DNA of 64,000 nt from NCBI RefSeq assembly GCF_036250735.1, contig NZ_CP109430.1, positions 4,402,001-4,466,000 of the forward strand, in the 5' to 3' direction. Shown one piece after another: positions 1-64,000 of the stretch (position 1 is the first letter of the stretch; every line of letters starts with the position of its first letter). This DNA is from Streptosporangium sp. NBC_01495. Lineage in GTDB: Bacteria > Actinomycetota > Actinomycetes > Streptosporangiales > Streptosporangiaceae. Position numbers and translations under genes: made by a program. Below the pieces are notes generated by a model that had not been told where the DNA came from, ran no database searches, and saw only the letters and a list, made by a program, of their open reading frames with translations.

Positions 1-127
1 TCGGCCACGGTGAGCGGAGGCCGGTCATCGGCTCCGTGCCGCGCAGGGTCATAGACCCCCCGCCCGCCGGTAACCAGAGCGCACGCGGTCGCCGATCTCC
101 CCGTAGAACCGCATTACGCAGGTTCAT
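1..127 (-). CDS. possible partial ORF running off the left edge
   Basis: An open frame starts at an ATG at 127 and reads out of the window. The ATG overlaps the stop of the small ORF 124-294 by four bases (ATGA), as in an operon, and a second in-frame ATG lies at 52. Codon choice (CTA, GGA, CGA) is unlike the strong genes of this window and no family is recognised. It could be the start of a real gene, or noise. Confidence 0.2.
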   Translation of the reverse strand, partial: MNLRNAVLRGDRRPRALWLPAGGGSMTLRGTEPMTGLRSPWP

Positions 128-294
128 CCGCCCCGCCCTCCCTTGTCGATCAACGTGGCCGAGCCCAGGGGAGCGGTGTGCGGATCCGCCGTCAGCAGGT
201 GATTCCAGATCGGGTGAAACAGGTTCAACAGAGGTTCATCACGGGCGTTCGCCTTCAGAGACTCCGGAAGCCCGCGTCGGCCGAAGATCGCCAC
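124..294 (-). CDS. small hypothetical ORF, 56 aa
   Basis: The frame opens with GTG at 294 and encodes a 56-residue peptide beginning MAIFGRRGLPESL, with hydrophobic and aromatic residues spread as in a real protein and containing NLFHPIWNHLL. It sits just downstream (on this strand) of the iterated IS-like repeats at 361-431, so it may be the surviving C-terminal end of a gene cut by that element. No family is recognised and no clear ribosome site is visible. Confidence 0.28.
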   Translation of the reverse strand: MAIFGRRGLPESLKANARDEPLLNLFHPIWNHLLTADPHTAPLGSATLIDKGGRGG

Positions 295-360
295 CTTACC
301 GGACCCCGGCCGCCATCCATCTCATGATCGCCACCATAGCCAGGGCGGGGCTGGATCGGT

Positions 361-859
361 GGGCCATCTTGATGAGACGAAATCACGTGCGGGGCCACTT
401 TGGTGAGACGAGGGCCACGTTCCGTGAGACAGGACAAAGAACGGAGAAGCTACAGATTTGGGCTGCCCACTTGATACCAGACAGAATTGACCTTCTGTAT
501 GGTTAGAGCTGTTTTGTGCTGATAGGGCCTGTCCGGTGTGCCGTGCGGTTCTTTGCCCGCCGAGTGCTCCCCGCCGCCGCGGGAAGGCGGAGAACGGCGC
601 GGTTCCCTCCCGGGTGCGCCATGGCGCCCGGAGTCCCTTTCCGTGCATAATCACCCCCGCTTGATCGTTTCGTCGAACAAGATCCACAAGCCGCCGGACT
701 CCAAAATGATCAAGCGGTGGCGAGGTTCCGCCGGCGCGTGCCGCACGGGACCGTCCTGTCTCATTCGTAGATGTAGGGCCTCGCGTCCCACCTCGCCTGA
801 TCGGTGATCATGGTCATCTCAAACGATCTGCTCGGCCGAGCGGTTTGTCTCATTTGCCC
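361..859. mobile_element. transposase-less IS-like element with iterated inverted ends
   Basis: Three direct copies of a motif GGGCC-A--TT---TGAGAC start at 361, 392 and 412. The opposite side carries the motif inverted: TGTCTCAT..GGGCC at 757-780 and TTTGTCTCATTTGCCC at 844-859, with a weaker copy near 812. Multiple transposase-binding repeats at both ends are typical of IS21-type elements. No transposase or helper ATPase gene lies between them, so this would be an internally deleted copy or a MITE. An imperfect inverted repeat (CCGCTTGATC at 657-666, GATCAAGCGG at 709-718) lies inside. The rest of 440-1120 shows no convincing gene. Confidence 0.4.
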
Positions 860-1120
860 TGATTCGCTGAGCATCTTTTTTGCCTGTTTGATGGCAGCGG
901 TTGTTATCGTCCTTGAGATCGGCGCGTGGGTGGCCTCTCCCCTGTGTTGTCAGGGTAAGTATTCGCTTTGGCGGACGAATATGGGCAGGTCAGCGCTATT
1001 GAAGATCCTCGCGACCGGCCAGCCGCTGTGGATCCGATGGTGGACCACTACCCCGGTTGGTGGTCTCACCGATGGGGCGCGGGCGTGATATCCAGGCCCA
1101 CGACGGCGGTAAGAAACCCT

Positions 1121-1142
1121 CCACGCCTGCCATCAGGCGTGG
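1121..1142 (-). terminator. hairpin at end of two-component operon
   Basis: A perfect 9-bp stem CCACGCCTG / CAGGCGTGG with a 4-base loop overlaps the stop codon of the response regulator and is followed on the minus strand by a short T-containing run. It probably terminates the kinase-regulator transcript. Confidence 0.55.
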
Positions 1143-1846
1143 TCGAGTGCGTCGAGTGCGTCGAGTGCTTGGCCAACCGCCGAACGGCCGGTCGAGCGTG
1201 GGGTGACCAGCCCGACCTCATAGGCGAGCACCACTGCCTGGACGCGGTCGCGGAGATCCAGCTTGCCCAGGATGCGCGCGACGTGGGTTTTCACCGTGGC
1301 CGGGCTGAGGACCAGCCGTTCGGCCAGCTCGGCGTTGCTCAACCCGGTGGCCATCAGGCGCAGCACCTCCAGCTCGCGGGGTGTCAGGTCGGACAGGTCG
1401 CGGTGGATCGCCTCGTCGGGGCGGGTGAAGCGCTCGACCAGGCGGCGGGTGATGGCGGGGGCGAGCAGGGCGTTGCCCGCGTGTACCACCCGGACCGCCG
1501 CCACGAGTTGCTCGGGGGTGACGTCCTTGAGCAGGAAGCCGCTGGCGCCTGCGGTCAGGGCGGCGTAGACGTATTGGTCGAGGTCGTAGGTGGTCAGGAT
1601 GAGGACGCGCGCCCCGCGGGTGTCGGCCGCGACGATCCGCCGGGTGGCCTCGATGCCGTCCATCTCGGGCATGCGGATGTCCATCAGGACCACGTCCGGG
1701 GCGGTCCGCTGGACGGCGGCGACGGCTTGGGCGCCGTTGGCCGCCTCGGCCGCCACCTCGATGCCGTCGGCGGTGAGGATCATGCCGAACCCGCTGCGCA
1801 CCAGCGCCTGGTCGTCGGCGATGACCACGCGCAGGGAGGCGCTCAC
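1133..1846 (-). CDS. NarL/FixJ-family response regulator
   Basis: This 237-aa regulator has an N-terminal receiver domain (acidic pair ADD near residues 10-12, phosphoacceptor D56 in VLMDIRMPEMDG, conserved K in FLLKDVTPEQL) and a C-terminal LuxR-type helix-turn-helix (LTPRELEVLRLMATGLSNAELAERL region, about 155-210). It would activate or repress genes after phosphorylation by the upstream kinase. The GTG start at 1846 overlaps the kinase stop by four bases (GTGA), so the two are translationally coupled. The C-terminus ends in a short LDALDALD repeat created by three tandem 9-bp units. The signal is unknown. A degraded paralogue of this pair lies at 23260-23869. Confidence 0.93.
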   Translation of the reverse strand: MSASLRVVIADDQALVRSGFGMILTADGIEVAAEAANGAQAVAAVQRTAPDVVLMDIRMPEMDGIEATRRIVAADTRGARVLILTTYDLDQYVYAALTAGASGFLLKDVTPEQLVAAVRVVHAGNALLAPAITRRLVERFTRPDEAIHRDLSDLTPRELEVLRLMATGLSNAELAERLVLSPATVKTHVARILGKLDLRDRVQAVVLAYEVGLVTPRSTGRSAVGQALDALDALDHA

Positions 1847-3102
1847 GTCGTGCTCCAGGGGAGGCGTGCGGTGACCAGATATCCGTCGCCGGTAGGTCCG
1901 GCACGCAGGCTGCCGCCGTAGATTGCCAGTCTTTCCCGTAGTCCGGCCAGTCCTCGGCCCTGCCCGCCTCCTGTTCGCGGCGCGCGTGCTCCGCCGGTGT
2001 CGGCGATCTCGATCTCCATCCATTCCCCGGGGTAGCGGATCGTGACGGACGCCGTCGCGCCGTTCGCGTGCTTCATGGTGTTGGTCAGTGCCTCCTGCAC
2101 CACCCGGTAGGCGGCCATTTCCACCCCTGGCGGCAGCGGGCCGGGTGGTTGCGCCACGTCCGCCTGGATCCGCGCCCCGGTCGCGCGCACCCGCTCCATC
2201 AGCGTGTCCAGCTGGTCGAGCCCCGGCTGCGGCTGCAGCCCGTCGTCTGAGATCTCCGCAGGACCGCTGCCCGGACCGGCCAGCAGGCCCATGACGTGGC
2301 GCAGCTCCGCCATGGCCGCCCGGCCGCTGGCCTCGACCGCGAGCATGGCCTGCTTCGACCGTTCCGGCGCTGCGTCCATCACTTTGCGGGCGGCTCCGGC
2401 CTGGATGACCATCACGTTCACGTTGTGGGTGACGATGTCGTGGAGTTCGCGCGCGATCCGGGAGCGCTCCAGCTCCACGGCCCGGCGAGTGGCCTCCTCC
2501 TGGGTACGGCCGGCTTCGTCCAGTCGCCGGCGCCACAGGCGGACCGCGCCGGCCACGACCCCGGCGCTCAGCAGGACGGTGAACGGGCCCAGCCAGTTCG
2601 GCAGGCTGGCGACGGAGTCGTGGAAAGCCACGCCCGCCAGCACGGCGGCCACCGCGAGCCCGCCCGTTGCCAGGGTCAGGTGTCGGCTGTGTGCCATCGC
2701 GCTGTAGGCGGCGACGGCACACGTCAGCACGGTGATCCAGGTCGCGTCGTCGTGCGTGGCCAGTGCGGCGAGCAGCACCACCCAGAAGGCGCCGAGCGGG
2801 CTCAGTCGCCGCGCCGCCAGCGGCAGGGCGGTCGCGATCACCAGCAGCACGAGCGGACCCTGCGGCGGATCCTGCGCAGGCACGATCGGGCGCGCTTCGT
2901 CGGCCGGCGAGGCGATCACGGGTTGCAGCCGCAAGGATTCGGCCAGCGGGACCCGATGCGCGCCCTCGGGGGCGGAGGCGGTCGCCGTTACCGCGAGGGC
3001 GGTCAGGGCGAGCGCCACCAGCAGGTCGGCCAGGAGCGCCCGCTTGGACGGACGAGGAGGCCACTGGTCGGGACGCACGAGAGCCAGCCATCTTGCTACC
3101 AC
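1843..3102 (-). CDS. HisKA_3 sensor histidine kinase
   Basis: This 419-aa membrane kinase has several hydrophobic segments in the first ~190 residues, then a HisKA_3 dimerisation region with the phosphoacceptor His in RIARELHDIVTHNVNVMV and a HATPase_c domain with an N-box near EALTNTMKHANG and a G-box GRGLAGLRERL. It autophosphorylates and passes phosphate to the NarL-type regulator encoded immediately downstream with a four-base overlap. The start is GTG at 3102; no strong ribosome site is visible. The 150-bp gap upstream is divergent to the lipoprotein gene. Membrane and core segments closely match the decayed kinase at 23.4-23.9 kb, so the two are paralogues. Confidence 0.93.
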   Translation of the reverse strand: MVARWLALVRPDQWPPRPSKRALLADLLVALALTALAVTATASAPEGAHRVPLAESLRLQPVIASPADEARPIVPAQDPPQGPLVLLVIATALPLAARRLSPLGAFWVVLLAALATHDDATWITVLTCAVAAYSAMAHSRHLTLATGGLAVAAVLAGVAFHDSVASLPNWLGPFTVLLSAGVVAGAVRLWRRRLDEAGRTQEEATRRAVELERSRIARELHDIVTHNVNVMVIQAGAARKVMDAAPERSKQAMLAVEASGRAAMAELRHVMGLLAGPGSGPAEISDDGLQPQPGLDQLDTLMERVRATGARIQADVAQPPGPLPPGVEMAAYRVVQEALTNTMKHANGATASVTIRYPGEWMEIEIADTGGARAPRTGGGQGRGLAGLRERLAIYGGSLRAGPTGDGYLVTARLPWSTT

Positions 3103-3256
3103 CCAGGCATTGTCCTGTATGTCCCATAAGGGGCGCGTCGGTCCGCGTGACTACATCGCAATGATGACCCCGCCGCGAGGATCGGCACGACGGCCGACGC
3201 GGCACGGCATCGCCCGCGCCTAGCGTCGTCGCCATACATCTTCGAAAGGCGAATTC

Positions 3257-4486
3257 ATGCGTCATATGGCCATCGCGGCCGGATTGCTCGTCATGGCGAT
3301 CACCGCGTGCACGCCGGCGTCCGCCCCTAAGGCCGGGAGCCCCTCCGTGGACCGCCCGTCACGCAATCCCTCTCCGGGCGCCCCCGCCGAACCGCCCAAG
3401 ACGGCACGTGACACCGCGCTCTCACTCCCGGACCCGACCGGCTCCCAACCGGTCGGCACCACCTCGCTGCACCTCACCGACACCTCGCGCCCCGATCCCT
3501 GGGATGCCGGTTCGAAGTCCAGACAGCTCATGGTCTCGCTGTGGTACCCGGCCAGGAAGGCGGGTAGGCAGGCAGCGCCGTACATGAGCGCCAAGGAATC
3601 GGAACTCACCCTGAAGGACGCCGGTGTCACCGGCGTCCGGGCCGACCTGCTTGCCCGGACGCACACCCACGCCTTCAGTGACGCGCCGCCGGCGGGCAAG
3701 GCCCGCAAGCTGCCCCTCGTCGTTCTTTCCCCCGGCTTCCAGAAGACCCGCAGCTCGCTCACCGGCCTCGCCGAAGACCTGGCGAGCAGAGGCTACGTCG
3801 TGGCCGCCATCAGCCACACGCACGAGAACATCGCCACTGTCTTCCCCAGCGGCCGCGTGGTCACTTGCACGGCCTGCCAAGTCCAGCCACACGACCAAAC
3901 CTTCTGGGACAAGGTGGGCGCCACCCGCTCCGACGACGTCTCCTTCGTCCTCGACCAGCTGACCGGCCCGCGCCCCATGTGGAAGGGGGCCCGGCTCATC
4001 GACCCGGACAAGATCGCCATGGCCGGCCACTCAGCGGGCGGCGCCAGCTCGGTGGCGGCCCTGCTGAAGGACCCCAGGATCAAGGCAGGGGTGAACATCG
4101 ACGGCCTGGCCATCGTGCCCGTGCCGCCGAGCGGGCTCGGCAAGCCGTTCCTCTTCTTCGGCGCGCAGGCCACGCGCACCCCGGGCGACCAGGAATCCGC
4201 CTCGTGGCAGGCGGCCTGGCAGCACCTGACCGGGTGGAAGCGCTGGCTCGTGGTCGCCGGCGCCGAGCACGCCTCCTTCACCGACATCTCCCTGCTTGGC
4301 GAGCAAGCGGGCCTGGACACCGGCGCGACGCTGCCCGCCGCCCGGTCGATGGAGATCACCCGCGCGTACGTGGCCGCCTTCCTCGACCTGCACTTGCGCG
4401 GCACACCGCAGCCCCTGCTCGATCGGGCGTCGGCGAGCTATCCAGAGGTCAAGGTGTGCCTGGTTGAGCGGAAGAGCTGCGCCTGA
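3257..4486 (+). CDS. lipoprotein alpha/beta hydrolase, PAF-acetylhydrolase-like
   Basis: The 409-aa product starts with a lipoprotein signal peptide (MRHMAIAAGLLVMAITAC, lipobox ITAC, mature Cys about residue 18), followed by a Pro/Ser-rich linker. The body is an alpha/beta hydrolase with the nucleophile elbow GHSAGG and an early LMVSLWYPA motif typical of platelet-activating-factor acetylhydrolase isoform II-like esterases and dienelactone-hydrolase relatives. A late GAEHASF motif probably carries the catalytic His. It is predicted to be an anchored extracellular esterase; the substrate is unknown. It is divergent from the two-component operon, which may sense the same condition (inference). 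Confidence 0.88.
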   Translation: MRHMAIAAGLLVMAITACTPASAPKAGSPSVDRPSRNPSPGAPAEPPKTARDTALSLPDPTGSQPVGTTSLHLTDTSRPDPWDAGSKSRQLMVSLWYPARKAGRQAAPYMSAKESELTLKDAGVTGVRADLLARTHTHAFSDAPPAGKARKLPLVVLSPGFQKTRSSLTGLAEDLASRGYVVAAISHTHENIATVFPSGRVVTCTACQVQPHDQTFWDKVGATRSDDVSFVLDQLTGPRPMWKGARLIDPDKIAMAGHSAGGASSVAALLKDPRIKAGVNIDGLAIVPVPPSGLGKPFLFFGAQATRTPGDQESASWQAAWQHLTGWKRWLVVAGAEHASFTDISLLGEQAGLDTGATLPAARSMEITRAYVAAFLDLHLRGTPQPLLDRASASYPEVKVCLVERKSCA

Positions 4487-4733
4487 AAGAGGAACAGTTC
4501 ACCCACCGTCCTTGTCCACGATGGTGGAAGAAGCGTCCTGGGGCAGCGCCGAGTGGCCGCAGGCCCTTGTCCGGGGCCGAGGAAGCGATGCTGGGGGCGG
4601 TGACGGCGAAGAGGCCGGTCTCGACCTTGATGGTCTCGAACTCCTCGGCGGCCAGTTGTATCTCGAAGGCGTGCCGCTGCATCTCGCGTACCTTCTCCCG
4701 GAGTTTCGGGCCGGCTGTGAAGTGCCATGTCAC
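4449..4733 (-). CDS. small hypothetical protein, 94 aa
   Basis: A GTG at 4733 is preceded by a strong ribosome site (GAGGAGAG with 8-base spacing) and opens a frame beginning MTWHFTAGPKLREKVREM. The N-terminal two thirds have strongly GC-biased third positions and a helical, charged pattern (HAFEIQLAAEEFETIK), as in real genes here. The last third is less biased, and the frame runs antisense into the last ~40 bases of the lipoprotein gene, so the native end may have been lost. It is divergent from the sulfotransferase gene at 4842. No family is recognised. Confidence 0.5.
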   Translation of the reverse strand: MTWHFTAGPKLREKVREMQRHAFEIQLAAEEFETIKVETGLFAVTAPSIASSAPDKGLRPLGAAPGRFFHHRGQGRWVNCSSFRRSSSAQPGTP

Positions 4734-4841
4734 GGTCGAGGCTCTCCTCGCGTCCGGCGGGGCTTTTCGGTGGCCGCGGGGGTCGGTGAGAGATTGCCGG
4801 GGTGGCCGCCGGGCGGTTTCCGAGGTGGATTGGCAGGGATT

Positions 4842-5525
4842 ATGCGGGTCATCGGGGCGGGTTTCGGCCGTACGGGGACGCTTTCGCTCAAGATGGCCCT
4901 GGAGCGGCTGGGTTTCGGGCCGTGTCACCACATGACGGAGGTGATCGAGCGGCCGGGGCAGGTGCGCGGGTGGCTCGCGCTGGCCGAGGGGCGGCCGGTG
5001 AGCTGGGAGGATCTTCTGGGGGGTTACGACTCCTGTGTGGACTGGCCGTCGGCGGCCTACTGGCGTGAGCTCGCCGAGTACTTTCCCGAGGCGAAGGTCG
5101 TTCTCACCGTGCGGGATCCGGGGCGCTGGCTGGCCAGTATGAACGCCACCGTCTTCGAGCGGTTCCGGCGCGGCGGCGGGTTTTCCGGCAGGGCGATGCG
5201 CGGGCTGTCCTCGGTGCTGGGCACCGACCTGGCCGCCTTCTCGCAGATGGTCAGGCTGACGGTCCAGGAGCGGGTCTTCGGTGGGTGCTGGGAGGATCCC
5301 GAGCGGGTGCTGAGGGTGTTTCGGGCGCATGTCGACGACGTGGTGGCGGCGATCCCGCCCGGCAGGCTGTTGCGGTTCGAGGTTGGTCAGGGGTGGGAGC
5401 CGCTGTGCGGGTTTTTGGGGGTGGCGGTGCCTGAGGGTCCCTTTCCGCGGGTCAACGACAGTGCGGATTTCGACAGGAACGCTCGGGCGGCCCTGGGTGC
5501 GATGTTGCTGCGCCGCAGCGGGTAG
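4842..5525 (+). CDS. sulfotransferase family protein
   Basis: The 227-aa protein begins MRVIGAGFGRTGTLSLK, the 5'-phosphosulfate-binding loop of PAPS-dependent sulfotransferases (Sulfotransfer_4 group), and has the 3'-phosphate motif region VVLTVRDPGRWLASM near residue 85-100. It would transfer sulfate from PAPS to a small molecule or, in some actinomycete relatives, act in secondary metabolism; the substrate cannot be read. The ATG at 4842 puts the P-loop at the extreme N-terminus, as is usual for the family. It is followed after ~165 bp by a TetR gene on the same strand. Confidence 0.88.
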   Translation: MRVIGAGFGRTGTLSLKMALERLGFGPCHHMTEVIERPGQVRGWLALAEGRPVSWEDLLGGYDSCVDWPSAAYWRELAEYFPEAKVVLTVRDPGRWLASMNATVFERFRRGGGFSGRAMRGLSSVLGTDLAAFSQMVRLTVQERVFGGCWEDPERVLRVFRAHVDDVVAAIPPGRLLRFEVGQGWEPLCGFLGVAVPEGPFPRVNDSADFDRNARAALGAMLLRRSG

Positions 5526-5633
5526 GTCCTCTCCCCTGTCTTGGGGGTTTGGTCCGGGCGGTCCGCCGGGGCGGCGTCCGGATCAAGTCCGCCGGGGCGG
5601 CCTGTCGTGGGGGCCGGTACGGTACTCAAAGCT

Positions 5634-5650
5634 ATGTACGCTGTGTACAT
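5634..5650. promoter_or_regulatory. TetR-type operator upstream of 5692 gene
   Basis: ATGTAC-GCTGT-GTACAT is a perfect inverted repeat (6-bp arms, 5-bp spacer) located 41 bases before the TetR start codon, in an A/T-richer patch. It is the likely autoregulatory site of the following repressor. Confidence 0.55.
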
Positions 5651-5691
5651 ATGTGTGGTCGCGCCGTGTGCGTGTTCCCGGGAGGTTGATC

Positions 5692-6342
5692 GTGACGCAT
5701 CCCAGCCCGCCCGCCCAGCCGCCGGTCCGGCGCGGTCGGGGGCGCCGCCCGGCCGACCAGGTGCGCCGGGAGGTGCTGCGGGCGGCCGGTGAGCTCCTGC
5801 TGGCCGAGGGCATGGCCGGTTTCACGGTTGAGAAGGTCGCCGCCCTGGCGGGTGCGAGCCGGGTCACGCTGTACAAGTGGTGGCCCTCCAAGGGGGCGCT
5901 GGCCCTGGAGGGTTATTTCGGTGTGGTGGGCCCCGTCCTGGCTTTTGCCGACACCGGGGACATCGCCGCCGATCTCACCGCGCAGCTGAAGGCGTTCGTC
6001 CGGCTGATGCGTGACACCCGGGCCGGGATCGTGGTGCCGCAGCTCATCGGTCAGGCCCAGACCGATCCCGATCTGGCGGCTGTTTACCGGGAGCGCTATT
6101 CGGGGCCGCGCCGGGCCCTGGCCGTGCGGGCTCTGGAGCGGGCCGGGCAGCGGGGTCAGCTGCGGGAGGGCCTGGATCCCGAGGTGGTCGTCGACCAGCT
6201 GTGGGGTGCCTGCTACCACCGGCTCCTGGTGCCGGACCGGCCGCTGACCGAGGAGTTCGCCGAGGCCCTGGTCGTCAACCTGCTGGGCGGCATCGGCCGC
6301 CCCGCTCCCCCGCGGTGTCCTGGAGATGACGCCGGGCGGTGA
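5692..6342 (+). CDS. TetR/AcrR family transcriptional regulator
   Basis: The 216-aa protein has the TetR N-terminal helix-turn-helix (GFTVEKVAALAGASRVTLYKWWPSKGAL, about residues 40-70) after a basic Arg-rich leader, and a C-terminal ligand domain of the TetR_C_11/16 kind. It is a cytoplasmic repressor. The GTG start at 5692 is chosen because a good ribosome site (GGGAGG) lies 6 bases upstream and the frame before it is not coding-like. A palindrome at 5634-5650 is the probable operator. It converges with nhaA, only 16 bp apart, so its target is more likely itself or the upstream sulfotransferase. Confidence 0.9.
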   Translation: MTHPSPPAQPPVRRGRGRRPADQVRREVLRAAGELLLAEGMAGFTVEKVAALAGASRVTLYKWWPSKGALALEGYFGVVGPVLAFADTGDIAADLTAQLKAFVRLMRDTRAGIVVPQLIGQAQTDPDLAAVYRERYSGPRRALAVRALERAGQRGQLREGLDPEVVVDQLWGACYHRLLVPDRPLTEEFAEALVVNLLGGIGRPAPPRCPGDDAGR

Positions 6343-6358
6343 GTGCCGGGGTGGCGCT

Positions 6359-8257
6359 CTATCCTTGCCGGTGGTCCAGGGTGGCGCGGGCGCGGGCCGA
6401 GCGGATGGCCGATGACAGGCTGTCGAGGTCGAAGGCGCCGTGGTGGCGCCGCCCGTTGATGAAGAACGTCGGGGTGCCGGACACGCCGCTGACGTCGGCG
6501 GAGTCGACGTCGGCGGCGATTCGGGCGGCGGCGGCCTGGTCGTGCAGGTCGGTGCGGAAGCGGTCGAGGTCCAGGCCGAGGTCGCGGGCGTGGTCGATGA
6601 GGTCGAAGGGACGCAGGCGGTCCTGGTGGGCGAGCAGGCGGTCGTGCATCTGCCAGAACGCTCCCTGCGCGGCGGCGGCCTCGCCGGCCTGGGCGGCGAG
6701 CTGGGCGAAGGGGTGGACGTCGGTGAGCGGCAGGTGTCTCCAGACGTAGCGGACGTCGCCGAGGTCGGCCAGGACGCGGCGGATGACCGGTTCGGCCTGG
6801 CCGCAGTAGGGACATTCGAAGTCGCCGTACTCGATGACGGTCACCGGTGCGTCGGCGGGGCCGCGCAGGTGGTCGCGGTCGGGGTCGACGGGGGCGGCGA
6901 GGTCGACGATGGTGTCGGCGCTGCCCAGCAGGGCGCGGATGCGCAGCCGTACCGGGAGCATCGTGGTGGCGCGGGAGACGGCCCAGGTGATGACGGGCGC
7001 GCACAGGGCGGCGGCGAGGATGCCGAACTTGGCCTGCTGGAGCTGGGGGCCGTCGAAGGCGAGGGTGGCGATCAGCAGGGAGACGGTGAAGCCGATGCCG
7101 GCGATCGCGCCGCCGGCGGTGACGGCGGCCCAGCCGACCGGCGGGCGCACGCGGCCGCGGCTGAGCAGGGTGACCAGCCAGGAGGAGGCGATGATCCCGG
7201 CGGGTTTGCCGACCGTGTAGGCCAGCAGGACGCCCAGGGTGATCGGGGAGAGCAGGGCGTGGGCCAGGAAGTCGCCGCTGAGGGTTATCCCGGCGTTGGA
7301 CAGGGCGAACAGGGGAACGATGACGTAGCTCGTCCAGGGGTGGTAGAGCTGTTGCAGCCGTTCGTTGGGGGAGATCGCCGAGGTGAGGCCGCCCTGGGCC
7401 GAGCGGGCCAGGGCGGGGGTGGGTTGTTCGCGAAAGAGGCGGAACAGGTCGGTGGCGCGTTCCAGGTCGCCGCGTGAGGCCGGGGAGGCGTAGGTGAGCA
7501 GTCCCATCGCCAGGCCGATGATGACCGGTTCGACGCCGGAGCGCAGCAGCGCGACCCATGCCACGGCGCCCAGCAGGGCGTAGAGGGATCCGTGGCGTAC
7601 GCCGAGGGCGCGGACCGTGAGGATCACGATGAAGACGGCTGTGGCGCTCAGGAGCGGCAGTGGGGTGACGTGCTCGCTGTAGAAGATCGCGATGACCGCG
7701 AGGGCGAGCAGGTCGTCGACGACGGTGACGGTGAGCAGGTAGGTGCGCAGGCGGGCCGGCAGGTGGGATCCGAACAGGGCGAGCATGCCGAGGGCGAACG
7801 CGGTGTCGGTGGACATGGCGATGCCCCAGCCGTGGGCGGCCGGGGTGCCCGCGTTGAAGCCGAGGTAGATCGCGACGGGGACGATCATGCCGCCGATACC
7901 GGCGGCGAGGGGCAGGAGGAGTCGTCTTCGGTCGCGCAGCTCCCCCATGTCGAACTCGCGGCGGGCTTCGAGTCCCACGACGAAGAAGAAGAACGTCATC
8001 AGGCCGGTGTTGACCCACTGGCGCAGGTCCTGGGAGACGCCGGAGCCTGCGGCGGTGATGGACAGGGGGGTGTGCCAGAACTGCTCGTAGGTGGAGGGGG
8101 CGGCGTTGGCCCAGACCAGGGCGGCCAAGGTCGCGGCGAGCAGGACGAGGGCGCTGCCGGTCTCGGTGCGCAGGAAGTCGCGCAGCGGGGTGGTGGAGGT
8201 CGGTGCCCACACGGTCCGGGCGGATGGTGGGGTGCTCTCCCGGCGGGGCGCGGTCAT
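6359..8257 (-). CDS. nhaA: Na+/H+ antiporter NhaA fused to DsbA-like thioredoxin domain
   Basis: The 632-aa protein has an N-terminal NhaA antiporter (about residues 25-420) with the ion-binding double Asp in [14 protein letters not shown], and a C-terminal DsbA/thioredoxin domain with the CPYC active site in [12 protein letters not shown] near residue 480. It exchanges Na+ for H+ across the membrane; the thioredoxin domain may act on disulfides at the membrane face. This fusion is known in actinobacteria. Its own start (ATG 8257) lacks a clear ribosome site, but a 9-codon ORF at 8254-8280 ends in the same ATGA, suggesting translational coupling. Confidence 0.94.
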
Positions 8258-8280
8258 CGTCGGGTTCTCGTCGGGCGCAT
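8254..8280 (-). CDS. nhaA leader peptide, 8 aa (MRPTRTRR)
   Basis: ATG at 8280 follows a strong ribosome site (GGGGGGAAG, 7-base spacer) and opens a 9-codon ORF whose TGA overlaps the nhaA ATG (ATGA). Four of eight residues are Arg, with AGA and CGA codons that are uncommon in this genome. It may couple or attenuate nhaA translation. Confidence 0.45.
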
Positions 8281-8580
8281 GGTGGTTCTTCCCCCCTGGT
8301 GCCGCTGGTGGCCGCCGATCTCGCGTCGTGGAGGGCGCGGGGCCGGTGGATCAGGTGTCGCCCGGCCGGTTCGTGCCGGCCGTGGCCTGCGGGTGGGGGG
8401 TGCGGTGGTGTGCTCGCGCTCGGGTGCCGCGCCGCCCGGCGGTGGGGCGGGGGTGGTGCTGCGGCGAAGGTGCGGGGTCGTGCGGTGGGGCGGCCCGGGG
8501 GGCTGCGGTGGCGGGTGCGGGGCCGCGGGGCGGGTGGTCGGGGTCCGGACGCCCGCCGGGCGGCCCCGTCCACGTCGCCG

Positions 8581-8650
8581 GGGGTCGCCGGGGGTCGCCG
8601 GGGGTCGCCGGGGGTCGCCGGGGGTCGCCGGGGGTCGCCGGGGGTCGCCG
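8581..8650. repeat. 10-bp tandem repeat, 7 copies, upstream of nhaA
   Basis: Seven perfect copies of GGGGTCGCCG follow a partial copy. They lie in the 440-bp stretch (8281-8720) between nhaA and the L12-like gene, which otherwise shows no gene. The period is not a multiple of three and the repeat is not inside a supported CDS; copy number is likely to vary. Confidence 0.85.
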
Positions 8651-8720
8651 GGGTCGTCCTCAGGGTATCGAAGGGTTCATGCCGGCGGTTTTGGCCGGCC
8701 CCGCTCGAGGGGTTGGGGGG

Positions 8721-8987
8721 TCAGGGTGGGGGTGTCGGCCTGAGTTTCCTGACGAAACGGGCGGCGGCGCGGTGGCTCATGCCGGTCTCGCCGCGGACCA
8801 GGAAGACGGCCTGGTCGAACTGGCCGGAGGCCTTGAGTTCCAGGAGCCGTTCGACGAGTTCGGGGCCGATTCCCCCGCCGACCAGGGTGTTTCTGGGGTG
8901 TTGTGCCGCTCGTACCGCGAAGACGATCAGGGCAATGACCGCCGCCACGATGACCGCCGTCAGCAGGAGGATGGTCAGGTTCGACAT
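8721..8987 (-). CDS. small membrane protein with ribosomal L7/L12 C-terminal-like domain
   Basis: The 88-aa product has one N-terminal membrane helix (LTILLLTAVIVAAVIALIVF) and a cytoplasmic tail ELKASGQFDQAVFLVRGETGMSHR that resembles the C-terminal domain of ribosomal protein bL12 (the ..A...VREATG.GL..A pattern). Short actinobacterial proteins of this design exist but their function is not known. The likely promoter is close to the ATG (TACGCT on the minus strand), so the mRNA may be nearly leaderless. Confidence 0.75.
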   Translation of the reverse strand: MSNLTILLLTAVIVAAVIALIVFAVRAAQHPRNTLVGGGIGPELVERLLELKASGQFDQAVFLVRGETGMSHRAAARFVRKLRPTPPP

Positions 8988-9117
8988 GGGCTGAGCGTAG
9001 CGCCGCGGGGCCGTCGTGTGGGGGGTGAGATCATCGGATTCGTGGCGGTGATGCGGGTGGTGCGGGGTGGGTCCCTGCCGGCGCGCAGGAGCACGCGGGG
9101 CCGGTCTCTGTGGCCGC

Positions 9118-9666
9118 TCAGGCCGCGCCGCGCAGCAGGAGCATGGCGTAGGCGGCGATCGAGTTGCTGTCGGTGATGGCGCCGCGCAGGATCATCTGTT
9201 CCAGCTCGGCTCGGGTGACCCAGTCCTGGCGCATGTCCTGTTCGGTGTGCTCGCGCTCGTGGGCGCCGGCGGTCAGGCCGGTGGCGAGGAAGATGTCGTA
9301 GTTCTGGCCCGTGGTGCCGTGCGCGTTGTCCAGACGTCCCAGGTGGGTCATCGAGGTGGCTCGCAGGCCGGTTTCCTGGGCCAGTTCGGTGTGGGCGGTG
9401 AACAGGGGTGACGGGCTGTCCTTGACCCCGCCCTGGGGGAAGTTCCAGGTGCGCCGCCCCACCGGGTAGCGGTATTCCTCCACGAGGTGGAAGCCGTCGT
9501 TCTCCATGGGGATGACGATGGCGAAGTCGGGCACGTCCACGACGCCATAGATGCCGTGTGAGCCGTCGGGGCGCTGGATGCGGTCCTCGCGCACGCTGAT
9601 CCACGGGTTGGTGTAGACGACCATGGAGTCGAGGGTGCGGATCGTCGGTCCGGGTACGTCGCTCAT
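9118..9666 (-). CDS. Nudix hydrolase, ADP-ribose pyrophosphatase-like
   Basis: The 182-aa protein has a Nudix fold with the box starting at WNFPQGGVKDS and ending in TELAQETGL. In the consensus (GX5EX7REUXEEXGU) the Arg of REU is Thr here, while the metal-binding Glu residues of LAQETG are largely kept. The N-terminal half (WISVREDRIQRPDG) is like ADP-ribose pyrophosphatases, which cleave nucleoside diphosphate sugars. Its ATG overlaps the stop of the DUF952 gene by four bases, so both belong to one operon. Confidence 0.88.
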   Translation of the reverse strand: MSDVPGPTIRTLDSMVVYTNPWISVREDRIQRPDGSHGIYGVVDVPDFAIVIPMENDGFHLVEEYRYPVGRRTWNFPQGGVKDSPSPLFTAHTELAQETGLRATSMTHLGRLDNAHGTTGQNYDIFLATGLTAGAHEREHTEQDMRQDWVTRAELEQMILRGAITDSNSIAAYAMLLLRGAA

Positions 9667-10019
9667 GCGCGGAGCCTACCGACGGGGTCGGGGCCGGGCG
9701 GGGTGAACGGCTGGGCGGAGGTCACCGCGGTGACCGGGAGGGGGCCGTAGATGTGCGGGAAGGCCTCGGGGGCGTCGTCGGGCATCTCCATGCGGACGTC
9801 GAGGCCGGTGGGGTCGACGCTGAGCAGCACGAGAGGGTCGGTGACGTCGCGGTAGAAGCGTTCCACGACGCCGCGCAGTTGCTCGTGGTCGGCGCAGGCG
9901 TGGATGAAGCCGACGTCGTCGAGGGTGCGGCCGATGGTGGAGACGCGGTACTCCCCCGCTCGGCGGGCGCTTTCCCAGTCGGAGGCCAGGGCGAGATGCA
10001 GAATGGTCATCGCAGACAT
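9663..10019 (-). CDS. DUF952 family protein
   Basis: The 118-aa protein matches the DUF952 pattern: an ILHLALASDWESAR start, IHACADHEQLRGVVERFY and EAFPHIYGPLPVTAVTS. Fold and function of this family suggest a small cytoplasmic enzyme-like domain but no reaction is established. The ATG at 10019 is preferred because AGAAGG lies 5 bases before it; a second in-frame ATG is at 10010. It overlaps the Nudix gene by four bases. Confidence 0.85.
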   Translation of the reverse strand: MSAMTILHLALASDWESARRAGEYRVSTIGRTLDDVGFIHACADHEQLRGVVERFYRDVTDPLVLLSVDPTGLDVRMEMPDDAPEAFPHIYGPLPVTAVTSAQPFTPPGPDPVGRLRA

Positions 10020-10084
10020 GGTGCCTTCTGCGTGCCCGTCGTTCAACCGGGGCCCGCCGTGGGCGGGGGTGGCGGGATGCGGGT

Positions 10085-10645
10085 TCAGTGGCGGGCGTGC
10101 CATTCGCGGCTCAGGATGGCGTAGACGATCTCGCTGGTCCACTCGCCCTTGACGATCTCGTTGTCGAGGAAGTGGGCCTCGCGGCGCATGCCGAGTTTTT
10201 CCAGTACCCGGGCCGAGGCCTCGTTGCGGGCGTCGAGGCGTCCGATGACGCGGTGCAGGTCCAGGCCGTCGAAGCCGAGTTCCAGTATGGCCCGGGTGGC
10301 CTCGGTGGCGTATCCCCTGCCGTTGTGGTCGGGGTGGAAGACGTAGCCGATCTCGCCGGTGCGGTTCGCGCGGCTGTGCCAGATGAGCAGGACGTCGCCG
10401 AGCAGTTCGCCGGTGGCGGCCAGTTCCACGGCCAGGGTGAGGGCTTGTCCCTCCTCCAGCAGCGCCGTTTCGGTGATTTTTCTTTCCAGTGCCTCGCGGG
10501 TCTGCTCGCGCTCGCGTGGTCCCCAGTACAGGTAGCGGGTGACCTGGGGCAGGCGGTGGATGGCGTGCAGGGCGTCGAGGTCGTCGGGGGTGTAGGGGCG
10601 CAGGATGAGGCGGTCGGTCCGGATGGGGTAGGAAGGCTTCAGCAC
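10085..10645 (-). CDS. GNAT family N-acetyltransferase
   Basis: The 186-aa protein has the RimJ/RimL-like GNAT layout: TDRLILRPYTPDDLDAL at the N-terminus, an acetyl-CoA binding segment GYVFHPDHNGRGYATEA and the C-terminal VLEKLGMRREAHF motif. It should acetylate an amino group of a protein N-terminus or small molecule using acetyl-CoA. GTG at 10645 is taken as the start because it places TDRLILR at the usual distance from the N-terminus; the ribosome site is weak. Confidence 0.9.
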   Translation of the reverse strand: MLKPSYPIRTDRLILRPYTPDDLDALHAIHRLPQVTRYLYWGPREREQTREALERKITETALLEEGQALTLAVELAATGELLGDVLLIWHSRANRTGEIGYVFHPDHNGRGYATEATRAILELGFDGLDLHRVIGRLDARNEASARVLEKLGMRREAHFLDNEIVKGEWTSEIVYAILSREWHARH

Positions 10646-10710
10646 CCGGCCAGGGTAGGGCAGCGGCGGTGTGGCGGGCGAGGTGTTATCCGCGGGGGGT
10701 GTGCCGGGGG

Positions 10711-11037
10711 TCAGTGGGTGCTTCCGGCCAGGTTGAGTACCACGACGCCGCCGATGATCAGGGCGATGCCCGCGATCTTGGCGAGGCTGATCGTCTCGCC
10801 GAGGAAGAGCACGCCGATGGCGGCGATGAGGGCGGTGCCGGCTCCGGCCCAGACCGCGTAGGCGGTGCCGACCTCCATCTGCAGTTTGAGGGCTTGTGCC
10901 AGCAGGATGAAGGCGGCGGCGTAGCCGGCGACGACGAGGAGCGACCAGCCCTTGTGGGCGAATCCGTCGCTCAGTTTGAGGGCGGTGGTCGCCACGATCT
11001 CGGCGATGATCGCCCCGGCCAGGATCAACCACGCCAT
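10711..11037 (-). CDS. SMR family multidrug/guanidinium efflux protein
   Basis: The 108-aa protein has four membrane helices and the SMR hallmark Glu in helix 1 (LAGAIIAEIVATTALK), plus a conserved WAGAG loop. It is a proton-coupled exporter of small cations working as a dimer. The 140-bp gap to the divergent radical SAM gene contains an A/T-rich patch suited to a promoter. No guanidine riboswitch was recognised in it. Confidence 0.93.
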   Translation of the reverse strand: MAWLILAGAIIAEIVATTALKLSDGFAHKGWSLLVVAGYAAAFILLAQALKLQMEVGTAYAVWAGAGTALIAAIGVLFLGETISLAKIAGIALIIGGVVVLNLAGSTH

Positions 11038-11179
11038 GACTGACTCCACTCCCCCGAAAATCGGCACAAACATACCATTTTTCGTCGATCGCCGATGGCC
11101 GGGTCCGGGAGCGGGGCCGTGCGGCGCCACGACCTGCCCGGCTTGCGGGCGGTGTCGAAAGCGTGTTCCACTGAGCCGT

Positions 11180-12142
11180 ATGCGATGGGACGCGCCTCCC
11201 CTGCTCGCCGCGCCGCCCGACGCCAGGCCGCGGATCGAGCGCTCCGCGCTGATCAGGGTTCACGGGGCCCTGACCTGTTACGAGGTGCAGGCGCGCACCG
11301 CGCTGGACCGTACCCCCGAGGGCTGGGCGGTCAGTCCCTACCGGGGGTGTGCCCAGGCCTGCCGTTACTGCTCGGTGCGCCGCGGCCATCGTTACCTGGG
11401 GCTGGACGCCGGAGGTGACTTCGAGTCGCGGATCGTGGTGCGCACCAACATCGTGCGGCGGCTGCGCGCGGAGCTGGGCTCGCGCTGGGACGGCGAGCAC
11501 GTCACCGTGGGGGTGGGGGGCGACTGCTACCAGGGGGTGGAGGAGGTCTACCGGCTGATGCCGGGCCTGGTGGCGGCGTTGCGCGAGGCCGGGGCGCCGT
11601 TCACCGTCCACACCAAGAGCCGGTTGATCCTGCGCGACGCCGAGCTGCTGGCCGCCACTCCGGGGGCCGGGGCGGTGGTGTCGGTCGCGTTCGTCGACGA
11701 TCGGATCCGCCGCACGGTGGAGCCCGGGGCGCCCAGTGCGCAAAAACGCCTGGAGCTGGTGGCGGAGCTGAACGAGCGGGGGGTGGCGTGCGGGGTGGCG
11801 ATGGCGCCGATCCTGCCGCTGCTGACCGACTCCCCCGACCAGCTCGCGGCCACCGTGCGGCGCATCGCCGACGCCGGGGCCGTCAGCTGCGTCCCGCAGG
11901 TGCTGCGCCTGCCCCCCGGCGCGCGCGAGTGGTACCTCGCCTGGCTGGGTGAGCACCATCCGGAGCTCGAGCCCCGCTACGCCGAGCTGTACGGCGGGGG
12001 CGCCGACGCCGAGCCGGGCTATGTGCGCAGCCTGACCGGCCAGGTCCTGCAGCTGGCCGCCCGCTACGGGATGGGGCCGACGCGGCCCGAGCAGCCCCTG
12101 CCGCTGGCGTTGCCCCGCCAGGCCCAGCTCACCCTCCTCTGA
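11180..12142 (+). CDS. radical SAM protein, Rv2578c family
   Basis: The 320-aa protein starts MRWD and has the radical SAM cluster motif CX3CX2C in YRGCAQACRYC (near residue 60), followed by the region HRYLGLDAGGDFESRIVVRTN typical of the Rv2578c / SplB-like family of uncharacterised radical SAM enzymes. A second segment VHTKSRLILRDAELL matches the same family. It should bind a 4Fe-4S cluster and S-adenosylmethionine; the substrate is unknown. The MRW start at 11180 agrees with homologues; the frame stays open upstream without support. Confidence 0.9.
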   Translation: MRWDAPPLLAAPPDARPRIERSALIRVHGALTCYEVQARTALDRTPEGWAVSPYRGCAQACRYCSVRRGHRYLGLDAGGDFESRIVVRTNIVRRLRAELGSRWDGEHVTVGVGGDCYQGVEEVYRLMPGLVAALREAGAPFTVHTKSRLILRDAELLAATPGAGAVVSVAFVDDRIRRTVEPGAPSAQKRLELVAELNERGVACGVAMAPILPLLTDSPDQLAATVRRIADAGAVSCVPQVLRLPPGAREWYLAWLGEHHPELEPRYAELYGGGADAEPGYVRSLTGQVLQLAARYGMGPTRPEQPLPLALPRQAQLTLL

Positions 12143-12266
12143 AAGGGCTCCGCTGAAAGGGTGATAAGCGGCAAAAGGAATCTTTGTCCTTGTTGTGGCG
12201 TTCGCCGCCGTACCCCGGGGAGGGCATAACGGGTACGAACTCGCGCGCCGAGGGACGGGGAAGGCG

Positions 12267-14006
12267 ATGTCACCAGGCAGGAGAGCACAGCCCAAGGGCA
12301 CGCGCCGCGGCTTCGCGGAGAATCCCGACGGGAGCTACGCCACCACGGGGCGCGGCCTGGAGGTCCTGGACAACCCGCTGCTGAACAAGGGCACGGCCTT
12401 CACCCCGGCCGAACGCGAGGAGCTGGGCCTGCACGGACTGCTGCCGGCGGCCGTCGAGACGCTGGAGCGGCAGGCGCGCCGCGCGTACGCGCAGTATCTG
12501 GCGCAACCGGACGACCTGCGCAAGAACATCTACCTGACGGCGCTGCAGGACCGCAACGAGGTGTTGTTCTACCGGCTGCTGGGCGATCACCTGCCCGAGA
12601 TGCTGCCGATCGTCTACGACCCGACGATCGCGCGGGCGATCGAGGGCTACAGCCACGAGTACCGCCGGCCGCAGGGGGTCTACCTGTCGGTCGACGACGC
12701 GGCGGGTATCGAGCGGGCCTTCGCCAATCTGGGCCTGGGGCCCGACGACGTCGACCTGATCGTCGCCTCCGACGCCGAGGAGATCCTCGGCATCGGCGAC
12801 TGGGGGGTGGGCGGCGGCGCGGGCATCGCGGTCGGCAAGCTGGCCGTCTACACCGCCGCCGCGGGAGTCGACCCCGCCCGGGTCCTCGCCGTGGCGGCGG
12901 ATGTGGGCACCGACAACGAGAGACTGCTCAACGACCCCCTCTACGTCGGCAACCGGCACTCGCGGGTGCGGGGACGGCGCTACGACGACTTCGTCGACGC
13001 CTACGTCTCGGCGGTCAGTGCCCTGTTTCCCGGCGCGATGCTGCACTGGGAGGACTTCGGCCCCTCCAACGCCCGGCGCATCCTGGAGCGCTACACCGGC
13101 CGCCTGCCCACCTTCAACGACGACATGCAGGGCACCGGCGCGATCGTGCTGGCGGCCATGCTGGGCGCCGTCCGCGTCTCGGGCACGCCCATGCGCGACC
13201 AGAGGATCGTCGTCTTCGGCGCCGGCACGGCGGGCATCGGGATCGCCGACCAGCTGCGCGACGCGATGGCGCGCGACGGCCTGGAGGTGCGGGAGGCCAC
13301 CCGGCGGATCTGGGCGGTCGACCGCCAGGGGCTGCTGACCGACGACATGTCGGGCCTGCGGGACTTCCAGCTCCCCTACGCCCGCCCGGCCTCGGAGGTG
13401 GCCGGCTGGTCCAGGGACGCCCGCGAGAACGGGATCGGGCTGGGCGAGGTCGTCGGCCGCATCCGCCCGACCATGCTGCTGGGCACCTCCACCGCGCACG
13501 GCGCCTTCACCGAGCAGATCGTGCGCGCCATGGCCGCCGCCGTCGAGCGGCCCGTCATCTTCCCGATCTCCAACCCGACCAGCCGCATCGAGGCGATGCC
13601 CGAGGACCTGATCGGCTGGAGCGAGGGCCGCGCCCTGGTCGCCACCGGCGTCCCGGCCGGCCCCGTCACCTGCGACGGCCTCACCCACACCATCGGCCAG
13701 GCCAACAACGCCCTGCTGTACCCGGGGCTGGGCCTGGGGGTGATCGTCTCGCGGGCCCGGCGGGTCAGCGGCGGCATGCTCCAGGCCGCGGCCGAGGCGG
13801 TCGGCGCGATGGCCGACCTCTCGGCTCCGGGCGCCTCGCTGTTGCCGCCGGTCGGTGACCTGCGGGAGGTCTCGGCCACCGTCGCCGTCGCGGTCGCCCG
13901 CCAGGCCGCCGCCGAGGGCCTGGCCCGGGTGGACCTGCCCGATCCCGTCCAGCAGGTCCAGGACGCGATGTGGCAGCCGCGCTACCGGCCGGTCAGGGGG
14001 GTCTGA
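12267..14006 (+). CDS. NAD-dependent malic enzyme
   Basis: The 579-aa protein has the malic N-terminal domain (YYRLL-like EVLFYRLLGDHLPEMLPIVYDPT with the catalytic Tyr, and the catalytic Lys in VGGGAGIAVGKLAVYTA) and an NAD-binding domain with FGAGTAGIGIADQL near residue 325. The metal-binding segment FNDDMQGTGA is intact. It oxidatively decarboxylates malate to pyruvate. The ATG at 12267 follows GGGGAAGG. The downstream fumarase starts two bases after its stop, so malate made by fumarase can feed this enzyme. Confidence 0.95.
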   Translation: MSPGRRAQPKGTRRGFAENPDGSYATTGRGLEVLDNPLLNKGTAFTPAEREELGLHGLLPAAVETLERQARRAYAQYLAQPDDLRKNIYLTALQDRNEVLFYRLLGDHLPEMLPIVYDPTIARAIEGYSHEYRRPQGVYLSVDDAAGIERAFANLGLGPDDVDLIVASDAEEILGIGDWGVGGGAGIAVGKLAVYTAAAGVDPARVLAVAADVGTDNERLLNDPLYVGNRHSRVRGRRYDDFVDAYVSAVSALFPGAMLHWEDFGPSNARRILERYTGRLPTFNDDMQGTGAIVLAAMLGAVRVSGTPMRDQRIVVFGAGTAGIGIADQLRDAMARDGLEVREATRRIWAVDRQGLLTDDMSGLRDFQLPYARPASEVAGWSRDARENGIGLGEVVGRIRPTMLLGTSTAHGAFTEQIVRAMAAAVERPVIFPISNPTSRIEAMPEDLIGWSEGRALVATGVPAGPVTCDGLTHTIGQANNALLYPGLGLGVIVSRARRVSGGMLQAAAEAVGAMADLSAPGASLLPPVGDLREVSATVAVAVARQAAAEGLARVDLPDPVQQVQDAMWQPRYRPVRGV

Positions 14007-14008
14007 CG

Positions 14009-15490
14009 GTGGCCGCCCGCCCTCCGCGCCGCGCCAGGCAGGCCGCGCCGAAGATTTTTGACGTGCCGATCGGGCTGCCGGTCGCGGGCACCCGTACCGA
14101 GAGCGACTCCATGGGGGAGATCCAGGTCCCGGCCGATCACTACTGGGGTGCGCAGACCCAGCGGTCGCTGATCCACTTCGACATCGGCGAGGACCGGATG
14201 CCCAGGGCCGTCTACCACGCCTACGGTGTCGTCAAGAAGGCCGCGGCCCTGGTCAACGGCGAGGCCGGGCGCCTGCCCGGCTGGAAGGCCGACCTGATCT
14301 GCCGGGTCTGCGATGAGATCATCGCCGGTGAGCTGGACGCGGAGTTCCCGCTGTATGTCTGGCAGACCGGCTCCGGCACGCAGTCGAACATGAACGTCAA
14401 CGAGGTGATCTCCAACCGGGCGATCCAGCTGCTCGGCGGCCGGCTCGGCGCCAAGGAGCCGATCCATCCCAACGACCACGTCAACATGGGGCAGTCCTCC
14501 AACGACACCTTCGTCACCGCGATGCACATCGCCACGCTGCGGGCCGCCACCGGCCGCCTGCTGCCCGCGCTGGCGCATCTGAGGGACGCCGCCGGGGCCC
14601 GCAGCCGCGAGTGGGAGCACGTGGTCAAGATCGGCCGTACCCATCTGGAGGATGCCACGCCGCTGACGGTCGGCCAGGAGTGGTCGGGGTATGCAGCCCA
14701 GCTCGGCGACGCCGCCGAGCATCTCCGGCACACGCTGGCGGGGCTGCGCCGGCTGGCGATCGGCGGCACGGCGGTGGGCACCGGGCTGAACGCGCCGCCG
14801 GGGTTCGGGGACGCGGTCGCCGCGCGGATCGCCGCTCTCACCGGGCTCGACTTCACCGGCGCTCCCAACGCGTTCGCCGCGCAGGCCTCCTGCGACGCGC
14901 TGGTGCGTTTCTCGGCGGCGCTGCGCACCCTGGCGGTGCCCCTGTTCAAGTTCGCCAACGACATGCGCTGGCTGGGGTCGGGGCCTCGTACGGGCTTGGG
15001 CGAGCTGGTGCTGCCCGCCAACGAGCCGGGTTCCTCGATCATGCCGGGGAAGGTGAACCCGACCCAGGCCGAGGCGGTGCTGATGGTCTGCGTGCAGGTG
15101 ATGGGCAACGACGCGGCGGTGGCGATGGCGGGTGCGGAGGGCAACTTCGAGCTCAACGCCTTCCGGCCGGTCGTCATCGACAATGTCCTGCGCTCGCTGC
15201 GCCTGCTTGCCGACGCGATGGACCACTTCCGCGCCTATCTCGTCGAGGGCGTCCGGCTCGACACCGCCAGGCTGCGAGACAACGTGGACCGGTCGCTGAT
15301 GATGGTCACCGCGCTCAGCCCGGCCATCGGCTACGACGAGGCCGCGCGCATCGCCCACCGCGCGCTGCGCGAGGACCTCACCCTCAAGGACGCCGCCCTG
15401 AGGTCGGGCGTCGGTGAGGACCTCTACGACCACGTCGTCGATCCCGAGCGCCTCACCCGGCCCGGTGTGGCCTGCGCCGACGGGACCTGA
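14009..15490 (+). CDS. fumC: fumarate hydratase class II
   Basis: The 493-aa protein has the class II fumarase/aspartase signature GSSIMPGKVNPTQAE near residue 350, the N-terminal TRTESDSMGEIQVPADHYWGAQTQRSL region and the substrate motif TGSGTQSNMNVNEV. It interconverts fumarate and malate in the TCA cycle. The GTG at 14009 is chosen because it sits two bases after the malic enzyme stop with a GGGGGG ribosome site and keeps the conserved TRTE segment; this gives an N-terminal extension of about 25 residues. Confidence 0.95.
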   Translation: MAARPPRRARQAAPKIFDVPIGLPVAGTRTESDSMGEIQVPADHYWGAQTQRSLIHFDIGEDRMPRAVYHAYGVVKKAAALVNGEAGRLPGWKADLICRVCDEIIAGELDAEFPLYVWQTGSGTQSNMNVNEVISNRAIQLLGGRLGAKEPIHPNDHVNMGQSSNDTFVTAMHIATLRAATGRLLPALAHLRDAAGARSREWEHVVKIGRTHLEDATPLTVGQEWSGYAAQLGDAAEHLRHTLAGLRRLAIGGTAVGTGLNAPPGFGDAVAARIAALTGLDFTGAPNAFAAQASCDALVRFSAALRTLAVPLFKFANDMRWLGSGPRTGLGELVLPANEPGSSIMPGKVNPTQAEAVLMVCVQVMGNDAAVAMAGAEGNFELNAFRPVVIDNVLRSLRLLADAMDHFRAYLVEGVRLDTARLRDNVDRSLMMVTALSPAIGYDEAARIAHRALREDLTLKDAALRSGVGEDLYDHVVDPERLTRPGVACADGT

Positions 15491-15506
15491 GGCCGGGGAG
15501 GAGCCC

Positions 15507-16199
15507 TCAGAAGTGGTCCAGCAGCTCGGGGAACCTGCTCAGCCGCAGCACCCGCTCGTCATCGGGGTCGAGGTCGCTCTGCTCCAGCGCCCAGGTGTGG
15601 TCGTTGGGGATGAAGACGGCGTTCATCCCCGCCTGCCGGGCGGGAAGGATGTCCGACTTCGGGGAGTTGCCGATCATCCAGGTCGTCGCGGGCGCCAGCG
15701 CGTGCTCGCGGGCCAGCAGCCGGTAGGTGTCGACGTTCTTCTCCATCACGATGTGCACCTCGCGGAAGTGGTGGGCCAGCTGTGAGGCCTCGAGCTTGCG
15801 TCGCTGCTCGTCCAGGTCGCCCTTGGTGAGCAGGAGCAGATCGTAGCGCTCACCGAGGGCCGTGAGCGTCTCGCTGACGCCCGCGACCAGCTCCACCCGG
15901 TGCTCGAGGAGGGCCAGGACCAGCTCGTCGATGCGGCGGCGCTCGGCCGCGGTCGCGGGACGCTCGCGCAGTCGCTCGAAGCACTCGCCGAGGCTGCGCA
16001 GGAACATCCTGCTGCCGTAGCCGTGGGTGACGGCGTTGGCCGCCTGGATGTCGTCGAGGACGGCGCGGATCTGGGTCCGCTCCAGGGTCGGATGCGCCAG
16101 CCAGTCGAAGAAGTCCTCGATGACCCGCTCGAACAGCACGTTGTTCTCCCACAGCGTGTCGTCGGCGTCGAAGATGAGCACCTGCGCCTGGAGTTTCAC
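15507..16199 (-). CDS. HAD family hydrolase
   Basis: The 230-aa protein has HAD motif I in VLIFDADDTLWENN (nucleophile and acid Asp), motif II in LLLLTKGD, and motifs III/IV in the MEKNVDTYRLL and WMIGNSPKSDILPA region. It is a cytoplasmic phosphatase-like enzyme of subfamily IA; the substrate is unknown. GTG at 16199 is preferred over ATG at 16223 because GGGGGAGG lies 5 bases before it. It converges with fumC, 16 bp apart. Confidence 0.9.
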   Translation of the reverse strand: MKLQAQVLIFDADDTLWENNVLFERVIEDFFDWLAHPTLERTQIRAVLDDIQAANAVTHGYGSRMFLRSLGECFERLRERPATAAERRRIDELVLALLEHRVELVAGVSETLTALGERYDLLLLTKGDLDEQRRKLEASQLAHHFREVHIVMEKNVDTYRLLAREHALAPATTWMIGNSPKSDILPARQAGMNAVFIPNDHTWALEQSDLDPDDERVLRLSRFPELLDHF

Positions 16200-16322
16200 C
16201 CGGTCCTCCCCCGAGAACGTCATTCATCGGCGGAGCCGGTCGCCGCCGCGTGTGTCCGCCGCACACGTTATCGCGCCCGGCAGGCCGGGCGCGGCCCGTT
16301 TTTCCGCCGTCCTCGCCGCCGC

Positions 16323-16357
16323 CCCGGAGATCACCCGGGTGCCGGGTGATCTCCGGG
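16323..16357 (-). terminator. 16-bp perfect hairpin after the L,D-transpeptidase gene
   Basis: CCCGGAGATCACCCGG pairs perfectly with CCGGGTGATCTCCGGG across a 3-base loop. It lies 10 bases after the stop codon of the transpeptidase gene and is the likely intrinsic terminator, though no T-run follows. Confidence 0.7.
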
Positions 16358-16366
16358 CCGGGAGGC

Positions 16367-17581
16367 TCAGGCCAGGGCGCTGCCCTTGCGCCATTCCTTG
16401 AACGACAGCTGCCAAAAGCCCCAGCCGTTGTTCCACTCCATCTCGCGGTTGGTGCCCCTGATGGTGATCACGTCGCCGCGCTGGACCTGGTTGTAGAACC
16501 ATTTGGCCTGGTCGGGGCGGGAGTTGATGCATCCGTGGCTGACGTTCTGGCGTCCCTGGGCCCACACGTTGTTCAGCGCGTGCACGTACTCGCCGCTGTT
16601 GGAGAACCGCACCGCGTGGTTGATCATCAGGTCGTAGTAGCCGGGGTCGCCCTTCTTGCGGCCCGGGGAGATCATGCGCTCGGGGTTGGCCTTGCCCATC
16701 GCCAGGTGGACGCCGCTGGTGGTGGTGTACTCGCGGGTGCTGGCGTTGCCGGCGCTGATCAGCATGGTCTGCACGACCTTGCCGTCCCGCTTGACGATCA
16801 TCTTGTGCTTGCGGGTGTCGATCGTGGAGATCTGGGCCGCGCCGATCTGGATGACCTTGGTCATGTCCTTGACGCCGTACATGTCCTTGCCGCCCTGCAC
16901 GCCTTTGAGGCGGGCGGTGAAGGTCACCTTCTGGTGGGGCTGCCAGAACTTCGCGGTTCGGTAGATCACGGTTGTGTCGTTGATCCACCGCCACGCGCCC
17001 TGGACCGGCTTTTCGGCCTTGACCTCCAGGGCCTTCTCCACCCCAGCCTTGTTGGCGATCTGCTGGTTGAAGATGACGATGATCGGCGCCCCCACGCCGA
17101 CCTTCTCCCCCTTGATCGCCGGGGTCACGTCCGCCACCTCGAGCTCGTGCTTGGGCTTGAGCGTCCTGAAGGAGCTGCTGGCGGTCGTACCGTCCACCGC
17201 CCGCGCCGACACGGTGTAGTCACTGGCCGGTTTCATGGGTGTGGTGGAGACCCATTTGGTGCGCTCGGCGTCGAAGTCGCCCTCCAGCACCTGGCCGCCG
17301 CTTTCCACGGTGACCTCCTCCAGCGCGCCGTTGGAGGCCGCCACGACGACCTTCTTGTCCGGCCGCACGGTCCTGCTGCCCTTGGCAGGGCTGATCTCTA
17401 TCTGCGGCGCGGCCGGCGTGCTGGCGGTGCCGGCACCCGATCCGGCGCCGGTTCCGGCGCCGGGACCGGCGGTAGCCTTCGGGTCCGCCCCTCCGGAGCA
17501 GGCGGTGACCAGCACCGCCGCGGTCGCCAGGGCCAGACCGGCCAGCGGCGTCCTGAGGCGTCGGCGTTCCACGATCAGCAC
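16367..17581 (-). CDS. L,D-transpeptidase lipoprotein with Ig-like domains
   Basis: The 404-aa protein has a lipoprotein signal (lipobox LVTAC), a Gly/Ala/Thr/Pro-rich linker, bacterial Ig-like domains (about residues 60-250) and a C-terminal YkuD catalytic domain with the signature HGCINSRPDQAKWFYN carrying the catalytic Cys. It resembles mycobacterial LdtMt2 and should make 3-3 peptidoglycan crosslinks outside the membrane. The GTG start at 17581 is supported by GGGGGAGAG upstream. A hairpin 10 bases past the stop ends the transcript. Confidence 0.95.
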   Translation of the reverse strand: MLIVERRRLRTPLAGLALATAAVLVTACSGGADPKATAGPGAGTGAGSGAGTASTPAAPQIEISPAKGSRTVRPDKKVVVAASNGALEEVTVESGGQVLEGDFDAERTKWVSTTPMKPASDYTVSARAVDGTTASSSFRTLKPKHELEVADVTPAIKGEKVGVGAPIIVIFNQQIANKAGVEKALEVKAEKPVQGAWRWINDTTVIYRTAKFWQPHQKVTFTARLKGVQGGKDMYGVKDMTKVIQIGAAQISTIDTRKHKMIVKRDGKVVQTMLISAGNASTREYTTTSGVHLAMGKANPERMISPGRKKGDPGYYDLMINHAVRFSNSGEYVHALNNVWAQGRQNVSHGCINSRPDQAKWFYNQVQRGDVITIRGTNREMEWNNGWGFWQLSFKEWRKGSALA

Positions 17582-17980
17582 AATTTCTCTCCCCCACTAC
17601 AGCAAACTGCTCTTAAAACACTAATAGGAGATGCATGGTGACCGAACATGGTTGCGACCGGTTTGATAACATTTCGGACTCTTCGTAAAGTCAGAAAAAT
17701 GCCAACCGAGAGTCAGGGAAAGACAAAGTGCCCACGTCGCGGGCCCGGCCGCAAAAGAGCCGCTCCGGCGGGACGGACGGCGACATGGACGCAAACACGG
17801 ACGAAAACACGGACGGCGGCGGGTCGCAGGTCGTCGTGCCCCGGCCGCATCAAGAGCCCCCGCCAGGGCATGGGGCGGTGAGAGACCCCTGGGGCCGCGT
17901 GCCGGATCCCACCCGGCCCGCCCCGGCCGCGGCCGGAAGATAAGCTGATCGATCCCTCTGCACTTGGCCGGCTGCGCGGG
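17582..17980. other. upstream region of the L,D-transpeptidase gene, no firm gene
   Basis: The first ~140 bases are A/T-rich for this genome and should hold the transpeptidase promoter. A plus-strand ORF at 17728-17943 (71 aa, GTG start, acidic MDANTDENTDGG stretch) has a weak ribosome site and no recognisable family. It is more likely chance than gene. Confidence 0.35.
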
Positions 17981-17989
17981 CATGGCCGG

Positions 17990-18098
17990 TCGCGGCGCTG
18001 GTGGAGCGGCTGGAGCAGATCAGCACCGACTCTGGCTGGGTGGCGACGTCCAGGACGACCGGGCACTGCTGGCGGTGCGGGCGAGGCCGGCCCGATGA
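17990..18098 (+). pseudogene. C-terminal remnant of PP2C/SpoIIE phosphatase
   Basis: One frame reads ALVERLEQIS and, after a one-base shift, a second reads LWLGGDVQDDRALLAVRARP before a stop. This pattern (DDxALLAVR near the end) is the usual C-terminus of SpoIIE/PP2C phosphatases. Its TGA overlaps the ATG of the B12-binding remnant (ATGA at 18095), an arrangement seen when the two genes form one operon. Only about 35 codons survive. Confidence 0.4.
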
Positions 18099-18646
18099 GC
18101 GCGCCGAACACCTGCTCGGACATCGAAAGCACAGCGGGCACGACAGAGGCGGCAGGTGCGACAGAGGCGGGCGCGCTCTCGCCCGAGGCCGCCGGGCGCT
18201 ACCTGGGGCACATCGGGCGGGCCGACGAGTTCGCCGCCATCGACCTGGTGCCCGGCCCGCACCTGATCACCCACCTGCACCAGACCGGGCCCGACGCGGT
18301 CGCGCTGGGCTGCGCGCCGGCCACCCGCCTGCCCCGGGCGCACGCCACGCTCACCGCCTGCCAGGCCGTCGGCGTGCCGGTGATGGCCGGCGGGGCAGGC
18401 TTCGGCGCCGACGGCCGCCACGCCCGCCTGCTGGGCACCGACGCCTGGGCGCCCACCGCCGACGCCGCGGCCGACCGTCTGGAGCGCGGCGACCTGACCG
18501 GCCCGCCCCGCCCCGCCCGGCCGACGCGCCGGCCCACCTCGCCGACGAGGAGTACACCCACCTGACGCGCCGGCGCGCCGAGCTGCTCACCCGGGCGCTG
18601 GAGACCCTGACCCGCGCCTACCCGCCGATGGCGGCCTACGACCTCC
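18095..18646 (+). pseudogene. cobalamin-binding-domain protein, internally deleted and frameshifted
   Basis: The first frame keeps DEFAAIDLV, then jumps to PGPHLITHLHQTGPDAVALG and AWAPTADAAADRL, matching the second half of the actinobacterial B12-binding-domain proteins that accompany PP2C/anti-sigma gene sets. About 100 residues (helical part and first half of the B12 fold) are missing. After RLERGDLTG the sequence continues in another frame as HLADEEYTHLTRRRAELL and ARAYPPMAAYD-like residues, so a frameshift has occurred, and the family's C-terminal domain is absent because the ArsR remnant follows directly. Confidence 0.65.
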
Positions 18647-19276
18647 GCCAGCGAGCACCTGTCGCAGCTCGTCGCCGGAGGGCTGCTGGCCGAGGAACGC
18701 CAGGGGCGCCACCGGTATGTGCGCCTGGCCGGGCCGCGGGTGGCCCAGCTCATCGAGGATCTGGCCGCCCACGCCGCCCACGCCGCTCACGGGGCCGGCG
18801 CCCGGCCCGCGACGCTGCGCGCCGCGAGCGCGGCCCGCGCGCTGGCCGGGGCCCGCACCTGTTATGACCACCTGGCCGGGCGGCTCGGCGTGACGATCAC
18901 CGACGCGCTCACCGCGCGCGGCCTGCTGCGCCAGGACGCCGGGTTCGCGCTCAGCGACGAGGGGCTGTCGTGGTTCGCCGTCGAGCTGGGGGCGCCGCTG
19001 CCCGCCGCCGGGCGCCGCCCGGTGGCCCGGCCCTGCCTGGACTGGACCGAACGCCGCCACCACCTGGCCGGCAGCGCCGGGGCCGTGTTGTGCGCGACCG
19101 CGCTGGAGCGCGGCTGGGTCGGCCGGATCGGCTCCGGGCGCGCCCTGAGCGTCACCCGCGCCGGGCACGAGGCGCTGGAGCGCCTGCTGGGCCTGACCGG
19201 CCTGGAGGGCGGCGGCCCGGTGAGCGGCCCGGCGGAGCCGCAGGGGCTCCTCAGCGGCCGCGCAGGCGGTGGGTGA
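18647..19276 (+). pseudogene. ArsR-family regulator lacking its N-terminus
   Basis: From ASEHLSQLVAGGLLAEE the frame follows the well-known ~220-aa actinobacterial ArsR-type regulator: recognition helix, RHRYVRLAGPRVAQLIEDL, RTCYDHLAGRLGV and a C-terminal CLDWTERRHHLAGSAGA segment. Residues before the recognition helix (about 40) are missing, replaced by the B12-protein remnant in another frame, and the first internal ATG (18719) lies after the helix-turn-helix. It therefore cannot make a normal DNA-binding protein. Its 3' end overlaps the recD2 3' end by 26 bp. Confidence 0.65.
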
Positions 19277-21467
19277 GGCTGGTGTGGCGGCGCCCGGCCC
19301 CCCGGGTGCGTACCGCCTGGGCCAGCGCGCGGCGCGAGCCGACGATGACGACGAGCTTCTTGGCCCGGGTGATCGCGGTGTAGAGCAGGTTGCGCTGCAG
19401 CATCATCCACGCGCTGGTGGCCAGCGGGATGACCACCGCCGGGTACTCGCTGCCCTGGGAACGGTGGATCGACACCGCGTAGGCGTGGGCCAGCTCGTCC
19501 AGCTCGTCGAAGGCGTACTCGACGTTCTCGTCCTCGTCGGTCAGCACGGTCAGTTTGTGGTCGTCGGGCCTGATGTCGACCACCATGCCCACGGTGCCGT
19601 TGAACACCCCCGCCGCGCCCTTCTCGTAGTTGTTGCGCAGCTGGGTGACCTTGTCGCCGACCCGGAAGACCCGCCCGCCGTAGCGGCGCTCGGGCATGCC
19701 CTCGCGAGAGGGGGTCAGCGCCTCCTGCAGCGCGTTGTTGAGGTTGCCGGCCCCCGCCGGGCCCCGGTGCATCGGCGCCAGGACCTGTACGTCGCGGCGC
19801 GGGTTGAGGCCGAACCTGCGCGGGATACGGTTGGCGACCACGTCCACGGTCAGTGCCGCGATCTCCTCGGGCTCCTCGCAGGGAAACAGGAAGAAGTCGG
19901 TCATGCCCTCCAGGGCGGGGTGCAGGCCGGTGTTGACCCGGTGGGCGTTGACGACCACCCCCGACTCCTGCGCCTGGCGGAAGATGTGGGTCAGCCGCAC
20001 CCGGGGGATCTCCTCCTCGGCGGCCAGCAGGTCCCGCAGCACCTCGCCCGCGCCGACCGAGGGCAGCTGGTCGACGTCTCCCACGAAGAGCAGGTGCGTG
20101 CCCGGGGCGACGGCCTTGACCAGCTTGTTGGCCAGCAGCAGGTCCAGCATCGAGGCCTCGTCGACCACGACCAGGTCGGCGTCCAGGGGGTTGTCGCGGT
20201 CGAAGGTGGCGTCCCCGCCGGGACGCAGTTGCAGCAGCCGGTGCACGGTGGTGGCCTCGTGGCCGGTCAGCTCCGCCAGGCGCTTGGCCGCCCTGCCGGT
20301 GGGCGCGGCCAGGATCACCTTGGCCTTCTTGGCGCGGGCCAGGGTGACGATGGAGCGCACGGTGAAGCTCTTGCCGCAGCCGGGGCCGCCGGTCAGCACC
20401 GCGACCTTCTCCGTCAGCGCCAGCCGCACCGAGTGGGCCTGCTCCTCGGCGAGCTCGGCGCCGGTCCTGGTGCGCAGCCATTTCAGCGCCGCGTCCCAGT
20501 CGACGGAGGCGAAGGCGCCCAGCCGGTCGTGCTCGCAGGCCAGCAGGGAGCGCAACGCGCCGGCCAGCGACAGCTCGGCGCGGTGGAAGGGCACCAGGTA
20601 GACCGCCGGGACGCTGCCGTCGCCGACGGGGACCTCCTCGCGGACCACGCCCTCCTCGGCGACCAGCTCCTCCAGGCACCGCGCGGTCAGCTCGGCGGGA
20701 ACCTCCAGGATCTTCACCGCGTCGCCGACGAGGTTGGGGGCCGGCAGGTAGCAGTGGCCGTCGTCGGCGGCCTGCGACAGGGTGTAGCGCAGGCCCGCCT
20801 TGACGCGCTCGGGGCTGTCGTGCGGGATGCCCACGGCCTGGGCGATGGTGTCGGCGGTCTTGAAACCGATGCCCCACACGTCGTCGGCCAGCCGGTACGG
20901 TTCGCTCCTGACGACCGTGATGGACTTGTCGCCGTACTGCTTGAAGATGCGGACCGCGATCGAGGTGGACACGCCGACCCCCTGCAGGAAGATCATCACC
21001 TCTTTGATGATCTTCTGTTCCTCCCAGGCGACGCCGATCATCTTGGTCCGCTTGGGGCCGAGCCCGGGGACCTCCACCAGCCGCTCGGGGGTGGTCTCGA
21101 TGACCTCCAGGGTGTCGACGCCGAAGTGGTCGACGATCCGTTCGGCCATCTTCGGCCCGATGCCCTTGATCAGCCCGGAGCCCAGATAGCGGCGGATGCC
21201 CTGGATGGTGGCGGGCAGCACGGTGGTGTAGGACCACACCTCGAACTGCTTGCCGTACTTGGGGTGGGAGGCCCAGCGCCCGGTCAGCCGCAGCGACTCG
21301 CCGGGCTGGGCCCCCAGCAGCGGCCCGACCACGGTCAGCAGGTCGGCGCCGGAACGGTCGGTGGCCACCCGGGCGATGGTGTAGCCCGTCTCCTCGTTGG
21401 CATACGTGATGCGTTCGAGAACAGCTGAGATCGATACGCCAGAAACCCCGCGTTCCTCCGGCTGCAC
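19251..21467 (-). CDS. recD2: RecD2-type ATP-dependent DNA helicase
   Basis: The 738-aa SF1 helicase has N-terminal helix-hairpin-helix motifs (GIGPKMAERI, PGLGPKRTK), Walker A VLTGGPGCGKSFT near residue 350, Walker B VVVDEASMLD, and C-terminal motifs V/VI (AVSIHRSQGSEYP, LLYTAITRAKK). RecD2 proteins unwind DNA 5'-3' without RecBC and act in repair. GTG at 21467 has a near-perfect ribosome site (AAGGAGGT), better than the TTG at 21500. It is a single gene with 180 bp of upstream sequence before the convergent-side hydrolase end. Confidence 0.94.
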   Translation of the reverse strand: MQPEERGVSGVSISAVLERITYANEETGYTIARVATDRSGADLLTVVGPLLGAQPGESLRLTGRWASHPKYGKQFEVWSYTTVLPATIQGIRRYLGSGLIKGIGPKMAERIVDHFGVDTLEVIETTPERLVEVPGLGPKRTKMIGVAWEEQKIIKEVMIFLQGVGVSTSIAVRIFKQYGDKSITVVRSEPYRLADDVWGIGFKTADTIAQAVGIPHDSPERVKAGLRYTLSQAADDGHCYLPAPNLVGDAVKILEVPAELTARCLEELVAEEGVVREEVPVGDGSVPAVYLVPFHRAELSLAGALRSLLACEHDRLGAFASVDWDAALKWLRTRTGAELAEEQAHSVRLALTEKVAVLTGGPGCGKSFTVRSIVTLARAKKAKVILAAPTGRAAKRLAELTGHEATTVHRLLQLRPGGDATFDRDNPLDADLVVVDEASMLDLLLANKLVKAVAPGTHLLFVGDVDQLPSVGAGEVLRDLLAAEEEIPRVRLTHIFRQAQESGVVVNAHRVNTGLHPALEGMTDFFLFPCEEPEEIAALTVDVVANRIPRRFGLNPRRDVQVLAPMHRGPAGAGNLNNALQEALTPSREGMPERRYGGRVFRVGDKVTQLRNNYEKGAAGVFNGTVGMVVDIRPDDHKLTVLTDEDENVEYAFDELDELAHAYAVSIHRSQGSEYPAVVIPLATSAWMMLQRNLLYTAITRAKKLVVIVGSRRALAQAVRTRGAGRRHTSLTHRLRGR

Positions 21468-21645
21468 GCCACCTCCTTCGCGCTGGACCCGCTCGCGCAA
21501 GTGTAGGACAGCCGCCGAAGCCCCGAAGGCGCTCGTTTCGGCGACCGAGGATGACCGGGCTCACGTGACCCCCTGCGGCCGGTTGCGCCTGGACATGGAA
21601 GCCCGGCCCGACCTCACCGCGGCTGTGAGCGGAATCGTCGGCGGG

Positions 21646-22884
21646 TCAGTCGTCGATCGCCTGGTAGAGGGTGGTCCAGAAGTCGTGGATGGCCCGCGCC
21701 GAATCCGGGGTGGACATCCCGACCTGGGTGAGCAGGATGCCGACGAGCCGGTTGTCCGGGTCGGCGTAGGTGGTGGTGCCGCTTCCGCCGTCCCAGCCGA
21801 ACTGGCCGACGGGCGCGTAGTCGCCGCGGTAGGTGCGCACCGCCATCCCGAAACCCCAGCCGCCGTGCTGCCCCTGGCCGTGCGACAAATGGACGACGCC
21901 GCGGGCCCAGGCCTGTAGGGCGGCATGTTGCTCGGGCGTGAGGCGGTTGGTGGTCATCAGCTCGACGGCGGGCCGCGACAGGATCCGCTCGCTCCCGTGC
22001 GTTCCGCCGTTCAGCAGCATCCGGAAGTAGGCGTGATAGTCGTCGACGGTGGAGTCCAGTCCGCCGCCGCCCGACTGGAACGCCGGGGGCCGGCTGTGGT
22101 GTCCCCCTTCGACCTCGTCCGCCACGGTGAACTCTCCGGTCTGCGGATCGGGGGCGTACAGGGGCGGCAGCCGGTCGATCTTGTCGGCGGGCACGTGGAA
22201 ACCGGTGTCGGTCATGCCGAGGGGGTCGAAGATGCGTTCGCGCAGGAACGTCTCGAACGACTGGCCGGTGACCCTGGCCACCAGCACACCGAGCACGTCG
22301 TCGCCAACGTTGTACAGCCACCGCTCGCCGGGCTGGTACATCAGCGGGAGCGTGCCCAGGCGGCGCATCCACTCGTCCGGGTCCGGTGCCGGCAACATCC
22401 ATCCGTCCTCCTGGCCGTAAACCCCCTGTTCGAAGAAGGCGCTCATCATCGGAGAGGTCCGTGCCGTCATATCCAGCCCGAGCCCCAAGGTGTTGGTGAG
22501 CAGGTCCCGCACGCTGATCGGCCGCCGCGCCGGCACGGTGTCCTGAAGCGGGCCGTCGGCCCGCTTCAGGACCCGGCGGTCGGCGAGCTCGGGCAGCCAC
22601 CGATCTACCGGGTCGTCCAGCCGCAGCCGGCACTCGTCCAGCAGGACCATCGCCGCCGCGACCGCCACCGGCTTGGTCGTCGACGCCATCCGGAAGATGG
22701 TGTCCCGGCGCATCGGCGCGCCATCGTCATGGCGCATCGTCCCGATCGCCTCCACATGCGTCTGGTCGCCCCTGGCGACCAGGGCGACGAGTCCGGGAAT
22801 CCTCTCCGACTCGACATGCCGTGCCAGCACCTCGCGCAGTCTGCGCAGCCCCGCTTCGGAGAAGCCGCCGTTGCCTTTACTCAT
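21646..22884 (-). CDS. class C beta-lactamase-related serine hydrolase
   Basis: The 412-aa protein has the SxxK motif in MASTTKPVAVA (nucleophile Ser, general-base Lys), YNVGDD as the YxN element, and a late HGGWGFGMAVR / GWDGGSGT segment of the CubicO/EstB group. It is probably an esterase or D-amino-acid peptidase rather than a true lactamase; no signal peptide is seen. ATG at 22884 is preferred because GAGGAAA lies about 9 bases before it; an upstream in-frame GTG is at 22899. Confidence 0.9.
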   Translation of the reverse strand: MSKGNGGFSEAGLRRLREVLARHVESERIPGLVALVARGDQTHVEAIGTMRHDDGAPMRRDTIFRMASTTKPVAVAAAMVLLDECRLRLDDPVDRWLPELADRRVLKRADGPLQDTVPARRPISVRDLLTNTLGLGLDMTARTSPMMSAFFEQGVYGQEDGWMLPAPDPDEWMRRLGTLPLMYQPGERWLYNVGDDVLGVLVARVTGQSFETFLRERIFDPLGMTDTGFHVPADKIDRLPPLYAPDPQTGEFTVADEVEGGHHSRPPAFQSGGGGLDSTVDDYHAYFRMLLNGGTHGSERILSRPAVELMTTNRLTPEQHAALQAWARGVVHLSHGQGQHGGWGFGMAVRTYRGDYAPVGQFGWDGGSGTTTYADPDNRLVGILLTQVGMSTPDSARAIHDFWTTLYQAIDD

Positions 22885-23029
22885 CGTGAATTTCCTCACC
22901 TACAGTGTTCGATCTTGCGGGACCCGTCCCGGCGTGGCGCTCATGGGCTTTGCGTGAGCGACGAACGGGGGGCGGGGGAAGCTCGGCGTGGCCCGGTTCT
23001 CAGCCCCGAGGGCGCACCTGATCGCGCAG

Positions 23030-23131
23030 TCACGCCGTGATCTCGTAGCCGTAGGCGGGCCCGCCGGACGGGATCGCCAGGACGATGTCCTCCAGCGTTC
23101 CCTTGAGCATCTCCGTCGCCTGCTTGCCCAT
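23030..23131 (-). pseudogene. PadR-family regulator, nonsense-truncated
   Basis: ATG at 23131 opens MGKQATEMLKGTLEDIVL and AIPSGGPAYGYEITA, the N-terminal winged-helix start of PadR regulators, then reads TGA followed in frame by LRDQ. Family members have Trp at this point (EITAWLR), so a TGG-to-TGA change is likely, and homology ends a few codons later because the remainder is deleted. The promoter region with its repeats (23159-23199) survives. Confidence 0.6.
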
Positions 23132-23158
23132 GGAACACCCCCCCTTCAGCTACTCGGT

Positions 23159-23199
23159 AGTGCTATCTACCGGTACAAAGTAGCGCTGACTACCGGTAC
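23159..23199. promoter_or_regulatory. paired 18-bp repeat, likely old PadR operator
   Basis: AGTGCTATCTACCGGTAC (23159-23176) and AGCGCTGACTACCGGTAC (23182-23199) are direct repeats 23 bp apart, each containing the palindrome TACCGGTA. They sit 28 bp upstream of the truncated padR start in an A/T-richer stretch, as expected for an autoregulatory site. Confidence 0.45.
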
Positions 23200-23259
23200 T
23201 TAGCAACACCGGATAGCTGGGGCGCGACCCGGGACCGAGAGCGTGTGGGGGCGGGCGAC

Positions 23260-23869
23260 TCAGCCGGGGCCGCCGGGGGAGATCAGGCCGGTCTCGTAGG
23301 TGACCACCACGGCTTGGACACGGTCGCGCAGGCCGAGTTCGGACAGGATGCGCGCAACCCGATCAGCCCCCTGCCGTCGCCGGTCCGCGGCCCGGCGCCT
23401 CGTGCCCCGCCGGTGTCGGTCACCTCGATCTCCAGCCGGTCGCCGTCATGACCGATCGTTACGGACGCGGCGGCCGCCGGACTCGATCGCGAGCAGGGCC
23501 TGCTTCGACTGCTCGGGCTCCGCGTCCATGACCTTGCGGGCCGCGCCGGCCTGGACCACCATGAAGGCGGCACCGGCGAGCGCGGCCGCGAGCACGAGGC
23601 CACCCATCGCCAGGAACCGGCTACGGCTGTGGGCGACGGCACCGTACGCGGCGACAGCGCAGGTCAGCACGGTGATCCAGGTGGCACCCGCGTGGGTGGC
23701 CAGCGCTGCGGCCAGCACCACCCAGAAGGTGACGAGCGGGTAGTGGCGCCGCGCCGCCAGCGGTAACGCCGTCAGCGCCACGAGGAAGGCGGCCGGGTCG
23801 TAGAGCAGAGGCCGGGCAGGCGCGTTGCCGGACGGGACGCCGGCGAGTGAAGCCCAGGCACCGGGCAGG
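23260..23869 (-). pseudogene. collapsed NarL two-component system (kinase and regulator fragments)
   Basis: Reading the minus strand, the region starts with a kinase membrane section (TFWVVLAAALATHAGATWIT, AHSRSRFLAMGGLVL), jumps to VQAGAARKVMDAEPEQSK with the phosphoacceptor His helix deleted, shifts frame after AIESGG, resumes at DRLEIEVTDTGGARG and GRGLIGLR, and ends out of frame with the last ~30 residues of a response regulator (ILSELGLRDRVQAVV). Each piece aligns with the intact pair at 1133-3102. At least three deletions or shifts make it non-functional. Confidence 0.75.
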
Positions 23870-23978
23870 AAGTACGGCAAGCGCTGGGCGCTGGGCGAGT
23901 GCACCGTCGACATCCCGGCGGGCCACGTGGTGGGGTTGGTGGGACCCAACGGAGCAGGCAAGACGACGCTGCTGAAAC
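23870..23978 (+). pseudogene. ABC transporter ATPase fragment
   Basis: One frame encodes KYGKRWALGECTVDIPAG followed by VVGLVGPNGAGKTTLLKL: the first ~35 residues of an ABC ATPase with an intact Walker A (GPNGAGKTT). It is cut immediately after Walker A and passes directly into a transposase fragment. No start codon or ribosome site of its own is evident. Confidence 0.65.
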
Positions 23979-24065
23979 TTGAAGGCGCACTGGGTGATCG
24001 AAAACAGGCTCCACTTCGTCCGGGACACCGCTTTCCGCGAGGACGCCTCCAAGATCCGCACTTCG
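23979..24065 (+). mobile_element. ISAs1-family transposase fragment
   Basis: The frame reads KAHWVIENRLHFVRDTAF then REDASKIRT, the conserved HW-IEN-LH-VRD-TF-EDAS-R segment near the C-terminal end of ISAs1/H-repeat transposases. About 29 codons remain, joined to the ABC fragment on the left and reaching to 17 bp before the WYL regulator stop on the right. It marks a recombination junction. Confidence 0.6.
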
Positions 24066-24081
24066 ACACTATGGGACGGTC

Positions 24082-25029
24082 TCAGCCGTATCGCTCGACG
24101 AGCGCGTTGCCGATTGAGGCCAGGTGGTCTCGCACACCCGGAGGGCCGGTCACCTCGAGCCATTCGACCAGCCCGGCAAGCTCGCCGGCGAGCATGTACT
24201 CGTTGTGGCCGCGGATCACGACCTCGATGCGGCCGTCGGTCGTGGAACCTCCCACCTCGAGCCGACCGCCGAGCGCCATCCGGAGCAGGCCTATCCCGTG
24301 GGGCGTGCATACCGCCTGGATCTCGAGGGGCGTTCGCTTGCGGTCGACCTCGTCGGCGATCTCGCGCCAGCTCTCGGCAAGGTCGAAGTCCTCGGGTCGG
24401 TGCACGGGATCGTCGGTCGGGTCGGCGGACGACACGCGGTCGATCCGGAAGGTCCGCCGGCCGGCCTCGGTGTTGGAGACGAGGTACCACGACGGACCTT
24501 TGGCGACGATGCCCAGCGGGTGGACGGTTCTCTCGGTTTCGGCGCCTTTGCTGTCGACGTAGCCGAGCCGCACCTGGACGCCGCGGATCACCGCGTCCTG
24601 GAGTTCGTCGAGGAAGCGAGGTGGTCGGTGCTCGACCCGACTCGACCCCCATCGTTGCGGGTCCATGACCAACGACGACGCTGCTGCCTCGGCCTGCACC
24701 CGGAAGGGCTCCGGCAGGGCATGGACGAGCTTGCGCAGAGCTGCTTTCACGGCCGGCGTCGCAGCCGAGGCCGGGCCGGCAACCAGGAACAGGGCGCGGG
24801 CCTCACTCGCGGTCAACCCGGACAGGTCGGTGCGGGCGCCGCCCACGAGGCGCCAGCCGCCGCCTCGGCCCTGCATGGAGTACACGGGCACCCCAGCCAT
24901 GGCCAGGGCGTCGAGGTCGCGGCGGGCGGTGCGCTCGGAGACCTCCAGCTCTCGGGAGACCTCTGCTGCTGTCACCTGCTCGCGCCGTTGCAGCAAGAGG
25001 AGGATGGCCACCAGCCGGTCGGTTCGCAC
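24082..25029 (-). CDS. WYL-domain transcriptional regulator (YafY/DeoR type)
   Basis: The 315-aa protein has an N-terminal DeoR-like helix-turn-helix (LLLLQRREQVTAAEVSREL and VSERTARRDLDALAMAG), a WYL domain with WYLVSNTEAGRRTFRIDRV near residue 185, and a C-terminal WCX region. WYL proteins usually repress or activate a divergent neighbour on binding a ligand. A perfect palindrome lies just upstream at 25050-25074. The gene now divergent from it, an epoxide hydrolase, looks foreign. Confidence 0.92.
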   Translation of the reverse strand: MRTDRLVAILLLLQRREQVTAAEVSRELEVSERTARRDLDALAMAGVPVYSMQGRGGGWRLVGGARTDLSGLTASEARALFLVAGPASAATPAVKAALRKLVHALPEPFRVQAEAAASSLVMDPQRWGSSRVEHRPPRFLDELQDAVIRGVQVRLGYVDSKGAETERTVHPLGIVAKGPSWYLVSNTEAGRRTFRIDRVSSADPTDDPVHRPEDFDLAESWREIADEVDRKRTPLEIQAVCTPHGIGLLRMALGGRLEVGGSTTDGRIEVVIRGHNEYMLAGELAGLVEWLEVTGPPGVRDHLASIGNALVERYG

Positions 25030-25049
25030 GCCGACAACACTTTCACGTA

Positions 25050-25074
25050 AAACCGGTCATGGGGTGACCGGTTT
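25050..25074. promoter_or_regulatory. operator of the WYL regulator
   Basis: AAACCGGTCA-TGGGG-TGACCGGTTT is a perfect inverted repeat with 10-bp arms and 5-bp spacer, 20 bp upstream of the WYL gene start in the divergent promoter region. Confidence 0.65.
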
Positions 25075-25093
25075 CGGTCGGCAAGATGGCGAC

Positions 25094-25174
25094 ATGACCT
25101 CACCGACGAGTCCCACTGCCCACGACCGTATCGACCCTCGGCCCGTCGGGGTGCGCCGGCGCTTTCTTCGGTAA
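25094..25174 (+). pseudogene. 26-codon ORF, possible remnant of the former WYL target gene
   Basis: ATG at 25094 opens MTSPTSPTAHDRIDPRPVG and stops at TAA 25172-25174. It starts 20 bp after the WYL operator, where the regulated divergent gene would normally begin, and its base composition is like the host. It may be the stump of a gene replaced by the epoxide hydrolase; evidence is positional only. Confidence 0.25.
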
Positions 25175-25217
25175 CCTTCGCCATCTGATCACCCCGAAAG
25201 ATTAGAGAGGAAATGCA

Positions 25218-26162
25218 ATGTTCGATCCAGTCGATTTTCCCAAGCCCACCCTTATTTCGGTCAACGGTGTGGAGCTTGAAGTCTTTGAAGCAGGCCGGCA
25301 GAATGCCGGAAAGCCCATTGTGCTCTGTCATGGCTGGCCGGAGCATGCCTTTTCCTGGCGCCATCAGGTGCCCGCCCTTGCCGCAGTGGGCTACCATGTC
25401 ATCGTTCCGAACCAGCGGGGTTATGGCAATTCATCCCGTCCGGCCGAAGTGACGGACTACGACATTGAACACCTGTCGGGTGATCTCGTCGCACTTCTCG
25501 ATCACTACGGGTACGAGGATGCCACCTTTGTCGGTCATGACTGGGGTGCAATGGTCGTCTGGGGACTGACCCTGCTGCATCCGAACCGTGTAAACAAAGT
25601 GATCAACCTGAGCCTGCCTTACCAGGAGCGCGGAGAAAAGCCCTGGGTCGAGTTCATGGAAGATGTGCTTGGCGGCGACTTCTATTTCGTCCACTTCAAT
25701 CGGCAGCCAGGCGTCGCGGACGCCGTGTTCGAAGAGAACACCTTCCAGTTCCTTCGCAACATGTACCGGAAGAACGAGCCCCCCAGGGAGCCTCGGCCGG
25801 GTATGGCGCTGATCGATCTCGCCAGAGCGGAAACGCCCCTCGGTGAGCCCGTAATGAGCGACAGCGAACTGGCCGTTTTCGTCTCCGCCTTCGAATCGAC
25901 AGGGTTCACGGGCAGTGTGAATTGGTACAGGAACCTTGACCGCAACTGGCGCTTGCTGGCGGACGTGGGCCCGATCATCCAGCAGCCCACACTCATGATC
26001 TATGGCGACCGGGATGTGGTCCGGAGGTCCGAAAAGCTGGCAGAGTTCGTGCCCAATGTGGAAGTTGTCAATCTGGATTGCGGTCATTGGATCCAGCAAG
26101 AGAAGCCGGAAGAAACGAACCAGGTGATTACGAAATGGCTGGAACAGCAGGATGCCATTTAG
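25218..26162 (+). CDS. epoxide hydrolase (alpha/beta), probably acquired
   Basis: The 314-aa protein has HGWPEHAFSWRHQ (oxyanion-hole HGWP), the nucleophile Asp in VGHDWGAMV, and the catalytic His in LDCGHWIQQEKPEE, the layout of soluble epoxide hydrolases. It opens epoxides to diols in the cytoplasm. The ATG follows GAGAGGAAATGCA. Its codons often end in A or T (ATT, GTT, CTT, GAA, AAG mixed), unlike neighbours, so the gene looks recently transferred, possibly from a proteobacterium-like donor. It sits between the WYL operator and a long gene-poor stretch. Confidence 0.93.
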   Translation: MFDPVDFPKPTLISVNGVELEVFEAGRQNAGKPIVLCHGWPEHAFSWRHQVPALAAVGYHVIVPNQRGYGNSSRPAEVTDYDIEHLSGDLVALLDHYGYEDATFVGHDWGAMVVWGLTLLHPNRVNKVINLSLPYQERGEKPWVEFMEDVLGGDFYFVHFNRQPGVADAVFEENTFQFLRNMYRKNEPPREPRPGMALIDLARAETPLGEPVMSDSELAVFVSAFESTGFTGSVNWYRNLDRNWRLLADVGPIIQQPTLMIYGDRDVVRRSEKLAEFVPNVEVVNLDCGHWIQQEKPEETNQVITKWLEQQDAI

Positions 26163-26396
26163 TGGCTCGTGATCCGGTTCGTGTCACCTGAAGCTCTTCG
26201 AGTCGTCGGGCAGTGTGTGAATCTCTCTTCGGCCGAGGCCCGAGCAGCAGCCGCCACCGTCCGATCAGCCACGGCCACCGGCCGTACGGCAAGCCGAGGG
26301 CAGACTCACGGGGGAACAGCGGCACTGCGAGGCAGCGGCCGAGCCGCCACTCCCCCGGTGGCCCGCCGGAGCATCTGACAGCGGTACGGAAAACCC

Positions 26397-26430
26397 GAAC
26401 GGGCCGGAGGGAGAACCCTCCGGCCCGTTC
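26397..26430. terminator. strong hairpin in gene-poor stretch
   Basis: GAACGGGCCGGAGGG pairs perfectly (15 bp) with CCCTCCGGCCCGTTC around an AGAA loop, followed by TTCG. It lies 235 bp after the epoxide hydrolase stop and works on paper in either direction. The rest of 26163-26883 shows no supported gene apart from the repeat at 26628. Confidence 0.65.
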
Positions 26431-26627
26431 TTCGCATGTACAAGCTAAAAACGCGGCCCGCGCCGCGATCCCGACCGGTTCCCCGCCGACCAGTGAGACC
26501 CCGCGCATCTGGATGTGCGGGTAGCCGGCCCCGGCACGGGTGACGCCCCGGCCACCGGGCCGACCGGTGACCGGCCGGCGGTCGGCCGCTTCGGCGGGAC
26601 TGTGGTTCTCAGCGCGCCGGAGCCGCC

Positions 26628-26672
26628 GGTGGACCCGGTGGACCCGGTGGACCCGGTGGACCCGGTGGACCC
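26628..26672. repeat. 9-bp tandem repeat, 5 copies
   Basis: Five perfect copies of GGTGGACCC, followed by a partial copy, lie about 210 bp before the DUF4394 gene. The frame is open and would give a (VDP)n peptide, but no start codon with a ribosome site supports translation. Confidence 0.8.
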
Positions 26673-26883
26673 GGTGGAACGCGGGGGCGGGGTTTCGCGG
26701 GTTTCGCCAGGCTCCGTCCGGGTGCGGGCGGGGTGGATCGCCGGCCGATCCCAGACACGCCGGTGGCCCGCCACCCTTTCGCGGGCCATGTCGTCGCGGT
26801 GTGTGATGAAGTCTCTGCGATCTGTAACGGCTCTGTCGCCGAGGACGCGGGTGCCGTGGCACCCGACCGCGAAGGAGAGGCAC

Positions 26884-27933
26884 ATGCGAAGGACACTCAT
26901 CGCCGCCGTGGTGGCGCTGAGCACGGTGGCGGGCGGAGTGACGGGCAGCGCGCCGGCGATGGCCGGGCGCAGGCCCGGCATCGACGTCATCGGGCTCACC
27001 GGTGACCAGCGTCTGGTGGGTTTCGAGATCCGCTCCCCCGGCCGCACCCGCGACCTCGGCAGGGTCCGCGGGCTCGCCGGTGACACCGCGCTCGTCGGCA
27101 TCGACTACCGCGTGCGCGACGGCAAGTTGTACGGCGTCGGGAACCGGGGCGGTGTCTACACGCTCGGCGGGCCGGCCAGGGCGGTCAAGGTCTCGCAGCT
27201 GACCGTGCCGCTGAGCGGCGTCGACTTCGGCGTCGACTTCAACCCCGCCGCCGACCGGCTGCGCGTGATCAGCGACACCGGGCAGAACCTGCGCCACAAC
27301 CTCGACGACCCGACGGGCGCCCCGGCCGCGGGGCGGACCGTGGCCGACGGGCCGCTGACCGGCCCGCAGATCCGCCCCCCGGCCGCTTCCCCGGCCGCTC
27401 CGCAGGGTGGCCCGCCGGTCGGCCCGCAGACCGATCCGTCGACCGCTCCGCAGAGCGGCCCGCAGACCGGCCCGTCGAGCGGCCCGTCGAGCGGCCCGTC
27501 GAGCGGCCCGTCGAGCGGCCCGTCGAGCGGCCCGTTCCCGACCCCGGACCCGGCCGTCGCGGGAGCGGTCGCGACCGGCGCCTCGGGCGCCGGGTACACC
27601 AACAACGACCTCAGCCCGGCCACCGCCACGACGCTCTTCGACGTGGACACCACGGCGGCCCGGGTGATCCTGCAGTCCCCCGCCAACGCGGGCACGCTGG
27701 TGGCGACCGGCAACCTGCGGGTGGCCGCGACCGGCGCGGCGGGCTTCGACGTCCACAGCTCGCTGCGCGACGGCGTCACCGTCTCCAACAGCGCCTTCGC
27801 CGCGCTGAGGGTCGGCGGGCGCTACGGGTTCTACGGCGTCAACCTGCTCACCGGCGCCGTCAACTACAACTACGGCCTCTTCCCCGCCAACCGGCAGGTG
27901 CGCGACATCGCCATCCGGCTCGACCGCGGCTGA
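26884..27933 (+). CDS. secreted DUF4394 protein with Gly-Pro-Ser repeat insert
   Basis: The 349-aa protein has a signal peptide (MRRTLIAAVVALSTVAGG, cleavage near GSAPAMA) and a DUF4394 domain: DVIGLTGDQRLVGFEIRSPG, GIDYRVRDGKLYGVGNRGG, VDFGVDFNPAADRLRVISDTGQNLRHN and a C-terminal YGVNLLTGAVNYNYG. DUF4394 looks like a beta-propeller-type extracellular domain of unknown role. A Pro/Gly/Ser-rich stretch of about 60 residues (PQ..GP..SSGPSSG) splits the domain in the middle, encoded partly by the 12-bp repeat at 27469. The ribosome site GAAGGAGAGG supports ATG 26884. Confidence 0.9.
   Translation: MRRTLIAAVVALSTVAGGVTGSAPAMAGRRPGIDVIGLTGDQRLVGFEIRSPGRTRDLGRVRGLAGDTALVGIDYRVRDGKLYGVGNRGGVYTLGGPARAVKVSQLTVPLSGVDFGVDFNPAADRLRVISDTGQNLRHNLDDPTGAPAAGRTVADGPLTGPQIRPPAASPAAPQGGPPVGPQTDPSTAPQSGPQTGPSSGPSSGPSSGPSSGPSSGPFPTPDPAVAGAVATGASGAGYTNNDLSPATATTLFDVDTTAARVILQSPANAGTLVATGNLRVAATGAAGFDVHSSLRDGVTVSNSAFAALRVGGRYGFYGVNLLTGAVNYNYGLFPANRQVRDIAIRLDRG
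27469..27528. repeat. 12-bp in-frame tandem repeat, 5 copies
   Basis: Five perfect copies of GGCCCGTCGAGC encode repeated Gly-Pro-Ser-Ser inside the DUF4394 protein. The period is a multiple of three, so copy-number change would alter the length of the linker without breaking the frame. Confidence 0.85.
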
Positions 27934-28276
27934 GGCCGGCCGTCGTGGTTGAGGCCGGCCGTGGCCGAAACCGGCCCCGGCGACCGCGCACGGGTCGCGC
28001 CGCCGGTCCACGACACGGACCTTTCCGCCGGAGGTGACACCGGCCACCCACGACGCTGGCCGTGACGCTGGCCGTGACACCGATCGTGGCCGGTCGTGAC
28101 ACCGGCCACGACGCCGTACGCGGCCGAACGGCCCGCGGCCCGGCCCCGCGCGACGGCGCGGGGCCGCCGTACGCGAAGATCCAGGGTCTTCCCAGCGCCG
28201 GACCGGGGCGATATGACAAGGATGCGCCGTATGTCGGGGGCGGCACGGCCATCGAACGTCACGACGGGGAGACCAC
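27934..28276. other. gene-free stretch with short degenerate repeats
   Basis: This 343-bp gap holds many imperfect copies of GTGACACCGGCCA/GGCCGTGACGCTGGCC around 28030-28115, in both orientations, but no supported gene. The last 80 bp before 28277 should contain the promoter of the amine-oxidase-like gene (ribosome site CACGACGGGGAGA). Confidence 0.5.
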
Positions 28277-29830
28277 ATGACCGTACAAGTGATCATTGAG
28301 GCAGTCGGCCGGACGGAGCTGACGGCCGAGCGGGTACGGGAGGTGGCCGGAGCCCATCCCGCCGTGCTCGCGCACCTGGAGGTCACCGACACCGGGCGGC
28401 TGATCGTGGGCCCCGCGGTGGCGCTCGGCCACGACCCGGACGCGAGCGCCCCGTTCCGGGCGGGGGTGTTCGACCCGGTCTCCAACCGGGGGGTCGAGCT
28501 GCGCGGGACCCTGGACCGGCCCGAGGAGGCGCAGGTGCTGCCCAGCGCCTACCGGCCCAACCCGCGCCACGAGGAGCTGAAGGCCGCCGCGGCGATCCTG
28601 CGGGCCGACGAGCGCTTCCCCGCCGGGGACGACGTGCTGGTCTACCAGCCCATGCCGCCGCTGGCCGACCTGGACAACCCCGACGGCACCACCACCCGCC
28701 GCCCCACCCTGGGCGTCTACGACCCCTCGGGCGCCACCCGGCACCGCATCGTCGCGGTGGACGTCGCCGGAGGCGTCGTCGACTGGTCTCCGGCCGGTGT
28801 CAGCGTCGCGATGCACCACCCGGGTGACTGCGAGTCGCACCTGCCCGTACCCGTGGAAAGCCTGCGCGACCGGGGCGGCCCCGACCAGGTGCGGTTGCGC
28901 GTGGTCGACGGTACCACCGAGCTGTGGAACATGATCGTGGTGCGGCCCCGCGCCTCGACGCCCGTCAACCCCGGCGACGGCTCGGGGGTCGAGCTGCGAG
29001 AGGTGCGCTACCGGGGCAGGCTCGTGCTGCGCCAGGCGCACGTGCCGATCCTCAACGTCCAGTACGAGGAGGACGGCGTCACCTACCGCGACTGGCAGTA
29101 CGAGGAGACCCGTTTCTCGGCGACCGGCACCGAGCCGGTGGGCTGGGGATGGCGGATCTGCGCTGATGCGCCCCGGACCATCCTGGAGCGGCCCGACAAC
29201 GACGCCGGCAACTTCCAGGGGGTGGCCTTCCACCACGACGGCGGCGAGCTGCGGATCGTCAGCGAGCTGGCGGCCGGCTGGTACCGCTACGCCTCGGAGT
29301 GGCGCCTGACCGACGAGGGCACGATCAAACCGCGCTTCGGGTTCGCCGGGGTGCGCAACCCGCGCACCTGCATGCGCCACCGCCACCACGTCTACTGGCG
29401 CTTCGACTTCGACGTGGAGGGGTCGGCCAACGACGTGATCGAGCAGTTCGACGACACCGGCTCGGGCGTTCCCGAGGCGGTGCCGATCGTGCGGGAGGTC
29501 GCCCGCAGGCGGCGCCCTCCCGCTCTGTTCTGGCAGGTCACCGACAAGACCAGCGGCCGGGGGTGGCGGATGGTCCCTGGCGGGCATGACAAGACCACCG
29601 ACCCCTACGGCGTCGCCGACCTGTGGTTCCTGCGCCACCACCCGGCCGAGCTCTACGACGGCAACACCGGCCCCGACAACCGGGCGATGCTGAACCGCTT
29701 CGTCAACGGCGAGAGCGTCAGCGCCACCAACGTCGTCGTCTGGTACGCCGGGCACTTCCGCCACGACCAGAACGACCCCGAGCCCCACCAGGGACACGTC
29801 GTGGGCCCGGACCTGATCCCCGTCACCTGA
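28277..29830 (+). CDS. copper amine oxidase-like protein with altered cofactor motif
   Basis: The 517-aa protein keeps the copper amine oxidase C-terminal architecture: the copper-ligand segment MRHRHHVYWRFDFDVEG (His368/His370, matching HQHxxxxRLD), and the late WYAGHFRHDQNDP segment expected to hold the third His. The topaquinone site, normally T-x-x-N-Y-(D/E)-Y, reads AAGWYRY (residues 332-338): the precursor Tyr336 remains but the preceding Asn is Trp and the following acidic residue is Arg. Copper binding is plausible but normal topaquinone formation is doubtful. No signal peptide is seen. A terminator follows at 29847. Confidence 0.75.
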   Translation: MTVQVIIEAVGRTELTAERVREVAGAHPAVLAHLEVTDTGRLIVGPAVALGHDPDASAPFRAGVFDPVSNRGVELRGTLDRPEEAQVLPSAYRPNPRHEELKAAAAILRADERFPAGDDVLVYQPMPPLADLDNPDGTTTRRPTLGVYDPSGATRHRIVAVDVAGGVVDWSPAGVSVAMHHPGDCESHLPVPVESLRDRGGPDQVRLRVVDGTTELWNMIVVRPRASTPVNPGDGSGVELREVRYRGRLVLRQAHVPILNVQYEEDGVTYRDWQYEETRFSATGTEPVGWGWRICADAPRTILERPDNDAGNFQGVAFHHDGGELRIVSELAAGWYRYASEWRLTDEGTIKPRFGFAGVRNPRTCMRHRHHVYWRFDFDVEGSANDVIEQFDDTGSGVPEAVPIVREVARRRRPPALFWQVTDKTSGRGWRMVPGGHDKTTDPYGVADLWFLRHHPAELYDGNTGPDNRAMLNRFVNGESVSATNVVVWYAGHFRHDQNDPEPHQGHVVGPDLIPVT

Positions 29831-29846
29831 ACTCCGTCACCTGCAA

Positions 29847-29873
29847 CCCCGGCCGGCGGACATCCGGCCGGGG
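29847..29873 (+). terminator. hairpin after amine-oxidase-like gene
   Basis: CCCCGGCCGG and CCGGCCGGGG form a perfect 10-bp stem with a 7-base loop, 16 bp after the stop codon, followed by AAGATTG. Confidence 0.65.
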
Positions 29874-30016
29874 AAGATTGACTAGCCTGGGGCACCGGCG
29901 CGGGCGGATCGACGACTGTCTCCGATTCGGTCGCGGACGGATGTCCGGTACGGGCCGCCGGCCCCGACGTCTCCGGTGCCGGGCGCCACGGCGGCGCCGG
30001 CGGAGAAGGAGAGACC

Positions 30017-30433
30017 GTGAAGTACATGATCTTGATGTACGCCTCGCAGCGGGACTACGACGCCATGTCGGGCGACGCCGAGGGCCACCCGGGCCTGTCC
30101 CCGGAGGACTTCGAGCCGATGCACGCCTTCATGCGGGCGTTCGGCGAGGACCTGGAGAGGTCCGGCGAGTTCGTCGAGACGCGGGGCCTGGCCGCTCCGG
30201 TCCACACCCGCAGGGTGGGGTCGAAGGACGGTGTCCCGGTCGTGACGGACGGGCCCTACGCCGAGACCGAGGAGGTCCTGGCCGGCTACTGGATCGTGGA
30301 GTGTGAGAGCTTCGACCGGGCGACCGAGATCGCCGCCCGGCTGGCGGAGTGCCCCGCCCCCGAGCAGCTCGCCGCGAACGCCTACGCCGACGTACGGCCG
30401 GTCGAGGAGTTCCGGGGCGAGCCGGTGATCTGA
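30017..30433 (+). CDS. YCII-related (DGPF) protein
   Basis: The 138-aa protein starts MKYMILMYASQRDYDAM and carries the family's signature TDGPYAETEEVLAGYWIVE near residue 75, which defines the DGPF/YCII group that partners ECF42 sigma factors. Its role is unknown; the fold is a ferredoxin-like dimer. The ribosome site GAAGGAGAGACC precedes ATG... here read as GTG-A with MKYM at 30017. It lies 8 bp upstream of the sigma factor gene, forming one transcription unit, and a second such pair is at 54446-56061. Confidence 0.92.
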   Translation: MKYMILMYASQRDYDAMSGDAEGHPGLSPEDFEPMHAFMRAFGEDLERSGEFVETRGLAAPVHTRRVGSKDGVPVVTDGPYAETEEVLAGYWIVECESFDRATEIAARLAECPAPEQLAANAYADVRPVEEFRGEPVI

Positions 30434-30441
30434 TCGCCTCC

Positions 30442-31695
30442 GTGCCCGGCACCGAGGTGGAGGACCTGCTGCGCCGGCTGGCGCCGCAGGTCCTCGGCGC
30501 GGTGGTACGGCGCTACGGGCATTTCGACACCGCCGACGACGCGACGCAGGAGGCGCTCCTCGCCGCCGCCACGCGGTGGCCGAAGGACGGCCTCCCCGAC
30601 AACCCGCTGGGCTGGCTGATCACGGTCGCCTCGCGCAGGCTGACCGACCTGCTGCGCGCGGAGCAGGCGCGCCAGCGCCGGGAGGACACCGTCGCCCGGT
30701 GGATGCCGCCCGGCCAGTGGTCGGCGCCCGCCGCCGACAGGCCCGCCGCCGAGTCCGACGACACGCTCATCCTGCTGTTCATGTGCTGTCACCCCTCGCT
30801 GTCGCCGGCCTCGCAGATCGCCCTCACCCTGCGGGCGGTCGGCGGCCTGACCACCGCGGAGATCGCCCGCGCGTTTCTCGTGCCGGAGGCGACCATGACC
30901 CGGCGCATCACCCGGGCCAAGCGCAGCGTCAAAGACAGCGGCATCCCCTTCGCCATCCCCTCGGGGCCCGAGCGCGCCGGACGGCTCGGCGTGGTGCTGC
31001 ACGTGCTCTACCTGATCTTCAACGAGGGGTACGCCAGCACCTCGGGGCCGAACCTGCAGCGCGTCGAGCTGTCGGCGGAGGCGATCCGGCTGACCCGGAC
31101 GGTCCACCGGCTGCTACCCGACGACGGCGAGGTGACGGGACTGCTCGCGCTCATGGTGCTCACCGACGCGCGCCGTCCGGCGCGCACCGGGCCCGACGGC
31201 TCCCCGATCCCGATGGCCGAGCAGGACCGGAGCCGGTGGGACGCCGCCGCCGTCGCCGAGGGCGTGGCGCTCATCACCGGCGCGCTCCCCCGGGGGACGA
31301 TCGGCCCCTACCAGCTCCAGGCGGCGATCGCCGCGATCCACGACGAGGCACCCAGCGCCGAGGCGACCGACTGGCCGCAGATCACCGCGTTGTACGAGCT
31401 GCTGATGCGGATCTCCGACAACCCGGTGGTGGCGCTGAACCACGCCGTGGCGGTGGCCATGTCCCGCGGCCCGCGCGCCGGGCTCGGCCTGCTCGATCCG
31501 CTCGCGGCCGACGGGCGGATCGCCGACGACCACCGGCTGCACGCGGTCCGCGCGCACCTGCTGGAGATGGCCGGCGACCGGGGGGCGGCGCGTGAGTGCT
31601 ACCGGGAGGCGGCCCGGCGCACGACCAGCCTCCCGCGGCAGCGCTACCTCCACGCCAGGGCGGCACGCCTGGCGGACGGGCACACCGGCCCCTGA
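30442..31695 (+). CDS. ECF42-family RNA polymerase sigma factor
   Basis: The 417-aa protein has sigma-70 region 2 ([20 protein letters not shown]), region 4 ([26 protein letters not shown]) and a long C-terminal TPR-like extension ([23 protein letters not shown] onward, about 200 residues) that defines ECF42; in this group the extension replaces an anti-sigma factor as the control element. GTG at 30442, eight bases after the YciI stop, is the first usable start; no strong ribosome site is visible, so coupling is likely. Confidence 0.93.
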
Positions 31696-31705
31696 CGGGA
31701 GCCTG

Positions 31706-32992
31706 TCAGGCGGACCTGTCGCGGCGCTCCGGGCCGTGGCCGGGATGGCGGCGCGGCACCAGTGTCGGGTTGACGTTGCCCAGCACGGTGTCGCGGTCGA
31801 TCACGACGCGGGCCACGTCGTCGCGGCCCGGTACCTCGTACATCACGTTGAGCAGGACCTCTTCGAGGATCGCGCGGGTCGCCCGCGCGCCGGTGCGCCG
31901 CAGCAGCGCCTGGTCGGCGATCGCGCCGACGGCCTCCTCGGTGAACTCCAGCTCGACGCCGTCCATCTCGAAGAGTCTGCGGTACTGCTTGATCAGGGCG
32001 TGGCGCGGCTCGGTGAGGATCCGCACCAGCGCCGTACGGTCCAGCGGCTGGAAGGTCGACACCACCGGGAGCCGGCCGACCAGCTCGGGGATCAGCCCGA
32101 ACCTCAGCAGGTCCTCGGGCATGACCTCGGCGAGGACGTCCCGCTCCCGGCCGACGCGGATCGTGGCGCCGAACCCGGCGCCCCCGCGGCCGGTCCGGGA
32201 CTCGATGATCTGTTCCAGGCCGGAGAACGCGCCACCGCAGACGAACAGCACGTTGGTGGTGTCGATCTGGATGAACTCCTGGTGCGGGTGCTTGCGGCCG
32301 CCCTGCGGGGGAACGCTCGCGGTCGTGCCCTCCAGGATCTTCAGCAGGGCCTGCTGCACGCCCTCGCCGGAGACGTCGCGGGTGATCGACGGGTTCTCGC
32401 CTCTGCGGGCGATCTTGTCGATCTCGTCGATGTAGACGATGCCGGTCTCGGCCTTCCTGATGTCGTGGTCGGCGGCCTGGATCAGCTTGAGCAGGATGTT
32501 CTCGACGTCCTCCCCCACATATCCCGCCTCCGTCAGGGTGGTGGCGTCGGCGATCGCGAACGGGACGTCGAGCATCCGGGCGAGCGTCTGGACGAGATGG
32601 GTCTTGCCGGAACCGGTGGGGCCCAGGAGCAGGATGTTGGACTTGCCGAGTTCGACCGGCTCGCCGCCCGCGGCGGGCCGGTCGTCCGCGAGCACGCGCT
32701 TGTAGTGGTTGTGGACCGCCACCGCGAGCGACTTCTTGGCGCCCTCCTGCCCGACGACGTACTGCCCGAGGAACTCATGGATCTCCCGCGGCTTCGGCGA
32801 TCTGCGGAGCCCGCCCCCCAGGGAGCCGGGAGACTCGCCGAACTCCTCGGCGATGAGCTCGTTGCAGAGCCCGACGCACTCGTCGCAGATGTGGACACCG
32901 CCGGGACCCGCGATGAGCCTCATGACCTGCCTCTGGCTCTTCGCGCAGAACGTGCATTTCAGCGGGTCGCCACGGTCACCGGTGCGTGCCAT
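31706..32992 (-). CDS. clpX: ClpX-like AAA+ unfoldase, divergent paralogue
   Basis: The 428-aa protein has the ClpX zinc-binding domain (C13/C16 and a later CDEC pair), Walker A GPTGSGKT (124-131), Walker B IVYIDEID (185-192), pore loop GYVG (157-160) and the RKH loop (233-235). The ClpP-docking loop, normally IGF or LGF, reads AGF (272-274). There is no clpP, tig or lon next to it; it stands between an ECF42 gene and a P450, so it is probably a second ClpX copy rather than the housekeeping one. ATG at 32992 has GAGGAG upstream. Confidence 0.9.
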
Positions 32993-33040
32993 GTGGAAAC
33001 GTCTCCTCAACGGTCGTACGGGACGGGAGGCCAGGAAGGG

Positions 33041-34261
33041 TCAGGAGAGGGTCACGAGCAGTGACGCCAGGCGCCAGGTGCCCGGGTCGGGCGCGCGTCC
33101 GGCGTTCTCCGGGGCCATGGCCAGGGCGGGGAAGCGGCGCAGCAGCGCCGTGAGCGCGACCTCGGTCTGTACGCGGGCCAGCGAGGCGCCGAGGCAGAAG
33201 TGCGGCCCGTGGGCGAATCCGAGGTGTCCGGCCGCCTCGGTGCTCCGGCCCAGGTCGAGCAGGTCGGGGGCGGTGAACGCGCGCGGGTCGCGGTTGGCGG
33301 CGGCGATCGCGGCGGTGACCGGCTCGCCCTTGCGGACCAGCGTGCCGTGCAGCTCGACGTCCTCGCGCGCGTAGCGGGGGATCGACAGCAGCGTCGGGCC
33401 GCACCAGCGGGTCAGTTCCTCGACGGCGCGCGGCATGAGCCCGGCGTCCTCGCGCAGCGCGGCGGCCTGGCCGGGGTGGGTGAGCAGGACCTCCACGGCG
33501 TTGGCGATGAGGTTCGTGGGTGTCTGCCCCGCCATGACCAGGTGCCAGACCATGGTGACCAGCTCGGTGTCGCTGAGCCGGTCACCGTCGTCGGCCTGGG
33601 CGCGGATGAGGTCCGACAGCAGGTCGTCACCGGGTTCGGCGCGCCGGCGCGCGACCGCCGCCTTGGCGCCTTCCATGATGCCCGGGATGGCGTCGGCGAA
33701 CTGCCGGCCCATGCTCCCCACGACGGTGGCGCCGTACTCGCGCCAGCGCGGGCGGTCGGCGCCGGGGACGCCGACCAGCTCGCAGATGACGTCCATCGGC
33801 AGCGGCCGGGCGAAGTGCGCCAGCAGGTCCACCACGCCGTGCTCGGCGTGGCCGGGCAGGCCGTCCAGCAGGGCGGCGACGATCGGCTCGATCCGCGGCC
33901 GGAACCCGGCGGCGCGGCGCGCGCTGAACGCGGGCGCGACCAGCCGGCGCAGCCGCAGGTGCTCGGGCCCGTCCATCTCGCTCATGGTCCGCATGTAGGG
34001 CAGGCAGTCCTCGGGCACGTCGGGCCGCATGAAGCTGGCGGCGTTGATCTCGAACCGCGGATCGCTCAGCATCGCCTTGGCGTCCTCGTGCCGGGTGAGG
34101 GCCAGCATCGGGCCGAAGCCGGGGGCCACCAGCCGTGCCAGCGGCGAGGCCTCCCTGGCGCGCCCGTACGCGGCGAAGGGGTCGCGCAGCACCTCGGCGT
34201 CGGTGAGATGGATCTCGGGAACCTCGGGGGCGCCGCTCACGTCCTGGTCGACAGCCGTCAT
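33041..34261 (-). CDS. cytochrome P450
   Basis: The 406-aa protein has the haem-binding loop LGFAHGPHFCLGASLAR (Cys thiolate), the ExxR motif in VEELTRW, and an I-helix motif AGQTPTN in place of the usual AGxxTT. It is a soluble bacterial class I P450 that needs ferredoxin partners, none of which is encoded nearby. The substrate is unknown. It is divergent from a TetR gene with a palindrome between them, which suggests substrate-induced expression. Confidence 0.94.
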   Translation of the reverse strand: MTAVDQDVSGAPEVPEIHLTDAEVLRDPFAAYGRAREASPLARLVAPGFGPMLALTRHEDAKAMLSDPRFEINAASFMRPDVPEDCLPYMRTMSEMDGPEHLRLRRLVAPAFSARRAAGFRPRIEPIVAALLDGLPGHAEHGVVDLLAHFARPLPMDVICELVGVPGADRPRWREYGATVVGSMGRQFADAIPGIMEGAKAAVARRRAEPGDDLLSDLIRAQADDGDRLSDTELVTMVWHLVMAGQTPTNLIANAVEVLLTHPGQAAALREDAGLMPRAVEELTRWCGPTLLSIPRYAREDVELHGTLVRKGEPVTAAIAAANRDPRAFTAPDLLDLGRSTEAAGHLGFAHGPHFCLGASLARVQTEVALTALLRRFPALAMAPENAGRAPDPGTWRLASLLVTLS

Positions 34262-34276
34262 GGATCCTCCAGAATT

Positions 34277-34310
34277 TCAGATGGTATAAACAGATGCTCT
34301 TATCATCTGA
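34277..34310. promoter_or_regulatory. operator between P450 and TetR genes
   Basis: TCAGATGGTATAA (34277-34289) and TTATCATCTGA (34300-34310) form an inverted repeat with a one-base slip, in the A/T-rich centre of the divergent promoter region. It is the likely site of the TetR protein encoded at 34365. Confidence 0.55.
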
Positions 34311-34364
34311 GTGGTCACGGTATCTTGGATCACGACGGACGGCAACGCCGCGACGAGGAGGACG

Positions 34365-35501
34365 ATGGGCCGGCTCAGCAGGGCGCAGCTGCAGGAACAC
34401 AACCGCGCCAAGGTGCTGGCCGCGGCCGTGGAGGAGTTCGCCGAACGCGGATTCCGCGACGCCAAGATCGACACCATCGCCGAGCGCGCCGAGCTCACCC
34501 GGGGCGCGGTCTACTCCAACTTCCCCGGCAAGCGGGCCCTGTACTTCACGGTCCTGGCCGACCTCGCCGAGCGCGCCGAGCCGCCGGCCCCGGATTCGGA
34601 GCCGAGCCTCACCCCCCGCGAGGCGCTCGCCTCGCTCGCCCGCGCCTGGCTGGCCCGCCTGCCGCTGACCACCGACGAGCGCTACGGCCTGGCCAGGATC
34701 GGCGTGGACCTGATGCCCGAGATCCTCGCCGACGAGCGGATCCGGCTGCCGTTCGCGCAGCTGATGAGGCTCGACGCGATCCTGCTCGGGCTCGCCCTGG
34801 AGCGCCTGCGCCCGCCCGCGACCCCTGACGGCCGCCTGGTGCGCGTGGCCGAGGCCGCGCTCACCACCCTGCACGGCGCGACCCAGATGGCCGCCGCCGC
34901 CCCCGGCTTCACCGATCCCTTCACCATCGTCAGCGCCTGCGAGCGGCTCGCCGACCTCGGCCTCGACGACAGGTGGCCGTCCACCCCGTGGATCCCGCGG
35001 GCGCGGCCCGCCGACGAGCCGTGGTCCCCGCCACCGGCGGTGGACGTGGTGCGCGGCGAGCCCGCCCGGCTCGCCGGCGACGGCGTGGTGGCGATCCTCG
35101 GACTGCACCGGCTTGAGGCCGTCGAGGAGGCGGTACGGGCCGCACCGGCGGATGCCACGATCACCGCCGTCCTGGTCACCGGCGACCCCGGCGAACTGGC
35201 ACCGCTGGCGCGGCTGGCCGTCGCCGACCTCTGCGGCTGCCTGCGCCAGGCCTTCCCGCCCTCGGCGTGGCCGCGCCTGCAGGTGGTGTTCGACACCTTG
35301 GGCGCCCTGGCCGCGGCGGCCGGCGTCCTGGCCGTCAGCGACGCGACCGAGGCCGCCGTCCGCGTGGAGGCGGGCCGGATCGTCGTACGCGCCGACGGCC
35401 GCGGCGCGTGCCACACGGCCGCCTCGGCAAAGAGCGCAGAGGGTGCGGAGAGCGCGGAGGGCAGGGCCGCTCCGGTGCGGCCCTCCGCGCCGGGGCGATG
35501 A
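34365..35501 (+). CDS. TetR regulator with ~160-aa extra C-terminal domain
   Basis: The 378-aa protein has a standard TetR helix-turn-helix (GFRDAKIDTIAERAELTRGAVYSNFPGKRAL, about residues 25-57) and ligand domain to about residue 200. It then continues for ~160 residues (VDVVRGEPARLAGDGVVAILGLHRLEAVEEAV onward) that look like a separate alpha/beta domain I cannot place; it ends in an Ala/Glu-rich tail. Typical TetR proteins have ~200 residues. ATG 34365 follows GAGGAGGACG. Divergent to the P450 gene, which it probably controls. Confidence 0.88.
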   Translation: MGRLSRAQLQEHNRAKVLAAAVEEFAERGFRDAKIDTIAERAELTRGAVYSNFPGKRALYFTVLADLAERAEPPAPDSEPSLTPREALASLARAWLARLPLTTDERYGLARIGVDLMPEILADERIRLPFAQLMRLDAILLGLALERLRPPATPDGRLVRVAEAALTTLHGATQMAAAAPGFTDPFTIVSACERLADLGLDDRWPSTPWIPRARPADEPWSPPPAVDVVRGEPARLAGDGVVAILGLHRLEAVEEAVRAAPADATITAVLVTGDPGELAPLARLAVADLCGCLRQAFPPSAWPRLQVVFDTLGALAAAAGVLAVSDATEAAVRVEAGRIVVRADGRGACHTAASAKSAEGAESAEGRAAPVRPSAPGR

Positions 35502-35618
35502 AGCCGCTCCACTCCCCCGCCCGGAGGTTCGGGTGCCCGGCCAGGGGATTCGCCGGCTGACGCATCATGTACGGTCATCTGTGACCTCATCTCCCGCTTC
35601 CTCCCGCCGGCGAGGCTG

Positions 35619-36356
35619 ATGCCCTCCCTTGACGCCGCCCAGTGGGTGATCCTGCTGGCCGCCCTGTTCCTGGTGGGCTTCTCCAAGACCGGCGTCTCCG
35701 GTACGGGGACGGTGGCGATCGCCCTGTTCGCGCTCGTGCTGCCGACCAAGGAGTCCACGGGGACGCTGCTGCCGCTCCTGCTCGTCGGCGACGTGGTCGC
35801 CGTGGCCTCCTACCGGCGTCACGCCGAATGGCCGAGGCTGATCAGGTTGTTCCCGTGGGTCGCCCTGGGCGTGGTCGCCGGGGCGGTGGTGGTGCGCTGG
35901 GTCGACGACGGGCAGATGAGACGGCTCATCGGGACGATCCTGCTGGTGATCATCGCCGTACACCTGTGGAACCGGCGCCGGGCACCGGAGGACTCGCTCG
36001 CCCACCGCCGCCCGGTGGCCGCCCTCGCGGGCGTCTTCGCGGGCTTCGCCACCATGACGGCGAACGCGGCCGGTCCCATCATGGCCGTCTACTTCCTGGC
36101 GGCGGGCCTGCCGATGCTGGGCCTCCTGGGCACCAGCGCCTGGTTCTTCCTGACGATCAACGCCTTCAAGGTGCCGTTCAGCGTCGCGCTGGGCCTGATC
36201 ACCCCCGCCGGCCTCGTCTTCGCCGCGCTGGGCGCCCCGGCGGTCCTCGCCGGAGCCGCGACCGGGCGCGCCGTCATCGACCGCATCGACCGCACGCTCT
36301 TTGAGTGGATCACGCTGGGGCTCACGCTGCTGGCCGCGGTGCGCCTGCTGCTGTGA
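35619..36356 (+). CDS. TSUP/TauE-SafE family membrane exporter
   Basis: The 245-aa protein has about eight hydrophobic segments and the family's two repeated halves, with LVGFSKTGVSGTG in the first and FATMTANAAGPIMAVYFLAAGLPM in the second. Members export sulfite, sulfoacetate or related organic anions. It is preceded by ~115 bp that could hold a promoter and converges with the protease gene. Confidence 0.92.
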   Translation: MPSLDAAQWVILLAALFLVGFSKTGVSGTGTVAIALFALVLPTKESTGTLLPLLLVGDVVAVASYRRHAEWPRLIRLFPWVALGVVAGAVVVRWVDDGQMRRLIGTILLVIIAVHLWNRRRAPEDSLAHRRPVAALAGVFAGFATMTANAAGPIMAVYFLAAGLPMLGLLGTSAWFFLTINAFKVPFSVALGLITPAGLVFAALGAPAVLAGAATGRAVIDRIDRTLFEWITLGLTLLAAVRLLL

Positions 36357-36520
36357 CGTCCCTCCCGGCGGCCGGTCGTCACGACCGGCCGCGGCCCCGG
36401 CGAGGACCGCGATCCACCGGCGCGAGAACGCCCTGTCTCGCAGCGGCCCCCACATCGGGGAAGGCGCGGATTCGGTGCCGCCGACGGCGGTGCGGCGGAC
36501 GGGGTTTTCCCCGGTGCCGG

Positions 36521-38107
36521 TTACGGTGTCGTGTAGCCCAACGTGTAGGGGCCGACGCCTTTGAAGGAGATGACCAGGTAGCGGTAGTCGCCGGGCGACC
36601 CCCAGTAGGCGAGTTCCTCGAAGGGGTTGGGACTGTCGGAGGCCGCGACGGTGCTCCAGGTGGAACCGATCCGTTTTTGCAGGTAGAGGTCGAAGTCGCC
36701 GCCGGCGTTGCTCTCCATGCAGCCGTAGTGGTTGCGGGTGGCGGTCGTGCGGTAGTACAGGCCGTTGGGCTGGTAGACGGACTGGCCGCTGCCCAGCGTG
36801 CCGGTGAGGACGGTGGGGTAGGCCTGGCAGGAGCCGGTGCTCGCCGGAGCCTTCCCTTCGTTGGTCATCAGGGTCAGGTCGTAGGCGGTGAGAATCTTGC
36901 CGATCGGCTCGACATAGGTGACGCCGCCGGTGGTGCAACTGCCGGAGCCGCCCGAGACGATCCCTTGGGCATGGCCGATCGCGAGCACGGCGGCGCCCGC
37001 GTTGCCGGGTTCGCCGCAGATGCTGGTGCGTATCAGATGGTCGACGACCCCTTCGGGATAGGTGACGTCGGTGTCGCGCTGGGTGATGGTGCCGCAGTGC
37101 CAGTCGAGGCCGGTGGTGGAGGACCCGGACAGGCAGACCGAGCTGCCCTCGATGGCTTCTTTGGAGCCGTAGACGCGCATGGTGCCGCCGCTGTCGTTGC
37201 CCACCAGCGGCCGGGGTATCCAGGTGTCGTTGAGCGCGATCCAGGAGTGGTCGCCGCCGGGGAACGTCGAGGCCTGCACGGTGCCTTGGGCGAGCCGGTT
37301 GAAGCCGATGGTGGCGTTGCCCGGTCTGCCGCAGTGCCCGGCGCTGACGAACCCCTTCTGGTCACCGCGGGTCACCGAAAAACCGACCGAGCAGCGGGTC
37401 GCGGTGTCGACGTAGTAGGCCTGGCCGCCCACCAGGCGGGTCTGCAGGCCGGTCTGCGGATCGGCGGGTGGTCCGGGCCGCAGGTTGGCCTGCAGAAGCC
37501 GGGGCTGCTCGGTTGAGGTGATCACTTGTATCGCGGCGGGGGCGACTCCGGCGGTCTTGACGGAGTTCGCGGTCGCCCTGGGCGTGCTCGACAAGATGAC
37601 GACCTTGTTGGTTCTGACGTCGACGTAGCGCACGCTGCTCACCTTCGAAAGGGCGGGCTGGGCGTCATCGAGCTTTTCCTTGACCTCCTCCAGTCTCGCC
37701 AGTGACCGGCTGACGATGAGGGGCTGGGCGCCTTCGGCGCTGATCTGGGCGGCGTCGGCGCGGCTGGTGGTGGCCACCACCAGAGTTTGCGCGATGGATC
37801 CCAGGAGCCAGGAGCCGGCGAAACGATCATCGAGCCTTCTGCGTAGATGCACCGCGACCGGGATCAGGCGGGATTCGTTGAGCAGACGGCTCTGGGCCTG
37901 GTCCGCGGTGAGGTCCAGGTCGCGCTGTATGGCCGTCAGCATGCCCAGCGGAGGTTTCCACGCTGACAGACCCCGGTCGGCAACCTCCACACCTGGAACG
38001 GCCGGGACCGCCTGAGCCGGGCGGCCGGCGACGGCGGGGGCCGTCATCGGGGCCAGGGCGGTGATCGCCAGGAAACATCCCGCGACGGCGGCGTTCTTGG
38101 AAGAAAT
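36521..38107 (-). CDS. secreted S1E protease homologue with Ser-to-Ala active site
   Basis: The protein has a pro-region (to ~residue 200 counting from the ATG at 38047), a chymotrypsin-like S1E domain with His238 in SAGHCG and Asp266 in GGDHSW, and a C-terminal beta-sandwich like PPC domains (last ~105 residues). The catalytic motif GDSGG is GNAGA (348-352): the nucleophile Ser is Ala350. The ATG at 38047 lacks a signal peptide, but the frame upstream encodes a typical one (SSKNAAVAGCFLAITALAP) starting at an ATT at 38107 placed 6 bases after AAGGAG; no ATG/GTG/TTG exists before it. It may act as a binder or decoy. Confidence 0.85.
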   Translation of the reverse strand: MSSKNAAVAGCFLAITALAPMTAPAVAGRPAQAVPAVPGVEVADRGLSAWKPPLGMLTAIQRDLDLTADQAQSRLLNESRLIPVAVHLRRRLDDRFAGSWLLGSIAQTLVVATTSRADAAQISAEGAQPLIVSRSLARLEEVKEKLDDAQPALSKVSSVRYVDVRTNKVVILSSTPRATANSVKTAGVAPAAIQVITSTEQPRLLQANLRPGPPADPQTGLQTRLVGGQAYYVDTATRCSVGFSVTRGDQKGFVSAGHCGRPGNATIGFNRLAQGTVQASTFPGGDHSWIALNDTWIPRPLVGNDSGGTMRVYGSKEAIEGSSVCLSGSSTTGLDWHCGTITQRDTDVTYPEGVVDHLIRTSICGEPGNAGAAVLAIGHAQGIVSGGSGSCTTGGVTYVEPIGKILTAYDLTLMTNEGKAPASTGSCQAYPTVLTGTLGSGQSVYQPNGLYYRTTATRNHYGCMESNAGGDFDLYLQKRIGSTWSTVAASDSPNPFEELAYWGSPGDYRYLVISFKGVGPYTLGYTTP

Positions 38108-38274
38108 GATGATCTCCTTGGCCTCGGCTCCGTAAGCGTGAGGGGGAGATCGCCTCGCAACACCGGTCGACCCGGGATATAGGCAATGTCATCTTACGGA
38201 GTGATCGCCGCTCAACACCTCGAAAGCCCTTACGCCACGCGGGTGACGATAAAGATGATCATGTCCCGGCAGGC

Positions 38275-38535
38275 CGGCTTCCAGCGCGCCGCGCTGGGCG
38301 CCGCCTCCGGCCCGGCGGAGAACGCCTGCCCCGGCCCCTTCCTGATCGGGCCGGCGGTGCTCATGCTGCTCACCGACCACGCCGAGGAGCGGCCGTCGCT
38401 GTGTGTGCGACGACGCCCGGTGGCTCGACGAGTCCCTGCGCGTGCTCGCCTTCGTCGGGCGCCTCCTGCGGGCCGGTCGCGTCGTCGTGCTGTTCGGCCT
38501 GCGCGGGGACGCCGCGGGATTCGCTTCTCAGGCCT
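38275..38535 (+). pseudogene. LuxR-family AAA regulator fragment
   Basis: One frame reads RAALGAASGPAEN..PFLIGPAVLMLLTDHAEERPSLCV and, after a one-base shift, CDDARWLDESLRVLAFVGRL and VVVLFGLRGDAAG. This is the Walker B region (VVDDAQWLD) of the large LuxR/MalT-type ATPase regulators. Both ends and the frame are lost. Its right end abuts the MerR gene stop. Confidence 0.6.
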
Positions 38536-38896
38536 CCGGCTGGACGACGGCAAGGTAGGCGAGGATGGCGTCGCGGTTTCCGGCCAGGCAGTCGATGCGC
38601 CGCTGGATCCGCTCGGCCTCGCCCCGCAGCAGCTCCGCGGTCTCCGGGGTCAGGCACTCGGGGTGAAGGTGGATCTCGTCCGGTGTGTTCAGGAAGGGCA
38701 GGATCCTGCGGATGATCTCGGTGGTGAGGCCGGAGTCGAGAAGCCCGCGGATCTGCTGGACCCGCTGGAGCGCCGAGACGTCGTAGGAGCGGTAGCCGTT
38801 GCCGGTCCGCTCGGGGTGCAGCAGATCCTGCTCCTTGTAGTAGCGCAGCATCCGGGTGGGGACGCCGGTGCGCCGCGACAGCTCACCGATCCTCAT
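38528..38896 (-). CDS. MerR family transcriptional regulator
   Basis: The 122-aa protein has the MerR winged helix (MRIGELSRRTGVPTRMLRYYKEQDLL) and a dimerisation helix, with no metal-binding Cys set. It should distort its promoter between -35 and -10 on binding a drug-like ligand. ATG at 38896 has GAGGAG 6 bases upstream. It is divergent from an MFS exporter with a palindromic MerR-type site between them. Confidence 0.9.
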   Translation of the reverse strand: MRIGELSRRTGVPTRMLRYYKEQDLLHPERTGNGYRSYDVSALQRVQQIRGLLDSGLTTEIIRRILPFLNTPDEIHLHPECLTPETAELLRGEAERIQRRIDCLAGNRDAILAYLAVVQPEA

Positions 38897-38934
38897 GGCG
38901 CTCCTCGGAGGCGGGGTGACGGGAACCACATTTC

Positions 38935-38954
38935 CCTTCACATTGATGTGAAGG
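38935..38954. promoter_or_regulatory. MerR-type operator before MFS exporter
   Basis: CCTTCACA-TTGA-TGTGAAGG is a perfect inverted repeat with 8-bp arms, 16 bp before the exporter start codon. MerR sites of this shape lie within stretched promoters and fit drug-induced export. Confidence 0.65.
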
Positions 38955-38969
38955 TTTCACCATGGTCGC

Positions 38970-40187
38970 ATGTCCACCACCCCGGCCACCTCCACCCCGC
39001 CCACCCCCTCGGCCGCCGCGCCGCCGAAACCACCGCTGTGGGGGTTGCTCGCCCTGTCGGCGGTGGCGTTCGGCGCCGTGATGACCGAACTGCTCCCGGC
39101 CGGGCTGCTGCCGCAAATGAGCGCGTCCCTGCGCGTGCCGGAGGGCCGGGTCGGGTTCCTGGTGACCGGGTACGCGCTCGCCTCCCTCCTCGCCGCGATC
39201 CCCCTCACCGCGGCCCTGCGCGGCCTGCCCCGCCGCCCGGTGCTCCTCGCCGGGCTCGCCGGCTTCGCGCTGCTCAACGCCGTCACCGCCCTGTCCTCCT
39301 CCTACCCGCTGACCTTCGCGGTCCGGCTGCTGGCCGGTGTGGTGGGCGGCATGCTGTGGGCGATGCTCGCCGGCTACGCCGCCCGGATGGTCCCCGCCCA
39401 CCGGCGCGGGCGCGCCATCGCCGTCGTCCTGGCCGGCATCACCGCCGCGCTGTGCCTCGGCATCCCCGCGGGGACCGCCCTGGCCACCGCGTTCGGCTGG
39501 CGTACCGGGTTCGCCGCCCTGGCCGTCCTGGCCCTGGTCTCGATCGCCTGGGTGAGCTGGACGGTCCCCGGCCTTCCCGGCGAGCCCGCCGCCGGGCGCC
39601 CGCCGCTGCGCCGCGTCGCCGCCACGCCCGGCATCCGCGCCCTCCTGGCCGTCACCCTGTTCCTGCTGCTGGGCCACCAGTCGATGTACACCTACACGGC
39701 GCCGTTCGCCGAGCGCTCGGGCTTCGGCCACACCGGCCTGGTCCTGCTCGTCTTCGGTGTCGCCACGGTCGCCGGCGTCTGGATCGCCGGGCTCCTCGCC
39801 GACCGCCACCTGCGGCCGACCCTCCTGGGCGCCCTGGCGCTGATCGCGGCCGCGATGCTCGCCCTGGGCCTGTCCGGGCACGTCCCCGCGGTCCTGCTCG
39901 TCGCGGTCGCCCTGTGGGGCGCCGCCTTCGGCGCGGCGCCCACCCTGCTGCAGACCGCCCTGGTCGACGTCTCAGGACCCGGCGGCGCGGACGTGGCCAC
40001 CTCCCTGCAGACCACCGTCTACAACGCCGGCATCGCCGCCGGATCCCTGGCCGGCGGCCTCGTCCTGGAAGGTACGGCGAGCGGCGCGGACGCCCTGCCC
40101 TGGACCGCCCTCCCCCTGGTCACCGCCGCCCTGGTCATCGTCGCCGTGGCCCGCCGCCACGCCTTCCCCGCCCGCCACCACGCGTGA
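38970..40187 (+). CDS. MFS transporter, DHA1 drug exporter type
   Basis: The 405-aa protein has 12 predicted membrane helices with the MFS-type loop after helix 2 and motifs LLPQMSASLRVPEGRVGFLVTGYALASLL and GAAFGAAPTLLQTALVD as in Cmx/AraJ-like exporters. It probably exports a drug or toxic metabolite using the proton gradient. The short leader after the MerR site suggests a leaderless or nearly leaderless mRNA. Its 3' end is overlapped by the antisense end of the next MerR gene. Confidence 0.92.
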   Translation: MSTTPATSTPPTPSAAAPPKPPLWGLLALSAVAFGAVMTELLPAGLLPQMSASLRVPEGRVGFLVTGYALASLLAAIPLTAALRGLPRRPVLLAGLAGFALLNAVTALSSSYPLTFAVRLLAGVVGGMLWAMLAGYAARMVPAHRRGRAIAVVLAGITAALCLGIPAGTALATAFGWRTGFAALAVLALVSIAWVSWTVPGLPGEPAAGRPPLRRVAATPGIRALLAVTLFLLLGHQSMYTYTAPFAERSGFGHTGLVLLVFGVATVAGVWIAGLLADRHLRPTLLGALALIAAAMLALGLSGHVPAVLLVAVALWGAAFGAAPTLLQTALVDVSGPGGADVATSLQTTVYNAGIAAGSLAGGLVLEGTASGADALPWTALPLVTAALVIVAVARRHAFPARHHA

Positions 40188-40535
40188 CGCCGCCTCGATC
40201 ACCTCGTCCAGGACGTCCCGGGAGCGGATCACGTCGGCGATCATCCGATTGACACGATCTCGTTCCGCGGTCAGCTCGGTGACCAGCCGCGGGGTGGCGA
40301 TCTCGGACGGGCCGCCGTCGGCGTCCCGCATGCAGGGAAGCAGCTGCGCGATCTTCGCGCTGTGCAGTCCCGCGGCGAAGAGCTCCTGGATGCGGATGAC
40401 CCGGTCGACCGAGCCGCCCGGATAGTCGCGATGGCCGCCGGGGGTGCGCTCGGCCGCCAGCAGCCCCTGCTCCTCGTAGTAGCGCAGCGACCGCTCGCTC
40501 ACGCCGGTGCGCCGGGCCAGCTCGCCGATCCGCAT
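39972..40535 (-). CDS. MerR family regulator with antisense C-terminal extension
   Basis: The 187-aa frame starts MRIGELARRTGVSERSLRYYEEQGLL, a classical MerR head, and the real homology ends near RDVLDEVIEAAS (about residue 115). The rest (216 bp) is the antisense of the MFS gene's 3' end and is Gly/Asp-rich, so the native stop seems to be lost and the frame extended by chance. It is divergent from the DHA2 exporter at 40610, its likely target. Confidence 0.85.
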   Translation of the reverse strand: MRIGELARRTGVSERSLRYYEEQGLLAAERTPGGHRDYPGGSVDRVIRIQELFAAGLHSAKIAQLLPCMRDADGGPSEIATPRLVTELTAERDRVNRMIADVIRSRDVLDEVIEAASRVVAGGEGVAAGHGDDDQGGGDQGEGGPGQGVRAARRTFQDEAAGQGSGGDAGVVDGGLQGGGHVRAAGS

Positions 40536-40571
40536 TTCCCACCTCACCCGCCGCACTCGCCGATCCGGGAC

Positions 40572-40603
40572 TTGAACCTGACACTGATGGCACCTTTTAC
40601 CGT
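40572..40603 (+). promoter_or_regulatory. MerR-type promoter of DHA2 exporter
   Basis: A TTGAAC (-35) and TACCGT (-10) are separated by about 20 bp, longer than the usual 17, with an imperfect dyad (AACCTGACAC...GGCACCTTTT) in the spacer, as in MerR-controlled promoters. The ATG of the exporter follows 6 bp later, so the message would be leaderless. Confidence 0.5.
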
Positions 40604-40609
40604 ACCGGC

Positions 40610-42184
40610 ATGACGGACACCTCCACGAGCGCGTCTCGACGGCCTCGCCGCGCGGGACCGGCCCTGGCCCTGCTGGCATTCGCCCAGTTCATCATCGCCG
40701 CCGACTACAACATCGTCTACGTCGCGCTGCCCGAGATCGGGCGGGAACTGGACTTCTCCGGCCAGACCCTGCAGTGGGTGGTCAGCGCGTACGCGGTCGC
40801 GTTCGGCGGCTTCATGCTGCTGGGCGGGCGCGCCGCGGACCTGCTCGGGCGGCGCCGCGTGTTCGTCCTGGCCCTCGTCCTGTACGCCGTCTCGTCGCTG
40901 GCGGGCGGGCTCGCCGAGAGCCCGGGACCGCTGATCGGGGTGCGCGCCGCACAGGGGCTGGGCGCGGCACTGCTGTTTCCCGCCACCCTGTCCCTGATCG
41001 GCACCACCTTCGCCGAGGGGCCCGAGCGCAACCGCGCGCTCGCCGTGTGGGCCGCCATGGGAGGCGGCGGTCTGGCCGGAGGCGCGCTGCTCGGCGGGGT
41101 GCTGACCGACCTCTTCGGGTGGGAGTCGGTGTTCCACGTCTTCGTGCTGCTGGCCGGCGCGGCCCTGCTGGCGGCGTTTCCCCTGCTGCCCGCCGACCGC
41201 CCCTCCGGCGCGGGCCCAGACGCCGCCGCGCGGGAACGCCGCTTCGACCTACCCGGAGCGCTGACCGCGACCGCCGGGATCACGCTGCTGGTCCTCGTCC
41301 TGGCGCAGGGCCCCGAGTGGGGCTGGACCTCCTCGCCGGTCCTCGCCGCCCTCGGTCTCGGCCTCGCGCTGCTCGTGGTGTTCGCCGTGATCGAATCGCG
41401 CAGCCGTGACCCGCTGATGCCCCCGCGCATGTTCGCCAACCCCAGCCTGGTCGCGGCCATGGCGATCACGGCGGTGTTCGGGGCGGGCCTTGGCGCCCAG
41501 TACTACCTGCTCACCGTCTACCTCCAGGACGTCCTTGGCTACGACCCCCTGCGGACGGGGCTGGCGTACCTGCCGCTGACGCTGCTCAACATCGTCGGCA
41601 CCAAGGTCGCCGAACGCCTGATCACCCGTGCGGGCATGCGCGCCGCCCTGTCCACCGGCTTGGTGACCGGTACGGCCGGCATGGTCCTGCTGGCCCTGAC
41701 CCTCTCCCCGCACGCCCCGTTCGCCGCCGTGCTGCCCGGCGTCATGGTGACCGGTTTCGGGATGGGCGTCGTCTGGACCTCGATGTGGATCGCCGCAGGC
41801 AACGGCGTCGCGGCGGGCGAGCAGGGCGTCGCGTCCGGGATGGCGTCCGTGACCCACCAGAGCGGGCTGGCGGCCGGCACCGCCCTCATGGTGTTCGTCG
41901 CCAACGCCGGAACCGGCGGTCTGGACGGCGACGCGCTGCGCCGGGAACTCACCCGGGGCCTGAGCGCGTCCTACTACCTGGCCGCCGGTGTGACCGTTCT
42001 CGGCGTCCTGGTCACCGGCGCCGCCCTCGGCCGGCGCCACTCGCCCCGAACGCTCCTCGGGGGGCGCGGCGAGCAGACCCCGCGTCAGTGCCCCCTGCGC
42101 CGCGGCCACCACCGTGAACAGGTACGCGCAACCGGCCAGCCCGACCAGCACCACGACGACGGCCAGCGACACCACCAGCGGTGA
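40610..42184 (+). CDS. MFS transporter, DHA2 (14 TM) drug exporter
   Basis: The 524-aa protein has about 14 membrane helices, the DHA2 motif ALPEIGRELDFS..LQWVVSAYAVAFGG and GGRAADLLGRRRVF, typical of multidrug exporters. The native C-terminus should be near VTGAALGRRH (residue ~475). The last ~45 residues are very polar (GQPDQHHDDGQRHHQR) and are the antisense of a kinase remnant, so the original stop is lost. Control by the divergent MerR protein is likely. Confidence 0.92.
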   Translation: MTDTSTSASRRPRRAGPALALLAFAQFIIAADYNIVYVALPEIGRELDFSGQTLQWVVSAYAVAFGGFMLLGGRAADLLGRRRVFVLALVLYAVSSLAGGLAESPGPLIGVRAAQGLGAALLFPATLSLIGTTFAEGPERNRALAVWAAMGGGGLAGGALLGGVLTDLFGWESVFHVFVLLAGAALLAAFPLLPADRPSGAGPDAAARERRFDLPGALTATAGITLLVLVLAQGPEWGWTSSPVLAALGLGLALLVVFAVIESRSRDPLMPPRMFANPSLVAAMAITAVFGAGLGAQYYLLTVYLQDVLGYDPLRTGLAYLPLTLLNIVGTKVAERLITRAGMRAALSTGLVTGTAGMVLLALTLSPHAPFAAVLPGVMVTGFGMGVVWTSMWIAAGNGVAAGEQGVASGMASVTHQSGLAAGTALMVFVANAGTGGLDGDALRRELTRGLSASYYLAAGVTVLGVLVTGAALGRRHSPRTLLGGRGEQTPRQCPLRRGHHREQVRATGQPDQHHDDGQRHHQR

Positions 42185-42334
42185 GCCGCCAGACGGGAGA
42201 GCCGAGGCGTAGGAAAAGACGGTCAACGCCGCCAAAGAGATGACGAGGCCGTTGACCGCAGGCGGGATCGTCGCCCACAGCAGCGCGTAGCCGATCTCGC
42301 GCCAGGCGGTCGGGTTCGCGAAGGAGATCGGCAT
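42050..42334 (-). pseudogene. histidine kinase sensor-domain remnant
   Basis: ATG at 42334 opens MPISFANPTAWREIGYALL, followed by two long hydrophobic stretches (PPAVNGLVISLAALTVFSYA and LVVSLAVVVVLVGLAGC) and ends at ALTRGLLAAPPEE. This is the membrane sensor region found at the N-terminus of actinobacterial NarL-type histidine kinases; the catalytic domains are missing. It is joined directly, on the opposite strand, to the DHA2 exporter, which reads through it. Confidence 0.6.
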
Positions 42335-42509
42335 CCCAGACGACCGCGGAGCGCCATGGCTTCGCATCCTGATCAAGGGTCTGTCGGGAGGGCTTTGACC
42401 TGGCCTTTCTCGCTAATTTACAGCCGGTGACGCCGACCCGAGTGGAGGACCTGTTAGGCGGAACTGACGGCAGTCCCATGCCGCCCGGACCGGGGTCGGC
42501 TCGGCCATT

Positions 42510-42565
42510 GTCAAGTGTACTTGACATCGCGGCAGGCGCCTTCTGCCGTGTCAAGTGTACTTGAC
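42510..42565. promoter_or_regulatory. twin palindromes before membrane/XRE pair
   Basis: The palindrome GTCAAGT-GT-ACTTGAC occurs twice, perfectly, at 42510-42525 and 42550-42565 (40 bp apart, four helical turns). The first copy contains a TTGACA-like -35. Same-face spacing suggests cooperative binding by the XRE protein encoded at 43006. Confidence 0.7.
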
Positions 42566-42589
42566 TTCTCGCCGAAGGAAGGGCAACTC

Positions 42590-43009
42590 GTGCAAGCACA
42601 CAACGCGACCGGGGCCTATCGGGACTCGATCAAGACAACCGTTCGACTTGTACTCTGGACACTCGCCTGGCTGGCGACCCTTGCCTTGGCCAGGTTCGCT
42701 CCCGGACTCTTGTGGGATTCGCAGCAACCGGTGGCGAGCTGGACCGCAGTTGCCGCCAATCTTGTCGTCGGCATCAGATGGATCGTCGCCTTCGCGCGCT
42801 TTCTCCGGGGACAAGATGAGTTGCAGCGGAAGATCGTGCAGGATGCGCTGGCGGTCACCCTCGGAATGGGGTGGGTCAGCGGATTCGCCTACGTCGTCGC
42901 GGACGCCGCCGACCTCGTCGTCTACGACGTCGATATCGCAGTCCTCCCCACGTTCCTAGGAGTCGTCTACTTGATCGCCATCATCGTCGGCAAGATCAGA
43001 TACCGATGA
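42590..43009 (+). CDS. four-helix membrane protein paired with XRE regulator
   Basis: The 139-aa protein has four predicted membrane helices (VRLVLWTLAWLATLALARF, AVAANLVVGIRWIVAFARF, DALAVTLGMGWVSGFAYVV, TFLGVVYLIAIIVGKI) and no recognised family. GTG 42590 follows GAAGGAAGGG. Its stop overlaps the ATG of a 64-aa XRE repressor by four bases, and the promoter carries two perfect palindromes, so the pair is a self-regulated module. Codon use is slightly less GC-biased than the neighbours. It might sense a membrane signal for the regulator. Confidence 0.85.
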   Translation: MQAHNATGAYRDSIKTTVRLVLWTLAWLATLALARFAPGLLWDSQQPVASWTAVAANLVVGIRWIVAFARFLRGQDELQRKIVQDALAVTLGMGWVSGFAYVVADAADLVVYDVDIAVLPTFLGVVYLIAIIVGKIRYR

Positions 43010-43200
43010 AGAACCGCATCAAGGACCTTCGCGCCGAAAGCGCCTGGACGCAGGCTGACCTGGCTCAGCGTGTCGGCGTGTCAAGGCAGACGATCAACGC
43101 AATCGAAACAGGGAAGTTCGACCCGAGCCTTCCAGTTGCCTTCCGTCTCGCCAAGCTGTTCAACCTGAAGATCGAAGAGCTCTTTCTCGACGATCAATGA
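43006..43200 (+). CDS. small XRE-family HTH regulator
   Basis: The 64-aa protein is a single Cro/CI-type helix-turn-helix (IKDLRAESAWTQADLAQRV and SRQTINAIETGKFDPSLP) ending FNLKIEELFLDDQ, like short YozG-type regulators. It is translated from an ATGA overlap with the membrane protein gene. The twin palindromes upstream of the pair are its likely target, which would make the module autoregulated. Confidence 0.93.
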   Translation: MKNRIKDLRAESAWTQADLAQRVGVSRQTINAIETGKFDPSLPVAFRLAKLFNLKIEELFLDDQ

Positions 43201-43813
43201 AGCGCCTGGGGTGTAGCTCGCGGACGTACGTTCCTCGGCTTGGTGCGCTTCCAGGAACGATCGGCGGTTGATTGCGCCGCAGTGCCCTGGCAGAAGTGTC
43301 GGGATTGGAAGGTCTCCCGACACCCCCGCCCAACCGGTTTCCAGTGGCCCGGAAAACCAGACGCCGGGTGATGAAGCATCGCTCCAGGCGGCCGATTCCG
43401 GGCTCGGATCGACGACAGGATTTCCCGACAGGTAGAAGAGGGTTCCGTCTTCTCCTCAAGGAGCTCCCGGTGCGGATCGTCTACTCGCGCTCGTCGACCG
43501 CGACGCAGTCGCTGCTGCATCTGCAGCTGCAGCAGCGGTACATTCTCACCGAGGCTGGCCTCCTTCATCCGGACCGAGGGCGTCCCCGAGGGGTGCTGCT
43601 GTTCGAGGACCCGGCGGCCACCTCGAAGATCCCCGTCCTGGAGAGCCCCGCGTTCGCCGAGGTTGCCGCGGCCGCGCACCCGGCAGTGAAGCGGGGACCC
43701 GCTCACGGCAACGTCAAGGCGGAACCGGCCGTAGGGGTTCACCTGAGCCCAGAACGCGCCCGGGAGGCGAGACGGCGGGCATCCGGGTCAGGTGGGTGCC
43801 GCCGGGGTGAGGT
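43201..43813. other. 613-bp stretch without a supported gene
   Basis: A plus-strand frame in 43470-43690 reads VRIVYSRSSTATQSLLHL, LQQRYILTEAGLL and GVLLFEDPAATSKIPVLESP, which has protein-like composition, but no start with ribosome site, stop or family can be assigned; it may be another gene remnant. The rest looks non-coding. Confidence 0.3.
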
Positions 43814-44476
43814 TCAGCCGGTCAGGCCGGCGTCGTGGGCGAGCAGGGCGATCTGGGTGCGGTTGTTGAGGTCGAGCTTGTCGAGAATGCGCGAGATGTG
43901 GGCTTTCACGGTCGCGATGCTCATGAACAACTCGCCGCTGATCTCGGCGTTGGACCTGCCCCGGCCCACGGCGACGGCCACCTCCCGTTCCCGTTCGCTG
44001 AGCAGGCTCAGCACGCGTACGGCGTGCTGCCGCCGGGCGGCGGCGCCGGTGTCGGCGACGTGGGCGATCAACTGGCGGGTCACCGTCGGCGACAAGATGG
44101 GCTCCCCGGCCGACACCCGTACGATCGCGCGCAGGATCTCGGCGGGCGGCGTGTGCTTGAGCAGGAAGCCGCTGGCCCCGGCGCGCAGGGCGCGCAGCAC
44201 GTACTCGTCGGCGTCGAAGGTCGTCAGCACGACGACCTCGGGCGGGTCGGGCCGGGCACGCAGCAGCTCGGTGGCGGCCAGGCCGTCCAGCACGGGCATG
44301 CGGATGTCCATCAGCACCACGTCCGGGGCGCAGGCCTCCACCGCGGCGGGCACCTCGGCTCCGCAGGCCGCCTCGCCCACCACGCTCAGCTCGGGCGAAC
44401 CGCCGATGATCATCGCCAGGCCGGCCCGTACCAGCGGGTCGTCATCCACGATGAGAACCCGGATCGCGGCGTTCAC
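43814..44476 (-). CDS. NarL/FixJ-family response regulator
   Basis: The 220-aa protein has a receiver domain (VLIVDDDPLVRAGL, phosphoacceptor D57 in VLMDIRMPVLDG, K in FLLKHTPPAEIL) and a LuxR-type helix-turn-helix (LSEREREVAVAVGRGRSNAEI onward). GTG 44476 overlaps the kinase stop by four bases (GTGA), exactly as in the pair at 1133-3102. It would act on genes responding to the kinase signal, which is not evident. Confidence 0.93.
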   Translation of the reverse strand: MNAAIRVLIVDDDPLVRAGLAMIIGGSPELSVVGEAACGAEVPAAVEACAPDVVLMDIRMPVLDGLAATELLRARPDPPEVVVLTTFDADEYVLRALRAGASGFLLKHTPPAEILRAIVRVSAGEPILSPTVTRQLIAHVADTGAAARRQHAVRVLSLLSEREREVAVAVGRGRSNAEISGELFMSIATVKAHISRILDKLDLNNRTQIALLAHDAGLTG

Positions 44477-45693
44477 CTCGGCCACGGCAGCCATGCCCAC
44501 AGCCGGAACTCACCCGCGGCGGTCGGGCCGTACTCCAGCCGTCCACCGGCCAGGCCGGCCCGCTCGGCCAGGCCGATCAGGCCACTGCCGCCGCCCGGAA
44601 TCCCGGCGACGGCGGTGGCGCCGGCCGGGTTGCGCACCTCGACCGTCAGCCCCTCCCCCGCCGCCCCGCCGACGGCCACCGACACCTGGCCGTCGCGGCC
44701 GTGCTTGCGGGCATTGGTCAGCCCTTCCTGCACGATCCGGTACGCGCCGCGCCCGATCGCCGCAGGCGCGGCCGCCGGTTCCCCCACCCGGCAGTCGAGC
44801 AGCACCCGCATGCCCGCGCGCCGTGACTGATCGACCAGGTCGGGAAGATCGGCCAGGGTGGGCTGGGGCCGCTCCGGCCCCTCCTCGGACCGGTCGAGGC
44901 CGGCGCGGAGCATGCCGATGACCTCGCGCAGATCCTCCAGCGCCCGGTGCGCGCTGTCGCGGATCACCCCGGCGGCCCGGGCGACCTCCTCGGACGCGGC
45001 GTCGGGACGAAGCTCCAGCGCCCCGGCGTGCAGGCTGAGCAGGGACAGGCGGTGGGCGAGCACATCGTGCATCTCCCGGGCGATCCGGTCGCGTTCGGAC
45101 TGGCGGACCTGGGCGAGGCGCAGTTCCCGCTCGGATTCGACCCGCCGGGCCCGTTCGCGCAGGGACTGCCGCCGGGCTCGTACGAACATCCCCCAGGCGA
45201 GCACCGCGGCGATGCAGGCGAAGCCCAGCAGGACCTGCCACCAGGGCGGCACCGGGACGTCCGGCCGGACCAGCGGCGTCAGGAACGGCACCAGCACGCA
45301 CCCGGCCACGATCGGGCCGGCCACCGCCACGCGCCGGTGCTCCGCGACGGTGAACAGCGCGATCAGCGCCACCCCCGCGGCCGACATCGAATAGACGCTG
45401 AACGCCACCGTGACCACCGCGAAGCCGACCGGCCGGCGCCGGCGCAGCCACACCCCCAGGCAGCTCAGCCCGCCGAGGGCGGCGTCCACCGCGAACGGCA
45501 CCGGTGCGGGATGCTGGCCGAGGCCTTCCACCACGCTGAGCGCCGTGAGGCCGATGGCCAGCAGGAACAACGCCACATCGGCCGCCCAGTCGCGCCTGGT
45601 GCGTCCGGCCGGGCGCGCCGGGGCGGGCTCGGGGCCGCTGAGCGCGCTGGAGGGGAGCAGGATCCGATGGTCCAGGCCTGCCGGGGTCGTCAC
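44473..45693 (-). CDS. HisKA_3 sensor histidine kinase
   Basis: The 406-aa kinase has about five hydrophobic segments in its first 200 residues, the phosphoacceptor His in DRIAREMHDVLAHRLSLLSLH and a HATPase_c domain with EGLTNARKHGRDG and GGSGLIGLAERAGL. GTG 45693 is chosen because TACCCT lies 6 bases upstream with TTCCGC 17 bp before it, a promoter suggesting a leaderless mRNA; an ATG at 45768 is in frame but would overlap that promoter. Coupled to the downstream regulator. Confidence 0.9.
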   Translation of the reverse strand: MTTPAGLDHRILLPSSALSGPEPAPARPAGRTRRDWAADVALFLLAIGLTALSVVEGLGQHPAPVPFAVDAALGGLSCLGVWLRRRRPVGFAVVTVAFSVYSMSAAGVALIALFTVAEHRRVAVAGPIVAGCVLVPFLTPLVRPDVPVPPWWQVLLGFACIAAVLAWGMFVRARRQSLRERARRVESERELRLAQVRQSERDRIAREMHDVLAHRLSLLSLHAGALELRPDAASEEVARAAGVIRDSAHRALEDLREVIGMLRAGLDRSEEGPERPQPTLADLPDLVDQSRRAGMRVLLDCRVGEPAAAPAAIGRGAYRIVQEGLTNARKHGRDGQVSVAVGGAAGEGLTVEVRNPAGATAVAGIPGGGSGLIGLAERAGLAGGRLEYGPTAAGEFRLWAWLPWPR

Positions 45694-45927
45694 GATCAAA
45701 GGGTACGACCGCTCCCGGTCCAGCGGAATCCGACCAAAGTAGATCCCGTACCGCCAACCTTCGGCCATCCGGGCGCCGACCTGCGGCCGTAGCGATGCGC
45801 CCGCCCGTCGCGCCAGCCTGTCCCCATGACCGGTACGGGCAGCTTCCGTCATCGCCGGCAGCCGCGCGGAACCGGCCGGGAATCCCCGGACCCCCGTCCA
45901 ACGACCCAGAAAAGCGCCGAGGCCGAA

Positions 45928-46329
45928 ATGAGTGACGTGCGAGCAAGACTCTCCACCCTGTGGATCGTCGTCATGTTCACCATGCTCTACGCGGATGTCC
46001 TCAGTTTCCTGAACGCCGGATTTCTGCGGGGGCTCATGGCGGGGCATGCCGAGGGCGTTCCCGTCACCCCGCTGCTCCTGGTGGGATCCGCGGTCATGGT
46101 CGAGATCCCGATCGTGATGGTGGTGTTGTCGCGTGTGTTGAAACCGGCGGTGACCCGGCGGGTCACCTTGGTGGCGGTCCCGCTGACCGCGGCGTTCATC
46201 ATCGGCGGCGGATCGGCGAAACCCCACTACCTGGTCCTGGCCGCCGTGGAAGTGGTGTGCCTGGCCGTCATCCTGCGGCAGGCCTGGCGCATGGACACCT
46301 CACCCGCCGTGAGCCGTCCTGCGGGATGA
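45928..46329 (+). CDS. DUF6326-like four-helix membrane protein
   Basis: The 133-aa protein begins MSDVRARLSTLWIVVMFTML and has four hydrophobic helices with the YADVLSFLNAGFLRGLMAG and VEIPIVMVVLSRVLKP patterns of the DUF6326 family. The role is unknown. It is divergent from the kinase gene (235-bp gap) and could be the target of that two-component system (inference). Confidence 0.8.
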   Translation: MSDVRARLSTLWIVVMFTMLYADVLSFLNAGFLRGLMAGHAEGVPVTPLLLVGSAVMVEIPIVMVVLSRVLKPAVTRRVTLVAVPLTAAFIIGGGSAKPHYLVLAAVEVVCLAVILRQAWRMDTSPAVSRPAG

Positions 46330-46477
46330 GGCTTCGCCAATGCCGGGCCCGGCGGGCCTCAAGGCCGCCTCCGTCAGATGCGCGTGCCAGTCCACGCATG
46401 CCTGGGCGCGCAGGCGGGCGAAGGCGCGATCGAGGAGGGCGTGGACCGGCCTCGCGGAAGCGCCGGACGGCTGTGAC

Positions 46478-46771
46478 ATGAGAATGAGCATCATGACGAC
46501 CCTCCCCGGCCCGCGCTCGTCGGCCGAGATCCGCGCCTACCTCAAGACCCGGCTCAACCAGGCGCTTCGCCGGCCCGGCATGTTCGGTGGTGAGATGGCG
46601 ACCGAACCGATCATCTTCTTGCATTTCTGGAACAGGCCCTCCGGGGCAACCGAACCGACCTGGTCCTCCCTCTACGACGAGCCCGTCCTCTGGGCCGTCC
46701 GCTTGGGAAGGGAAGCATTCCAGGACGCCTTCACCTTCACGCCGGAAGGAAGCAGACTCCGCCCGGCCTGA
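46478..46771 (+). CDS. hypothetical protein, possibly truncated
   Basis: The frame begins MRMSIMTTLPGPRSSAEI (in-frame ATGs at 46478, 46484 and 46493) and contains RAYLKTRLNQALRRPGMFGGEMA, a pattern I associate with short actinobacterial hypothetical proteins with an LRRPGM(Y/F)GGE motif. The end (GREAFQDAFTFTPEGSRLRPA) abuts a Tn3 transposase fragment on the other strand, so the C-terminus may be cut. Confidence 0.5.
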   Translation: MRMSIMTTLPGPRSSAEIRAYLKTRLNQALRRPGMFGGEMATEPIIFLHFWNRPSGATEPTWSSLYDEPVLWAVRLGREAFQDAFTFTPEGSRLRPA

Positions 46772-46814
46772 TCTCTGGTGGCCGGCAGAACGGGCCGCGT
46801 TCGATGAGGGGATC

Positions 46815-46901
46815 GATGCGGGATGTAAAGAACACATGCAGCACCCGTGCCGATGCCAGCCGCTTGAACTGCGGATAGGCGGTCCGCTCGATCCACGTCA
46901 T
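46815..46901 (-). mobile_element. Tn3-family transposase N-terminal fragment
   Basis: ATG at 46901 opens MTWIERTAYPQFKRLASARV followed by LHVFFT, the N-terminal signature of Tn3-family transposases (IERTAYPRFKR..ARELHVFFTP). Homology is lost after about 28 codons. It is a relic, directly beside the 8-bp tandem repeat at 46925. Confidence 0.65.
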
Positions 46902-46924
46902 CCCGGGCCGTCCCTCGCCTCGAT

Positions 46925-46972
46925 CCAGACGTCCAGACGTCCAGACGTCCAGACGTCCAGACGTCCAGACGT
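46925..46972. repeat. 8-bp tandem repeat, 6 copies
   Basis: Six perfect copies of CCAGACGT lie in the gene-free stretch 46902-47146, just outside the Tn3 transposase fragment. No gene is supported in this gap. Confidence 0.85.
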
Positions 46973-47146
46973 CGAACCGTAGCGACGATCACCTCCACCA
47001 GACACCTTGTTCACCAAACCGCAACCAAACCCACGCGGAGGGTCACATCATCCGACGCACATGCCTTCTGGCCTGCGGCTTAGCGCCCCACTGCCCCTTT
47101 CTCTCGTACTTGGTCCGGCCCCCTTCAGCGCGAGAGGCCCGGTCGT

Positions 47147-48025
47147 TCAGCGCGAGAGCAGGTCCCGAAGGGCCTTGGCGACGTCGGCGGGGGCCTCCTC
47201 GGCCATGAAGTGGCCGAAGGTGACGGGGATGTGCCGCAGGTCGGGCGCCCAGGCGCTCCACAGCGCCACCGCGTCGAAGCCGAGGGCTGCGCCCCAGTCC
47301 TGCTGGAGCACGGTGACCGGCATCCGCAGCCGGTTGCCGGCGTCCCGGTCGGCCCGGTCGTGGGCGACGTCGATACCGGCGGAGGCGCGGTAGTCGGCCA
47401 CGATCGAGGTGACGGCCGCGCGGGAGGCGTCCAGGTAGGCGGCGCGGACATCGGCGGGGATCGCCCGCGGATCGTTGGTCCAGATGTCCAGGAAGTGCCC
47501 GAAGAAGGCGTCGGAACTGGCGGCGATCATCTTCTCGGGCAGGCCGGGAGGCTGGGCCATCAGGTAGAGGTGGAAGCCGACGGCGGCGCTGACACCGTGC
47601 ATCACCTCCCACATGTCCAGCGTGGGCAGCACGTCCAGGCTGGCCAGGTGGGTGATCGTCTCGGGGTGGTCCAGGCCGGCGCGGATGGCGACCAGGGCAC
47701 CGCGGTCGTGCCCGGCCAGCGCGAAGCGCTCATGCCCCAGCGCGCGGGCCAGGGCGACGATGTCGGCGGCCATGGTGCGCTTGGCGTAGGTGGCGTCGTC
47801 GGTCTCGGCCGGTTTGTCACTGGCGCCGTAGCCGCGCAGGTCAGGGCAGATCACGGTGTGGTCGGCCGCCAGGTCGGCGGCGACGTGCCGCCACATCAGG
47901 TGGGTCTGGGGGAAGCCGTGCAGCAGCACGATCGGACTGCCCGTCCCCGCGACGGCCACGTTCAGGGACACGCCGTCGGCGACGGGGACGCGCCGGTAGT
48001 CGAATCCGGCGATGACAGGCGCCAT
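47147..48025 (-). CDS. alpha/beta hydrolase, dehalogenase/epoxide-hydrolase-like
   Basis: The 292-aa protein has HGFPQTHLMWRHVAADLAA (HGFPQ oxyanion loop), the nucleophile Asp in LAGHDRGALVAIRAGLDHP and a late VTFGHFMAEEAP with the catalytic His: the layout of fluoroacetate dehalogenases and relatives. The dehalogenase halide pocket His-Trp pair reads HLYL, so His is kept but Trp is Leu; epoxide or ester hydrolysis is as likely. ATG 48025 is used; an in-frame GTG lies two codons upstream. It is divergent from a SARP regulator gene. Confidence 0.9.
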   Translation of the reverse strand: MAPVIAGFDYRRVPVADGVSLNVAVAGTGSPIVLLHGFPQTHLMWRHVAADLAADHTVICPDLRGYGASDKPAETDDATYAKRTMAADIVALARALGHERFALAGHDRGALVAIRAGLDHPETITHLASLDVLPTLDMWEVMHGVSAAVGFHLYLMAQPPGLPEKMIAASSDAFFGHFLDIWTNDPRAIPADVRAAYLDASRAAVTSIVADYRASAGIDVAHDRADRDAGNRLRMPVTVLQQDWGAALGFDAVALWSAWAPDLRHIPVTFGHFMAEEAPADVAKALRDLLSR

Positions 48026-48141
48026 GGTCACGCTCTTTTCCGTAGGTGGTTGGATGCCTCCAGCCTGCCGGGCCTGAATGAGCATCCGGTCAGCGCGCTA
48101 CCGTGGCCAGGGGCGATGTCCCGGGAAAGGACGGTCACGGG

Positions 48142-50157
48142 GTGCGGGTCGTGTTCGGGGTGCTGGGGCCGGTGACGGCCTGGGACGCTGCCGGGGGCGC
48201 GATCGCCCTCAAGGGGCCGCGGCACCGCGAGGTGCTGGCCCGGCTGATCGTCGCCCGCCGCCGCGTCGTCCCGATCACCGGCCTGGTCGAGGACCTGTGG
48301 GACGATCCGCCCCCCGGCGCGGTGGGCGCGGTGCGCACCTTCGTGGCCGCGTTGCGCCGCGCGCTGGAACCCGAGCGCCCTCCCCGGACCCCGCCCCGGC
48401 TGCTGGTCACCGAGGGGCCGGGGTACGCGCTGCGCGCTGAGCCGGGCGCGGTGGACGCCTGGCGCTTCGAACGGGTGGTCTCGGCCGCCGCGACGCTGCC
48501 TCCCCAGGACGGGCTCGCCCAGCTGGCCGAGGCACTGGGGTGGTGGCGCGGGCCCGCCTACGCCGAGTTCGCCGGCCAGGCCTGGGCCGGTACGGAGCGC
48601 GCCCGCCTGGCCGAGATCCGGTTGCACGCCGTCGAGCGCCAGGCCGAGATCCGGCTCGCCCTCGGCCTGGCCGCCGAGGCGATACCGGGACTGGACGCGC
48701 ACGTGGCCGAGCACCCCTGGCGCGAGGACGCCTGGCGGCTGCTGGCACTCGCGCTGTATCGCACCGGCCGCCAGGGCGACGCGCTCGCCGTCCTGCGCCG
48801 GGCACGAACGACGCTGGTTCAGCAGCTGGGGGTGGATCCGGGCCCGCCCCTTCGCCGCCTGGAGACCGACATCCTCCACCACGCCGGTCACCTCGACCTC
48901 GCATCCGGCCCCGGCGGGGCGGCGGCCCGGGTATGGGCGCAGACGGCCGCCGTCTACGACCGCACGGTGACCTCCGGTGCCCGGGCCCGGTTGGAGTCGA
49001 CGGTGGGTCTGCTGCGCAGCCTCGCGGTGACCGGCGGCAGCGGCCTGGAGGCCGCCCGCCGGCACCGCCCGGCGGCCATCGCCGCCGCCGAGGAACTGGG
49101 TGACGCGGAACTGACCGCCCGGGTGATCGGCGCCTACGACGTACCGGCGATCTGGACCCGCTCCGACGACCCTTCGCAGGCGGCGCGCGTCGTGGCGGCG
49201 GCCGAACGCACCCTGGCCGCCATTTCGCCCGGCGCGCACGAGGCGGCGCGGGCCGGCCTGCTGGCCACGATCGCCCTGGAGTCGCGCGGCACCCGCTCGG
49301 CGCGCGGCCCGCAGGCCGCCCGCCAGGCCGAGGAGATCGCCCGCCGCCTGGACGATCCCGCACTGCTGGCGTTCGCCCTCAACGGCGTGTTCATGCAGAC
49401 CTTCCACCGCGCCGGCCTGGCCCCGCGCCGGGACGAGATCGGCGCCGAGCTGGTCGCCCTGTCCACCCGGCACGACCTGGTGACCTTCCAGATACTCGGG
49501 CACCTCATCCGCGTCCAGGCCCGCGCCGCGCTCGCCGACTTCCCCGCGGCCGACCGGCACGCGGCCGCCGCGGACCGGCTGGCCGAACGCCACGAGCGGC
49601 CGCTGGTGGGTGTGTTCACCCGGTGGTACCGGGCACTGCGGCTCACCGAGGCCGGGCGGGCACCCCTGGCCGAGGCCGAGGCGGCCTACCGCGACGCCGC
49701 CGCGCGGCTGGACGGCGCCGGCATGCCCGGCCTGGAACACGGCCTGTTGCCGCTCGCGTTGCTGTGCCTGCGCCTGCGGCACGCGCTGCCCGCCCCCGCC
49801 GACGAGCACATCGACGAGCACACCGACTGGGGCCCCTACGAGCCATGGGCCCGTCCCCTGGTGCTGCTGGCCCGAGATCGCCGTGCCGAGGCCGCCGAGG
49901 CGCTGCGCGAGGTCCCCGACCCGCCCCGCGACCTGCTGTTCGAGGCCCTGTGGTGCCTGGCCGCGCGGGCCGCGATCGCCGTCGGCGACCGGCGGACGAT
50001 GGAACGCGCGCACGGCGAGCTCGCTCCCGCGGCGGCCGAGCTGGCCGGGGCGGGCAGCGGCCTGCTCACCCTGGGGCCGGTCTCCCGACACCTCGGCGAC
50101 CTCGCCGACGCCCTCGCACACCACGACACCGCGGCCCGCCCCCGCCGGTCGCGGTGA
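48142..50157 (+). CDS. SARP/BTAD-family transcriptional activator
   Basis: The 671-aa protein has an N-terminal OmpR-like winged helix (VFGVLGPVTAWDAAG..LKGPRHREVLARLIV, residues 1-100), a bacterial transcriptional activation domain (ERARLAEIRLHAVERQAEIRL, HPWREDAWRLLALALYRTGRQGDALAVLRRAR) to about 250, and a long TPR-like C-terminus. There is no NB-ARC ATPase, unlike AfsR. Such proteins activate secondary metabolism or nearby genes, here perhaps the divergent hydrolase. GTG 48142 starts right at the domain; an in-frame GTG at 48103 is an alternative. Confidence 0.9.
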   Translation: MRVVFGVLGPVTAWDAAGGAIALKGPRHREVLARLIVARRRVVPITGLVEDLWDDPPPGAVGAVRTFVAALRRALEPERPPRTPPRLLVTEGPGYALRAEPGAVDAWRFERVVSAAATLPPQDGLAQLAEALGWWRGPAYAEFAGQAWAGTERARLAEIRLHAVERQAEIRLALGLAAEAIPGLDAHVAEHPWREDAWRLLALALYRTGRQGDALAVLRRARTTLVQQLGVDPGPPLRRLETDILHHAGHLDLASGPGGAAARVWAQTAAVYDRTVTSGARARLESTVGLLRSLAVTGGSGLEAARRHRPAAIAAAEELGDAELTARVIGAYDVPAIWTRSDDPSQAARVVAAAERTLAAISPGAHEAARAGLLATIALESRGTRSARGPQAARQAEEIARRLDDPALLAFALNGVFMQTFHRAGLAPRRDEIGAELVALSTRHDLVTFQILGHLIRVQARAALADFPAADRHAAAADRLAERHERPLVGVFTRWYRALRLTEAGRAPLAEAEAAYRDAAARLDGAGMPGLEHGLLPLALLCLRLRHALPAPADEHIDEHTDWGPYEPWARPLVLLARDRRAEAAEALREVPDPPRDLLFEALWCLAARAAIAVGDRRTMERAHGELAPAAAELAGAGSGLLTLGPVSRHLGDLADALAHHDTAARPRRSR

Positions 50158-50309
50158 CCCGGCCCGGCCCCGGCGCCGGGAGACACCACGCCGCGGGATG
50201 CCGTCGGCGACCGGCACATGCCGCGCCTCGCCCGCCCCGTCGAGCGCCACGCCGCCGTGTACGTCCTCGACGCGAGCGGCATGCCGTCGTGACGCTCCCG
50301 CGCGCCGAG

Positions 50310-50347
50310 CGGGTGCGGCCCGTTCCGGCCGGAACGGGCCGCACCCG
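50310..50347. terminator. 38-bp perfect palindrome between convergent genes
   Basis: The 19-base arms beginning CGGGTGCGGCCCG are perfectly self-complementary about 50328/50329. It sits between the ends of the SARP and AspRS genes and should terminate both transcripts. Confidence 0.75.
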
Positions 50348-50353
50348 CGGGCG

Positions 50354-51685
50354 TCACGGGGTCAGGCGGTGCAGGTCACGGGGGAACAGGGTGGCGCGGC
50401 GGATGTTGTCGGCCCCGGTCAGCCGGGTGGTCCACCGTTCCAGGCCGAGGGCGAAGCCGCCGTGCGGGGGCATCCCGTGCCGGAAGGCGGCGAGATAACC
50501 GGCGTACGGCTCGGGTGATTCGCCGCGGGCCGCCAGGGCCGCGAGGTAGTCCTCGTGGCGATGCAGGCGCTGGCCGCCGGTGACGAGCTCCAGGCCGCGA
50601 AAGAGCAGGTCGAAGCTGTTGGAGTACTGCGGCCTGCCGGGCTCGGGGTGGGTGTAGAAGGGGCGTTTGGCCATCGGGTAGCCGGTGACGAACAGGAACT
50701 CGCTGCCGTGCTCGCGCAGCGCCCATCGCGACAGCCAGCGTTCGTGGGCCGGTGCGAGGTCCGGCTCACCCCGGGGGTCCTCGCCGGTGTGGGCGGCCAG
50801 GAGCTCCTGGGCCTGGGCGAAGTGGATCTCCGGGATCCGTTCCGGGACGTCGGGCAGTTCGACCTCCAGCAGCGCGCACGCCTCGCCGGCGTGCCGTTCG
50901 ACGGCGGCCGTCATGCCCGCGAGAACCTCGCGCAGCACGGCCATCACCTCCCGGTGGTCGGTGACGAAACCGAGCTCGGCGTCCAGCGAGGTGTACTGGG
51001 CCAGGTGCCGCGCGGTGTCGTGGGGCTCGGCGCGGAAGACCGGGCCGGTCTCGTAGACGCGCTCGAAGACGCCGACCATGGCCTGCTTGAAGAACTGCGG
51101 CGACTGGGCCAGGTAGGCGCGGGTGCCGAACCAGTCGATCCCGAAGACGTTGGCGCCGGACTCGGTGGCCGAGGCCACCACCTTGGGCGTGTGGATCTCG
51201 GTGAAGCCAAGCGCGTCCAGCGTCGTACGGAAACCCGCCACCGAGACCGCGGAGATGGCGTGGGGTGCCCGCAGCAGCGGGTGGCGCAGGGCGACCGGGG
51301 CGTGGTCGAGGATGGTCGGCAGGGTGGCCGCCACCGAGGGACGGTAGAGGTCGAACGGCGGGGCCGCGGCCGGCCCCGACAGGGCGGTCACCACCGGGGA
51401 GGTCACCTCGGCTCCGCCGGGGGCCTGGGGGTTGGCGGTCACGGTCCCGGTGATCTGCAGGACGGTCTCTTCGGGATGGCCGCCGGCCTCGGCCATGGCC
51501 TCGGGGTCGGTGACCACGGCCTGGATGAGGCCGGAGCGGTCCCGCAGGACGAGGAAGACCACGGATTTCAGGGTCCGCCTGCGGTGCAGCCAGCCCTGGA
51601 CGGTCACCTGCCGGCCTGTTCGCCGCGGAAGCTCCGCGGCCAGGACCCGGCAGACGGGTGGAACGATTGCGGATGAGGAGATCAT
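50354..51685 (-). CDS. aspS: aspartyl-tRNA synthetase, archaeal/compact type
   Basis: The 443-aa class II synthetase has an N-terminal OB-fold anticodon domain (VTVQGWLHRRRTLKSVVFLVLRD), motif 2 in ETGPVFRAEPHD, and motif 3 in GGFALGLERWTTRLTG then NIRRATLFPRDLHRL. It lacks the large GAD insertion of the usual ~590-aa bacterial AspRS, so it is of archaeal type and may charge tRNA-Asp and possibly tRNA-Asn. ATG 51685 has AGAGG 6 bases upstream. A T-box leader with an Asp (GAC) specifier lies immediately upstream, so expression should rise when tRNA-Asp is uncharged. Confidence 0.92.
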   Translation of the reverse strand: MISSSAIVPPVCRVLAAELPRRTGRQVTVQGWLHRRRTLKSVVFLVLRDRSGLIQAVVTDPEAMAEAGGHPEETVLQITGTVTANPQAPGGAEVTSPVVTALSGPAAAPPFDLYRPSVAATLPTILDHAPVALRHPLLRAPHAISAVSVAGFRTTLDALGFTEIHTPKVVASATESGANVFGIDWFGTRAYLAQSPQFFKQAMVGVFERVYETGPVFRAEPHDTARHLAQYTSLDAELGFVTDHREVMAVLREVLAGMTAAVERHAGEACALLEVELPDVPERIPEIHFAQAQELLAAHTGEDPRGEPDLAPAHERWLSRWALREHGSEFLFVTGYPMAKRPFYTHPEPGRPQYSNSFDLLFRGLELVTGGQRLHRHEDYLAALAARGESPEPYAGYLAAFRHGMPPHGGFALGLERWTTRLTGADNIRRATLFPRDLHRLTP

Positions 51686-51689
51686 CACA

Positions 51690-51944
51690 AACCTCTGGTC
51701 AGTGAGTGGTGATCCCTTGGGAGTGCGGGCGAGAAGGGAACTCGCGGTGCCACCGCACTTTCACCGCCGTGACGACGGCGGCCTCGATGGGCCCGGTGAC
51801 GGGGGCCGGCCGGCGGGGCATTGGGCGCGGACGCCTTTTCTCCCCGCACTCGGGAGGGTCTTCGTCACCGGGGACAGGTCCGCCTTCGCAGCTGCCGGCG
51901 GCTCTCTCCTGCCTGCCCTGATCCCGTGACTACTCGTCTCCGTC
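51690..51944 (-). promoter_or_regulatory. T-box riboswitch, Asp (GAC) specifier, upstream of aspS
   Basis: On the minus strand the leader has the T-box parts in order: stem I start GACGGAGACGAGTA (AGTA loop-E half at 51931-51934), AGGAGAGAGCC (AG bulge, about 51900-51910), then CGAAGAC where GAA is followed by the specifier GAC (51858-51860), with GTCACGGG pairing back to CCGGTGAC. The T-box bulge TGGCACC (within 51743-51754) lies in an antisequestrator: AGTGCGG pairs CCGCACT and CGAG pairs CTCG. TGGC would pair the GCCA end of tRNA-Asp. GATCAC can pair with GTGATG at the start codon, suggesting translational control. Confidence 0.8.
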
Positions 51945-52012
51945 AATGCGTTGCCGAAAGGATACGCGTGCACCGCCGCGTATCGCAATGATCGACGCCA
52001 CCGGGCCGCCGG

Positions 52013-52558
52013 TCAGGACCGCCGGATCGCGGCGACGTCGAACTCCAGCACCACCCTCTCGCCGACCAGGAACGCGGTCGCGGCGTTCCAGTTCACCCCC
52101 CAGTCCCCGCGGTTGACCGTGACGCCGCCCTCGAAGGCGACCCGGAAGTCGCCCGACGGATCGTTCCCGGCGCCGGTCAGCTCGAAGTCCACGGTGACCG
52201 GCCTGGTCACGCCGCGGATGGTCAGGTCACCGGTGACCTTGAAGGTGGTCTCGCCGACCGGCTCCACCCCGATGGAGGTGAAGACGATGGACGGGTGGTC
52301 ATCCATGGCCAGGAACCTGTCGCGCAGCTGCTCGTCGCGCCGCTGGTTGCTGGTCTGGATGCTCCTCGCCTGGATCGTGAGCTCGGCGCTGGACCTCGAC
52401 GGGTCGTCGCCGTCCAGGTGCGCACTGCCCTCGAACTCGTCGAACCGCCCGCGCACCCTGCCGGCCATCGTGTGCCGGGCGACGAAGCCGATCCGCGTGC
52501 GGGCGGTGTCGAGGACGTAGTCGCCGGTCAGCTCATCGGGCTTGGTGGTGGCCGTCAT
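52013..52558 (-). CDS. YceI family protein
   Basis: The 181-aa protein has the YceI lipocalin-like pattern: YVLDTARTRIGFVARHTM, FEGSAHLDGDDPSRSSAELTI, then FKVTGDLTIRGVTRPVTVD. Family members bind isoprenoid or fatty-acid-like molecules; no signal peptide is visible, as is common in actinobacterial copies. ATG 52558 follows AGGAG. It lies 53 bp after the SnoaL-like gene on the same strand, probably one operon. Confidence 0.9.
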   Translation of the reverse strand: MTATTKPDELTGDYVLDTARTRIGFVARHTMAGRVRGRFDEFEGSAHLDGDDPSRSSAELTIQARSIQTSNQRRDEQLRDRFLAMDDHPSIVFTSIGVEPVGETTFKVTGDLTIRGVTRPVTVDFELTGAGNDPSGDFRVAFEGGVTVNRGDWGVNWNAATAFLVGERVVLEFDVAAIRRS

Positions 52559-52611
52559 GCCTGGTCGCTCCTGGAAGGGAAGAGGTGGTTGGTCGTCCGG
52601 TTCCGGGCCGG

Positions 52612-53064
52612 TCATGATTCGCGTGAGGGGCCGGGCGCCGAGCCCGTCAGCGGAGTGGTGTCGCTGTATCTGACCTCGTAGACGCGTTCTGTGAACCTCC
52701 AGCCATCCGGGGTGCGCCGGTAGCGGTCGTGGTACACGGAGTAATTCAGGTGCGAGCGGCCGTCGCGCAGGCGCCCGAACTCCGAGACGTACGCGCGGCC
52801 GGTCGCGGTGTCACCCTCGAGCTGGATCGTGCCCGGGTGCACGTTCTGCAGGAAGTAGTCCCAGAGGCCCTGCAGCCGCTCGATCCCGGCGCGGATCTCC
52901 TCCCGGCTGACGAACGCGACGCCGATGTGCGGCATCCGCCACGCGCCGTCCCGGGTGAACAGTGCCGCGAAGCGGTCGTAGTCGCGCATCATTCCCGCAT
53001 CGGTGAACTCGCCGCGCAGCGCCTCGATCTCGAAGCGGTCGGAGATGGTCTGAAAGTCGCTCAT
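52612..53064 (-). CDS. SnoaL-like/NTF2-fold protein
   Basis: The 150-aa protein has the SnoaL_4/NTF2-like fold: FEIEALRGEFTDAGMMRDYDRFAALFTRDGAW at the start and a C-terminal GWRFTERVYEVRYSDTT. Such small cone-shaped domains are enzymes or binding proteins; no reaction can be assigned. ATG 53064 has GGAAGG 6 bases upstream. An inverted repeat at 53247-53277 lies in its promoter region, so a regulator encoded elsewhere may control it. Confidence 0.85.
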   Translation of the reverse strand: MSDFQTISDRFEIEALRGEFTDAGMMRDYDRFAALFTRDGAWRMPHIGVAFVSREEIRAGIERLQGLWDYFLQNVHPGTIQLEGDTATGRAYVSEFGRLRDGRSHLNYSVYHDRYRRTPDGWRFTERVYEVRYSDTTPLTGSAPGPSRES

Positions 53065-53246
53065 CGGTGCCTTCCCTGCGTCGATGGAGAGGGGCGCGTC
53101 GCGCCAGGCCGTGACGGCCCGGATCCGCTCGTCGCTCCGGCCTGCCTTCTTGGGGTCGCGCGTGCGGGCGGAAGGGGCGTCCCAACCTCGAGGTCGGTGT
53201 TCGCGAGATGGTTTTCGTCTCGGTGGTACGACGACACAACCCCGCC

Positions 53247-53277
53247 GAATGTGAGGCGACGCGCCAACCTCACATTC
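53247..53277. promoter_or_regulatory. inverted repeat upstream of SnoaL-like/YceI operon
   Basis: GAATGTGAGG and CCTCACATTC form a perfect inverted repeat with an 11-base spacer, about 180 bp before the SnoaL-like gene and just before the ECF41 tail relic. It looks like a TetR- or MerR-type operator, perhaps for a lost regulator. Confidence 0.45.
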
Positions 53278-53290
53278 CGAGGGGCGCAGG

Positions 53291-53431
53291 AGCAACGGCG
53301 AGCCCGGCCTGGTGGCTCAGCAGGACGGCGTCACCGTGGTGGTGATGGCGTTCGACGTCGCGGGCGACCGGATCAAGCGCCTCTGGGCGGTACGCGACCC
53401 CGAGAAGCCCCGGCCCTGGACGACGGGCTGA
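53291..53431 (+). pseudogene. C-terminal tail of an ECF41 sigma factor
   Basis: The frame reads SNGEPGLVAQQDGVTVVVM, AFDVAGDRIKRLWAVRDPEK and stops after PRPWTTG. This is the end of the SnoaL-like C-terminal domain of ECF41/SigJ proteins (..AFDIAGDRI..I.AVRNPEKLR). The sigma domains are absent. Confidence 0.6.
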
Positions 53432-53598
53432 CGGCGACCGCCCGGTAGGCCTGAGCGACCCGCACGGAGCCGGGCCGGTCTCCCCCGCCAGCACCGGTGT
53501 CGTTATGGCCGCCCCTGATTCGTCATCGTCCTGGAGGGCGCAGGCCGGTACGGCGTCCTCGTACCAGCGTGGTACGAATTCACGGAGAAGTGAGCGTT

Positions 53599-54207
53599 AT
53601 GAGAATAGTTGTCATCAACCACGTCACCATGGACGGCGTCATGCAGGGACCCGGGCGGCCCGACGAGGACACCCGTGACGGCTTCACCCACGGTGGCTGG
53701 GCAGAGCCCAACGGCGACGACGTCATGGGCAGAGCGTGGGGCGCGCGCATGGGCGCCGGCGGCGGGCTTCTACTGGGCCGTCGCACCTACCAGGACGTTC
53801 TCGCCCACTGGAACACCCAGGACAGCCCGTACCGCGATGCCCTGAACAACACCCCCAAGTACGTCGTCTCCAACACGCTGACCGAACCGCTGTCATGGCC
53901 CAACTCCACGCTGCTCGGCGGCGACATCATCGAAGCGGTCACCGAGCTCAAGCAGGCCCCGGGCAAGGACCTCCACATCATGGGCAGTGGCGCGCTGATC
54001 CGGTCCCTCGGCCGGTTCGACCTCATCGCCGAGTACATGCTCTCGATCCACCCGATCGTCCTCGGCACCGGACACCGGCTGTTCGCCGACGGTTTCGCCC
54101 CGGCCACGTGCCAGCTCGTCGACACGACGCCGACGACCACCGGCGTCATCATCGCCACCTATCGGCCCCGTCCCCCGGCCCCGGCGCATGAAGCCGCCGC
54201 CGGGTAG
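53599..54207 (+). CDS. dihydrofolate reductase/RibD-C family protein
   Basis: The 202-aa protein has the bacterial bifunctional-deaminase-reductase C-terminal fold: VINHVTMDGVMQGPG, GGLLLGRRTYQDVLAHW, KYVVSNTLTEPLSWPNSTLL and IMGSGALIRSLGRFDLIAEY. It should bind NADPH and reduce an unknown substrate; true DHFR activity is unlikely. ATG 53599 is used; an in-frame GTG three codons upstream is an alternative. Confidence 0.92.
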   Translation: MRIVVINHVTMDGVMQGPGRPDEDTRDGFTHGGWAEPNGDDVMGRAWGARMGAGGGLLLGRRTYQDVLAHWNTQDSPYRDALNNTPKYVVSNTLTEPLSWPNSTLLGGDIIEAVTELKQAPGKDLHIMGSGALIRSLGRFDLIAEYMLSIHPIVLGTGHRLFADGFAPATCQLVDTTPTTTGVIIATYRPRPPAPAHEAAAG

Positions 54208-54368
54208 CGCATGGGGCGGTCATCCACACGACACGGCCCTGTCAGCCGCCTGTCAGCCACCTGCCAGGCCCCGCCCGCCGGTGCTCACGGCCTCCGCGGA
54301 TGCCCGGTCCGTGGCGGGGGCCGCAGGAGACCGGGCGCGACGCCGGAACCGGCACGATATGGCGACGG

Positions 54369-54395
54369 TGTCGTTCGGGCCGATTCCCGGTCGTC
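54369..54395 (+). promoter_or_regulatory. candidate ECF42-type promoter
   Basis: TGTCGT and CGTC are separated by 17 bp, 51 bp upstream of the YciI gene. This fits the TGTCGA...CG(A/T)C pattern I recall for ECF42 targets, so the sigma factor encoded downstream may drive its own operon. Confidence 0.45.
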
Positions 54396-54445
54396 ATCAT
54401 CGTGGAGCCGCTCTCGCGGCATCGTCAACGAGGAGAAGGATCACA

Positions 54446-54817
54446 GTGCGTTACTCTCTGCTGCTGCACAACCCGGAGCCCGCCGCCGGCGAGATATCCG
54501 AGGAGAGCATGTCAGCCTTCAAACAGGCCTACCAGGCGTACACCTCATCGTTGGCGGCGGCCGGAGTGCTGCGCTCGGCTGACGTGCTGCAGCCCACGAC
54601 GGCGGCGACCACCGTCACGGTGCGCAACGGAACCCTTGAGGTGCAGGACGGGCCGTTCGCCGATACCAAGGAAGCCCTGGCCGGGATGTTCATCATCGAA
54701 GTGGACAACCTCGACGCCGCGCTGGCCTGGGCCGAACAGTGCCCCGGCGCGCAGTACGGTGTGATCGAGATCCGCCCGACCGCGACCGCGTTCCTGGACG
54801 GTCAGTGGTCGAGCTAA
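54446..54817 (+). CDS. YCII-related (DGPF) protein
   Basis: The 123-aa protein starts MRYSLLLHNPEPAAGE and has VQDGPFADTKEALAGMFIIE, the DGPF signature near residue 75. It is the partner of the ECF42 sigma factor whose GTG start overlaps its 3' end. GTG 54446 follows GGAGAAGGA. It is a more distant relative of the protein at 30017. Confidence 0.92.
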   Translation: MRYSLLLHNPEPAAGEISEESMSAFKQAYQAYTSSLAAAGVLRSADVLQPTTAATTVTVRNGTLEVQDGPFADTKEALAGMFIIEVDNLDAALAWAEQCPGAQYGVIEIRPTATAFLDGQWSS

Positions 54818-56061
54818 CCGACGTGCGGGTGCGGGCGGAGACCATCGCCCGCACCGGCTACGGCCGCCTGCTCGCCCTGCTCGCCGTGCGCACCGGGGAC
54901 ATCGGCGCCGCCGAGGACGCCCTGGCGGACGCGTTCGAGCAGGCACTGACCCGCTGGCCCAAGGCGGGCGTACCGGACAACCCCGAGGCATGGCTGCTGA
55001 CCGTGGCCCGCAACCGCCAACGCGACCGCCACCGCTCCGCGGCCTACCGGACCGGCGTCGCACTCGACCACGCCCTGCACCTGCACACCGCGGACCACGC
55101 CGATCCCGGCGCGATACCCGACCAGCGCCTGGCACTGATGTTCGTGTGCGCGCACCCGGCGATCGAGGCGACCATCCGCACCCCGCTGATGCTTCAGACC
55201 GTCCTGGGCGTGCCTTCGCAGGACATCGCCCGGGCATTCGCCGTGCCCGCGCCGACCATGCTGCAACGACTCGTACGCGCCAAACGCCGCATCCGCGATG
55301 CCGGCATCTCCTTCGCGATCCCCGACCAATCGGCCATGCCCACCCGGCTGGCCGCCGTGCTGGAAGCCGTCTACGGCGCCTACGCCATCGACTGGCGCGG
55401 CGTCGCCGCGCCGGTCGAGCGCGACCACCTGGCCGCCGAGGCGCTCCACCTCGCCGAAACGCTCGCGCAGTTGCTGCCCCGCGAACCTGAAGTCCTCGGC
55501 CTCGCCGCGCTGATCTGTCTGTCAGCGGCGCGCAGATCGGCCAGGACCGGGCCCGACGGCGCGTTCGTCCCGCTCTCCGAGCAGGACACCACCGGCTGGG
55601 ACAGCGGTTTGATCGCACGGGGGGAACGCCGCCTGCGCGACGCCCACCGGCTTGATCGCATCGGCCGCTTCCAGCTCGAGGCCGCCATCCAGTCGGTGCA
55701 CTGCGCTCGACGTGTCACCGGACGCACCGACTGGGCCGCGCTTCGTACCCTGCACGAAGCGCTCCTGGAGACCACGCCCACCCTCGGCGCCACCGTCTCG
55801 CTCGCCGCCGTCCTCGCCCACACCGACGGCCCGGAGAAAGGGCTCGCCCTCCTCGACACCCTCTCCGGCCCGGCCGCACGGCGTTTCCAGCCGGCCTGGG
55901 CCACCCGCGCGCACCTGCTCGCCCGAACGCGAGACGTCGACGCCGCACGGACGGCGTTCACGACCGCCATCGGCCTGACCACCGACCCGGCCGTCCGGCG
56001 GCACCTCATCACCGCGCGAGACCGGCTCGGGAACACCCGCGCACCAGAACCCACGACATAG
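54805..56061 (+). CDS. ECF42-family RNA polymerase sigma factor
   Basis: The 418-aa protein has sigma region 2 (TGDIGAAEDALADAFEQALTRWP), region 4 (VPSQDIARAFAVPAPTMLQRLVRAKRR) and the ECF42 TPR-like C-terminus (AVYGAYAIDWRGVAAPVERDHLAAEALHLAETL onward). GTG 54805 overlaps the YciI stop by 13 bases; GTG 54823 is an alternative. It is the second ECF42 pair in the window and probably reads the promoter at 54369. Confidence 0.92.
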   Translation: MVELTDVRVRAETIARTGYGRLLALLAVRTGDIGAAEDALADAFEQALTRWPKAGVPDNPEAWLLTVARNRQRDRHRSAAYRTGVALDHALHLHTADHADPGAIPDQRLALMFVCAHPAIEATIRTPLMLQTVLGVPSQDIARAFAVPAPTMLQRLVRAKRRIRDAGISFAIPDQSAMPTRLAAVLEAVYGAYAIDWRGVAAPVERDHLAAEALHLAETLAQLLPREPEVLGLAALICLSAARRSARTGPDGAFVPLSEQDTTGWDSGLIARGERRLRDAHRLDRIGRFQLEAAIQSVHCARRVTGRTDWAALRTLHEALLETTPTLGATVSLAAVLAHTDGPEKGLALLDTLSGPAARRFQPAWATRAHLLARTRDVDAARTAFTTAIGLTTDPAVRRHLITARDRLGNTRAPEPTT

Positions 56062-56118
56062 CAGGCACGCATCCGTTGGCCGCGGCGGATACCACGGCGC
56101 CCCCCAAAGGCTGGATCT

Positions 56119-56171
56119 TGCCGCTCCCGGCGCCGTCGTGCTATAAATTCGTTGAATAAACGTTTAGTCAA
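56119..56171 (+). promoter_or_regulatory. promoter and operator of TetR/FAD monooxygenase operon
   Basis: TTGCCG (56119-56124) and TATAAA (56142-56147) are 17 bp apart, and a near-perfect palindrome TTGAATAAAC/GTTTAGTCAA (56152-56171, one mismatch) follows directly, placed to block transcription start. It is the likely autoregulatory site of the TetR protein. Confidence 0.75.
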
Positions 56172-56181
56172 TGGAGGGCGC

Positions 56182-56757
56182 GTGGCACGGACACGGCGTG
56201 AGCAGGCGGAGTGGCGGCGCGAGCGGCTGCTGGACGCGGCGCTGGACGTCTTCGCGGAAAAAGGGGTCGACGGCGCCTCGGTCAAGGAGGTCGCGCAGGC
56301 CGCGCAGGCGACCCCCGGCCTGCTCTATCACTACTTCGACAGCAAGGAAGCCCTGGTCGCCGCCCTGCTGCGCGAGCGCGGCTTCATCTCGCAACTGCGT
56401 GAGTCGCTGGCGCGAGACAGCGACGACCGGCCCGCGCTCGAAGTACTGACCGAGCTGATGAGCGAGTTCGACCGGCTGCTGGCAGGCAACGCCAAGCTCG
56501 TCGCGCTGTTCTTCGGCACCGCCCACGCCGGGGCCGAACTACGCGAACTCGTCGCCGAGGGGCAGCGGCAGATCGGCGGCTTCCTCGCGGCGCGGGTCGC
56601 GGCGGGCGAGCTGCGCCCCCACGACACCCGGACCGCGGCCAGCATGCTGCTGGCAACGGTGGCGATCGGCCGCAGGACTCAGGCCCCCGTCGACGTGACC
56701 GCGCTGGTCCAGATCCTGTTCACCGGCCTGACCTTAGGGGAACAAAATCGTGCGTAA
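56182..56757 (+). CDS. TetR/AcrR family transcriptional regulator
   Basis: The 191-aa protein has a TetR helix-turn-helix (GVDGASVKEVAQAAQATPGLLYHYFDSKEAL, about residues 25-57) and a short ligand domain. GTG 56182 follows GGAGGG; the frame before it covers the operator. It overlaps the FAD monooxygenase gene by 8 bp, so the repressor and enzyme are made together and probably induced by the enzyme's substrate. Confidence 0.92.
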   Translation: MARTRREQAEWRRERLLDAALDVFAEKGVDGASVKEVAQAAQATPGLLYHYFDSKEALVAALLRERGFISQLRESLARDSDDRPALEVLTELMSEFDRLLAGNAKLVALFFGTAHAGAELRELVAEGQRQIGGFLAARVAAGELRPHDTRTAASMLLATVAIGRRTQAPVDVTALVQILFTGLTLGEQNRA

Positions 56758-57952
56758 TGAGTCAACCCAGTGTTGCGTGGTCGGCGGCGGCCCCGCCGGC
56801 ATGATGCTCGGCCTGCTGCTGGCCCGCCAGGGCATCGAGGTGACCGTGCTGGAAAAGCACACCGACTTCCTTCGCGATTTCCGCGGCGACACCGTCCACC
56901 CGTCGACACTCGAACTCATCGCCGAGCTCGGCTGGATCGAGGAGTTCCTGACCCTGCCGCACGCCGAGATGCACGAGGTCACCGTCAGCATCGGCGGCAA
57001 GGCGGTCACCTTCGCCGACTTCAGCAGGCTGAAGGTGCGCTGCCCCTACATCGCGTTCATGCCGCAGTGGGACGTGCTCGACTTCCTCGCCCGCAAGGCC
57101 GCCGCCTATCCGGGCTTCCGGCTGCTGCGCGACACCGAGATGACCGGCCTGCTCCTCGAGGACGGCCGGGTGGCCGGCGTGCAGGCCCGCACCCCCGACG
57201 GTCCGCTGGAGGTGCGGGCCGACCTCGTCGTCGCGGCCGACGGCCGCCACTCGACCGCCCGCGCGGCGGCGGGGCTGGAGCCGGCCGCCGGCTCCCCGCC
57301 CATGGACGTGCTGTGGTTTCGCCTTCCCCGCCACCAGGGCGACGAAGTGCCGTTCTTCCAGGGTGGCCACGGCGCGCTCATCTCGATCGACCGCGGCGAC
57401 TACTGGCAGCTCGCCTACGCCATCCCCACCTCCGCCTACCCCGAACTGCGCCAGGCGGGCCTGCCCGCCTTCCACGACAGGATCGCCAGGCTCGCGCCCG
57501 GCCTGTCGGATCGCGTCGCCCTGATCGACGACTGGCGGCACCTGCACCAGCTCACCGTCAGGGTCGACCGTCTCAAGACATGGCACCGGCTGGGGCTGCT
57601 CTTCATCGGCGACGCGGCGCACGCCATGTCACCGGCCGGCGGCGTCGGCATCAACCTCGCCGTGCAGGACGCGGTCGCCACCGCCAACCTCCTGGGACCC
57701 GTGCTCGGCGAACGACGGCCGGACGAGCGCGACCTGGCACGGGTACAGGCCAGACGCGAACGACCGACCAGGATCACCCAGGCCTTTCAGCTCGGCATCC
57801 TGCGCGACCTCTATCCCAAGGACCTGGCCGACGACACCGCCGAGCACGTGCCGCCCATCTTCACCGCCTTCAAAGCGCTACCCCCGCTGCGCCACGTGAT
57901 GGGCCGCTTCATCGGGCTGGGTGTACGCCAGGAGCACATCACCCGAAGCTGA
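56750..57952 (+). CDS. FAD-dependent aromatic monooxygenase-like protein
   Basis: The 400-aa protein has the Rossmann FAD motif CCVVGGGPAGMMLGLLLARQG at the N-terminus, the VVAADGRHSTAR (DG) motif near residue 160 and the second FAD motif FIGDAAHAMSPAGGVGINLAVQDA near 285, as in PheA/UbiH-type hydroxylases. It should hydroxylate or epoxidise an aromatic or polyketide substrate using NAD(P)H. GTG 56750 overlaps the TetR gene end by 8 bp. Confidence 0.93.
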   Translation: MRNESTQCCVVGGGPAGMMLGLLLARQGIEVTVLEKHTDFLRDFRGDTVHPSTLELIAELGWIEEFLTLPHAEMHEVTVSIGGKAVTFADFSRLKVRCPYIAFMPQWDVLDFLARKAAAYPGFRLLRDTEMTGLLLEDGRVAGVQARTPDGPLEVRADLVVAADGRHSTARAAAGLEPAAGSPPMDVLWFRLPRHQGDEVPFFQGGHGALISIDRGDYWQLAYAIPTSAYPELRQAGLPAFHDRIARLAPGLSDRVALIDDWRHLHQLTVRVDRLKTWHRLGLLFIGDAAHAMSPAGGVGINLAVQDAVATANLLGPVLGERRPDERDLARVQARRERPTRITQAFQLGILRDLYPKDLADDTAEHVPPIFTAFKALPPLRHVMGRFIGLGVRQEHITRS

Positions 57953-58001
57953 ATCCCCGGACCGGAGTCGCCGTGGTGCCCGCGGGCGGTTGCCGGGGCG
58001 T

Positions 58002-58838
58002 CTACGGCCGCCTGGCCACCCATACGGTCCGGGTGCTGCGGACGGCGAGGTCGTCGCGCCGCAAAACGCCGTCGGGCCCGTCGCCGTCGATGAGGGTGTC
58101 GAGCGTGGCCAGGTCGCCGGCGTCCAGCAGGCCGTCGAGGTGGGCGCGCACACGCCGCAGGGACACCTGGGCGTAGCGGCGGGCGGCGGCCGGGAGGGGG
58201 TCTCGCAGGTCGATGACGAAGGACCGCTTCGCCTCGAGGGTGAAGCCGGCCGGGGACAGGTGCGCGCTCGCGGCGTCGGCCGGTCCCCCGTCACGGGCGG
58301 CATGGACGCGGGCTTCGAGTCCGGGGCGGCCGAGGCCGAGGTCGTCGGGCAGGAAGCGCGGGAAGGAGTCCATCTCGCTGACGACCAGGAGCCCGCCGGG
58401 ACGCAGCGCCTTGAAGACCTCGGCCAGGACGTGAGGGGGGTCCGCCATGTGGTGCATGGACGAGGCCGCCCACACCAGGTCGACGGGGCCGAGGGACGGC
58501 CACGCCACGCCCAGGTCCGCCTGGACGGCGCGGACCCGGCCGGCCACACCGAGATCGCGGGCTTTGTGCCCGAGGTGGCGCAGCATGTGAGGGGAGATGT
58601 CCAGGGCGGTCGCGTCGGCTCGCTCGAAGCGCTTGAGCAGGGCGAAGGTACCGGTACCGGTACCGCTGCCCAGGTCGAGGATCCGGCGCGGGGGCCGATC
58701 GCCGGTCATCTCCTTGAGCCAGGCGGTCACGTCGGACAGGTAGGCGTGCAGTACCTCGGCGTCGAGGTCCAGGAGTTCGGCCATGGCGGCCTCGTCTGCG
58801 GCGTTCGCTGAATGGTGATGTTCGTGCTGGTTCTTCAT
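58002..58838 (-). CDS. class I SAM-dependent methyltransferase
   Basis: The 278-aa protein has the SAM-binding motif RILDLGSGTGTGTFALLKRF near residue 50, the acidic ATALDISPHML and the post-motif VDLVWAASSMHHM, followed by ALRPGGLLVVSEMD. The N-terminus is His-rich (HEHHH), which may bind metal. ATG 58838 is used; upstream in-frame codons lie in the divergent promoter region. It is divergent from an XRE-cupin regulator, 47 bp away. Confidence 0.9.
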   Translation of the reverse strand: MKNQHEHHHSANAADEAAMAELLDLDAEVLHAYLSDVTAWLKEMTGDRPPRRILDLGSGTGTGTFALLKRFERADATALDISPHMLRHLGHKARDLGVAGRVRAVQADLGVAWPSLGPVDLVWAASSMHHMADPPHVLAEVFKALRPGGLLVVSEMDSFPRFLPDDLGLGRPGLEARVHAARDGGPADAASAHLSPAGFTLEAKRSFVIDLRDPLPAAARRYAQVSLRRVRAHLDGLLDAGDLATLDTLIDGDGPDGVLRRDDLAVRSTRTVWVARRP

Positions 58839-58885
58839 GTTTCGACGGTAACGCCGCTTTGCGCCGAGGACATACACTCTTGCGT

Positions 58886-59458
58886 ATGAAGCAAGAAGGT
58901 GATGTGGACGGCATCGTTCGCCTGCGCCTCAGGGGGCTGCGCCTGGCCCGGGGCTGGTCGCTCGACGACCTGGCCGAACGCTGTTACATGAGCCCCTCCA
59001 CCCTGAGCCGTATCGAGACGGGCCACCGGCGGATCAGCCTCGACCAGCTGATCTCGCTCGCCCGGACCCTGGGGACCTCGCTCGACCAGCTGGTGGAGTC
59101 CGCCGACGACGAGGACGTGGTCATCAGGCCGCGGCGTGACGAGGTGCGGGGGGTGATTACCTGGCTGCTGAGCCGGGGGTCCGGGCCGCACGGCGTGACC
59201 GTGGCCAAGATGCGCATCACCGAGCCGGTCCGCGGGAACGGCGCCGATGAGCTGGGGGTTCATCCCGGCAAGGACTGGTTCACGGTCCTGTCGGGAACCG
59301 TGGTGCTGCTGCTGGGAGAACGGACCGTCCTGGTCGAGACGGGCCAGGCGGCGGAGTTCTCCACCATGACCCCCCACGCCCTGAGGGCCCACGACGGGCC
59401 GGCGGAGATCCTGTGCATCCTCGACCACGACGGGCAGCGCATCCACCTCCACCCCTGA
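58886..59458 (+). CDS. XRE-family regulator with C-terminal cupin domain
   Basis: The 190-aa protein has an N-terminal Cro/CI helix-turn-helix (LRLARGWSLDDLAERCYMSPSTLSRIETGHRRIS) and a cupin domain (HPGKDWFTVLSGTVVLLLGERTVLVETGQ). Such proteins sense small ligands and often control a divergent gene, here the methyltransferase. ATG 58886 lies close after a TATGAA/-10-like sequence, so the mRNA may be leaderless. Confidence 0.92.
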   Translation: MKQEGDVDGIVRLRLRGLRLARGWSLDDLAERCYMSPSTLSRIETGHRRISLDQLISLARTLGTSLDQLVESADDEDVVIRPRRDEVRGVITWLLSRGSGPHGVTVAKMRITEPVRGNGADELGVHPGKDWFTVLSGTVVLLLGERTVLVETGQAAEFSTMTPHALRAHDGPAEILCILDHDGQRIHLHP

Positions 59459-59574
59459 GGAGGCGTCGCGCACCTCTCCTTCGGGGCGATGACCGCCCGG
59501 AACACCTCCCGGTCCGGAACGCGGTGGGATCGGCCGACGGCTCCCGCCCGGTGAAGCCCACCTCGCTCAAGGGG

Positions 59575-59602
59575 GCCCGCGCCCTCGTGAGGTGGCGCGG
59601 GC
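59575..59602. terminator. hairpin between convergent genes
   Basis: GCCCGCGCC and GGCGCGGGC form a perfect 9-bp stem with a 10-base loop, 117 bp past the XRE-cupin stop. The rest of the 290-bp gap 59459-59748 has no supported gene. Confidence 0.55.
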
Positions 59603-59748
59603 TTCGCGCCCCCGGTCGGTGGGCGTGGCGCTCTCAGCCGAGATCGGCCGGGGCGATCGCCACCGCTTCGCCGGACCGCCTCCGACCACCGGCCGCCTCC
59701 CGTGGCGCGCCACCGACGGCGGATGGGCCCCTGACGTAGCGGGGCCGG

Positions 59749-60510
59749 CTAGCCCACCCGCTCCGTCAGGAACTCCTCCCAGGTCCGCCTGCCCGCGTCG
59801 GCCCCCTCGAGCGACAGGTTCGCGCCGGCCCGGTACGCCCGGCCGGCCTTTCCCGGCATCCGCATCGGCATCATCATCCGGCGCTTGCCGCGTGCCCGCA
59901 GGTATCCGCCGACCAGATCCCTCATCCCGTACACCGCCGGTCCGGCGAGGTCGGGCACCAGGCCGGCCGGCCGCCCCGATGTCAGCGCCACCAGCCGGGC
60001 CGCCACCTCACGCGAGTCGACCGGCTGGAAGCGCAGGCCACCCGGGACCGGGATCACCGGCATTTTGCCCATCTTCTCCGCTATTTTCAGGACAAGGTCG
60101 TGGAACTGGGCCGCGCGCAGCATCGTCCACGGAATACCGGAGTCCGTCACGGCCCGCTCCGCGGCCAACTGGGTCCTGAACCAGCCCAGTGGCATCGTGT
60201 TCGCCCCGATGACCGAGATGTACACGATGTGCTTCACGCCGGCCTTCGATGCGGCCCTCACCAGGTTCCGCGTCGCCCTGTCATCACCCCTGGTGCCGCC
60301 CGCGAGGTGCAGGACCGTCTCGACCCCCTCCAGCGCGGGCTCGATCCCCTCACCCTTGAGCAGGTCGGCGGCGAAGTACACGACGCCCTTTTCGGGCTCG
60401 CGGACACGCCGACTCAGGATCCGTACGTCGCGGCCGGCCTCCCGCAGCAGGGGGACGACGTGCCCGCCCAGCGTGCCCGTGCCGCCGGTGACCAGGATGG
60501 GTACCGTCAT
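59749..60510 (-). CDS. NAD(P)-binding SDR/NmrA-like protein
   Basis: The 253-aa protein starts MTVPILVTGGTGTLGGHVV (Rossmann GxxGxxG), has VETVLHLAGGTRGDD and IPWTMLRAAQFHDL, the atypical SDR/NmrA pattern. It may be a sensor of NAD(P) or a reductase. It is divergent from an ECF41 sigma factor, whose family usually regulates a neighbour of this kind, and a matching promoter lies at 60587-60613. Confidence 0.92.
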   Translation of the reverse strand: MTVPILVTGGTGTLGGHVVPLLREAGRDVRILSRRVREPEKGVVYFAADLLKGEGIEPALEGVETVLHLAGGTRGDDRATRNLVRAASKAGVKHIVYISVIGANTMPLGWFRTQLAAERAVTDSGIPWTMLRAAQFHDLVLKIAEKMGKMPVIPVPGGLRFQPVDSREVAARLVALTSGRPAGLVPDLAGPAVYGMRDLVGGYLRARGKRRMMMPMRMPGKAGRAYRAGANLSLEGADAGRRTWEEFLTERVG

Positions 60511-60586
60511 GGCTCCTCCAGTATTCTTTCTGCCGGGAGTCGGCCTCCCGGTACCTTCGGCTCGTGTTTCGCGGATCTGCCGCTAT

Positions 60587-60613
60587 GACCCCCGGAGGCG
60601 AAGGAATGTGACA
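60587..60613 (-). promoter_or_regulatory. ECF41-type promoter for the SDR gene
   Basis: On the minus strand TGTCACA (60613-60607) and GGTC (60590-60587) are separated by 16 bp, matching the ECF41 consensus TGTCACA-N16-CGTC in all but one base. The SDR start lies 77 bp further on. Confidence 0.65.
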
Positions 60614-60615
60614 CG

Positions 60616-61500
60616 GTGAACGAACCCGAATGGCTGGCGGAGCGCTTCGAGGAGCATCGGCCCCATCTGCGGGCGGTGGGCTACCGGATGCTCGGCTCGC
60701 TCAGCGAGGCCGATGACGCCGTGCAGGACGCCTGGCTGCGTGTCAGCCGCGCCGGCACCGGCGGGGTGGAAAACCTCGGTGGGTGGCTGACCACGGTGGT
60801 GGCGCGGGTGTGCCTGAACATGCTGCGCTCGCGCGAGCATCGACGCGAGGAACCCATCGACGTCCAGATGTCCGGCACGGTCATCGGCCGGGAGTTCGGG
60901 GGCGACCCCGAGCAGGAGGCGTTGACGGCCGACTCGGTCGGGGTGGCGCTGCTGGTGGTGCTCGACACGCTGACGCCGGCCGAGCGCCTCGCCTTCGTGC
61001 TGCACGACATGTTCGCCGTGCCGTTCGAGGAGATCGCCCCGATGATCGAGCGGTCACCGGCCGCGACCAGACAGCTCGCGAGCCGCGCCCGCCGCCGGGT
61101 CAAAGGGGCCGCCCCGGCTCCCGACGCCGACCTGAGCCGACGCCGCCGAGTCGTCGACGCCTTCCTGGCCGCCACGCGCGGCGGGGACCTCGAGGCGCTG
61201 GTCGCCCTGCTCCATCCCGACGTGGTGCTGCGGGCCGACAGGGCGGTCGTCCCCACCCCCGAACCCATCGTGGTCCGCGGCGCCCACTCCGTGGGCAAGG
61301 GCGCGATGGCCGCGATGGAACGGGCCTGGTTCACCGGAACCGCGCTGGTCGACGGGGCGGTCGGGCTCGTGATGGCCCCGCGCGGCAGGCTGCGCCTGGT
61401 GCTCAGCTTCACGATCACCGAGGACGGGATCACCGAGATCGACGTGATCGCGGAGCCGGACCGCCTCGGCCGGATCGACCTCGCCGTACTCGACGTCTGA
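60616..61500 (+). CDS. sigJ: ECF41-family RNA polymerase sigma factor (SigJ-like)
   Basis: The 294-aa protein has sigma region 2 (HLRAVGYRMLGSLSEADDAVQDAWLR) and region 4 (VPFEEIAPMIERSPAATRQLASRARRRV) plus a SnoaL-like C-terminal domain (about residues 175-290, DLEALVALLHPDVVLRADR). In ECF41 this domain replaces an anti-sigma factor. GTG 60616 is adjacent to the -35 element of the divergent promoter. It should drive the SDR gene at 59749. Confidence 0.94.
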   Translation: MNEPEWLAERFEEHRPHLRAVGYRMLGSLSEADDAVQDAWLRVSRAGTGGVENLGGWLTTVVARVCLNMLRSREHRREEPIDVQMSGTVIGREFGGDPEQEALTADSVGVALLVVLDTLTPAERLAFVLHDMFAVPFEEIAPMIERSPAATRQLASRARRRVKGAAPAPDADLSRRRRVVDAFLAATRGGDLEALVALLHPDVVLRADRAVVPTPEPIVVRGAHSVGKGAMAAMERAWFTGTALVDGAVGLVMAPRGRLRLVLSFTITEDGITEIDVIAEPDRLGRIDLAVLDV

Positions 61501-61687
61501 CCCATGCGCCGGATCCGGGGACGGCGTCTGACGAGTTCGGCGATCCGCAGGCCGGAGTGGAACAGCGGCCGGCCGATGGCGCGGCCAGGGGCGGCGGGTG
61601 TCGCGGTCCAGGGGTGCCCGTTTCGGCGTCGCGGCGTAGGCGGCGTGGACTGCGACGAACGCTCCGGGTACCGCCTGGTGCGTCAGG

Positions 61688-62473
61688 ATGCTTGGCATGC
61701 CTGGCATGTCTGGTCGCGCGTTGAGCTTCGGAGCGATGGCCGAAGCGTACGAACGGTTTCGGCCGGGGTATCCCGTGCAGCTTTTCGACATGGTGATGGA
61801 GTACGCGGCACAGCCGGTTCGGACCGCCCTCGAAATCGGCGCTGGGACAGGCAAGGCAACCCGCCTGTTCGCTCGACAAGGGGTCACGGTCACCGCGACC
61901 GAGCCCAGTGGGGCCATGCTCGCCGAGCTGCGCAAGCATGTGCCGGCAAACGTCAGGACCATGCAAGCCGCGTTCGAGGACTTGCAGCCGGGCGAGAGGT
62001 ACGGGCTGGTTTATGCGGCGGCAGCGTTGCATTGGACCAACCCGCAGAATCGGTGGTCACGCATGGCCGCGCTGCTGGAGCCGGGGGGCGTGTTCGCCTC
62101 GTTCGGCGGGCCGATCCAGCTGGCCGACCCGGCTGTAAAGGAAGCTGTTCGCGTGGCACGGTCGCAGTTCTTGGCGAGCGACGAGGTTCCGTCTCCCGAT
62201 GGGACGCCTCCGGAGAACGACATGCAGTGGCCGGGTACGGAACTCCAGCGGTCGCGGTGGTTCACCGATATCCAGCAGTCCGTGATCGAGCGGCGCTTGG
62301 TCCTGAGTGCCCGCGACTACATCGGCCATCTCTCGACCATCTCGGCCTATCTCGTACTGCCGGCCTTGGAGCGAGAGCACGTATTCAGCCGGATCATGCA
62401 GGTTCTGCCTGAGACGGTTGAGCTTGCCGCCGACATCACCGTCCATATCGCACGTCGGCACTACGAGCGGTAG
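61688..62473 (+). CDS. class I SAM-dependent methyltransferase
   Basis: The 261-aa protein has SAM-binding motif I TALEIGAGTGKATRLFARQG near residue 50 and ATEPSGAMLAELRKHVP, with the later YAAAALHWTNP seen in plant-like/TrmB-type class I enzymes of the actinobacterial methyltransferase-25 group. The start could be ATG 61688, 61697 or 61706, three in-frame ATGs separated by 9 bp; 61688 is taken. Codon use is less GC-rich than neighbours, so it may be acquired. Confidence 0.9.
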   Translation: MLGMPGMSGRALSFGAMAEAYERFRPGYPVQLFDMVMEYAAQPVRTALEIGAGTGKATRLFARQGVTVTATEPSGAMLAELRKHVPANVRTMQAAFEDLQPGERYGLVYAAAALHWTNPQNRWSRMAALLEPGGVFASFGGPIQLADPAVKEAVRVARSQFLASDEVPSPDGTPPENDMQWPGTELQRSRWFTDIQQSVIERRLVLSARDYIGHLSTISAYLVLPALEREHVFSRIMQVLPETVELAADITVHIARRHYER

Positions 62474-62563
62474 TGGCTCGATGACCAGATGTCCGCCGAC
62501 CCCGGCAGCACCAGGGTGTCCTGGATCATCGGAGTGTTGATCAGGCCGAGGCGGCACTGGAGC
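62463..62563 (-). mobile_element. possible Tn3-type transposase end fragment
   Basis: One frame reads RLGLINTPMIQDTLVLPG, which resembles the LVNTLM.Q.VL..P segment near the end of Tn3-family transposases. The piece is about 30 codons, lies beyond the break in the DUF3703 gene and overlaps the methyltransferase 3' end. Support is weak. Confidence 0.25.
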
Positions 62564-62680
62564 GATGTGCGCCCGTTCCAGGTGACGCCACCGCGCCTCT
62601 GCCTCGGTGGTGGTGCGGGCGGCGCGCATCTCGGCGCGGTAGGCGGCCCGCACCCGCGCGGGCATCGGACGGCCGGTCAT
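62564..62680 (-). pseudogene. truncated DUF3703 gene
   Basis: The frame starts MTGRPMPARVRAAYRAEMR and continues ARTTTEAEARWRHLERAHI, the N-terminal third of DUF3703 proteins that follow CDF/ArsR genes in actinobacteria. Homology ends there; the frame runs on antisense to the methyltransferase gene without its proper end. It overlaps the CDF stop by one base (TGATG), so it was the third gene of the metal operon. Confidence 0.6.
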
Positions 62681-63399
62681 CACTTGTCTTGCGGCGTGTC
62701 CTGGACGGGTGAGCAGCAGCCATTCGCGCAGCCCTCGGCCGCGGACACCGTGCTGGCGGACAGGGCGGCGGCAGGGACGGCGCAGCAGGCGTCCCCGCGC
62801 CAGGCCTCACGGCCTTCCTTGACCGCTACGGCGGCGATGACCAAGGCGGCGATCGGGTCGGCCCAGGACCAGCCGAACAGGCTGTTGAGCGCCAGCCCCA
62901 CCAGCAGCACGCCGGACAGGTAGGTGCACAGCAGGGTTTGCTTGGAGTCGGCGACCGCGGAGGCGGAGCCGAGCTCGCGGCCGGCGCGGCGCTGGGCGGC
63001 CGACAGGAACGGCATGATGACCAGGCTCAGGGCGGCCAGGATCAAACCGGGGGTGGAGTGCCCGGCCTCGCCGGTGCCGAGCAGCGCGCGGACGGCGTCG
63101 AAGGTGACGTAGGCGGCCAGCGCGAAGAACGACAGCGCGATGACCCGCAGCGCGGCCCGTTCCCGGCGTTCGTGGTCGGTGGCGGAGAACTGCCAGGCGA
63201 CCGCGGTGGCGGAGGCGACCTCGACGATGGAGTCCAGGCCGAAGCCGATCAGGGCGGACGAAGAGGCGATGGTGCCGGCGGTGATGGCCACGGCGGCTTC
63301 GATGACGTTGTAGGTGATGGTCGCGGCCACCAGCAGCCGGATGCGGCGTGCCAGCGCGGCGCGCCGGGCCGGGGTGGGGCCGAGCGTGATGACGGTCAT
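62680..63399 (-). CDS. CDF family cation efflux transporter
   Basis: The 239-aa protein has six hydrophobic segments with the CDF pattern (SSALIGFGLDSIVEVASATAVAW, ADSKQTLLCTYLSGVLLVG, LFGWSWADPIAALVI) and a C-terminal Cys-rich tail (GDACCAVP, CANGCCSPV) that could bind metal. It exports a divalent metal such as Cd or Zn. It overlaps the upstream cmtR gene by 4 bp, giving a metal-induced operon. Confidence 0.92.
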   Translation of the reverse strand: MTVITLGPTPARRAALARRIRLLVAATITYNVIEAAVAITAGTIASSSALIGFGLDSIVEVASATAVAWQFSATDHERRERAALRVIALSFFALAAYVTFDAVRALLGTGEAGHSTPGLILAALSLVIMPFLSAAQRRAGRELGSASAVADSKQTLLCTYLSGVLLVGLALNSLFGWSWADPIAALVIAAVAVKEGREAWRGDACCAVPAAALSASTVSAAEGCANGCCSPVQDTPQDK

Positions 63400-63740
63400 C
63401 GGCAGCAGCCCTTCTCGTCAGCGTCGGCGCAGGTGCGCTCGGCATCGGCCGCGACCGCGATGACGGCGCTGCTCAGGTCGGTCAGGGCGTGGCCGAGCCG
63501 GGGGTCGGCCAGCTCGTAGCGGGTGCGGCGGCCGACCGGGACGGTGACGACCAGGCCGCAGTCACGCAGGCAGGCCAGGTGGTTGCTCAGCCGGGTGCGG
63601 GAGATGCCCAGGAGGTCGGCCAGGTCGGCCGGGTGGGCGGGAGCCTCGCGCAGCGCGAGCAGGATCCGGCAGCGGATCGGATCGGCCAGCGCGCGGCCAA
63701 AGCGCGCCAGAACCTCGATCTCGGAGGCGATCGTCAACAT
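63396..63740 (-). CDS. cmtR: CmtR-type ArsR/SmtB metal-sensing repressor
   Basis: The 114-aa protein is an ArsR winged helix (LARFGRALADPIRCRILLAL, LLGISRTRLSNHLACLRDCGLVV) very similar to mycobacterial CmtR, and keeps the metal-binding Cys pair of the recognition helix (LACLRDC) and the C-terminal Cys (ERTC) that bind Cd(II)/Pb(II); an extra CC lies at the end. It represses the operon until metal binds. The palindrome at 63749 is the likely operator, 9 bp upstream. Confidence 0.94.
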   Translation of the reverse strand: MLTIASEIEVLARFGRALADPIRCRILLALREAPAHPADLADLLGISRTRLSNHLACLRDCGLVVTVPVGRRTRYELADPRLGHALTDLSSAVIAVAADAERTCADADEKGCCR

Positions 63741-63748
63741 ATCCCCAA

Positions 63749-63784
63749 AGTACAGGATTCCCTGAATTCAGAAAACCCTGTACT
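63749..63784. promoter_or_regulatory. CmtR operator
   Basis: AGTACAGG and CCTGTACT form perfect 8-bp arms 20 bp apart, enclosing an inner palindrome CTGAATTCAG (63762-63771), directly before the cmtR start. Nested palindromes like this suit two ArsR dimers. Confidence 0.65.
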
Positions 63785-63791
63785 CAGAGGA

Positions 63792-64000
63792 TTAGGTGAG
63801 GGTGATCCAGAACGACCAGAAGCGCACGGCGATCAGCGCGATGACCACGCCGAACCACAGCGCGATCGCGGCCGAGTGATAGTTCCTCAAGGCCGCCACG
63901 ACACGGGCCCCGCGAGCGGGCGGGACCCCAGGGCCGCCGCCGCCCGGCAGGTGGCCTCGCGCAAGGTTATGCACGGTGACGTACCAGAACAGCGGGATGG
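63792..64000 (-). CDS. partial membrane protein, C-terminal end
   Basis: The frame enters from beyond the right edge (IPLFWYVTVHNLARGHLPG), passes a Gly/Pro-rich loop, and ends with one clear membrane helix (SAAIALWFGVVIALIAVRFW) before a stop at 63792. Only about 68 residues are visible, so family and start cannot be given. Confidence 0.6.
   Translation of the reverse strand, partial: IPLFWYVTVHNLARGHLPGGGGPGVPPARGARVVAALRNYHSAAIALWFGVVIALIAVRFWSFWITLT

Follow-up and report, generated by a model that had tools for sequence, protein, structure and literature searches.

A predicted tRNA-Asp-binding T-box leader upstream of an accessory archaeal-type aspartyl-tRNA synthetase gene in Streptosporangium sp. 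NBC_01495

A leader that is almost certainly a T-box riboswitch was found in the genome of Streptosporangium sp. NBC_01495 upstream of aspS2, a gene for an archaeal-type aspartyl-tRNA synthetase (AspRS). The DNA analysed, a 64,000-nt stretch of the contig NZ_CP109430.1, is referred to below as the window, and the coordinates of the leader and of aspS2 are window positions on the minus strand. The leader (51722–51955) contains stem I, stem II, a stem IIA/B region, stem III and an antisequestrator, and aspS2 follows at 50354–51685. We put at roughly 60% the probability that this T-box, with tRNA-Asp as its predicted ligand, controls aspS2 and that the gene encodes an accessory, probably non-discriminating AspRS.

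When the window was searched with Infernal, the T-box model RF00230 matched the minus strand from 51955 to 51722 over all of its positions (1–219 of 219) with 52.8 bits and E = 7.6e-11. The T-box proposed in the initial annotation is thus backed by a significant match, though one that scores under the RF00230 gathering score of 93, and for this reason a default Rfam scan of the window was empty. In the whole 11.1 Mb genome (E up to 0.001), the leader was the better of two RF00230 matches (E = 4.4e-10). The other is found upstream of a gene matching ileS across the 486 residues tested; the Asp T-box therefore occurs in addition to one of the familiar actinobacterial type. As a single sequence, the leader did not fold with exceptional stability (z = −1.33; 20 of 200 shuffles were equally stable or better), and the evidence for a T-box therefore comes from the model match and from comparison. 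A chance resemblance, which the score under the gathering cut-off and the unremarkable fold would allow, was rejected and has a negligible probability, since the core recurs at 78 of 80 homologous loci (the best 80 of 413), its pairs show two-sided changes and the GAC specifier is constant among the leaders.

The sequence elements named in the initial annotation (AGTA, AGAGAG, GAA followed by GAC, and the TGGCACC bulge between two helices) were found at the places given for them. Stem I (51853–51941) is of the long form, with AGTA at 51934–51931, AGAGAG at 51907–51902 and the distal sequence GCUGCGAAGG, and two-sided changes were seen in it in an alignment of 46 rows. The specifier GAC, an Asp codon, is located at 51858–51860 and is preceded by GAA at 51863–51861. 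Stem II (51813–51847, GCGGGG/CCCCGC) was predicted by RNAalifold from 46 leaders, with two-sided changes in 0 of 6 pairs. The stem IIA/B region (51786–51812) contains CCGUCA, aligned to the CCGUUA block of RF00230, and stem III (51763–51782) shows two-sided changes in six of its seven pairs. The antisequestrator (51722–51759), recognised from the sequence, RF00230 and the 46-row alignment, carries the 7-nt bulge UGGCACC (51752–51746), flanked by the helices AGUGCGG/CCGCACU and GCGAG/CUCGC, and the apical loop UUCCCUU (51740–51734). Downstream of it are an element with a putative regulatory role, designated Q (AAGGGAUC, 51711–51718), for which the apical loop and the start region are alternative potential partners, and a putative sequestrator region (51678–51696), which comprises the Shine-Dalgarno-like AGAGG (51696–51692) and the start region GUGAUGAUCUC and could be covered by Q. 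As to the extent of the element, given initially as 51690–51944, the RF00230 match begins 11 bases upstream of 51944, and the predicted start-region pairing passes 51690 by 12 bases.

In order to compare homologous leaders, a collection of species genomes was scanned with the window protein by a pattern-based procedure, which gave 413 relatives, and the best 80 were fetched. The T-box core was found upstream of 78 of these 80 genes, in addition to the window. One further core, at locus L052, is visible by eye though the pattern missed it, and inspection by eye of the region upstream of L035 revealed no clear core. Leaders from Nonomuraea have a variant helix in the core; an earlier, narrower pattern had found the core in 49 of the 80 only. 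RNAalifold predicted 56 pairs from the 46-row alignment. For 27 of them, at least one row is changed on both sides of the pair; stem I, stem III and the antisequestrator are among the parts that contain such pairs. This alignment did not include the leaders missed by the first core pattern or those of L056, L083, L086 and L087. The model alignment of 57 rows consisted of the window, whose row was 6 bases short, plus 56 rows from a list of 65, from which L082, L087 and near-identical rows had been excluded beforehand.

The Asp specifier claimed at the outset held across the homologous leaders. At the first reading it was GAC in 48 of 48 leaders, two more core-bearing leaders being uncalled; a less strict script gave calls above its threshold for 75 of 79 leaders, 74 of them GAC. 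The leaders under the threshold were those of L020 (a lower-scoring GAC), L056, L082 and L086. A non-GAC specifier was rejected, as the sole exception was L074, a call made from an AGCA anchor. At the variable position of the UGGN bulge, 33 of 48 leaders have C and 15 have U. A purine 3′ of the specifier codon is common in T-boxes and probably not obligatory. The base following GAC is C in the window; among the 48 leaders, 34 carry C and 14 carry A there, and it was A in 39, C in 35 and G in one of the wider 75 calls. A purine directly 3′ of the specifier is described as conserved in T-boxes (PMC7583486); this feature is absent from the window leader, which speaks against the T-box reading. 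Note that RF00230 gave no match in L096, L097, L103 and L119, where the leader model R1 matched. Because the default Rfam cut-off misses the window leader, and RF00230 fails to detect some of its relatives even when the cut-off is relaxed, the group may be larger than present counts suggest.

The tRNA partner was sought by a pattern search rather than from a full tRNA list, and one tRNA-Asp gene of the genome was read. It has the anticodon GUC and a G after the acceptor stem (discriminator G73), so the end of the mature tRNA-Asp should read GCCA, which matches UGGC in the bulge, as was supposed from the beginning. GAC accounts for 0.94 of the Asp specifiers in TBDB (PMC7778990), and the Asp T-boxes of that database combine, like the window leader, a GAC specifier with a UGGN bulge. 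The leader is predicted to bind tRNA-Asp, and it is very probable that its specificity is for this tRNA.

The gene aspS2 reads from an ATG at 51685 (a GTG at 51688 is also possible) to 50354. Its protein matched NF003483 (aspartate--tRNA(Asn) ligase) with 537.5 bits at a cut-off of 353, in agreement with the archaeal-type AspRS of the initial annotation, and its score with TIGR00458 was slightly below the cut-off (352.5 versus 368.4 bits). Using Pfam, only tRNA-synt_2 and an OB fold were found, without the GAD insertion of bacterial AspRS. The best match among PDB sequences was AspRS2 of T. thermophilus (1n9w/3kfu), described in the entry as non-discriminating and archaeal-type. At two positions of the anticodon domain, the window protein (H35 and P90) and T. 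thermophilus AspRS2 both have H and P; W and K are found there in the T. kodakarensis AspRS. H was found in 79 of 80 aligned proteins (one has Y) and P in all 80; the set comprised the window protein and 79 of the 80 fetched ones (the best 80 of 413), L032 being omitted. We take H and P at these positions to be marks of a non-discriminating AspRS, and aspS2 probably encodes an accessory enzyme of the archaeal type with this predicted property.

A bacterial-type aspS, which the initial annotation had suggested looking for elsewhere, is present at position 6247322 (708.8 bits), 1.8 Mb from aspS2. The housekeeping AspRS has H in the motif GWVARRRDHG, presumably also a non-discriminating mark. No AsnRS was found over the cut-off in the genome, the best match being aspS2 itself, and GatB is present (475.7 bits); Asn-tRNA is therefore presumably produced by an AspRS together with GatCAB, the route used by bacteria without AsnRS (PMC4206432). 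In a cell of this kind, a back-up AspRS would be required to charge tRNA-Asn as well, and the H/P signature fits this. Extra AspRS genes are reported mainly from Actinomycetales, most of which lack AsnRS, and an advantage in particular niches has been suggested as their role (PMC4206432).

The neighbour clusters common to the window gene and other loci were only frames overlapping aspS2. A conserved neighbourhood or biosynthetic cluster was rejected, as all five clusters with a frame near the window gene overlap aspS2. Among the 12 largest clusters listed, those outside aspS2 were common within Nonomuraea, and one downstream cluster also occurs in L032 and L085. In the window, aspS2 is convergent with a plus-strand gene (48103–50157) that resembles SARP/AfsR-type regulators, with matches under the curated cut-offs.

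On balance, the best-supported role of aspS2 appears to be that of a reserve AspRS, made only if the main one falls short. This role, raised in the initial annotation, agrees with the genome survey described below. The gene is dispensable as judged from genome G511, in which aspS2 has large deletions, and this was counted for the best explanation. Such a spare AspRS under a conserved Asp T-box would provide a testable synthetase back-up circuit in actinomycetes. As a special case of the reserve role, aspS2 could be an isozyme insensitive to natural AspRS poisons, with the T-box acting as a sensor of poisoning. Microcin C-like poisons of AspRS are known from diverse bacteria and a Streptomyces product hits the AspRS of Plasmodium (PMC9239234, PMC12262901); a T-box would report inhibition directly, and the module is patchy and occurs also on plasmids. 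The sharing of neighbours only within aspS2, and hence the lack of conserved inhibitor genes alongside, speaks against this possibility, which we regard as not very likely; the leader–aspS2 module may nevertheless be a pointer to natural AspRS poisons.

It is rather improbable that aspS2 serves Asn supply, i.e., that it is specialised in producing Asp-tRNA-Asn for GatCAB and is raised when charging falls, as reported for a T-box of Clostridium acetobutylicum, and is not a general spare. The predicted non-discriminating residues (H in 79 and P in 80 of 80 proteins), the failure to find AsnRS, the presence of GatB and the occurrence of extra AspRS mainly in Actinomycetales, mostly without AsnRS (PMC4206432), would all suit such a function. 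The specifier, however, is GAC and not AAC in 74 of the 75 confident calls, and the restriction of common neighbours to aspS2 means that there is no conserved linkage to gat genes. In addition, if the H of the housekeeping AspRS is the mark we presume, tRNA-Asn is probably served already.

For the reserve AspRS, the following mechanism can be proposed. When charged tRNA-Asp is plentiful, Q would pair with the start-codon region and aspS2 would remain untranslated. Under limitation or inhibition of the main AspRS, GAC would pair with uncharged tRNA-Asp, whose GCCA end would pair with UGGC. The bound tRNA-Asp would stabilise the antisequestrator, the loop UUCCCUU would capture Q and the start site would become free.

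A terminator-like site was not found by a pattern scan of the window leader, and a TTTT or U-tract between the antisequestrator and the start was absent in 79 of 79 leaders. Since the start codon can, moreover, be covered by pairing, control of aspS2 is probably exerted at translation. Six or more contiguous pairs between Q and the start region (AAGGGAUC with AUGAUCUC) are possible in 71 of 79 leaders versus 48% of shuffles, five or more expected Q–start pairs were obtained in 60 of the 79 folded 3′ parts, and the start codon of the window is predicted to be paired with a probability of 0.95. Cognate Q–start partners had more favourable energies than swapped ones (p = 0.0004, a value inflated by relatedness), and pairings without a proposed role (apical loop or Q with the Shine-Dalgarno sequence) also differed from swapped ones with p of about 0.02. 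Two-sided changes were seen in 0 of the 7 Q–start pairs, and 31% of shuffled start regions pair with the Q of the window equally well.

Five or more pairs between Q and the apical loop UUCCCUU are possible in all 79 leaders versus 71% of shuffles. The cognate loop–Q energies were no better than the swapped ones (p = 0.41 and 0.45 in two tests), and two-sided change was observed in one of six pairs, the same as in shuffles. The antisequestrator and the hairpin covering the start coexist in 58 of 79 predicted ensembles; therefore, pairing of the loop with Q would be the sole coupling, and its 4-nt linker looks tight. The model of a switch operated by loop–Q pairing is accordingly offered as doubtful. 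Pairing of the 3′ strand of the antisequestrator with the Shine-Dalgarno sequence was rejected as a general rule, since five or more pairs were found in 27 of 79 leaders versus 32% of shuffled ones; it is strong in some relatives, e.g., L032 and L043. The start itself shows a regularity: GATC directly follows it in 70 of 79 T-boxed genes and in one of 11 loci without a T-box (there at an unlikely start, and two of the 11 are identical). The T-boxed loci L103 and L119, which are outside the 79, have no GATC at the start.

Action through transcription termination, not translation, is an unlikely reading of the leader, although its architecture would suit it. Long stem I of the class I kind and accessory stems are typical of transcriptional T-boxes (PMC7583486), and a relative on a Paraclostridium plasmid has T-rich terminator-like ends. 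Against termination stand the window leader without a terminator-like site and the absence of TTTT in 79 of 79 leaders, which covers termination of the U-tract type only. The short or ultrashort stem I typical of class II T-boxes was not seen in the window leader, where stem I is long, with AGAGAG and a distal loop; a few translational T-boxes do retain a long stem I (PMC7583486).

Translational ileS T-boxes of Actinobacteria were reportedly described by Sherwood et al. in 2015. Compared with the actinobacterial T-boxes described on ileS (PMC1262725), the window leader is similar in phylum, bulge, antisequestrator, the lack of a terminator found and probable translational control. It differs in the predicted use of tRNA-Asp instead of tRNA-Ile, in the long stem I and in a start that would be covered by the separate element Q, antisequestrator–Shine-Dalgarno pairing being strong in some relatives only. 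The Asp leader may thus serve as a second translational platform for comparison with the ileS T-box. Archaeal-type non-discriminating AspRS beside a bacterial one is known from Thermus/Deinococcus (1n9w/3kfu; PMC4206432), as in the window genome; these bacteria have AsnRS too, and the sections of that source on AspRS make no mention of a T-box on the second gene. One of three aspS genes of C. acetobutylicum is under a T-box (PMC2494555), so that this cell, which uses GatCAB, resembles the window genome in having a T-box on one of several AspRS genes.

The initial annotation had called an Asp-type T-box unusual in this group. This holds in part only: Asp T-boxes with GAC are known (PMC7778990), and the pair of element and gene is common to several actinomycete families. 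The T-box of tRNA-dependent Asn formation in C. acetobutylicum, on which Saad is said to have reported in 2012/2013, belongs to a gat operon and has a two-codon specifier, unlike the single gene and single GAC of the window. Both the switch family and the enzyme family of the window locus are known, and what is unusual is the combination of a long stem I, probable translational control, a separate element predicted to cover the start and a spare AspRS. No description of an Asp T-box on an actinobacterial aspS2 was found in a literature search that did not extend to the TBDB file.

The distribution of the pair was evaluated in three overlapping samples of genomes. The family sample of 120 genomes yielded 39 with archaeal-type AspRS and 35 with a match of R1, and 34 genomes had both. 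In the remaining R1 genome, G511 (L096, 345–760), the T-box persists upstream of an aspS2 whose start and large parts are missing. The class sample of 196 genomes contained the protein in 19 and an R1 match in 13, of which 12 have the protein; in the thirteenth, G260, R1 matched upstream of the bacterial-type aspS. Genome G300, whose T-box and aspS2 are about 3 kb apart on one contig, was scored as T-box present, and the match in G352, obtained with filters off, reads GAA-GAC. In the phylum sample (296 genomes), the protein was over the cut-off in nine genomes and R1 matched in eight, five of these matches being near 30 bits (G069, G126, G156, G175 and G181).

When the samples were combined, 57 genomes had the archaeal type, 48 of them together with the bacterial type and nine without it. 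Of the 48 with both AspRS types, 41 have a T-box, compared with one of the nine in which only the archaeal type was found. The seven genomes with both types and no T-box found were G470, G515, G537, G529, G215, G034 and G057. Among T-box-negative genomes, G034, G057, G435, G444 and G453 were searched with the stricter filter only, and G470, G515, G537, G529, G539, G206, G237, G280, G204 and G215 with filters off as well. In a tree of 44 proteins, the products of T-boxed genes formed one clade together with the identical T-box-less L035 and G539, and eight T-box-less proteins, which lack H and P at the two positions, formed another. Clade and copy number are therefore confounded, and the difference between 41 of 48 and one of nine, though real, rests on few independent events. 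In genome G560 (L125, 99% complete), aspS2 is T-boxed and a bacterial aspS was not found, so aspS2 is possibly its only AspRS.

The leader also matched four plasmid-labelled records, namely two of one Streptantibioticus cattleyicolor strain, one of Streptomyces and an 11.85 Mb record of Nonomuraea, and on a Rhodococcus plasmid R1 matched upstream of its aspS2. On the S. cattleyicolor plasmid pSCAT (L116, 4265–5544), the aspS2 match is distributed over two frames, behind a T-box that looks intact. The plasmid of Streptomyces sp. NBC_01724 (L117, 4001–5586) has an Asp T-box and the start ATGATCCAC before an archaeal-type AspRS of the other clade, near an IS1182 transposase. This AspRS is 37% identical to that of the window and 66–70% identical to those of the T-box-less genomes G470, G515, G537 and G529, and it has N and K at the two positions. 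The presence of a different AspRS body behind a similar leader suggests that the leader and first codons are an exchangeable cassette. All this allows a broader, tentative picture: the locus could be a widespread, horizontally moving one-gene emergency module, in which an Asp T-box with its own translational switch (antisequestrator loop and start codon competing for AAGGGAUC) accompanies a non-discriminating AspRS able to stand in for the housekeeping enzyme on poisoning or failure, with leader and first codons exchangeable. We consider this picture possible, and improbable in its entirety.

Two further leaders were observed. In genome G260 (L097, 2730–2646), a leader resembling a T-box, whose stem I is apparently very short and which contains GTGACGAC, lies before the bacterial-type aspS; it is apparently an Asp T-box on a housekeeping gene. 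On the plasmid of Paraclostridium bifermentans, a T-box (119.5 bits) precedes an archaeal-type aspS, as in the window, and differs from the window leader in its T-rich terminator-like ends and its apparently tandem arrangement. By eye, two tandem antiterminator/terminator units can apparently be distinguished there before aspS (L120, 1109–1480).
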